Under the pieces are notes generated by a model, which was not told the DNA's origin, made no database searches, and worked only from the letters and a program-made list of their open reading frames with translations. Position numbers and translations under genes: made by a program. Below are positions 1 through 32,764 of a DNA stretch of 32,764 nt, piece after piece; position 1 is the stretch's first letter; each line of letters begins with the position of its first letter. The DNA is from Paramagnetospirillum kuznetsovii (GTDB taxonomy: Bacteria > Pseudomonadota > Alphaproteobacteria > Rhodospirillales > Magnetospirillaceae), in assembly GCF_003284725.1 (NCBI RefSeq), contig NZ_PGTO01000028.1:1-32764 (forward strand), given 5' to 3'.

Positions 1-65
1 TTTGCGATAGTGTCGCCGACAATTTCCGCGTCATCGATCCTGATGATTTTCGGATTATGACGTAA
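1..65 (+). CDS. 3' end of an upstream gene (partial, unidentified)
   Basis: An open frame enters from the left edge (codons from base 3) and stops at TAA 63-65, giving about 20 residues that end in RVIDPDDFRIMT. Codon use resembles the genes that follow. The fragment is too short to assign to a family. Its position, 70 nt upstream of a run of sugar-biosynthesis genes on the same strand, suggests it belongs to the same glycan locus. A second frame is also open to base 60, so the reading frame itself is uncertain. Confidence 0.35.
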   Translation, partial: CDSVADNFRVIDPDDFRIMT

Positions 66-134
66 ACGAGGGATACCATGACCGTCGTCCGGCCAAAGGC
101 CGGATTTTCCACTCTTTGACCCAGGGAGACAAGA

Positions 135-1130
135 ATGCGCTATCTGGTGATCGGCTCGGGCTCGATCGGCAAACGCCACACCCGCAACCTTCGCGCCATC
201 GGCGTGCCTTCAAGCGACATCTTCGCCATCGACACCCGCGCGGACCGCCGCCGCGAGATCGAGGAAATCGGCATCAACACAAGCTTCGCCAGCTTCGACG
301 AGGCTTTGGCCGCCGGCCATTACGACGCGGCGCTGGTCTGCTCGCCGACCTCGCTGCACATTCCCCAGGCCACCGTCTTAGCCAAGCGCGGCACCCACAT
401 CCTGATGGAAAAGCCGCTGGCGCACGACCTTGCCGGCATCGTCGACTTGAAGCAGGCGGTCGCGGACAACGGTGTCCAGGTGGTGATGGCCTACATCTTC
501 CGCTTCGCCCCCACCGTGGCCAAGGCCAAGGAACTGGTCGATTCCGGGATTATCGGCAAGGTGCTCTATGCCCGCGGCGAGTTTTCCGAATACCTGCCCG
601 ACTGGCACCCCTACGAGGATTACCGCACCTTCTACATGGCCGAAAAAAGCCAGGGCGGCGGGTCGATCCTGGACCAAAGCCACATCATGGATCTGGTCCA
701 TTACCTGCTGGGCGGCTTTGCCAGCGTGTCCTGCTTCAATGCGCATGTCAGCGGATTGGACCTGAAGGCCGACGACATCGCTGAGATGATCGTTCGCCTG
801 AAATCGGGCGTGGTGGCTTCGATCCACACCGATATCTTCGGCCGCGACCACAAGAAATCCCTGGAGATCAAGGGCGAGCATGGCAACATCTTGTGGGACC
901 ACTATGCCGGAGCCGTCACCCACTACGACGCGGAAACCAAGGTCTCGCGGGTGTTCAAGAAGTTCCCCGCCGATTTCAACCTGGCCTACATCGCCGAGTT
1001 GAAGCACTTCATCGCCTGCTGTGAGGGCAAGGAAAAGCCGCTGGCAACGCTGCAGGAAGGGATCGAGACCATGGAACTGATCCTGGCCGCCGAACGCTCG
1101 CACCAGTCGGGACGGATCGAGGTCGTATGA
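135..1130 (+). CDS. Gfo/Idh/MocA-family NAD(P)-dependent oxidoreductase
   Basis: The 331-residue product is the usual size for a Gfo/Idh/MocA sugar dehydrogenase. The N-terminus carries a Rossmann GxGxxG (GSGSIG, residues 7-12) and the family EKP signature lies at residues 92-94 (MEKPLAHD). The C-terminal half is the alpha/beta substrate domain, with a DQSHIMDL stretch that probably holds the active-site His. A GGGAG ribosome-binding site lies just upstream of the chosen ATG. The stop overlaps the next start (ATGA), so the two are translationally coupled. In nonulosonic-acid and diaminouronate loci such enzymes oxidise or reduce nucleotide-linked or free amino sugars (PtmF- or WbpB-like); which substrate applies here cannot be read from sequence. 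Cytoplasmic. Confidence 0.85.
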   Translation: MRYLVIGSGSIGKRHTRNLRAIGVPSSDIFAIDTRADRRREIEEIGINTSFASFDEALAAGHYDAALVCSPTSLHIPQATVLAKRGTHILMEKPLAHDLAGIVDLKQAVADNGVQVVMAYIFRFAPTVAKAKELVDSGIIGKVLYARGEFSEYLPDWHPYEDYRTFYMAEKSQGGGSILDQSHIMDLVHYLLGGFASVSCFNAHVSGLDLKADDIAEMIVRLKSGVVASIHTDIFGRDHKKSLEIKGEHGNILWDHYAGAVTHYDAETKVSRVFKKFPADFNLAYIAELKHFIACCEGKEKPLATLQEGIETMELILAAERSHQSGRIEVV

Positions 1131-2005
1131 CCTGCTATCTCTCGACGAGCTGCTTTCCGCGAATGCCCCTGGCCGACGCGATCGCCGCCTGTCGTGGCCT
1201 GGGTCGGCGCCGAATCGAGGTTTCAGCGCCGCATCCCTGGCAACCCATCGAGGAAATGGAAGCCGTGTTGGCCACGACCGCCGCCGACGGGGTCTTGCTG
1301 TCGCTGCATAATTACTTTCCGGCGCCGCCCGATCCCATCGTGCTGAACGTGGCCAGCCCGGACCCCGCCGAACTGGCGCAAAGCCGCGCCCTGATCGCCC
1401 ATGCCGCCCGGCTGGCCCGGGCAGCGCGCGCCCCGGTCTATGGCGTCCATGCCGGCTACCTGGGCAAGGCCACCCCCTCCGACGGTGACGATTTCCAGTT
1501 CGCCGACCCCGGAGATTCGCTGGCCGCCGCCCAGCGCCGCGCCATCGCCACCCTGGCTGCCGTCTTGCCGCTATTCGCCCCACAGACCCGTCTTCTAGTC
1601 GAGAATCTGTTTCCCAGCAAATCACGACGGCATTCCCTGATGTGCGACATCGAAGAATTGGCCGAATACCTGGACCAACTGCCGCAATTGGGCTGGCTGC
1701 TGGACCTTGGCCATCTCAACGTATCGGCCAATCTGCTGGGGTTCGACCGCCAGGCCTATCTGGACCACGCCCTGGCTCGATTCGGCGGACGCCTGCGTGA
1801 GGTTCACATCTCGGAGAACGACGGTCAGACCGACCAGCACCTGCCGATCGGCCAGGACAGTTGGCAATTGGGGGCATTGGCGCGGATCAAGATGGTCCCG
1901 ACCGACGACGACGAACCAAGGATCTACTGCGTCGAGTGTCGACGTGCCGATCGCGACGAACTGATCGGCTCGCTGGACCGGGTGGATGCCGCCTTGGCGG
2001 CATGA
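1127..2005 (+). CDS. Sugar phosphate isomerase/epimerase, TIM-barrel (AP-endonuclease 2 fold)
   Basis: The 292-residue protein has the pattern of xylose-isomerase-like TIM barrels. Likely metal ligands sit on successive strands: Glu in LLVENLF, Asp/His in LLDLGHLN, His/Glu in EVHISEND, and His in QHLPIG. Members of this family isomerise or epimerise sugars and inositols with a divalent metal. The start overlaps the stop of the preceding oxidoreductase by 4 nt and an aminotransferase gene follows after 17 nt, so a role in the same sugar pathway is inferred. The exact reaction is unknown. Family assignment is firm; substrate is not. Confidence 0.8.
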   Translation: MTCYLSTSCFPRMPLADAIAACRGLGRRRIEVSAPHPWQPIEEMEAVLATTAADGVLLSLHNYFPAPPDPIVLNVASPDPAELAQSRALIAHAARLARAARAPVYGVHAGYLGKATPSDGDDFQFADPGDSLAAAQRRAIATLAAVLPLFAPQTRLLVENLFPSKSRRHSLMCDIEELAEYLDQLPQLGWLLDLGHLNVSANLLGFDRQAYLDHALARFGGRLREVHISENDGQTDQHLPIGQDSWQLGALARIKMVPTDDDEPRIYCVECRRADRDELIGSLDRVDAALAA

Positions 2006-2022
2006 CAAGGGGGGGACGAGCC

Positions 2023-3132
2023 ATGGACCGCATACCCGTTGCCTCGCCGCTGCTGGGCGAGGAAGAGGCCCAGGCGGCCCACGAGACGGTCCGCCAGGGC
2101 TGGATCACCATGGGCGCCAAGACCCGTGCCTTCGAGGACGCCGTCGCCGCCCTGACCGGAGCCCGCCACGCCATCGCCATGAACAGCGGCACCGCGACCC
2201 TGCACTGCCTGCTGGCCGCCCATGGAATCGGCCCGGGCGACGAAGTGATCATCCCGGCGATGACCTATATCTCGACTGTCAATGCCGTGCTTTATGTCGG
2301 GGCAACCCCGGTCCTGGCCGATTCCGAAGCAGGCGGCTTCAACCTGACCGCCGACACCGTCCGCCCGCTGATCACCGCGCGCACCCGCGCCATCATGCCG
2401 GTCGATATGAACGGCGTGCCGCCCGACTATGACGCCCTGGCCGCGCTGGCGGCCGAGCACGGCATCCCCGTCCTGGCCGACAGCGCCGAGGCGCTGGGAG
2501 CCCGCTATCGCGGTCGCCCGGTCGGCATCCAGGCCCAGGCCCATTCCTTCAGCTTCTTCGCCAATAAAAGCATCACCACCGGCGAGGGCGGCATGGTCGT
2601 CACCGACGATGACGCGCTGGCCGACGAACTGCGCATCCTGCGCAATCAGGGGCAGGAAGGGCGCTACCACCATACCCGGCTGGGCTTCAACTACCGCATG
2701 CCCGACATCTTGTCGGCCATCGGACTGGTCCAGGCCGGCCGCGCCGAGGGCGTGGTCGCCGCCAAGGCCACGGTGGCGCGGCGCTACGATCAAGCCTTCG
2801 CGGCAATGCCGGGCGTCACCGCCGCCCGTATTCCCGACTGGGCGCAATCCAGTTGGTACCTGTACGTCATCCTCGTCGCTCCCGAGCTTCGCGACCCCCT
2901 GGCCGCCCACTTGGACGGCCTGGGCATCGAGACCCGTCTTTCCTTCCCGCCGGTGACCATCCAGCCCTACCACGCCCGGCGCTTCGGCTGGTCCGACGCC
3001 ACCTGCCCACAGGCGCTGGCGACGTTCCGCAGGCTGCTCGACATCCCGATCTGGCCCGGTCTTCCAGAAGCCGATCAGGACCGCATCGTCGAGGCGATCT
3101 TTGACTTCATCGCAAAGCGCGGCCCAGGATGA
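2023..3132 (+). CDS. DegT/DnrJ/EryC1/StrS-family PLP-dependent sugar aminotransferase
   Basis: A 369-residue fold-type I aminotransferase acting on nucleotide-linked keto sugars. The PLP-binding Lys is K182 in the signature SFFANKSITTGEGG. The cofactor phosphate region NSGTATLH (54-61) and the PAMTYISTVNA segment (78-88) are typical. The start at 2023 was chosen because it has an AGGGGGG ribosome-binding site about 10 nt upstream and begins with the family's usual IPVASPLLGEEE. An in-frame upstream ATG at 1861 would lie inside the previous gene. The gene overlaps the next by ATGA. Pairing with a PglD/NeuD-like acetyltransferase resembles aminotransferase/acetyltransferase pairs such as PglE/PglD, LegC/LegH or PerA/PerB, which create and acetylate a 4-amino group. 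Confidence 0.9.
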   Translation: MDRIPVASPLLGEEEAQAAHETVRQGWITMGAKTRAFEDAVAALTGARHAIAMNSGTATLHCLLAAHGIGPGDEVIIPAMTYISTVNAVLYVGATPVLADSEAGGFNLTADTVRPLITARTRAIMPVDMNGVPPDYDALAALAAEHGIPVLADSAEALGARYRGRPVGIQAQAHSFSFFANKSITTGEGGMVVTDDDALADELRILRNQGQEGRYHHTRLGFNYRMPDILSAIGLVQAGRAEGVVAAKATVARRYDQAFAAMPGVTAARIPDWAQSSWYLYVILVAPELRDPLAAHLDGLGIETRLSFPPVTIQPYHARRFGWSDATCPQALATFRRLLDIPIWPGLPEADQDRIVEAIFDFIAKRGPG

Positions 3133-3800
3133 TCCCGCTGATCATCCTGGGCGGCGGCGGCCATGCCGTCTGCGTCATCGACATGATCCGCCTTCAGGGG
3201 CTCTACCGTCCGGTCGGCATCCTTGACCCCGCCCTTGCGGTCGGCGCCGAGGTTGGCGGCGTGCCGGTGCTGGGAGACGATAGTCAGTTGGAGAGGCTGC
3301 GAACCGAAGGATTGGCTCATGCCACCCTGGGAATCGGCGGGGATTTCCGGCCGGACAGTACCCTGCGCCGCCGCATCGGCACCCGTGCCCGCGAAGCGGG
3401 TTTCGCCTTCCCGCCGCTGATCCATCCGTCCGCCACCATCGCCCAATCGGCGACGCTGGAAGACGGCTGCCAGATTTTGGCCGGCGCGGTAATCGCCCCG
3501 GGGGCCAGGCTGGCCCGCGATGTCGCCCTGAACCACACCGCCGTCGCCGACCATGACAGCGGGCTAGGTGCCGGATTGTTCACCGGGACCGGGGCGATTC
3601 TAGCCGGCGGAGCCGTCGCACATGGCGATGTGCAGATCGGAGCCGGCGCCACCATCCTGCCCAGGGTGACCCTGGGGCGGGGCTGCGTCGTTGGCGCCGG
3701 GGCGGTGGTCGTCCGGGACGTGGCGCCATCGACCGTGGTATGTGGAAATCCGGCACGCGCCGTCATGGCGCCCAGCAGCGACAAGGGGGCGAGGACATGA
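3129..3800 (+). CDS. NeuD/PglD-like sugar O- or N-acetyltransferase (left-handed beta-helix)
   Basis: The 223-residue product has the two-part layout of the NeuD/PglD/PerB family. A small Rossmann-like N-terminal domain opens with LGGGGHA (residues 7-12 region) and is followed by a hexapeptide-repeat beta-helix (about 100-210). The catalytic His is probably H142 in NHTAVADHDS. The C-terminus has the usual GNPAR turn. It would transfer acetyl from acetyl-CoA to an amino or hydroxyl group of the sugar made by the preceding aminotransferase. Both ends overlap neighbours by 4 nt (ATGA), so it is fully embedded in the operon. Cytoplasmic. The acceptor is inferred from context only. Confidence 0.85.
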   Translation: MIPLIILGGGGHAVCVIDMIRLQGLYRPVGILDPALAVGAEVGGVPVLGDDSQLERLRTEGLAHATLGIGGDFRPDSTLRRRIGTRAREAGFAFPPLIHPSATIAQSATLEDGCQILAGAVIAPGARLARDVALNHTAVADHDSGLGAGLFTGTGAILAGGAVAHGDVQIGAGATILPRVTLGRGCVVGAGAVVVRDVAPSTVVCGNPARAVMAPSSDKGART

Positions 3801-5473
3801 AGGCGAACGATAATGTGGGGCGCTTATGCCTTCCGGTAGACAGCGACCTGCGTGCGGTGATGCAAGTCATCGAGGCGGGGCAGGAACGCATCTGTTTCCT
3901 GGTCGAATCCGACGGCCGGCTGGTGATGACGGTGACCGACGGCGACGTCCGCCGGGCCTTGCTGGCCGGCAAGATCCTTAGTGATCCGGCCAGAGACATC
4001 CACAGCCGCCATCCCGTCACCGTTCCCCATGGCCGCGATCAACAGGATTCCATCCGCCTTCTCAGCAAGCGCATTGCCGTCGTCCCGGTGGTCGATGCCG
4101 CCGGACGGGTGACAGACATCTTGCGCTTCCACGATGCGGCCCCGCTCAGTAACGTCAAATCGCTGGATGTGGCGATCATCGGCATGGGCTATGTCGGCCT
4201 GACCCTGGGCGTGGTGATGGCCGACAGCGGTTTCTCGGTGATTGGCTACGACCGCAACCCGGACCTGATCGCGGCCCTCGACCGGCTGGAATCCCCATTT
4301 TTCGAACGCGGCCTGGATTTGATGATCCATGCCCATGTGGGCCATTCCCTGCAGGTCACCGCCAACCCCGACGACTTGCAGGCCGACATCTACATCGTCT
4401 GTGTCGGCACCCCCATCGACAAGACGACCAAGAAGCCGGACACCTCGGGACTGGAAGCCAGCATCCGCACGGTCGGCACTCGGCTGAAGAAGGACGATTT
4501 CGTTATCCTGCGATCGACGGTTCCGTTCGGCTACACCCGCGAGCGGGTCATTCCCCTGCTGGAGGAAACTTCCGGCCTGAGGTGCGGCGACGGCTTCAAG
4601 ATCGCCTTCTGCCCCGAGCGGACCATCGAGGGCAAGGCGCTCGAGGAACTGCGCCGCCTGCCCCAGATCGTCGGCGGGTTCGACACCCAAAGTCGCGAAT
4701 TGGCGTTGCGCCTGTTCTACGAAAACACCCACACGGTGATCGATGTCGGCTCGATCGAGGCGGCCGAACTGTGCAAGCTGCTGGACAACACCTATCGCGA
4801 CACCATCTTCGCCTTTTCGAACCAGATGGCGCGTTTTGCCGAAGGGGTCGGGCTGGACCTGCACGACCTGATCCGCAAGGTCAATCTGGGCTACTCGCGT
4901 AACGCCATCCCGCTACCATCGCCCGGTGTCGGCGGCTCATGCCTCAGCAAGGATCCCTATATCCTGGCCGATGCCTTCGAAAGGCGCGGCCTGGATGCCA
5001 CTTTGCTGAAAGACGCCCGCGCCGAGAACGAGTTGTGGCCAGCCCATATCCGCGACCGCTGCCAAGCGCTGCTGCGTCGGCTGGGGAAGGACATGGCCGA
5101 GGCCACCGTGTTCATCATGGGCTTCGCCTTCAAAGGCGAGCCAGAAACCTCCGACCTGCGGGAATCGACGACCTTGTGGCTGTTGGATCATCTGCGTTCG
5201 TGCGGGGTCGCGAACATCCGGGGCTATGACCCGGTGGTCGGCGCGACCGAATTGGCCGCGCTGGGCATCGAGACGATGCCGCCCGAGCAGGGATTCGCGG
5301 GAGCCGACATCGTGCTGCTGATGAACAACCACCGCTCGTTCACCCACCTCGCCGTGCTGGACCTGTTGAACCGAATGAACAAGCCCTCGGTATTCTTCGA
5401 CGCCTGGCACATGTTCGACCGCTCAGAGATCGAGCGCGTGCCGGGCATCACCTATGCCGGGGTCGGCAGCTAG
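3797..5473 (+). CDS. CBS-pair / nucleotide-sugar (UDP-hexosamine-type) dehydrogenase fusion
   Basis: The 558-residue protein begins with a CBS pair (about residues 8-115, with the TVTDGDVRRALL core), joined directly to a complete UDP-sugar dehydrogenase of the WecC/WbpA/WbpO type (about 122-555). The NAD site is IGMGYVGLT (128-136) and the catalytic Cys is C382 in GGSCLSKD. The enzyme oxidises C6 of a UDP-sugar to the uronate in two NAD-dependent steps. The start at 3797 overlaps the previous stop (ATGA) and fits the beginning of the CBS domain; an in-frame ATG at 3740 would extend back into the acetyltransferase. The N-terminal CBS pair is unusual for this enzyme class. It resembles the CBS half of PtmE-type sugar nucleotidyltransferases and may bind a nucleotide and regulate activity. 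Confidence 0.88.
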   Translation: MKANDNVGRLCLPVDSDLRAVMQVIEAGQERICFLVESDGRLVMTVTDGDVRRALLAGKILSDPARDIHSRHPVTVPHGRDQQDSIRLLSKRIAVVPVVDAAGRVTDILRFHDAAPLSNVKSLDVAIIGMGYVGLTLGVVMADSGFSVIGYDRNPDLIAALDRLESPFFERGLDLMIHAHVGHSLQVTANPDDLQADIYIVCVGTPIDKTTKKPDTSGLEASIRTVGTRLKKDDFVILRSTVPFGYTRERVIPLLEETSGLRCGDGFKIAFCPERTIEGKALEELRRLPQIVGGFDTQSRELALRLFYENTHTVIDVGSIEAAELCKLLDNTYRDTIFAFSNQMARFAEGVGLDLHDLIRKVNLGYSRNAIPLPSPGVGGSCLSKDPYILADAFERRGLDATLLKDARAENELWPAHIRDRCQALLRRLGKDMAEATVFIMGFAFKGEPETSDLRESTTLWLLDHLRSCGVANIRGYDPVVGATELAALGIETMPPEQGFAGADIVLLMNNHRSFTHLAVLDLLNRMNKPSVFFDAWHMFDRSEIERVPGITYAGVGS

Positions 5474-5611
5474 GGAAGCCCCCCCGGGCGCGGGTCGGCT
5501 TGGCCAATTGCTGGACGCGTTCCCACTGGGCGATCTCAAGCCCCAGACCGCGCCGTTTGACAAAGCCGTCGCGGGCCAATTCGCCGATGGACTTGGCCAC
5601 CGCTTCCGGCG
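5448..5611 (-). other. Displaced C-terminal coding tail of the GT-B-like gene
   Basis: On the minus strand this stretch reads without a stop for 54 codons with strongly GC-biased third positions, starting TPEAVAKSIGELARDGF and ending at TGA 5450-5448. It lies in a different frame from the end of the preceding gene. Removing one copy of the tandem GTCAG (5611-5615 and 5616-5620) joins the two frames precisely, giving ...RRIADL-TPEAVAKS... and a product of about 667 residues. The tail would overlap the end of the dehydrogenase gene convergently by 26 nt. A run of seven C at 5479-5485 is a second possible slippage site, so the last few residues are less certain. Confidence 0.55.
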
Positions 5612-7456
5612 TCAGGTCAGGTCGGCGATCCTGCGAAGCGGATGATCCGTGTCCAGGCTATCATTACCACCCAGAACCGCCAGAGTCCGACGCGCCTGGT
5701 CCTGGATGGCGGTTGCAGGAATGGACCGGACCTGTTGGGACAGGACCAGGGCCGCCCATTCCCAGTATTCCATCAAGGCGGCAAAGGTCGTGGGCCGACG
5801 CCGCGCCAAACCGGCCAGATCAATTTGATCAAGCGGCCCCAGCAATTGCGCCACCACCCCCAGTTCACCGGCGGCGTGGAAATTACGGATCATTCCCATA
5901 TAGGTATCGACTTGTCTGGCGCTGACCTCGTCGGAAATCGGAGTGGCAGAGACCAGCCTGTCGAATGTATCCATCATCGGGCCGAGGATGGTTTCCAGCG
6001 ACAGAACCCGGCGCAATGGGTAATCCGGGTGGCGGAACAGCGGACGCATGATGTGCCAGGGGAACGGGTCCGGCCATTTGAAATAGAAGACGTTGACGAA
6101 GCACTGGGCCAATTCGACCTGCCGCGGCGTCAGACGGGCCCTTTCCGGATGGCGGATCAGATCATCGACAATCGCGATATATTCGTCCTTGGTCTGGGGG
6201 GAGAATGTGAACCCTTTATCGGCGTAGTGGATGGTGCTGCACGCCACGGCCGCGCGGCCGATCAACGCGGTTTCCAGGCCAACGGTCGAATGATGCGTGA
6301 CGACGAAATCACCGATCTTCAGTACGTCATAGGTATTGACGTCGTCGCGCGCACCAATGAACCGAAAATGATCGGGCAATCGCTCGAACATCGAGGCCAG
6401 CAGACATTCCGGCAACTCGCCTGAGGCGCCATGGTTCATTGGATCCGATTTGGCGTCATAGGGGAACGGATGCGAGCGGATCACCACGTTGCAGTCGGTT
6501 CGCCCGGCCAGGAAGCGAACCACCTCTTCGAACCATTCCACATGGTCCTTGTATCCACGGTGCTGCAACCGGTTGTGCTTCTCATGCCCCAGGCTGGGCA
6601 TCACCAGAACCACCGGCTTGGTGGGATCCAACCGCAGCGAATCTCGCAAGGCATCGACCTGACCACCTTGAACGAACTGGTGTGAAAAGATGTCATCGAC
6701 GTCGTCGAAGCGGCCCATCAGAATCTTGACATTGGCTTTCACCTCGTCGGTGGCGACATGGGGTTCGTCAGCGGCCCAGGCATCAGCGACGATGGTCGTG
6801 TTCCAATTGACGGCGGGCTGGGTCCACGAGGTGCATATCTGAAAATCAGTCCCGCCGACGAAGGTTTCCAGCGTACAGACCGGCAGGCCGCGCATCACTG
6901 CCAGGCGACGGGCAATCCCCCATTCGAAGATTTGCCCATTGGGGGTCAGGACGACATCGTACTCATTTTCGCGGAACAAGGTTTCCAACGCGCCGGCAAA
7001 TTCCTGGAGGATGTGCAGGCGTCGCCGAAAGGCGGCGCGGTGGCGGCCAGCGATATCCAGACGCACTTCGCGAATCGCGTGGATGGTATCGTGTTCGGCC
7101 TGCTCGAGGACTTGAGCCTCTTGCTCGGGCGTCAGCGGCGACAGTGGCAGATCGTCGATGTTGATCGGCCGGAACTTGGGATGGTCCAGTGTGGTCAGCA
7201 CCGGGTAAACTTCGCGGTGCAGCTGTTGAGCGGTCTCCCATCGGTCGGCATTGTCATGTTCGAAAACCGGGGTCCACAAAAAGTCGATGACGCAGCCGCG
7301 GTGGATCAGCACCGTTGAGACCAACGACATGTAAGAGATCCACTGCGGTGTGAACCCGATCACCAGAACCCGCTTGCCGCTGTGAACGAAAGACAGGTCG
7401 GGCAGTATGTCGACAAGGCTCAAAGCATTCTCGAGAAACTCGTTCAATCTCAGCAT
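5612..7456 (-). CDS. GT-B-like capsule/LPS polysaccharide biosynthesis protein (3' frameshift)
   Basis: The 614-residue product lacks a signal peptide or clear membrane segment and looks like a cytoplasmic GT-B-type glycan protein. Its C-terminal Rossmann half contains VVLVMPSLGHEKHNR, VVIRSHPFPYD and VVTHHSTVGLETALIGR; the last resembles the donor-binding loop of capsule Kdo/KpsS-type transferases. Donor and acceptor are unknown. It stands alone on the minus strand between plus-strand glycan genes and has its own likely promoter. The reading frame ends at TGA 5612-5614 within a 5-bp tandem duplication. The original frame probably ran on to base 5448 (see separate entry), so the annotated C-terminus is likely artificial or mutated. 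Family assignment is by motif resemblance only. Confidence 0.7.
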   Translation of the reverse strand: MLRLNEFLENALSLVDILPDLSFVHSGKRVLVIGFTPQWISYMSLVSTVLIHRGCVIDFLWTPVFEHDNADRWETAQQLHREVYPVLTTLDHPKFRPINIDDLPLSPLTPEQEAQVLEQAEHDTIHAIREVRLDIAGRHRAAFRRRLHILQEFAGALETLFRENEYDVVLTPNGQIFEWGIARRLAVMRGLPVCTLETFVGGTDFQICTSWTQPAVNWNTTIVADAWAADEPHVATDEVKANVKILMGRFDDVDDIFSHQFVQGGQVDALRDSLRLDPTKPVVLVMPSLGHEKHNRLQHRGYKDHVEWFEEVVRFLAGRTDCNVVIRSHPFPYDAKSDPMNHGASGELPECLLASMFERLPDHFRFIGARDDVNTYDVLKIGDFVVTHHSTVGLETALIGRAAVACSTIHYADKGFTFSPQTKDEYIAIVDDLIRHPERARLTPRQVELAQCFVNVFYFKWPDPFPWHIMRPLFRHPDYPLRRVLSLETILGPMMDTFDRLVSATPISDEVSARQVDTYMGMIRNFHAAGELGVVAQLLGPLDQIDLAGLARRRPTTFAALMEYWEWAALVLSQQVRSIPATAIQDQARRTLAVLGGNDSLDTDHPLRRIADLT

Positions 7457-7492
7457 GGGAGCAGACTCGCACGGTAGGTGTGTCGGAATTTA

Positions 7493-7521
7493 AATATACC
7501 CCGACTCACTGAAAATCCCAA
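7493..7521 (-). promoter_or_regulatory. Putative sigma70 promoter for the GT-B-like gene
   Basis: Minus-strand -35 TTGGGA (plus 7516-7521) and -10 TATATT (plus 7493-7498) are separated by 17 nt and lie about 40 nt upstream of the ATG at 7456, in a locally AT-rich patch. The match is 4/6 and 5/6. It explains why the gene is transcribed alone and opposite to its neighbours. Confidence 0.4.
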
Positions 7522-7882
7522 AACGGGGTTGGATATGGCGACAGAACAATTCATGAACTTGCTATGCCCGACGCGCCGTTCCTGACCCCAGTCGATATGA
7601 TGGCCGAAATTGTCGATCGGGTGCCAGAAGTCGGGATTGGCGCTTTGCACTCGCGACGCGTCGCGCCGGGCGCGAAGGCGGTCATTGTCGCGCTCGGACG
7701 TGTCGTTCCGGCACTTGCGGGTGTCTTCGCCTGTCACGGAGAGTTCCTTTCCTTGGGCACGGGGCCGATCCCTCCTTGGTACTACGGCCGGAATGAAGAT
7801 TGTCTAACCTGCGCATGAAAAATTGCGGGGTGGCGGCGGCCAGTCGCGGCGGGTATTTTCGGGTGGCGCTACGGAGGATGTG
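7522..7882. other. Intergenic stretch without a convincing gene
   Basis: Between the minus-strand GT-B-like gene and the plus-strand epimerase there is no recognisable gene. A plus-strand frame of 84 codons (7564-7818) and an overlapping minus-strand frame of 95 codons (7450-7737) are open, but neither shows family motifs, a good ribosome-binding site or consistent third-position bias. The stretch serves as a divergent upstream region and may contain decayed coding DNA. Confidence 0.4.
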
Positions 7883-8860
7883 ATGACCGGTAGGATTTTG
7901 GTCACCGGGGGAACCGGGTTCATCGGCGCGGCCATGGTGCGACGGCTGGTCGCCGAGGGCCGGGAGGTTCGTGTGCTGGATGACAATTCCCGCGGGGCGC
8001 CCCGGCGCCTGGCCGAGGTCGCCGGAAAATACGAGATGGTCGAAGGCGACATCCGCGACCCGGCGGCCGTCCGCCGGGCCATGCGGGGCGTCGAAAGCTG
8101 CCTGCATCTGGCATACGTCAACGGCACCGAGTTCTTCTATTCCAAGCCCGAGCTGGTGCTGGACGTGGCGGTCAGGGGCATGATCAACGTGCTGGATGCC
8201 TGCCGCGCCGAAGGGGTGGGCGACCTGGTGCTGGCATCCAGTTCCGAGGTCTACCAGACCCCGCCGATGGTGCCGACGCCCGAGACCGTGCCGCTGGCGG
8301 TGCCCGATCCGCTCAATCCCCGCTATTCCTACGGCGGCGGCAAGATCATCTGCGAGCTGATGGCGGTCAATTACGGCCGCAGCGACTTTGACCGGGTGGC
8401 GATCTTTAGGCCGCACAACGTCTATGGCCCCGACATGGGCTGGGAACACGTCCTGCCGCAATTCGTCCTGCGCATGGCCGACCTGGTCGCCAGCCAGCCC
8501 GAAGGGACCATCCGCTTTCCGATCCAGGGCAGCGGGGCCGAAACCCGGTCGTTCAACTGGATCGGCGATTTCGTCGATGGCGCCCGGCTGGTGATGGACA
8601 AGGGCGAGCATCTGGGCATCTATCACATCGGCGACCGCGAAGAGATGGCGATCGCCGACGTCGCCCGGCTGGTCGGCACCCATTTCGGCCGCGTCGTCGC
8701 GGTGGCCCCCGGCACCCTGATGGCCGGCGGCACGCCCCGGCGCTGCCCCGACATCGCCAAGCTGGTCGCACTGGGCTATGCGCCCAAGGTCAGCCTGGCC
8801 CAGGGGCTGCCACTGTTTGCCGAGTGGTACGTCGCCAACCGTGCGCTTAGGCCTACCTGA
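7883..8860 (+). CDS. NAD-dependent epimerase/dehydratase (extended SDR)
   Basis: The 325-residue extended short-chain dehydrogenase carries the NAD motif TGGTGFIG (residues 8-15), the Ser region LASSSEVYQ (118-125) and the catalytic YxxxK as Y150-K154 (YGGGK). Length and order match GalE/RmlB-like sugar-nucleotide epimerases and dehydratases. The start at 7883 has a GGAGG box 6 nt upstream; an in-frame ATG at 7823 gives a poor N-terminal extension. It is transcribed alone and converges with the amidotransferase gene, overlapping it by 8 bp. It presumably makes a sugar nucleotide for the surface glycan (4-epimerase or 4,6-dehydratase); the two cannot be separated here. Confidence 0.87.
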   Translation: MTGRILVTGGTGFIGAAMVRRLVAEGREVRVLDDNSRGAPRRLAEVAGKYEMVEGDIRDPAAVRRAMRGVESCLHLAYVNGTEFFYSKPELVLDVAVRGMINVLDACRAEGVGDLVLASSSEVYQTPPMVPTPETVPLAVPDPLNPRYSYGGGKIICELMAVNYGRSDFDRVAIFRPHNVYGPDMGWEHVLPQFVLRMADLVASQPEGTIRFPIQGSGAETRSFNWIGDFVDGARLVMDKGEHLGIYHIGDREEMAIADVARLVGTHFGRVVAVAPGTLMAGGTPRRCPDIAKLVALGYAPKVSLAQGLPLFAEWYVANRALRPT

Positions 8861-10112
8861 GATACTGGTAGCCGCGATTGGCCGCCGGCCCGTCTTCGGG
8901 GGCGTCGGGCGGCAGCGGGTGGCGCAGGCGCCATTCACCATCGACCTTGTGCCACAGATGCGGTGACCGGGCGCGGTCGGTGCGTTCCCAGAACTGGTCT
9001 TCGCCGATGCCGATATAGTCCAGGCATTCGGCCATATAGCGGCGCGGCACTTCGCCTTCATACTTCTTCATCAGGGCGATGCCTTCCTCGCGGGTGATGT
9101 GCCCGTTGCGGATTTCCTGGCTGGCGTCGAAGGTGCATCGGCCCAGCCCGAACTTGATGTAGTGGCTGTAGTAATGCAGCCCATCGATCCGGTCGTCGAT
9201 CGACGAATAGCGGCCGTAGGTGCCTTCTGTCCGCTCGTCGTCGGGCTCGAATCCACAATTCTCGACAGCATAGTAATAGGCCTGCTGCGGATCCCACTTG
9301 CGGTACCAGCCCAGATACTCGACACGCAGTTCGTGGCCCTGGACCTCGTGCGACCGCAGCGGCATGAACGGCAGCAAGTCGTTGTCGCACAAGCCGTGCT
9401 TGTCCTTCAATTGGTCCAGATGCAGGCCACCCAGGTACAGGTCTTTGGAATCGTTGACAAAGTAGTTCAGTCCCAGAGCCGGACTGGCGGCGTCGTCCAT
9501 CGGGGTCGAGCCGTACTCGATATATGGCTCGCCATACATCACCAGCTTGATGCCGAACTTGATGGCCATCTTGGCAGCCCAGAACTTGATGCCGAACTTG
9601 AAGGGCTGGAAGGGGAAGTAAAGATTCTCGAAGGCCTCGCGGGTCAGCGTGCGCATCACCCGCCCGTTGGCGGTGAACAACAGGTTGTCGAAGCCGCCGA
9701 CATCGATCCAGCGCTGCAGGTTCTGGCGGCCAATATCCGAATACATGTGCGGCGCCCAGGTCACCGTCAGCGGATGCATGCCGTATTTGTATTTCAACAG
9801 GTGCGAGGTCATCGCCGAGTCCTTGCCGCCGCTTCCCGACACGATGACGTCATAGCCGCCATCACGGCGCCGATAGCGGTCCAGCAACTGGTGCAGCATC
9901 GCCTCGCGCTTGTCCCAGTCGATGGCCTGGTCCTTCATCTCAGCATATCGGCAGGCGTCGCACAGGCCGCTTTCGTCGAAGCCCAGCGTCGCTTTTCGGC
10001 TGGCGGCGGTGTGAGTGGTCTCGTTGACCGAATGGGGCTTCTGGTTGGTCATCAGGCAGCGGCGGCAAAACACAACCTCGGTCGGCAACCCGTAATAAGC
10101 TTCCAGCGGCAT
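8853..10112 (-). CDS. N-acetyl sugar amidotransferase (PseA/WbpG/LegX type)
   Basis: The 419-residue protein has the PP-loop ATP-pyrophosphatase motif SGSGGKDS (92-99) and Cys pairs at C16/C19 and C51/C54 that probably bind zinc. It resembles WbpG and PseA, which convert an N-acetyl group of an amino sugar to an acetamidino group using ATP and ammonia. The ammonia is supplied by the adjacent HisH/HisF-like pair encoded just upstream. The start at 10112 was chosen because the family N-terminus (xxYGLPTExxFCxxC) begins here and a GAGGA box lies upstream; the open frame extends to 10391 but overlaps hisH. The gap from hisH is 16 nt, so it is the last gene of a four-gene operon. Confidence 0.9.
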   Translation of the reverse strand: MPLEAYYGLPTEVVFCRRCLMTNQKPHSVNETTHTAASRKATLGFDESGLCDACRYAEMKDQAIDWDKREAMLHQLLDRYRRRDGGYDVIVSGSGGKDSAMTSHLLKYKYGMHPLTVTWAPHMYSDIGRQNLQRWIDVGGFDNLLFTANGRVMRTLTREAFENLYFPFQPFKFGIKFWAAKMAIKFGIKLVMYGEPYIEYGSTPMDDAASPALGLNYFVNDSKDLYLGGLHLDQLKDKHGLCDNDLLPFMPLRSHEVQGHELRVEYLGWYRKWDPQQAYYYAVENCGFEPDDERTEGTYGRYSSIDDRIDGLHYYSHYIKFGLGRCTFDASQEIRNGHITREEGIALMKKYEGEVPRRYMAECLDYIGIGEDQFWERTDRARSPHLWHKVDGEWRLRHPLPPDAPEDGPAANRGYQYLR

Positions 10113-10128
10113 GATGGGGTGTCCTCGT

Positions 10129-10752
10129 TCAGAACTGTCCCAAACGGCGCAGGATATCCAGGCCGGTTCGGGAACTGAGTTCGGGATGGAATTGCAGGCC
10201 AGTCGCCGAGCCGACAGCCACGGCGGCGGCGGCCCGATGCGGGCCGAAGGTGAAATGGGCCAGGCGGTGCGACGGGGCGTCGGGCACGCAGGCGAAGGAA
10301 TGGGTAAAATAGACGAAGGCACCCGCCGCCAGGGACGACAACAGGGTCTCGTCCCATGGCGCGTCCGGTTCGATGGCTGACCAGCCAACATGGGGGATAC
10401 GCCGGCCCGGGGTTTCGGGAAGGCGCAGCACCGTGCCGGGAATCAGCCCCAGCCCGGCATGGTCGCCGAATTCGGTGCCGCGCTCCATCAGCAATTGGGC
10501 TCCCAGGCAGATACCCAGCAGCGGGCGCCCGGCCTGGACGTGGCGGCGGATCGGGTCGATCAGACCCATGCGCGTCAGGGCCTCCATTCCCGCCTTGAAG
10601 GTGCCGACTCCGGGCAGAACCACTCGGCCAAAGGCGCCATCGACCCATGGGCGGCGAAGCAAGGTCGGTTCCAGACCGGCGGCCTGCAGACCGCGCAGGA
10701 CGCTGGCCAGATTGCTGGTGCCCATGTCGATGACACCGACCGCGATGCTCAT
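10129..10752 (-). CDS. hisH: HisH-like glutamine amidotransferase subunit (glycan-associated)
   Basis: A 207-residue class I glutamine amidotransferase. The catalytic triad is visible as C82 (GICLGAQLL), H189 and E191 (FHPEL). It hydrolyses glutamine and passes ammonia to its HisF-like partner. The start overlaps the hisF stop by ATGA at 10749-10752. No other his genes are nearby. The neighbours are an N-acetyl sugar amidotransferase and a CMP-sugar synthetase, so this is the dedicated glycan version (as HisH2 with WbpG in Pseudomonas) rather than the histidine enzyme. Confidence 0.88.
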   Translation of the reverse strand: MSIAVGVIDMGTSNLASVLRGLQAAGLEPTLLRRPWVDGAFGRVVLPGVGTFKAGMEALTRMGLIDPIRRHVQAGRPLLGICLGAQLLMERGTEFGDHAGLGLIPGTVLRLPETPGRRIPHVGWSAIEPDAPWDETLLSSLAAGAFVYFTHSFACVPDAPSHRLAHFTFGPHRAAAAVAVGSATGLQFHPELSSRTGLDILRRLGQF

Positions 10753-11531
10753 GACGGTTCCCCGGCAAGATCGGCCGGGCGGGTGGCGATCCCCCGCGCC
10801 TCCAGGGCGGCCTTGATGGCAGAAAGGGTCTGCCCGTCGAGATGAAGGGCGCGGGCCATCGCCACGGCATCCAGTCCGGTTCGTTCGACAATGGCGGCGA
10901 TGTCGGCGCCGCCACGGACGCCGCCCGCCGCGATCACCGGAATCTTGACGGCCAGGGCCATGCGCTGCAGCAGATCCAGGTCGGGGCCGCGGCCGACGCC
11001 GTCCTGGTCGATGGCGGTGACCAGAAGCTCGCCGGCCCCGCGATTCTCGGCCTCCATGGCCCAGGCCACCGCATCCTTGCCGGTCGGTTGGCGCGCATGA
11101 TCGACATAGGCTTCGTAATGGTCGCCGCGCTTCTTGGCCTGGATCGACACGATGACGCATTGCGATCCGAAGGTCCGTGCCGCCAGGCCGATCAGATCGG
11201 GAGTGCGCAGGGCCTGGGTGTTGATCGACACCTTGTCGGCCCCGGCCTGCAGCAAGGCGTGGAAATCATCCATCGAGCGCACGCCTCCGCCGGCGGTGAC
11301 CGGCACGAAGATGCGCCGTGAGGCAATTTCCAGCAGGGCAAGCAATTGGCGGCGGTCATACAGCGAGGCGACGATATCGGTGAACAGCAACTCGTCGGCG
11401 CCTTGGCTGAAATAGCTTTCCATCAGGGCGTCGGGCGCGCCGACCCGGCGCAGCCCTTCCATGCGCATGCCCTTGGTGACATGCTCTCCCTTGATCTCCA
11501 TGTGGGCGATCAGGCGCACCGCCGCGCTCAT
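10749..11531 (-). CDS. hisF: HisF-like protein with altered catalytic residues (glycan-associated)
   Basis: The 260-residue (beta/alpha)8 protein is clearly HisF-related: GADELLFTDIVAS, GGGVRSMDD, GADKVSINT, TFGSQCVIVSIQAKK and AIDQDG are all recognisable. In histidine HisF two aspartates catalyse imidazole-ring cyclisation (CLDVKDG and AIDAKR). Here the first is Glu (E12 in HMEIKGE) and the second is Gln (Q131 in SIQAKK). The protein therefore probably no longer cyclises PRFAR and acts as the ammonia channel or scaffold between HisH and the sugar amidotransferase. ATGA overlaps on both sides couple it to the cytidylyltransferase gene and to hisH. Confidence 0.88.
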   Translation of the reverse strand: MSAAVRLIAHMEIKGEHVTKGMRMEGLRRVGAPDALMESYFSQGADELLFTDIVASLYDRRQLLALLEIASRRIFVPVTAGGGVRSMDDFHALLQAGADKVSINTQALRTPDLIGLAARTFGSQCVIVSIQAKKRGDHYEAYVDHARQPTGKDAVAWAMEAENRGAGELLVTAIDQDGVGRGPDLDLLQRMALAVKIPVIAAGGVRGGADIAAIVERTGLDAVAMARALHLDGQTLSAIKAALEARGIATRPADLAGEPS

Positions 11532-12238
11532 GCCTGGCCCCGCCGGATCAATTCGGCCTCGCAGGCGGCGAAGTCGTCAAGGGTGTCGATGCTGATGGCG
11601 CAGCCCTCGACGATAACCGCCGCCGTGCGCTGGCCCAGGCGGCTGCGCTGATCCAGGATGCAGGAGCGGGTCAGGGCATAGGCGATTCCATTGACGTGAT
11701 AGACCGGCTCCAGCAATTGCCGGGGCGGCATGGCGCGGCCCTCGGGCGTCCAGTAATCCAGAAGCCCGTTGCGCAGGACCAGTTGCTTGACCGGATGATA
11801 CTTGTCGTTGGTCGGGCTGACGGTCCACACCGCATCCAGGTCATCTTCGACCAACCGGACCAGGGTCCGGGCGACATCGCCAGGCAGCCTGAGCGGCGAG
11901 GTCGGTTGCAGCATCACCACCACGTCGTAGCGGGTTGCATCCAGAGCTTCCATGGCTCGCAGGGCATGATCGAGCACCGGCAAGTCGGTGACGCGGTCGC
12001 CCGATAATTCGGCCGGGCGGCGAAATGGCGCCGACAGGCCGGCGGCCATGGCGGCGGCGGCGATGGATTCGTCGTCGGTCGAAACCACGGCGCGGTCGAT
12101 GTCGGGGATTTGCGCGATGCAGTCGGCGGTCCAGGCGATCAGCGGCCGACCCGCCAAGGCGCGGATGTTCTTCAGCAGTACGCCCTTGCTGCCGCCTCGC
12201 GCGGGCACCACTGCCAAAATTCGCCTGCTTTGCAGCAC
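11528..12238 (-). CDS. CMP-nonulosonate (legionaminate/sialate-type) cytidylyltransferase
   Basis: The 236-residue protein has the NeuA/LegF N-terminal signature VPARGGSKG (residues 11-19) followed by KNIRALAGRPLIAWT, and VVMLQPTSPLR in the middle, all typical of acylneuraminate/legionaminate cytidylyltransferases. It activates a nonulosonic acid with CTP to CMP-sugar and pyrophosphate. GTG at 12238 is preferred because an AGGAGG box ends 6 nt before it; an in-frame TTG at 12244 sits too close to that box. It is the first gene of the minus-strand operon with hisF, hisH and the amidotransferase. That pairing suggests an amidinated legionaminic- or pseudaminic-like sugar; which one is inference. 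Confidence 0.85.
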   Translation of the reverse strand: MLQSRRILAVVPARGGSKGVLLKNIRALAGRPLIAWTADCIAQIPDIDRAVVSTDDESIAAAAMAAGLSAPFRRPAELSGDRVTDLPVLDHALRAMEALDATRYDVVVMLQPTSPLRLPGDVARTLVRLVEDDLDAVWTVSPTNDKYHPVKQLVLRNGLLDYWTPEGRAMPPRQLLEPVYHVNGIAYALTRSCILDQRSRLGQRTAAVIVEGCAISIDTLDDFAACEAELIRRGQA

Positions 12239-12272
12239 CGACAACCTCCTCTACACATTCTGCGTTCGGGGA

Positions 12273-12301
12273 ACTATGATCGTCGCCGCCACTATAGTCA
12301 G
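12273..12301 (-). promoter_or_regulatory. Putative promoter of the cytidylyltransferase operon
   Basis: Minus-strand -35 CTGACT (plus 12296-12301) and -10 CATAGT (plus 12273-12278), 17-nt spacer, lie about 35 nt upstream of the GTG start in the 86-nt divergent gap. Matches are only moderate. Confidence 0.3.
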
Positions 12302-12324
12302 CCCCGGGGAACGTGTCACCCGCC

Positions 12325-13218
12325 ATGAACCAGCCGGACCCGGCCCTTCTCGCCCGCCTTCCCCGTCCGTTTCGCGACGAGCCGTTCCGGTTGCTGCGCA
12401 AGGGCGTCCACGATAGCGATACGACCCTGGTGTACATCAATCGGAACGACGACTTCGCCTTCCTCGCCCCGCTGCCCGACATCGACTACCGCCAGTATCG
12501 GACCCGAAAAGAAGCGCTGGGCTTGGCCGCCTACCAGCCCGGCCTAGCCGCCGCCCAGGCCAGCCTCGAAAAGTTCCGCCCGGTGGTTGCCGCCGCTGGT
12601 AGCCTGCTGGAAGTGGGGGCCGGTGACGCGCCGTTCCTGACCGCAGTCCGCCAGACGTTTCCCACGCTCGCCCTGGCAAGTCTCGAGGTCGATCAGCTGA
12701 CCAAGCCGTTCCGCGATGCGGTGCCCGGTTTGCGCCAATACGAGGATTTCACCGAGATCAAGGCCGAAGGACGCCGCTTCGATTGCGTCGTGCTGCTCCA
12801 TGTGCTGGAACATATCCTGGAACCGGCGCTTTTCCTCGACCACATCAAGGCGGTTCTCGCCCCGGGCGGCGTGGTGGTGATCGAGGTTCCCTCTCTCGCC
12901 GACCCGCTGCTGAGTCTGCTTGCCCCGGGCGGGGTCGCCGCCTATCGTCGGTTTTTCTTCCAGTTGCAGCACCCCTACAGCTACAGCCCGTCCTCGCTGG
13001 TTCGCTTGCTGGAAAGTCACGGATTCGCCGCGCGCGAGGTCTTCGCCCACCAACGCTATGGGCTTGAAAACCATCTGACCTGGCTGGGCGAAAGTCGGCC
13101 GGGCGGCAATCCGCTGTTGCAGCAGGTCTTCGCAGGGTGCGATCAGGCCTATCGCGCCGATCTTGAACGGTCGGGCCACGCCGACACGGTGATCGTGGTG
13201 GCCGCAGCGGGCGGCTGA
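12325..13218 (+). CDS. Class I SAM-dependent methyltransferase
   Basis: The 297-residue protein has a class I methyltransferase core: motif I LLEVGAGDAPF, an acidic strand end SLEVD, and the post-motif HVLEHILEP characteristic of the Methyltransf_11/23 type, followed by PGGVVVIEVPS. The first ~80 residues are an added N-terminal region seen in sugar and lipid methyltransferases of glycan loci. It is divergent from the cytidylyltransferase operon and 68 nt upstream of the first radical-SAM gene on the same strand. ATG at 12325 is used; an in-frame GTG at 12313 is equally possible because neither has a well-spaced ribosome-binding site. The methyl acceptor is unknown; glycan O- or N-methylation is the context guess. 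Confidence 0.82.
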   Translation: MNQPDPALLARLPRPFRDEPFRLLRKGVHDSDTTLVYINRNDDFAFLAPLPDIDYRQYRTRKEALGLAAYQPGLAAAQASLEKFRPVVAAAGSLLEVGAGDAPFLTAVRQTFPTLALASLEVDQLTKPFRDAVPGLRQYEDFTEIKAEGRRFDCVVLLHVLEHILEPALFLDHIKAVLAPGGVVVIEVPSLADPLLSLLAPGGVAAYRRFFFQLQHPYSYSPSSLVRLLESHGFAAREVFAHQRYGLENHLTWLGESRPGGNPLLQQVFAGCDQAYRADLERSGHADTVIVVAAAGG

Positions 13219-13286
13219 TCCGGTCGCTTTACCCGTTTTTAATCCATCGGTGCCACGCTATCTCCCCCTTCCGCCTTCAACGGGTC

Positions 13287-15596
13287 ATGGGGCAAGACGA
13301 TATGGCTGGTTTCTTGGTTCGCGATATTCTGGACGAAGTCGATGTCTGCATGGCCTCGAGTAAAGAGGCTCTGGCGATCGACGTCCTTTATCGGGGTCTG
13401 TGGGACCATCCGGGTGACGAGGCCCTGTTGCGGCGCCTAGGCGGGTTATGCGTGCGGCTCGAGCGCTGGCAAGAGGCTCACAACGCCTTCGGCGAGCTGT
13501 CCCGGATGCGGCCCAATGACCCCGAAATCGCCGTCGCCCTGGCGACGGCCGCCGAAAAACCTGCCGAAATCGCCAGTTCACCGATCCGCATCGGACGGGG
13601 GAAGTATCTGCAATTCAGCGTCACGCGCTGCTTCGAGGATGCCGATCTGCCCCGCTCTGTCCTGTGGGAGGTTCTGGGCGACATGCTATGCGACGAGGAT
13701 GGCCTGGCCATTTACGGGCACGGCCCGTTCCTTGACGAATTGCTGGCGCACAATCCGATGCTGCTCGATGCCACGCTCGTCCAGATCGTCGATGACCCGG
13801 CCGAGGATGGTCCGCGTGGTTTGCCGGTGGTGACGCTGGACCAACTGCCGCCATCGGTTCGCACCGTCTTTCTGTGCGGCTTCGGCATGGCCGAACGGAT
13901 GGCGCGGTTTTATCGTTTGCCCACTGGATTGCGGATCGTCGATGCCGGGCTGCTGGCCTCGGGCCCACTGGCGGCGAAGCTGGCCTATGCCTGGAAGCCG
14001 ACCGAGCGCCACGCCTATCCCCTGGATATTCCCGACGTCGTGGTCCAACCCGACCTGGACGTATTGATCGTCGATTGCCCTGGCCGCGTCCTGGCCATGC
14101 TGCCCAACGGCATCGGCTATGTCGCGGCCGCGCTGGCTCGCACGGCTTTGCGGGTCCAGGTGCTCGACCTCGATCTGACCAGCTATCACCGCTACCATAT
14201 CCGCAGGCTGTTCGATCTGTGCGGGCCGATCATCCTGCCCGACGGCACCGAAATGCCGCGTGAGCCGTGGATGCCCGAATATGCCGAGTGGTGGGGAAAC
14301 GGCACGGCGACCACCGCCTTAGAGGACGACATTCAGCAAGCGATCGCGCGGATCATCGCGGCCCGTCCGAAAATTCTGGGGTTCTCGGTCAACAGCAGCA
14401 ACCGCGATATCGCCGGTCGCATCGCCGAGACCGTCCGCCAAGCGTGTCCCGACATCGTCATCCTGGCCGGAGGCTATTCCTGCCAGGACGAAACCCTGGG
14501 ACGGCTGAATTTCCCCGAGGCCGATTATGTCTGCATCGGCGAGGCCGACCTGACCGTCGGTCCGCTATGCGAGGCTTTGGCCACCGGCCAGCGGCCGATC
14601 GACCAACCGGGGGTTATGTCGCGCTTCGACACGCCTGGGCGGCGGTTCGTGCCCGGACCGCGCCAGAACAATCTGGATCTGATCGATTTTCCCCGTTACG
14701 ACTGGGTGCCGTCCCTGGATGTCTACCGCAATTACAACGGCTACCAGCTGACGCCGATCATCGCCAGCCGAGGCTGTCGCTGGTCGCGATGCACCTTCTG
14801 CGCCGAGCGGTTCTATTGGCGCATCCGATCGGCTGCCAATTTTTGCGACGAATTGGAATGGCTGTCCGATCACGGCTGCAAACTGTTCATGTTCAACGAA
14901 AGCGACCTGAACGGACAGCCCGACCGTCTGGTTGAAATCTGCGACGAAATCATCCGTCGGGGGATCAAGGTGGCGCTGACGGGCCAGTTGCGGATTCACG
15001 TCAAGGGCGACCGGCCGTTCTTCGACAAGTTGGCCCAGGCCGGATTCGTCGCCCTTCGCTTCGGGGTCGATGCCTTCAATGACAACACCCTCAGGCTGCA
15101 GGCCAAGGGCTACACCATGAAAATCGTCGAGCAGAATCTCCGCGCCTGCCACGAAGCAGGTATCTCCACCGCCGTCAACTGGGTGATCGGCGTGCCGGGC
15201 GAGACCGACGCGGATGTCGAGGAAAGCATCGCCAATGTGATCCGGCTCAAGGACCATATCGACAAGGTCGAGAATATCAACCAGCTGCGCATCAAGGTCG
15301 GCAGCATCTACTGGGTCTCGCCGGAGAAATACAACATCAGGTTCCGTCGGCCCCAGCAGGAATTGTTCGAACAATATCTGATCAACATTCCCAGCGAGGA
15401 ATGGTGGAGCGAGCAGCCCTATATCGACCAGCATGTCCGTCTGGAACGGTACGAACGGACCATCGTGGGATTGCGCGACGGCGACGTTCATTTTGGGGAT
15501 TTCGCCGCGTTGATGATCGAACGCGCCCTGCATGCCCACGAAGCGGAGGCAGACGAGCAGACCCCCGACCGCATGCTGATGCCGGCGCACCCTTGA
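13287..15596 (+). CDS. TPR / B12-binding / radical SAM protein (copy 1)
   Basis: The 769-residue protein has three parts. Residues ~20-95 contain TPR-like helices (LRRLGGLCVRLERWQEAHNAF). Residues ~245-430 form a cobalamin-binding-like Rossmann domain (LIVDCPGR, LGFSVNSSNRDIAGRIA, ILAGGYSCQ, YVCIGEADLT) without a DxHxxG base-off motif. The radical-SAM core (~480-720) has cluster cysteines C497, C502 and C505 in a CX4CX2C arrangement rather than CX3CX2C, and the NWVIGVPGET strand near 633. Such enzymes often methylate unactivated carbons or rearrange substrates, but no family function is recognised here. The start is uncertain: an in-frame ATG at 13302 aligns with the start of copy 2. Copy 2 follows after 99 nt. 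Confidence 0.85.
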   Translation: MGQDDMAGFLVRDILDEVDVCMASSKEALAIDVLYRGLWDHPGDEALLRRLGGLCVRLERWQEAHNAFGELSRMRPNDPEIAVALATAAEKPAEIASSPIRIGRGKYLQFSVTRCFEDADLPRSVLWEVLGDMLCDEDGLAIYGHGPFLDELLAHNPMLLDATLVQIVDDPAEDGPRGLPVVTLDQLPPSVRTVFLCGFGMAERMARFYRLPTGLRIVDAGLLASGPLAAKLAYAWKPTERHAYPLDIPDVVVQPDLDVLIVDCPGRVLAMLPNGIGYVAAALARTALRVQVLDLDLTSYHRYHIRRLFDLCGPIILPDGTEMPREPWMPEYAEWWGNGTATTALEDDIQQAIARIIAARPKILGFSVNSSNRDIAGRIAETVRQACPDIVILAGGYSCQDETLGRLNFPEADYVCIGEADLTVGPLCEALATGQRPIDQPGVMSRFDTPGRRFVPGPRQNNLDLIDFPRYDWVPSLDVYRNYNGYQLTPIIASRGCRWSRCTFCAERFYWRIRSAANFCDELEWLSDHGCKLFMFNESDLNGQPDRLVEICDEIIRRGIKVALTGQLRIHVKGDRPFFDKLAQAGFVALRFGVDAFNDNTLRLQAKGYTMKIVEQNLRACHEAGISTAVNWVIGVPGETDADVEESIANVIRLKDHIDKVENINQLRIKVGSIYWVSPEKYNIRFRRPQQELFEQYLINIPSEEWWSEQPYIDQHVRLERYERTIVGLRDGDVHFGDFAALMIERALHAHEAEADEQTPDRMLMPAHP

Positions 15597-15637
15597 ACGA
15601 TTGACCTTGGTGGAGGCCATCCCCACCTTCACTCTTT

Positions 15638-15664
15638 GGAAAGTCCTGCCGATCGATACTTTCC
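15638..15664. repeat. Short inverted repeat between the two radical-SAM genes
   Basis: GGAAAGT (15638-15644) and ACTTTCC (15658-15664) form a perfect 7-bp stem with a 13-nt loop, 32 nt before the second gene. It could be a leader hairpin or a protein-binding site. There is no T-run, so a terminator is unlikely. Confidence 0.35.
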
Positions 15665-15695
15665 GGCCGGATTCGTCGCAAAGGAAGAAGTCCCG

Positions 15696-17993
15696 ATGAA
15701 CAGCCAGGACGTCAGCCAAATTTTAGGAGAGGTCGAGGACTGTCTGCACAAGGGCAAGCCTGCCTTGGCCGTTGACGTGCTCTACCGGGGTTTGTGGCGC
15801 AGCCCGTCCGACGTGGAATTGCTGCGCCGCCTGGGGTTGTTGTGCGCCAGGCTCGAGCGCTGGGAAGAGGCTCGTACCGCTTTCGAGCGGGTCGAGGCGC
15901 TGTCTCCCGGCGCCCCCGATGTCCAGATCGCTCTGGGCGCGTTGGCAGGTAAACGTCGCGAAATCTCGTCGTCACCGATCAATTTCGGCACCGATAAGTA
16001 TCTGCAATTCAGCGTTCATCGCTGCTTCACCAACGGGGTGGTCCCCCTTTCGGTGCTGTGGGAGGTGCTGGGCGACCTGCTGGTCGAGGAAGACGGCTTG
16101 GCATTCTATGGCCACGGGCCGTTCCTTGACGATCTGCTGGCTCTTACCCCGGACCTGGCCCGGCTCGCCGTCGCCCTGATCGCCGACGATCCCACCGCCG
16201 CGCCCGACCTTGGATTGCCGGTGGTTACCCCCGCGACGCTTCCCGCAACGGTACGGACGGTGTTCCTGTGCGGAACCCGGATGTTCGACCGCATCCAGAT
16301 GCTGCGTCGATTACCGGCTGGGCTGCGGGTCATCGATGCCGGACTGCTGTCGTCCAGTAATCTGGCGCCCCAACTGGCCGATGCCTGGGCGCCGACCATG
16401 CCGCATGCCTATCCCTTGACGATTCCCGACATCGTCGTCCGTCCGGACCTGGACGTCCTGATTCTCGATTGCCCGGCGCGAACGCTGGCCCTGATGCCCA
16501 ACGGCGTCGGCTACGTCTCGAATGCCTTGAAGAAGACCGGACTTGGCTTCCAGGTTCTCGACCTCGATGTCTTCTCGTATCATCGCTACCACATGCACCG
16601 GCTCTTCGACGTCGTCGGCTCGCTGACGTTGCCCGATGGCACCGTCCTGCCCGTCGAACCGTGGCTGCCCGAGCATCATGAATTGTGGTCCAGCGGCAAG
16701 ATCACCCACCTGGTGGAAGACGAAGTCGTCGAAATCATCGAGCAGATCGTCGCCGCCCGCCCCAAGGTTCTGGGCTTTTCGGTCCATGCCTGCAACCGCC
16801 GGATCGCATCGCGGATCGCCCAGGCCGTGCGCGCGCAAGTGCCCGAGATAGCGATCATCGCCGGGGGCTATTCCTGCCAGAACGAAGCGATGGGAATGCG
16901 CGGCTTCCCCGATGCCGATTACATGTGCATCGGCGAGGCCGATCTGACGGTGGGGCCGTTGTGCCAGATGTTGGCGGCCGGCCAGCGACCCAAGGATCTG
17001 CCGGGGATCATGTCGCGATTCGATACGCCTGGCCGCCGGTTCGTTCCCGGCCCGCGAGAGAATGATCTCGACCGCCTGGACTTCCCCCGCTACGACTGGG
17101 TGCCGTCTTTGGACCTCTATCGCAACTACACTGGCTACCAACTGACTCCGATCATCGCCAGCCGTGGTTGCCGCTGGTCGCGCTGCTCGTTTTGCGCCGA
17201 ACGGTTCTATTGGCGGATCAGATCTGCGGCAAATTTCTGCGACGAGTTGCAGTGGCTGGCGGCGCAGGGCTGTAATCTTTACATGTTTAACGAAAGCGAC
17301 CTCAACGGCATGCCCGAGCGGTTACTGGAAATTTGCGACGAGGTAATCCGTCGCAACATCAAGGTGCTGTTCACCGGCCAATTGCGTATTCATGCCAAAA
17401 GCGACCAGGCCTTCTTCGACAAGCTGGCTGCGGCCGGCTTCACCGCACTGCGGTTCGGGGTCGACGCCTTCTCGGACCGCACCTTGAAGCTGCAGGCCAA
17501 GGGCTACACCATGAAAACGGTCGAAGACAATCTTCGTGCCTGTCACAAGGCCGGGATCGCGGTCAGCGTCAATTGGGTGATCGGAGTCCCCGGCGAGACC
17601 GACGCCGATATCGATGAAGGCGTGGCGTTTCTCGCCTCGGTCAGGGAATGCGTCGCCAAGGTCGATAACATCAACCAACTGGGCATCGTCAACGGCAGCA
17701 TCTACTGGCTGTCGCCGGAAAAGCACAATATCCACTATCGTCGGCCAAAAGAAGACTTGTACGAAGAGTTCCCCAACTCGATTCCGACCGAGCTGTGGTG
17801 GAGTGAAGAGCCCTATATCGACGACAAGATCCGGCTGGCCCGTTATGAACAGGCGGTGGTCGGCTTGGTGCGATCCGGCGTCCGGGTCGGCCCCTTCGCC
17901 GCCGGGGTGATCGACAGAACCTTGAAGTCGGACCCACGTCTGGCCGCAGCCGCCGACATGGAAGAACGTATCGCCATGCTGGCCCATCCCTAA
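15696..17993 (+). CDS. TPR / B12-binding / radical SAM protein (copy 2)
   Basis: The 765-residue paralogue of the preceding gene is colinear along its whole length and, by eye, well over half identical. Shared blocks include ALAVDVLYRGLW, KYLQFSV, YGHGPFLD, LDCPAR, FSVHACNR, AGGYSCQNE, TPIIASRGCRWSRC and FNESDLNG. The [4Fe-4S] cysteines are C492, C497 and C500, again CX4CX2C. Domain order is TPR-like helices, cobalamin-binding-like domain, radical-SAM core. ATG 15696 has an AAGGAAG box about 8 nt upstream; an in-frame upstream ATG at 15636 adds a low-complexity extension. The TIR-like gene begins 8 nt after the stop, indicating co-translation. Substrate and reaction are unknown. Confidence 0.87.
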   Translation: MNSQDVSQILGEVEDCLHKGKPALAVDVLYRGLWRSPSDVELLRRLGLLCARLERWEEARTAFERVEALSPGAPDVQIALGALAGKRREISSSPINFGTDKYLQFSVHRCFTNGVVPLSVLWEVLGDLLVEEDGLAFYGHGPFLDDLLALTPDLARLAVALIADDPTAAPDLGLPVVTPATLPATVRTVFLCGTRMFDRIQMLRRLPAGLRVIDAGLLSSSNLAPQLADAWAPTMPHAYPLTIPDIVVRPDLDVLILDCPARTLALMPNGVGYVSNALKKTGLGFQVLDLDVFSYHRYHMHRLFDVVGSLTLPDGTVLPVEPWLPEHHELWSSGKITHLVEDEVVEIIEQIVAARPKVLGFSVHACNRRIASRIAQAVRAQVPEIAIIAGGYSCQNEAMGMRGFPDADYMCIGEADLTVGPLCQMLAAGQRPKDLPGIMSRFDTPGRRFVPGPRENDLDRLDFPRYDWVPSLDLYRNYTGYQLTPIIASRGCRWSRCSFCAERFYWRIRSAANFCDELQWLAAQGCNLYMFNESDLNGMPERLLEICDEVIRRNIKVLFTGQLRIHAKSDQAFFDKLAAAGFTALRFGVDAFSDRTLKLQAKGYTMKTVEDNLRACHKAGIAVSVNWVIGVPGETDADIDEGVAFLASVRECVAKVDNINQLGIVNGSIYWLSPEKHNIHYRRPKEDLYEEFPNSIPTELWWSEEPYIDDKIRLARYEQAVVGLVRSGVRVGPFAAGVIDRTLKSDPRLAAAADMEERIAMLAHP

Positions 17994-18001
17994 GGTGTTC
18001 C

Positions 18002-18433
18002 ATGACATCATTCACCGACATCACCATCTTGCATGCCTGGCGTTTCGACGATCTTTTCACCGAGATGGAGGGAATGCTTCATTCGGTTCCCGGATTCGAA
18101 TACCGGAATTTCGGCCTGCCCTGGCATGACCCTGCCTACCAGCCCTCGACCGAAGAGGGATTGGAATATCTGCGCAACCGCGCCGAGGTCCAGGTGCTGC
18201 CTGCCCAGGTGGCGATCGCCATTCCTGAGCTGTTCGCGTCGGATCGAGGCCGCCAATGGGCGGAAATTGAATTGAACGTCTGCGCGACCGAGAACAAGCC
18301 GGTGCTGGTGGCGACCAAAGACCCTTCTAAGATTCCAGACTGGCTCGCCACCCGGGCGACCAAGACGGTGGCATGGGATGCCTCCGCCGTGGTTGCGGCT
18401 GTGCGCCGCCTGGCCGGGCACCCCGTGGATTGA
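18002..18433 (+). CDS. TIR-like domain protein of the Thoeris ThsB type
   Basis: The 143-residue protein is a single domain matching the layout of ThsB-like TIR proteins (PF08937-type) from memory. An N-terminal strand-turn ITILHAWRFDD stands where the family usually has FISHSW. RNFGLPWHDP (35-44) matches the NYSVPxDDP block. A central strand VQVLPAQVAIAIPELFAS follows. QWAEIEL has a Glu four residues after the Trp (W86, E90), the position of the usual catalytic Glu in WIxxEI, and then NKPVLVATK. TIR domains of this class cleave or rearrange NAD or make nucleotide signals in phage defence. No ThsA effector is present in the window. The gene is coupled to the radical-SAM gene upstream, so it may act in the same system. 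Confidence 0.65.
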   Translation: MTSFTDITILHAWRFDDLFTEMEGMLHSVPGFEYRNFGLPWHDPAYQPSTEEGLEYLRNRAEVQVLPAQVAIAIPELFASDRGRQWAEIELNVCATENKPVLVATKDPSKIPDWLATRATKTVAWDASAVVAAVRRLAGHPVD

Positions 18434-18492
18434 ACGAAACCGCAGGCGCGGTATTCTTGAAAAGGAACCGGACGGCGGGCGCGGTACGGGCG

Positions 18493-18612
18493 ATGTCCTT
18501 ATTGGATCGGTTGGTGCAAAGCGCCCCCGCATGGTGGGAACCCGACAGCTCATACGCTTGGCGGCAAGCCCGAAGCCGGTTTTATGTCATGCGACATCAT
18601 GGTGAAGGATAA
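18493..18612 (+). CDS. Possible 39-residue aromatic-rich peptide
   Basis: A small frame 59 nt downstream of the TIR-like gene encodes 39 residues including WW, Tyr and Trp (APAWWEPDSSYAWRQARSRF). There is no good ribosome-binding site and the third-position GC is lower than in the neighbours, so it may not be translated. Its position after two radical-SAM genes is the only reason to list it. Confidence 0.18.
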   Translation: MSLLDRLVQSAPAWWEPDSSYAWRQARSRFYVMRHHGEG

Positions 18613-18682
18613 TGCCGCGAACGCCGAAGATCGCGGACGGAAAACAGCCCAGTCTCGACCTGAGCGTCCAAGGCAATTCCCC

Positions 18683-19714
18683 CTAGTGGGCCTTTTTCGC
18701 CACGGCGTCTTGAAATCGCGTGATCCAATCCTGTCCATCGGGCCCTAAATTGTCTTGAAGCCGTTCGAGAACCACCGGCTGGGTGACGGCGGCGAATTCG
18801 GCCCGCCGCGCCGCATCCAGATCCTGGCATTTCAACCGATGGCAGAGAAGGCGAATGCCGCTTTCCGAGTTCTCCCAGTCTTCAGCGGCCTTGGTCCCCA
18901 GGGCGATGGCCTTGGTTGCCGCCGCCCGGATATGAGACTGTATTTCGGGTGACAATCCACGGAAGGCGTCTTGGTTGAACACCCAGACATAGGGCGAGTA
19001 AAGGTGATTGGTCAGGGTGGCGAATTTCTGAACATCGTCAAAGCGCTGGGCCAGAATGATGGCGGCGGGGTTTGATTGCCCGTCCACCACGCCGGAGCTC
19101 AGGGCATTGCGCTCTTCCTTGGAGCTTACCTTGACCGGCGTGGCCCCCATGCCGCGGATCATGGCATCCAGGGCGGAAAAGCCGGGCACCGCCCGGATCT
19201 TCAGCCCCGCCATATCCTTGGCCGAAACAATGGGCCGACTTGAATTGGTGATGATCTGGAAGCCCGAAGGATCGGCGAATCCCAGGATTTCAAATCCGGT
19301 CTTGGCTGCCATATCCGCCGCCAAGGCCTGACCGAACGGCCCGTCATAGACCTGGCGGGCGACGGCACGATCCGGGATCAGAAACGGAACCTGGGTTACC
19401 GCCACCATGGGGTAAAACGGCGCGACGCCGCCCACGGTGATGAGCGCGGTCTGGATGACGTTATGTTCCACCAGCTTGGCCATTTCGCGGTTGCCGCCCA
19501 GCCGGGATTCCGGGTGCATTCGAACGATCACGGCTCCGTTGCTCTGGCTTTCCAGAATGTCCTTGAAGGCCGCCGCTGTCACCGAGACGGCGTCGGAGGC
19601 CGAGGTCTGGCGTTGGGAATGCGCGAGATGGATCTCCACCGCGGGCTCGGCCTGGACCCTGCCCGCCAAGCCAAGGACAAACATCGCCAGGATAAGGGCG
19701 TTCCGCGTGATCAT
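18683..19714 (-). CDS. TRAP-type solute-binding protein (DctP family)
   Basis: The 343-residue precursor has a Sec signal peptide (hydrophobic ALILAMFVLGLAG, cleavage after VQA) and the DctP fold. MHPESRLGGNREMAKLVEHN, AGLKIRAVPG (the Arg that usually salt-bridges a carboxylate ligand), GATPVKVSSKEE and GVVDGQSNP are typical. It binds an organic acid in the periplasm. ATG 19714 is preferred over ATG 19720 because the AGGG box is 8 nt from the former and only 2 nt from the latter. The cyclase stop is 10 nt upstream, so the two are one operon. No DctQ or DctM membrane genes are in the window, so it may serve as a sensory partner of the cyclase rather than a transporter subunit. Confidence 0.88.
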   Translation of the reverse strand: MITRNALILAMFVLGLAGRVQAEPAVEIHLAHSQRQTSASDAVSVTAAAFKDILESQSNGAVIVRMHPESRLGGNREMAKLVEHNVIQTALITVGGVAPFYPMVAVTQVPFLIPDRAVARQVYDGPFGQALAADMAAKTGFEILGFADPSGFQIITNSSRPIVSAKDMAGLKIRAVPGFSALDAMIRGMGATPVKVSSKEERNALSSGVVDGQSNPAAIILAQRFDDVQKFATLTNHLYSPYVWVFNQDAFRGLSPEIQSHIRAAATKAIALGTKAAEDWENSESGIRLLCHRLKCQDLDAARRAEFAAVTQPVVLERLQDNLGPDGQDWITRFQDAVAKKAH

Positions 19715-19724
19715 CGCCATGTCC

Positions 19725-21839
19725 CTACTTAGAGTCGAATCGAAGGACCGCTTCGGCGGAGGTGGCGGGCGGCCCGTCCCGAAGGCTTTGGCAATGGCCC
19801 AAGAACAGGGCGGCAGCGCCGTCATCGGACCATTGCCGTTGGAAGGCTTCGAACCCATTGACGGCCTCGGCCCATTCCCCGGCGCCATAGGCCGAGAATG
19901 CGGCATCCCAGGCCTGGGCGCGGGCCAGGATGAGACTATCGGTCGTGTCGCTGGTCGCCAAAAGCTCGAAGAGCGGGATGGGAATCGAGGTTCCCGACGC
20001 GACCACGGGGCCAAAGGGCCGAAACAGGAATTCCCCCCGCACCGCCTCTTCCACATCGCCGCTGACCAGCAACTCGGTGCCGAAGCGCTTGTTCAGCCCT
20101 TCGATGCGCGAGGCCAGATTCACCGCCGGTCCCAGCGCGGTGTATTGCATGCGCTTATGCGAACCCACATTGCCCACCACCACCATGCCGGTATGCAAGC
20201 CCATGCGGGTGGTCACCGGAGGCAAGCCTCGAGCGGCGAAAACGGCATTCAGTTCAAGGCCCACCGCGCTGCAGGCCAGCATGGCAAGGCAACCGTTTCT
20301 CTGGTGGTGAGGGTCCGGGCTGGGCGCGTTCCACAAGGCCATGATGGCGTCGCCGATATACTTGTCGATGGCTCCCTGATTGACGTCGATGGCGGCGGCC
20401 ATGACGTCGAAATAATCCGACAGCCGACTCAACACCTCCTCTGGGGCGAGCCCCTCGCTGGCCTTGGTGAAGCCGGCCAGATCGGTGAACATGATGGTGG
20501 TGGGTTGGCGCGCCCCGCCAAGAGTGGAATCGCTGCCCGACTGGACGATCTGGCGCACCACTTCCTTGGGCACGTAGACGCCGAAGCTTCGAAGCGCGCT
20601 CTTCATGCTGTCCAGGGCGTCGGACAGTTGCACCAATTCCGCCACCGGTGTCTTTACCCGCACCGGATCGTCCAATTCCAGCCTGCGGATCAATCGGGTC
20701 TCCTCGATGATCTGACCGATGGGCCGAGACAGAAACCGGGTGATGGCGAAGACGCCCACTCCGGACAACAGCACGATGGTCGATCCGATCACCAGGATCA
20801 GCAGGCTGATCCGGCGGATGGGGCCGATGAAGTCCTCGTCGTCGGTGGCGGCGAAAATCGTCCACTTGCTTTTCAGTTCGGGCGGAAGCGTGGTGGCCGA
20901 GACCACATAGGTCGCCCCGCCCACGCGCACGCGGAATCTGTCGCCACCGCCCTCGGCATGGCGCTTGATGATCGCCGACACCACCGGATCATCGAAGTCC
21001 TTGGCCATGACGATGGCGGGTTTTCCATTCTCGGTAATGACGTTCTTGCCGGTATCCGGATAGCCGACCAGCCGCCCCGCCTCGTCGACGATGAAGACCT
21101 GTCCGCGCTCGCCGACCTTCTGACGCGCCACCATCTGGGACAGCGCATCCAACGAGATGTCGGCGCCAAAGACGCCGATCACTTCCTTGTCGTCGGTGGC
21201 CATACGCTGGGACAAGGTCAGGCCCGGACGCCCGGTCCCCGAAAAAAGATAGCCGCCGGAATTGACCAGATCATCCTTGTCCTGGGCGGCCTTGTACCAG
21301 GGGCGTTGACGCGGATCGTATTGGATGGTGGCGCTTTGCTCGACCTTCACCACCGCTCCCCAATCGGATAGATAGATCAGGCTGTCGGCGGGCAGACCGG
21401 TAGAATCGTCTATTGTTCGAATGACATAGCGGGCGTTCTCTGGCGGCGCTTCGCCCTTCTGGCCGAACTTTCCCAGGCCGACGGGAAGGCGGATCATCTG
21501 CAGGAACTCGCCATTGCGGGCGAATCCGTAATAAAGGCTATAAAGTGCGGGCTGCTGTTCCAGCGCCTCGAAAATCGGACGCCAGGAATCTGGGCGCCGC
21601 AGGGAGTCTCGCTGGGCACGGCCAAAAGCCGCCGAAAGCTCCACGGTGCGGGCGATGGGCTCCAACAGACCGCGAACCCCGATCACCACCGATTCCGTTG
21701 ACTTGTCCATGGCCGAATTGGCGGTCTTCTCGGCCAGATCGGCGTTCCTGACATACAATATGCCGGTCATGGCCCCGATCAACGGCAGCATGATCCCCAT
21801 GAACATCGCGAAAATGCCGATTTGGAGACGAATGCGCAT
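19725..21839 (-). CDS. Membrane Cache-HAMP class III adenylate/guanylate cyclase
   Basis: The 704-residue protein has a TM segment (~7-29), a large periplasmic dCache-like sensor (~45-340, with YDPRQRPWYKAA and FGADISLDALS), a second TM (~345-367), HAMP (~368-420) and a class III cyclase domain (~445-625). Metal-binding aspartates are D453 (FTDLAGFT) and D497 (DKYIGDAIM). The adenine-selecting Lys is K493. The transition-state pair is N574 and R578 (AVNLASR). At the second purine-selecting position, where adenylate cyclases usually have Asp (GDAVN), this protein has Pro (P571). A C-terminal helical region (~640-700) follows. It probably makes cAMP in response to a periplasmic ligand and is co-transcribed with the DctP gene. 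Confidence 0.92.
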   Translation of the reverse strand: MRIRLQIGIFAMFMGIMLPLIGAMTGILYVRNADLAEKTANSAMDKSTESVVIGVRGLLEPIARTVELSAAFGRAQRDSLRRPDSWRPIFEALEQQPALYSLYYGFARNGEFLQMIRLPVGLGKFGQKGEAPPENARYVIRTIDDSTGLPADSLIYLSDWGAVVKVEQSATIQYDPRQRPWYKAAQDKDDLVNSGGYLFSGTGRPGLTLSQRMATDDKEVIGVFGADISLDALSQMVARQKVGERGQVFIVDEAGRLVGYPDTGKNVITENGKPAIVMAKDFDDPVVSAIIKRHAEGGGDRFRVRVGGATYVVSATTLPPELKSKWTIFAATDDEDFIGPIRRISLLILVIGSTIVLLSGVGVFAITRFLSRPIGQIIEETRLIRRLELDDPVRVKTPVAELVQLSDALDSMKSALRSFGVYVPKEVVRQIVQSGSDSTLGGARQPTTIMFTDLAGFTKASEGLAPEEVLSRLSDYFDVMAAAIDVNQGAIDKYIGDAIMALWNAPSPDPHHQRNGCLAMLACSAVGLELNAVFAARGLPPVTTRMGLHTGMVVVGNVGSHKRMQYTALGPAVNLASRIEGLNKRFGTELLVSGDVEEAVRGEFLFRPFGPVVASGTSIPIPLFELLATSDTTDSLILARAQAWDAAFSAYGAGEWAEAVNGFEAFQRQWSDDGAAALFLGHCQSLRDGPPATSAEAVLRFDSK

Positions 21840-22020
21840 GACCTACCTTTGACGATGAAAGGATCTACACGCTTTAGTGGGGCGCTTGACCTATGACTTT
21901 TATTCCTTTCGTATAAATTCGCAACTGGAATATTACGTTTGCCTAAGTGAGCCGCCGGGGTCTGGTAGCCCAGGGCCACCGAACCGACGCATGCCCAGGA
22001 CAACCGAGCGCCGACACCCT
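21840..22020. promoter_or_regulatory. Cyclase upstream region with imperfect direct repeats
   Basis: This gap precedes the cyclase gene and follows the six-gene operon, both minus strand. Two related units start with GCCCAGG and contain ACCGA...CCGAC (21968-21988 and 21993-22015), spaced 25 nt start to start. An AT-rich patch at about 21895-21945 is a likely promoter area for the cyclase, with TTGCGA (minus) as a possible -35. The GC-rich repeat half could be a terminator, a regulator site or a structured RNA; no known riboswitch is recognised. Confidence 0.35.
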
Positions 22021-22329
22021 CTATTTGCGATCCTGCACGGCAGAGCCGTCGGCTTCGAGCCGCAAGCGCAGCAACGCGGATTCCAATTCCGAGGCGATAC
22101 TGCGACGCGCCTCGGTCCCTTTGGCCTCCCGGAGACGTCGCAGCGCGCTGTCGGCCTCTGTCAGTTCGGCGATGGCCGTCGGACCCTGGCGGGTTGATAA
22201 CTGTAGCTTCACTGCCTCCAACTCGGACGCCTTGGCCGCCTCGTAGCCCTTGTCGATGACGGGAGAACCTTGCGCCATGGCTGCGGAACTCAGCGCGACG
22301 ACAAGAGCTGCCATAAGAAATGATCGCAT
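22021..22329 (-). CDS. Small secreted protein of the secretion-like operon
   Basis: The 102-residue precursor has a signal peptide (MRSFLMAALVVALSSAAMAQG) and a mature part of about 80 residues. That part is predicted to be mostly alpha-helical and charged (AAKASELEAVKLQLSTRQG, ALRRLREAK). No family is recognised. Three consecutive ATG codons occur at 22335, 22332 and 22329; the AGGAG box is best spaced for the last. It starts about 33 nt after the M50-HlyD stop and is the final gene of the operon. It may be a periplasmic chaperone or accessory protein of the export machinery; this is inference. Confidence 0.7.
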   Translation of the reverse strand: MRSFLMAALVVALSSAAMAQGSPVIDKGYEAAKASELEAVKLQLSTRQGPTAIAELTEADSALRRLREAKGTEARRSIASELESALLRLRLEADGSAVQDRK

Positions 22330-22362
22330 CATCATGCTCCTATTATAGCCTTGCATATTCTA

Positions 22363-24450
22363 TCACATTCCGCTTTCGCGCATCAGAACGGCAATGGCGG
22401 AACGCAAGGCCGCGCCGGCAAGGCTTTCAGCCTCTCCGGCCAAAATGGCGACACCTCGAATCTGAGAGGTCGGCGCGGGGCCTTCCGCATGGCAACGAAC
22501 GCGATAGAGCGCTTGGTCCGGAACCAGGGCCCGATCCTTCACCCGCACGGACACCGTCCCACCGGCAAGGGTGGCCAGCGCCGGGTCGGCGAGATTGCGG
22601 ACCGACCCTCGATCTATGGCGACGATCCGGCATGGAAGGTCTGGGCGCCCAAGGTCATCGGCGACGAAGCGGCCCTGTCCGTTCAATGTCAGCCGTGTCA
22701 CGTCGCTTTCGGCCACATAGGCATCAATCACCGGCGGAGCATCGCTCTCGATTGCGGCCAAGCGCTCCTTGGGACTGATCCACTGGCCCGGCTGGAGATC
22801 GGGAATGGGGTCGACGATACGCCCGGAAAAGGGCGCGATCAGGATCTGGCGCTCTTTTTCGCGTTCCATGGACACCCGCTCGGCCACGGCTGTCTCCAAT
22901 TCCTGGCGTAGCGCCTGGGAGCGCTCGCGGAACGTATTTTCGAAGGCGAAGAATGCCAGCTCGAATTCCAGCACCTGAATTTTGCGCGCCGCCTGCGCCA
23001 GACGATGATCAAGATCGGGAGAGGTCAGGACCGCCAGCACCGCGCCCGCCTCAACCTTGCGTCCGAAAGCGAGATCAACGCGCTCCAGGCGCCCCGCCGT
23101 CATGGGATAGAGTCCGAAATGGAGGTCGGCCTTCAGCATGGCGGGAGCGGAAATGCGCCCATGCCAGGGAATGAAGGCCCCCAAGGCCAGGACGACCAGC
23201 AATCCCAGCGGAGCCAATGACCGCCGGGATCGCATGATGGTCGCTCGCCGTGTCCACCATTGTTTGAACTCGCCCCAGAACGGCATGAACACGAACCACC
23301 CGATTTCAACGGCGAACAGCAAGATGCCGACCGCCTTGATGAAGAAGTGATAAACCAATGCGGCGATGCCGAGAAACAGCACCAATCGATAGATCCACAC
23401 ACCAAACGCGAAAAGTACCAGCGCTTGGCGCTGGGCGGGATGGAATCGCTCAGGCTCCGGCTCTCCCAGCTTGAACAGCACCTCCCGCAGCCACCATCGC
23501 GCCACGGCGAAGGCGCGCTGGTGCAGATTGGGCATGTCCAGAGCATCCATCAGCAGAAAATAGCCGTCGAACCGCATGAAGGGGCTGAGATTAAGCACCA
23601 GGGAGGACAACCACGTCGTCGAGGCCAACATGAATGCCGCCCCCCGCAAAGCTCCATCGGGCAGGAATCCCCATGCCAGGGTGGCCCATGCCGCGACCGC
23701 CAGCTCCACCAGGACTCCCGCCGCCGCCACGGAGAGGCGGTCCCGGCGGCGCGTCAGCTTCCAGGTCTCGTTGACATCGGTATAGAGCACCGGCCACATC
23801 ACCAGCAGCGCAAGTCCCATGGTGGGAACCCGACAGCCCAAGCGCTTGGCGGCATAGCCGTGCCCAAGCTCGTGCAAGAGCTTCACCCCGGCGAGGGTGA
23901 CGCCATACATGACAAGCCCGGACGGACTGATTGTATCGACCAGGGTGGCGCCAAAGACCTCCCATTGCCGGATAATCAGGAATAGCCCCACGACCAAGGC
24001 GCCGAGAGTCGCCATGAGAAACCCGCGGGAGAATGCCCAGCGCACAGCGGGCAAAGTCAGTCCCAGTAACCGATCAGGCCGAACCAAGGGAATGCGGATG
24101 AACAGGTAATGGTGCAGCAGCCACTGGGCCCAGGTCTGCTTGCCCGCCACCGCCTTTTGATGCAACCGCGCGGTTCCATCCGGGCCGACCGATTTCAGCA
24201 GCTCGTTACCGGCCAAGAATCCCACCACATCCATGACATCGCTCTCGACCAGATCAAGGGCGGTCTCGGAAGAGACCGCCTGAGCGATGACAGAGGGTTC
24301 CCCCAGATGCCAGCGCGCCAATATCTCGAAGATCGGCCAGCCAATTCGAAAGAAGCGGTTTCGCACCGGGTCTTGCAGTGTCCAACTTGGCGCGCCGCCC
24401 TGGACCGGGCCGGGATGAAGATGAAGTTCATCGCGCAAGGGCGGCAGCAT
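22363..24450 (-). CDS. Site-2 protease (peptidase M50)-HlyD fusion protein
   Basis: The 695-residue multi-pass protein has an N-terminal cytosolic region (~20-120; WTLQDPVRNRFFRIG resembles a PqqD-like wing). A membrane metalloprotease core follows, with zinc motif HELGH (193-197) and a third-ligand candidate D295 in FMRFDGYFLL. More TM segments extend to about 425. The C-terminal periplasmic HlyD-like adaptor (~430-660) has a lipoyl-like strand pair (GRLERVDLAFGRKVEAGAVL), a coiled coil (~485-535) and a second half (APFSGRIVDPIPDLQPGQWI). It matches the putative peptide zinc metalloprotease group (YydH-like). It could cleave a membrane-inserted substrate and hand it to the channel. It starts 3 nt after the GAF-HlyD stop. 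Confidence 0.87.
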   Translation of the reverse strand: MLPPLRDELHLHPGPVQGGAPSWTLQDPVRNRFFRIGWPIFEILARWHLGEPSVIAQAVSSETALDLVESDVMDVVGFLAGNELLKSVGPDGTARLHQKAVAGKQTWAQWLLHHYLFIRIPLVRPDRLLGLTLPAVRWAFSRGFLMATLGALVVGLFLIIRQWEVFGATLVDTISPSGLVMYGVTLAGVKLLHELGHGYAAKRLGCRVPTMGLALLVMWPVLYTDVNETWKLTRRRDRLSVAAAGVLVELAVAAWATLAWGFLPDGALRGAAFMLASTTWLSSLVLNLSPFMRFDGYFLLMDALDMPNLHQRAFAVARWWLREVLFKLGEPEPERFHPAQRQALVLFAFGVWIYRLVLFLGIAALVYHFFIKAVGILLFAVEIGWFVFMPFWGEFKQWWTRRATIMRSRRSLAPLGLLVVLALGAFIPWHGRISAPAMLKADLHFGLYPMTAGRLERVDLAFGRKVEAGAVLAVLTSPDLDHRLAQAARKIQVLEFELAFFAFENTFRERSQALRQELETAVAERVSMEREKERQILIAPFSGRIVDPIPDLQPGQWISPKERLAAIESDAPPVIDAYVAESDVTRLTLNGQGRFVADDLGRPDLPCRIVAIDRGSVRNLADPALATLAGGTVSVRVKDRALVPDQALYRVRCHAEGPAPTSQIRGVAILAGEAESLAGAALRSAIAVLMRESGM

Positions 24451-24453
24451 GTC

Positions 24454-25767
24454 CTAAAACCCGACCATATGACGCACGGCCGCCAGCGGTCGGCGCACCA
24501 GCCAATAGAGGATGGGGACACGCCCGGCTTCGATACGGGCCGTCCCTTTAAGGCCGAGTCGGGGCTTAGTCCCCTCTTCCATCAGGGTCGCGCGCAAGCG
24601 GTAGGCCACCGTCGAATCGGAGCGGCTTTGCGCCTCGTAGCCGACAAAGCGCAGACTGGCGCGCACGGGATGCAGCGGGTCGGCGTTCAGAAATACCGTC
24701 ACTTTCATGCCGGGATCGAGATCCACCGCGTCCCCGACCGCCAGCCAGGCTTCGATCTCGGTATCGCGCTCGTCGGCGATGGACATTACCCGTTCGCCGA
24801 TACTGACGGGACGACCGATCCATTCGGAGGGATCGTCCAATACGGCAAGGCCGCTGCGTGGCGCCTTGACCTTGATCCGCTCCAACAGACCGCGCAGATA
24901 GGCCGCCTCGGCGGCACGCTCTTCCATCCGCCCGGAGAGGACCATCAGCTTGGACTTGGCGGCCGGATCGAATACCGCCTGTTGCGAGGTCAGCCGATAT
25001 TCTGCCTCGGCGGTCGACAGGGTCTTTTCCGCCACTTCAAGCTTGCCGATCAGGGTCGTGGCGTCGAGATCGAAGAGCAGTTGGCCCTCCCTGACCTGGG
25101 CATTGGGGGCGATATGGAATTTATCGATGACGCCATCCAACGGGGACCGCACCACCGCTGGGTGGGCTGCCACCAGTTCGGCCGGAGCCAGCACGGTTAA
25201 CGGCACAGGCAACAAGGATGCCAGCGCGACACCACCCACCACCGCTCCCCAGGCCAGTCGGCTGAGCTTCCGGCGGGGCGTCGCTCCCCTGCTCTTCTGG
25301 AAAAAGGACAGGGCATGTCCATAGGCATGGCCGATTTCGTTCAGCAGGGCCTGGTCTTGGTCGCTCCATGGGCCGTCGCGAACCAAGAGCACCCCCCCAA
25401 GCGCCCGATCCCCCCACCCATTGAGAGGAAGCCAAAAACCATGGGGCGGAAACCACTCGCTCCATTCGGCGCGGTCGCGCTCGGACAACAGGCCGGGATC
25501 GATCCGCCCACCCTGGGGCAGCGCGGCGGCAAGGCCTCGACAGGCGCGCGCCAGCCACAAAACGAAAGGGGTCGACCCCTCCGGCGCGGAGAGGCCCGAG
25601 ATGGTGACGACACCCATGCCCTCCCGCCACAGGATCGCCTGACGATACGGAGCCAGCGCGTGGGTCTCGTTGACGATGATAAAGCCCAATTCCTCGGCGG
25701 TCTCCGCCTCGCGGATGCGATGCTGAAGGCTCAGAAGAACGGAAATCGGATCGGTCGCCTCGGTCAT
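24454..25767 (-). CDS. GAF-like domain / membrane HlyD-family adaptor
   Basis: The 437-residue protein has an N-terminal cytosolic GAF-like sensor (~10-160; PYRQAILWREG, LPLNGWGDRALGGVLLVRDG) and one TM segment (~172-190). A periplasmic HlyD-type membrane-fusion domain follows: lipoyl-like half AVVRSPLDGVIDKFHIAPNAQVREGQLL, coiled coil ~235-290, and KVKAPRSGLAVLDDPSEWIGRPVSIGERV. HlyD adaptors bridge an inner-membrane machine to a TolC channel. The cytosolic GAF-like part is unusual and may gate export by a small ligand or partner. ATGA overlap with the preceding hlyD-like gene and a 3-nt gap to the M50 gene make this a coupled operon. Confidence 0.85.
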   Translation of the reverse strand: MTEATDPISVLLSLQHRIREAETAEELGFIIVNETHALAPYRQAILWREGMGVVTISGLSAPEGSTPFVLWLARACRGLAAALPQGGRIDPGLLSERDRAEWSEWFPPHGFWLPLNGWGDRALGGVLLVRDGPWSDQDQALLNEIGHAYGHALSFFQKSRGATPRRKLSRLAWGAVVGGVALASLLPVPLTVLAPAELVAAHPAVVRSPLDGVIDKFHIAPNAQVREGQLLFDLDATTLIGKLEVAEKTLSTAEAEYRLTSQQAVFDPAAKSKLMVLSGRMEERAAEAAYLRGLLERIKVKAPRSGLAVLDDPSEWIGRPVSIGERVMSIADERDTEIEAWLAVGDAVDLDPGMKVTVFLNADPLHPVRASLRFVGYEAQSRSDSTVAYRLRATLMEEGTKPRLGLKGTARIEAGRVPILYWLVRRPLAAVRHMVGF

Positions 25768-26507
25768 GGTGGGGTCAATAACACTCGACCACTCATTCCC
25801 GCCAGCAGTTCTGGAAACGTGCCGGTCACCTCCGCCACCACCTTGACCGATTGGCTGAGGGGATCAACCTTGGCCCCCAACCGCGCCACCTTGGCCGGGT
25901 AGGAACGCCCGGTCTCATCGATGGCGATTTGAAAGCCAAGACCGGGCTTTAGCCATGACAGCCAACGCGACGGCGCCAAGAATTCCACTTCAAGCACCGA
26001 GTCGTCCAGAATTTCCAGCATGACCTGACCGGCCTGGACGAACTGATGATCATGGACCTTGATCTCGACCACCCGCCCGGGGAATGGCGCCGCCACGTTG
26101 CACTTAGAGACCACCGCCGCCCCGGCATTGATCTTGGCGCGGTTCTTGGCGACCTCGGCGGCAGCCACCTCGGCTTCCAGGGCGCCACCGGCATTCATCT
26201 CATGCAGGCGGCGATTGACCGAATAGGTCTTCTCCGCCGCCACCATGGTGGCCCGTGCCTCTTCCAACTGCGCCCGCTGAACATGGCAATCCAACGAGAC
26301 CAGGGCTTGGCCATCCTTGAACCGCTCGCCATCCTTGACGGTGATCCTGTCGACCTTGGCGGCCAACTCGCTGGACAATGTGGTGAAACGGCGTGGCGAC
26401 AGTTGAGCGCGAATATCCTGTCCCGCTCCGCCTCGGCCCATATCCTGGGCCGAGGCGCTTGAAGCGGCCAGCACGGCAAGCACGACCGCGAAGGCGTAAC
26501 GGCGCAT
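25764..26507 (-). CDS. Soluble periplasmic HlyD/RND-type adaptor protein
   Basis: The 247-residue precursor has a Sec signal peptide (FAVVLAVLAASSASA) and a compact membrane-fusion layout. A lipoyl-like half (AKVDRITVKDGERFKDGQALVSLD) and a short coiled coil (~75-125) come first. The second lipoyl half (NVAAPFPGRVVEIKVHDHQFVQAGQVM) and a beta-barrel region ending GMSGRVLLTPP complete it. It lacks TM segments, unlike the two other adaptors of the operon. The start ATG overlaps the last base of the TolC-like stop (TGATG). It probably docks on the TolC-like lipoprotein and completes the periplasmic conduit. The longer open frame to 26684 lies inside the TolC-like gene. Confidence 0.87.
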   Translation of the reverse strand: MRRYAFAVVLAVLAASSASAQDMGRGGAGQDIRAQLSPRRFTTLSSELAAKVDRITVKDGERFKDGQALVSLDCHVQRAQLEEARATMVAAEKTYSVNRRLHEMNAGGALEAEVAAAEVAKNRAKINAGAAVVSKCNVAAPFPGRVVEIKVHDHQFVQAGQVMLEILDDSVLEVEFLAPSRWLSWLKPGLGFQIAIDETGRSYPAKVARLGAKVDPLSQSVKVVAEVTGTFPELLAGMSGRVLLTPP

Positions 26508-28525
26508 CAATTGGCGGAGGAGGCGATGGCGATGGGGCCATCTTCCGAGGCCGCCGGTAAATCGTAACGCAGAACGTCCTTGTCCTTGGCGGGGGCAGCG
26601 GCAGGAGACTGTGTCTGACGGCCCTGGGACGCCTTTACCAGAATCTCCGACACCTTGCCTTCGTCCAGTCCGGGACGAACCCACGTGGCGGCGACATTGG
26701 CCGACCGTTCCGCATCATCGGCAGGCTGCGACACTTCGCGCAGCCGAGCCGACTGATCGGGGACGTCATTCCAATTCCGATCACTCTTGACCGCCTGTTG
26801 TTCCACGGCGGTCAAATCGACGGATGTCACCGCGGCCTTCCGGCGGACGACGGCCACCTTCTTGGTTTTGGCCTTGACGACCGGACCATCCTGGGTCGCG
26901 GCGACGGGCTGGACGGTGACACTCTGATCAGGGGTGGATTCCACCACGGGTGCCTGAACGGGCATTTCAGCCACGGGGACCGGAGCCAACGCCTCGGGGG
27001 CCGCGTCCACCACGGGAATCGGCGCCGTCGGCAACCGCCCCCATGTCTCCAACCGGGCGTTGATCGTATTGCTCAGATCATCGATATCGTGGCTGGCCAC
27101 CTGATCGGGAAGCAGATCCTGACCCAGAGTCGCCTGCATCTTGCCGAAGGCCGACTGCATCTGGGCATAGCTTTGATAGCGGCGCAGGCGGGCGGCGATA
27201 GCCGAGGTCTGGTTGGCGATACGCTCCATGACGCTCTGAGCGTCGTTCTCGGAACGAACCCTGGCGAACTGGGCCAGACGCTGCTCCACCTGATACAACT
27301 CGTCGGCGCGCTGGAATTGCTTGCCCGCGTTCTGGAACTGCCGATAGGAAACATGGACCTGGGCCAGGATCGCCATGCGCAGTGCGACGCGCTTGGCATT
27401 GGCGACCTTTTCGTTGGCCTCGGCGCTGTCCATCTGGTCGGGCGCCGACAAAAGGTTAAACAGGTTCCAGGTGATCTTGGAGCCAACCTCATACCACTGG
27501 TGATCCACCAGGAAGCTGTTGCTGTCCCACTTGTTGTTGATGTTCAGATTGATGCCGGGCAGCATCTTCAGGATGGTTTTCTTCGTCTCGTCCAAGGTGA
27601 TGCGGGCCAGATACATCTGTTCGCGCAGGTCGGGATTATTGACGAAGGCCAGTTCTTCCATCTGCTCTGGCGACATCTCCATGGGCGGTATGGTCATGGC
27701 CGAATCAGCGGGAATATCAAGATTCATTTCGCTTCCCGGCGGCAGATTGACCAGCGCCGCCAGTTCGTAGCGCGCCGTCGACAATTCATGGCTGATCGCT
27801 TCCAGCTGACGCAGATTTTCCAGCAGGTTCTTCTGATAGCGCAGGATTTCGGCCTGGGACCGCAGCCCCTCCCTCTCGACCGCGCGGGCGTCGGTCAGTG
27901 CCTTCTCGGCCACTTGGACCGTATTGGAAACCTCGGCGTGGAGAACCTGGGCGGCGGCCGTCCGCCAATAGGCGAAACGCACTTCCTGAATCAGGTTATG
28001 GACGGTCTTGCGGCGGCGCTCGGTGGCGATCAGCGCCTTGTCGGCGCTCTGCTGGGCATTGACGTAGCTCACGCCGAAATCAAGGATGTTCCAGGTCAGC
28101 CCCAGGTCGGCGGTAATATTGTCGCGATCGGTGGAATAGGTGGGATTGCTGGTGGAGGTGACATTGGTGACAGCATCGCGCGACCGGGTGGCATTGGCCT
28201 CGGACCGACCCGTATAGCCCGCATTGGCGACCATCTTGGGCAACAGATCCCAGCGATCGACATTCTTCTGACCGGCGGCCAGGGCCTCTTCCATCACCTT
28301 GGTGCGGCGATCCAGGTTCTGGGTCAGGGCACGGGCAATGGCATCAGACAGGCTCAGAGGCTTGGTCACCGGCGCATCGGCGCTGAACATTTCGGCCTTA
28401 TCCGCGACGGTCTGGGCCTTCATTTCGGCCTCGGTCAGCGGGTTTGGCGACACCGCGCAGGCGGATAGCAGCGCGACAACCGAGGCGGAGGCAAGAAGGT
28501 GACGGAGTAAGCGATAGCTGCGCAT
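26507..28525 (-). CDS. TolC-like outer-membrane efflux lipoprotein with long C-terminal tail
   Basis: The 672-residue precursor has a lipoprotein signal with lipobox LLSAC (Cys23). It has the two repeats of an outer-membrane efflux protein (~45-490): DAIARALTQNLD, LGLTWNILDFGVSYVNAQQSADKAL and a second-half ITWNLFNLLSAPDQMDSAEAN. The last ~180 residues (~491-672) are Pro/Val/Ala-rich, low complexity and absent from ordinary TolC. They are probably periplasmic and may bind partners or peptidoglycan. ATG 28525 is chosen for the signal peptide and an AGGGGA box; the frame stays open to 28849 inside the DUF4347 gene. It supplies the outer-membrane channel of the operon. Confidence 0.9.
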   Translation of the reverse strand: MRSYRLLRHLLASASVVALLSACAVSPNPLTEAEMKAQTVADKAEMFSADAPVTKPLSLSDAIARALTQNLDRRTKVMEEALAAGQKNVDRWDLLPKMVANAGYTGRSEANATRSRDAVTNVTSTSNPTYSTDRDNITADLGLTWNILDFGVSYVNAQQSADKALIATERRRKTVHNLIQEVRFAYWRTAAAQVLHAEVSNTVQVAEKALTDARAVEREGLRSQAEILRYQKNLLENLRQLEAISHELSTARYELAALVNLPPGSEMNLDIPADSAMTIPPMEMSPEQMEELAFVNNPDLREQMYLARITLDETKKTILKMLPGINLNINNKWDSNSFLVDHQWYEVGSKITWNLFNLLSAPDQMDSAEANEKVANAKRVALRMAILAQVHVSYRQFQNAGKQFQRADELYQVEQRLAQFARVRSENDAQSVMERIANQTSAIAARLRRYQSYAQMQSAFGKMQATLGQDLLPDQVASHDIDDLSNTINARLETWGRLPTAPIPVVDAAPEALAPVPVAEMPVQAPVVESTPDQSVTVQPVAATQDGPVVKAKTKKVAVVRRKAAVTSVDLTAVEQQAVKSDRNWNDVPDQSARLREVSQPADDAERSANVAATWVRPGLDEGKVSEILVKASQGRQTQSPAAAPAKDKDVLRYDLPAASEDGPIAIASSAN

Positions 28526-28563
28526 AGGACAATCCCCTGGAGTAAATTCATTCTCGTGTTTGA

Positions 28564-31179
28564 TTAGGCGACGCGGCCCGAAGCTGATCTCATGGCGGCT
28601 AAACGTGCCGTACCGGATTTGGCTGCGCGAATCTGCTCGGCGAGGCCCGCCTTGCCGACAAAGGCGTGACGGGACGGACCGACGAGGCCGTCGGCATTGG
28701 CCCCTTGACCACGCACCTCCATCTTGAACACCTGAACAGCTTCGGCGCCCGCGGCATCCTTGGCCGAGACCCTGATGTCGATGGCCCCCGTCTGACCGGG
28801 AGGCGGCGTGCCTTCGAAGCGTCCCGTGGTGGGATTGAACGACAACCAACCGGGAAGCGGCTGTCCATCGGCCATGGTCGCCTGAAGCGTCACCTGGGCA
28901 TCGGCCTTGGCCACCGCGAAGGCATCGGCGGGAATACCGAACGAGACCCGCCCCGTCTGAACAACTTCGCCGATGGGCCTGGCGACCACGATGGCGTCGC
29001 CGCCGGTCGCGGCGCCTGGGGCGGCCACCGCCACCCGAAAACCGCCATCGGACGGCGCCGACAGGTTCGGCGACAGCGCGATATTGGACTCGGCTCCGCG
29101 TGTTGACGCGGGCGCCGCGATGCCGTCACTGGTGCGGTTCGACAAGGCCGACAGGCCGTCCGAGGACGAAACCTGCGTGGTCGTGGACTCGCGCACCACG
29201 GTCTGCATGCCCGCCGCCTTCGCATCGCTGCTGGTGCCGTCACCACGCAGGGCGTTAATGATCGGGGTGCCGCCCTCGGCGGCGCCGGTCTTGATGATCT
29301 TGGGCGTGGAAATCTCGGTCGCGGCAGGCGGTTTCGGAGCATCTTTCGGCGGTTCCGCCGCCGGCGGCGGTGGTGACTGGTGGAGTTCCGTGGTGGCGCT
29401 CGTCGGCGCCGTCAATTTGATGTTCGATGTCGCGGTGCCCGAATTACCGTCGGTGGCCTTGGCACTGATCTGCAGGATGCGCGTGGTGGTATCGGGCGAC
29501 GACAGCGTGTTCTTAAAGGTAATCTGGCTGGTCAGGGTGGTCATGACGGCATCGGTGACACTGCTGCCATAGCTTCTGAAATTATCCAGATACAGGGATG
29601 CGCCAGCCGCGCCGCCGCCGGAAAAGTCGAAGGTACCCGCGGCGAAGATAAGCCGGTAGTTATCGCTGGTGGGAACGGTGACACTGCCGGGAGCGAAACT
29701 GGTCGAGGCGCTCCCGGAGGAGCCGGTCTGATCCAGAATCAGAGTCGTCGTCCCATCCGTCACATTCAGGAGATAGGCGTAGACGTCGAAGGCATCGCTG
29801 CCTCCCAAGGCGCGCCAGTCGAACGAAACGCCGTCTCCGGCATTTGCGGCGAATTCCGGGCTGATGGCCAACGGACCGTGGATGATATCATACCCGTGTG
29901 CCATCGAGACGCCGGTGCTCAGCAATTGGAGGCCGTAGCTACCGGCCGTCTTTTGCGTGGTCACCACCGTGCCGCTCAGGGTGCCAAGCGAGGACGGCGT
30001 CACCGAATCGTTGTTGGTATTGTTGGCGGGCGTGGTGGTATCGGCGGGGGTGACATAGGGGCCGCCGGAACCGATGGCGCTGGCAAGGTCGGTCGTGCCC
30101 AGTTTCACCTGGGTCGTGACGATGGTCCAGCCGGTGGTGTCTCCGGTTTCGAAACCGGCATTGGTGAAGGGAGAAACACCCAAATTGATCTGCAGCGCCT
30201 TTCCATTGGTGCCGTCATTGGTCGAATCCACATAGCCGATCAGATCCCGACCTGTGCCGTTGCCCAGATAGACGCCGGTGCTGCTGCCGACGACGCCGGT
30301 GGAAATGGCGCCGGTGTCGTTGACATTGGCGCCGTCGGACAGCGCCAGGACGTCGCCGGTCTTGACATTGCTCAGGGTGAAGCTGATCGAGCCGCCGCCG
30401 TAATGAGTCCCGTTGGCGAAGGAGATCGCCGGATCCACCGCCACGGCGGTTCCCCCGCTCGCATAGGTGGCGTCGGCGGTGCCCGTTACCGTCGGCGTTC
30501 CCAGCAGGCCATCGAACCTGGATATCTCGATCGAGGTTGTCGCCACGGCGCCGACGCTCCGCTCCAGCACCCAATCGCCCCCCTGTGCCGCCAAACCGGT
30601 GGCGTCGATCGAGGCCGCCACGTCGGCGCCCGTGGCAGCGGCCAGATCGCGGATAAAGTTATCGCCATCGCTTCCCTTGGCGATATCGCAGCCATACAAC
30701 AATATGTCGCCACCGGATTTGAGCGCATGGCCGATCTCGGCCAGTTCCGCTTGAATCTCCGGATTGCCGAGCGCGCCGTCCGCAACGGAAGTGGCGCCGA
30801 TATTCACCAGCCCCTCGGCACCATGCGACAACAGGTGAATGGCATCATAGCCCGAATGGGTCTGCGCCCATTTTGCCATCTGCGCCAGCCCATTGCTGCC
30901 GCCGTCGATCAGTTGGACCTCGACCCCCGCCCTCACCCCGTCGATCAAGACCTGATAGCCCGCCACCGAAGTATCGACGAAGGCCACCTCCTTCTTGCCG
31001 CCGTCTTGGGACGGATCGGCCGCGCGGACCTGAACCGCAGGCGGAACATCGGGAATGAGCGCCTTGGCGCTGGCATCGGCGGCGGCGTGGGCCGCGTCAA
31101 CAGCGGCCGCGCCGTCAAACATCCAGCGAGGCTCCAGCGCCATCATCATCAAAGCAGATCGTTCGACATTCCGACGCAT
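28564..31179 (-). CDS. LEPR-motif DUF4347 surface/secreted protein
   Basis: The 871-residue protein begins with the LEPRWMFDGA motif (15-24) found at the N-terminus of large adhesin-like export substrates instead of a Sec signal. A DUF4347 domain (~63-215) follows, with VAFVDTSVAGYQ, HLLSHG (H119) and ILLYGCD (C164). The middle (~230-600) is Gly/Ser/Thr-rich beta structure with few charged residues. A putative Ig-like (He_PIG-type) domain lies at about 755-835 (LPGWLSFNPTTGRFEGTPP). No RTX GGxGxD repeats are seen. It is the first gene of the operon, 38 nt before the TolC-like gene, and is the probable cargo. An AAGGGG box precedes the ATG. Confidence 0.85.
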   Translation of the reverse strand: MRRNVERSALMMMALEPRWMFDGAAAVDAAHAAADASAKALIPDVPPAVQVRAADPSQDGGKKEVAFVDTSVAGYQVLIDGVRAGVEVQLIDGGSNGLAQMAKWAQTHSGYDAIHLLSHGAEGLVNIGATSVADGALGNPEIQAELAEIGHALKSGGDILLYGCDIAKGSDGDNFIRDLAAATGADVAASIDATGLAAQGGDWVLERSVGAVATTSIEISRFDGLLGTPTVTGTADATYASGGTAVAVDPAISFANGTHYGGGSISFTLSNVKTGDVLALSDGANVNDTGAISTGVVGSSTGVYLGNGTGRDLIGYVDSTNDGTNGKALQINLGVSPFTNAGFETGDTTGWTIVTTQVKLGTTDLASAIGSGGPYVTPADTTTPANNTNNDSVTPSSLGTLSGTVVTTQKTAGSYGLQLLSTGVSMAHGYDIIHGPLAISPEFAANAGDGVSFDWRALGGSDAFDVYAYLLNVTDGTTTLILDQTGSSGSASTSFAPGSVTVPTSDNYRLIFAAGTFDFSGGGAAGASLYLDNFRSYGSSVTDAVMTTLTSQITFKNTLSSPDTTTRILQISAKATDGNSGTATSNIKLTAPTSATTELHQSPPPPAAEPPKDAPKPPAATEISTPKIIKTGAAEGGTPIINALRGDGTSSDAKAAGMQTVVRESTTTQVSSSDGLSALSNRTSDGIAAPASTRGAESNIALSPNLSAPSDGGFRVAVAAPGAATGGDAIVVARPIGEVVQTGRVSFGIPADAFAVAKADAQVTLQATMADGQPLPGWLSFNPTTGRFEGTPPPGQTGAIDIRVSAKDAAGAEAVQVFKMEVRGQGANADGLVGPSRHAFVGKAGLAEQIRAAKSGTARLAAMRSASGRVA

Positions 31180-31198
31180 GCTTAGCCCCTTCTAATAA

Positions 31199-31270
31199 TT
31201 ACTTAAAAAGTAACATCTCCTCTTTTGATTGTCCCTCGTCTTCTTGTGTCAAAATTTGTCACGGGGTGAC
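31199..31270 (-). promoter_or_regulatory. Palindrome-rich promoter region of the DUF4347 operon
   Basis: The AT-rich DNA upstream of the operon holds three symmetrical sites: TTACTT-AAA-AAGTAA (31199-31213, perfect), GTGTCAAAATTTGTCAC (31246-31262, near-perfect) and GTCAC-GGG-GTGAC (31258-31270, perfect). A minus-strand TTGACA -35 lies within the second; the matching -10 is weak. The layout suggests control of the operon by one or more dimeric regulators. Downstream to 31575 only the REP-like repeat is seen. Confidence 0.45.
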
Positions 31271-31303
31271 CAGGGCCAAGCTGGAGAGCGCATTTCGGCC
31301 CAA

Positions 31304-31326
31304 CCCCCGCTTTCGCGGGAATGACG
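31304..31326. repeat. REP-like intergenic palindrome
   Basis: CCCGC-TTTC-GCGGG (31306-31319) followed by AATGACG is the widespread proteobacterial dispersed repeat type whose translation gives PRFRGND. It lies between divergent transcription units. The remaining ~250 nt to the next gene show nothing recognisable. Confidence 0.5.
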
Positions 31327-31575
31327 GAGTTTTTCCGCAGCCTGTTAAAGGTGAGAAGCAGGAAGAACCGATATCATCTCAGTGGTCGACGTCCTGCCCA
31401 AAGCTCGACGGGGGTGGAAGGTGGGGTCGTTCCCGATCTGCTCGGGCCAGCGATCGAGATCACACCAATTTTCGGGGCTGCTGCCTGCCTCATTTCTGCC
31501 ACGGTGCCGCGATAAAATCGCTTCTTCTTGCGGCGCGGTGTATTGGGCGCCCGTCGAACACTCTGGGAGACTTCA

Positions 31576-32031
31576 ATGAGCCATTCCGTAATCGGCGCTT
31601 TCGCCGTCGCCGCCTTGATTGCAGCCGGATCGGCATTTGCCGCCGATGCTCCGCCCGCCGCGTCTTCCGCGCCGGCTGCGGCCACAGCCGCCGCCCCCAC
31701 GGCTCCGGTGGTCCCTGCCACGCCCCCCACCCCGGCACCGACGGCCGCCGCAGCGCCGGTCGCGGCGGCTCCTGCACCGGCCCCAGTTCCCATGGCGGCC
31801 CCAGCTCCCATGGAGGCCATGCCGGCCAAAATTGAGAAACCGCGCGTTTCCGCCTGCACCCGTGCCATTCGTTCGGCGGAACATGACCTGAAAGTGTCAA
31901 AGGCCAAGCCCGAGGCCATAGCAGGCGCCTGGCAGCATATCCAGGCCGCCAAGCAGGCGCGGACCATGCACAAGAAAGATGCGTGCAAGTCGGAAGCGGC
32001 CGCCGCCTCGAAAATGTCCAGCATGATGTGA
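31576..32031 (+). CDS. Ala/Pro-rich periplasmic protein
   Basis: The 151-residue precursor has a clear signal peptide (hydrophobic core VIGAFAVAALIAAGSAFA, cleavage near AADA). A low-complexity Ala/Pro segment of about 60 residues follows, then a basic, helical C-terminal part with two Cys (SACTRAIRSAEHDLK ... HKKDACKSE) that could form a disulfide. No known family is recognised. The ATG at 31576 has a GGGAGA box 6 nt upstream and fits the signal peptide; an upstream in-frame ATG at 31528 does not. It is a single-gene unit ending in a strong hairpin. The linker-plus-helix design suggests an envelope-tethered or cell-wall-spanning protein. Confidence 0.7.
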   Translation: MSHSVIGAFAVAALIAAGSAFAADAPPAASSAPAAATAAAPTAPVVPATPPTPAPTAAAAPVAAAPAPAPVPMAAPAPMEAMPAKIEKPRVSACTRAIRSAEHDLKVSKAKPEAIAGAWQHIQAAKQARTMHKKDACKSEAAAASKMSSMM

Positions 32032-32040
32032 CGGCTGGCC

Positions 32041-32070
32041 GGTGTGGAGAGGCATGAGCCTTTCCACACC
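32041..32070 (+). terminator. Strong terminator-like hairpin
   Basis: A 13-bp stem with a single G-U wobble and a 4-nt ATGA loop begins 10 nt after the stop of the periplasmic protein (arms GGTGTGGAGAGGC and GCCTTTCCACACC). There is no U-tract after it, so it may be Rho-assisted or an mRNA 3'-end stabiliser. Confidence 0.65.
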
Positions 32071-32241
32071 GCCATGGCCGACGGCGGCCATAAGCGAAGT
32101 TAATCCTGCCGTCATCTGTGCGCAATCTTCCTCCTGTAAGCTGCAATGTGAGTTGATCTGCCCCGATCCCAGGGAGCGGACATCATAAAATGTCTCCGGA
32201 GTCGAAGTGGCAAACCGGGCAATGGCAGGGGAGAAGCATCA

Positions 32242-32577
32242 ATGAGTTCACAGAATAAGCCGACGGCAGCGCACCTCGCGAGCGTCGATCATATTCGGAA
32301 TAATCCAAAATTCGCTGAACTGGTCCGCAAGCGCACCGCGTTTGCCTGGATACTCTCGGCGATCATTCTGATCATCTATTTCGGTTTCATCGCCATCATC
32401 GCCTTCGACAAGGCCTGGCTCGGCACCTTGCTGTCGCCCAACGGCGTCACCACCATCGGCTTCCCGATCGGTATCGGCGTGATCCTGAGCGCCATCGCGC
32501 TGACCGGAATCTATGTCTATCGCGCCAATGGAGAATTCGACGACCTGAACCGTCAAATCATCGAGGAATCCCGCTAA
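32242..32577 (+). CDS. yjcH: DUF485 membrane protein, YjcH-like
   Basis: The 111-residue protein has two TM helices (about 33-55 and 73-93) and the DUF485 layout: N-terminal [14 protein letters not shown], a loop with [19 protein letters not shown], and a C-terminal [16 protein letters not shown]. YjcH is encoded with the acetate permease ActP in many proteobacteria and is thought to assist it. An AGGGGAG box precedes the ATG by 9 nt. The stop overlaps the start of actP by one base (TAATG). Confidence 0.92.
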
Positions 32578-32764
32578 TGAAGACGATGAAGACCGCATTC
32601 GCGGCCGCGCTCGCCATCGGCGGCACGGCCCTCCTGAGTTCGGCGGCCATGGCCGCCGGCGCTGACCTCGGCAACGCCGCCAAGCAAGCCACCAACTGGC
32701 ATGCCATCATCATGTTCGTGATCTTCGTGGGCATGACGCTGGGCATCACCTACTGGGCGGCCGG
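32577..32764 (+). CDS. actP: Cation/acetate symporter ActP (5' part)
   Basis: The first 62 codons are present; the gene runs off the right edge. A signal-peptide-like N-terminus ([22 protein letters not shown]) is followed by the conserved first TM segment, with [13 protein letters not shown] and [10 protein letters not shown], nearly identical to the E. coli ActP start. ActP is a sodium:solute symporter for acetate, glycolate and similar short-chain acids in the inner membrane. It is coupled to yjcH by a 1-nt overlap. Confidence 0.9.

Follow-up and report, generated by a model that had tools for sequence, protein, structure and literature searches.

We read, with moderate confidence, the six genes at positions 22021-31179 of the window (the whole analysed stretch of 32,764 nucleotides from Paramagnetospirillum kuznetsovii, which is the entire contig C20 of a 4.4-Mb genome) as a dedicated trans-envelope export system that serves giant surface proteins without an ABC transporter. 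All six open reading frames were found on the minus strand where the original prediction had placed them, spaced by -4 to +38 nt, and the features used below are the following:

28564-31179, minus strand: DUF4347 protein, putative cargo, 871 aa, followed by a 38-nt gap to the TolC gene
31105-31137, minus strand: LEPR leader motif of the cargo, residues 15-25
30475-31179, minus strand: leader and DUF4347 segment that was modelled, 235 aa, predicted caspase/CHAT/legumain-like fold
30823-30825, minus strand: codon of His119
30688-30690, minus strand: codon of Cys164
26507-28525, minus strand: TolC-family outer-membrane channel (OEP, 1.7e-33) with a lipoprotein-type signal (LSAC), overlapping the adaptor gene by 1 nt
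25764-26507, minus strand: HlyD-type periplasmic adaptor (HlyD_3) with a signal-like N-terminal segment, overlapping the GAF-HlyD gene by 4 nt
24454-25767, minus strand: GAF-TM-HlyD adaptor (HlyD_3) with a TM-like segment at about residues 168-198, 3-nt gap to the M50-HlyD gene
22363-24450, minus strand: M50-HlyD fusion of RRE-like domain, site-2 protease and HlyD, 695 aa, followed by a 6-nt gap
24115-24450, minus strand: N-terminal segment of the M50-HlyD protein that was modelled, 112 aa
23860-23874, minus strand: HELGH
23563-23592, minus strand: NLSPFMRFDG
22021-22356, minus strand: small protein, 111 aa, signal-like N-terminus, no Pfam match

No ABC, RND or MFS transporter was found by Pfam among the six products and no conserved ABC gene was found nearby, which bears out the predicted export-type operon without a linked ATPase, as well as the assignment of the inner-membrane seat to a fusion of site-2 protease and HlyD. 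Compared with the components of type I secretion, the operon has a TolC-family channel and HlyD_3 in three proteins and lacks a dedicated ABC exporter. The M50-HlyD protein matched HlyD_3 and, just below the cut-off of 27.2 bits, Peptidase_M50 (3.4e-6, 27.0 bits). Two of the predicted labels held in part: the GAF domain went unscored in the window protein (Pfam, E up to 0.1) and was matched by PF01590 in 7 of 26 orthologues (threshold E = 1, strongest 6.1e-6), and LEPR is present as a bare sequence motif at residues 15-18 of the cargo, with no match to the NCBIfam LEPR model. Of 41 sequences, 14 contained relatives of the small protein (15 ORFs), and the 80 mapped loci contained 2 such ORFs; within this sampled set the protein is mostly restricted to the window's relatives. 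Elsewhere in the window, a Cache-HAMP adenylate/guanylate cyclase is encoded at 19725-21839 on the same strand, 181 nt downstream of the small protein, and outside the operon, at 13287-17993, a tandem pair of ORFs encodes B12-binding radical SAM proteins of 769 aa and 785 aa, of which the latter also has TPR repeats. A repeat search gave no result of note.

The arrangement is conserved well outside this genome. A scan of named-species genomes found at least 335 stretches that encode M50-HlyD relatives, and the best 80 of these, which were retained, come from Alpha-, Beta- and Gammaproteobacteria, Nitrospira and delta-type lineages as named in the records. Gene maps were drawn for 41 sequences (the window and 40 other stretches) and 80 loci, with locus labels from profiles built on the window proteins and with several stretches coming from one genome; the recurring order, with variants, was giant, TolC, HlyD, GAF-HlyD and M50-HlyD. 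Because 116 of 122 M50-HlyD copies (121 loci) have a GAF-HlyD-like gene as their immediate upstream neighbour, and giant, TolC and adaptor neighbours recur (among the 98 copies for which 6 kb or more of upstream sequence was available, at least two other HlyD ORFs in 83, TolC in 77 and a giant or DUF4347 ORF in 79), the cassette arrangement is far beyond chance. Across these 121 loci, assigned to Proteobacteria, Nitrospira and delta-type lineages by records or by kinship, the M50-HlyD cassette is mostly accompanied by TolC and HlyD and by no conserved ABC gene. Contig C28 of the window genome bears another M50-HlyD copy. L094, a fragment of the cassette recorded under a MAG of Akkermansia muciniphila, shares 46% identity with the window protein, as proteobacterial copies do, and perhaps entered the MAG as contamination. 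A search of 149 genomes for M50-HlyD yielded 44 cassette genomes, which have a full-length or near-full-length orthologue of at least 35% identity and were picked by hand; the divergent copies in G106 and G072 were left out, and so were genomes with fragments only (G008, G010 and G015 among them).

A new observation is that the cassette is paired with giant proteins starting with LE[PQ]R-x-M-F-D-G. In the 871-aa cargo, the N-terminal LEPRWMFDGA is followed by DUF4347 (clan-CD-like), a further body, He_PIG and a C-terminal GKAGLAEQI. The strict motif (LE[PQSA]R..[FY]D[GA], first 260 residues) is present in 51 of 64 giant-like ORFs chosen by composition and an intact N-terminus, although these 51 represent fewer independent events, since there are several ORFs per genome and repeats (the L181 and L188 genes are the same, L182 is the window gene, and L210 and L211 duplicate L060 and L059). 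Of the 13 ORFs without it, L196, L198 and L203 have a LEPR-like start outside the strict pattern; on strand and composition, another seven (L045, L059, L060, L073 twice, L210, L211) are apparently shadow or antisense frames; L050 represents the downstream portion of an interrupted frame, L100 starts in masked bases, and L123 is ambiguous. Furthermore, DUF4347 (PF14252) is found in 45 of the 149 genomes, which comprise 41 of the 44 cassette genomes and 4 of the 105 others (p 2e-28, uncorrected for phylogeny). Two of these four, G008 and G015, hold M50-HlyD fragments; the other two, G019 and G140, are absent among the genomes with M50-HlyD matches listed.

In the window genome (G000), seven matches to the leader-plus-DUF4347 profile were found, the window's own included; the other six comprise a giant ORF on each of contigs C4, C28 and C42, a short ORF on C30 and, at contig ends, two matches confined to the leader. 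Because C4, C28 and C42 (L188, L031 and L189) break within the LEPR-coding start, it is likely that a tandem array of giant genes precedes a single cassette and was collapsed as repeats by the assembler. The short gene on C30 (9340-9855 within L190, 9340-16686) encodes 171 aa with a LEPR-like start, ALRPCMMFDGA, lies by a type I ABC gene, and is possibly a remnant or captured cargo. The DUF4347 domain of the window cargo (Pfam 7.2e-48, in addition to He_PIG) is newly predicted, from its modelled structure, to have a caspase-clan fold with a putative His/Cys dyad, for which His119 is found in 31, Cys164 in 34 and both in 31 of 35 aligned sequences. Matches of the DUF4347 profile to designed TIM barrels were repeated and weak, and were discounted. 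In Burkholderia thailandensis, the DUF4347 protein BTH_II1339 ranks with the proteins that increase most in stationary phase (PMC12322963).

The M50-HlyD protein is a predicted protease. The HExxH and distal N..P....DG motifs of Peptidase M50/site-2 proteases are present in 36 of 36 aligned orthologues, where His193, Glu194 and His197 of HELGH and N287, P290 and D295 of NLSPFMRFDG are invariant; we take Asp295 to be the third zinc ligand, as in site-2 proteases. The invariance of active-site residues says only that the protease matters, and the export driven by proteolysis that had been offered in the original prediction is speculative. The M50 core matched NF041824 (daptide HExxH) at 6.3e-50 and 170.4 bits, below the cut-off of 300, and NF058609 at 1.5e-10, under its curated cut-off. 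The N-terminal domain of this protein also appears, as a further new result, to have the fold of a RiPP recognition element (RRE): residues 1-87 of the model match that fold, and the predicted structure has the bbb-aaa winged arrangement. Comparison with PqqD by hhalign gave 69% (E 4.3e-5), the Pfam PqqD model matched 0 of 36 members, and a search of the profile against PDB sequences found no RRE.

In the export system that we propose, the RRE-like domain, taken as cytoplasmic, would bind the LE[PQ]R-x-M-F-D-G leader of the cargo, and a receptor or gate at the inner membrane would be formed by the GAF-HlyD protein together with the site-2-protease membrane domain and the HlyD arm fused to it, the cargo passing through the M50 membrane domain or alongside it. 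The conduit would be completed by the TolC lipoprotein and the soluble adaptor, and the cargo would mature in one or two proteolytic steps. The site-2 protease would probably trim or release the leader, and the caspase-clan DUF4347 domain, which adjoins the leader, would probably cut during or after export. A divergent relative of the locus has a SecA-type ATPase of its own, which makes the housekeeping SecA the likeliest motor, with proton-motive force or a borrowed ABC transporter as alternatives. A precedent for the proposed role of M50 is EpeP, an M50 enzyme thought to act in both cleavage and export (PMC10885120).

This kind of locus is already in print. Kamneva, Poudel and Ward (2015, PMC4452313) described M50/GAF/HlyD loci with a secondary SecA, no ABC and sometimes OEP, and proposed SecA as the ATPase and M50 as a possible inner-membrane pore; DUF4347, LEPR and PqqD are absent from the main text of their paper, and the parts of it considered here name no cargo. 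When the secondary SecA of G106 was used as a query, a SecA homologue was found in 1 of the 121 loci, L070, which is the query's own. A dedicated secondary SecA in the window type was considered and ruled out for the operon and for the genome, where SecA_DEAD matches a single frame, of canonical length (928 aa). At least two SecA_DEAD matches were found in ten of the genomes listed, two of which are cassette genomes (G050 and G144); the second match of G050 is a contig-end piece with a stop, and G058 and G060 have two partial pieces each. Five of six named cassette genomes have the canonical SecA only, in two cases plus a weak partial match, and in the sixth, Candidatus Nitrospira defluvii, an additional SecA (697-aa frame) lies beside a divergent GAF-HlyD/M50-HlyD pair of its own.

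From sequence comparison, there appear to be two related types, namely a SecA-plus type with a divergent M50 (26% identity; G106, G072) and the SecA-less type of the window. The giant protein of G106, which is of the SecA-plus type, begins ...MEKFEKLEQRIMLSGD and has a motif, KLEQRIMLSGD, that resembles the leader; its frame runs for 4845 aa to the end of L198, in frame with 2202 aa at the start of L070, and its size of about 7000 aa follows from frame coordinates of unjoined pieces. Near the N. defluvii SecA-plus locus, no leader-type giant was found within about 79 kb, and a LEPR-like motif is accordingly seen in one SecA-plus locus (G106) of the two examined. Tentatively, and with doubt on balance, we suggest that these systems form a separate one-step secretion class in which RRE, site-2 protease and adaptor replace the ABC transporter and select LE[PQ]R giants for passage through TolC, powered by SecA or proton-motive force; the SecA-plus type would be a related branch with a private motor, "related branch" here denoting identity and gene content, without a tree.

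Type I secretion is built from HlyB, HlyD and TolC and includes the LapBCE class for giant adhesins. It is unlikely, though worth weighing, that the operon is a type I system in which TolC and adaptors use an ABC transporter encoded elsewhere and M50 is an accessory maturation factor. In favour of such a borrowed pump, contig C30 of the window genome has an LssB-type ABC above the family cut-off (895 bits), which is flanked by an HlyD-like ORF (by profile) and a TolC-like ORF (by eye, with no match to the TolC profile) and adjoins the short DUF4347 gene with the LEPR-like start. The C-terminal motif G[KR]x[SG][LF]xxQL, which is found in 72 of 94 giant proteins and 10 of 387 background ORFs by a pattern derived from the same proteins, sits 8-41 residues from the C-terminus (window and L031-L150 giants); it is reminiscent of C-terminal type I signals and is possibly a second export or anchoring signal. 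However, the 121 loci have no conserved ABC gene: the finding that the original prediction had set against itself was a conserved ABC or RND gene in most homologous loci, and ABC-like ORFs (query, one type I ABC) occur in 19 of the 121 with no conserved place, while ORFs of RND length, judged on length, are sporadic in the gene maps (e.g. L061). Nor are type I exporter ABCs above cut-off associated with the cassette, since among the matches listed they occur in 22 of 44 cassette genomes versus 53 of 105 others (p=1.0; three family cut-offs, 7-8 candidates scored per genome). The borrowing that had been foreseen as an option thus lacks a genome-level association, although all 149 genomes contain at least one LssB-family match at 1e-60. 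An attempt to exclude a borrowed ABC by its absence failed, since 22 of 44 cassette genomes are without an ABC above cut-off, yet full-length type-I-like ABCs below cut-off are held by three of the five cassette genomes examined (G057, G102 and G089), and G148 has a weaker one. Against borrowing, G077 (88% complete) has the cassette and no match that reaches the N-terminal part of the family model.

A two-step route, in which SecYEG and SecA would accept LE[PQ]R as an atypical signal and the operon would provide the outer-membrane step and signal removal, is likewise improbable. Site-2 proteases process membrane-spanning remnants, which counts for this route, as do the window genome's single, canonically sized SecA_DEAD protein and the related loci with a secondary SecA (the G106 locus and those of PMC4452313). 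In contrast, 39 of 41 leader regions have no Sec-type signal core (hydropathy below 1.8, compared with values of at least 1.8 in 48 of 53 TolC and 57 of 65 adaptor N-termini), and the RRE would be superfluous in such a route. It is very doubtful that the operon is a membrane stress-sensing or regulated-proteolysis module beside a large neighbour exported by other means, for although signalling proteins often contain GAF and site-2 protease domains, the TolC and HlyD genes stay with the giant gene across phyla and DUF4347 co-occurs with the cassette genome-wide.

No description of the SecA-less variant, of the link between LE[PQ]R/DUF4347 cargo and cassette or of the RRE domain was found in searches of the open-licence PMC literature, preprints aside. 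If the dedicated ABC-less export system is real, RiPP leader recognition and giant-protein secretion would become joined fields, the LEPR/DUF4347 proteins would be explained and the question of the motor would be made testable. Among known systems, the EpeP/YydH and daptide HExxH RiPP systems have a related M50 core and share the RRE-leader logic, but they act on peptide cargo, whereas the cargo in the window is an 871-aa protein and the M50 enzyme is fused to HlyD. Tce1 of Pseudomonas aeruginosa (PA0256; 9qpe) has the same DUF4347 family and fold with a putative His/Cys dyad and is described as a free T6SS effector (PMC13323088, PMC8262886), whereas DUF4347 in the window is the N-terminal domain of a giant protein. 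Type I secretion shares TolC, HlyD adaptors and large repetitive cargo with the window system, which differs in having no ABC ATPase, a conserved N-terminal leader, and M50 and RRE-like domains; one account describes TolC-dependent export with an energized inner-membrane transporter of the ABC, RND or MFS kind (PMC8277102). The closest likeness is to the locus of Kamneva et al. (PMC4452313), where M50-HlyD, GAF-HlyD and HlyD also stand together without an ABC; that locus has a secondary SecA, whereas the window type has no SecA and carries a LEPR/DUF4347 gene instead.
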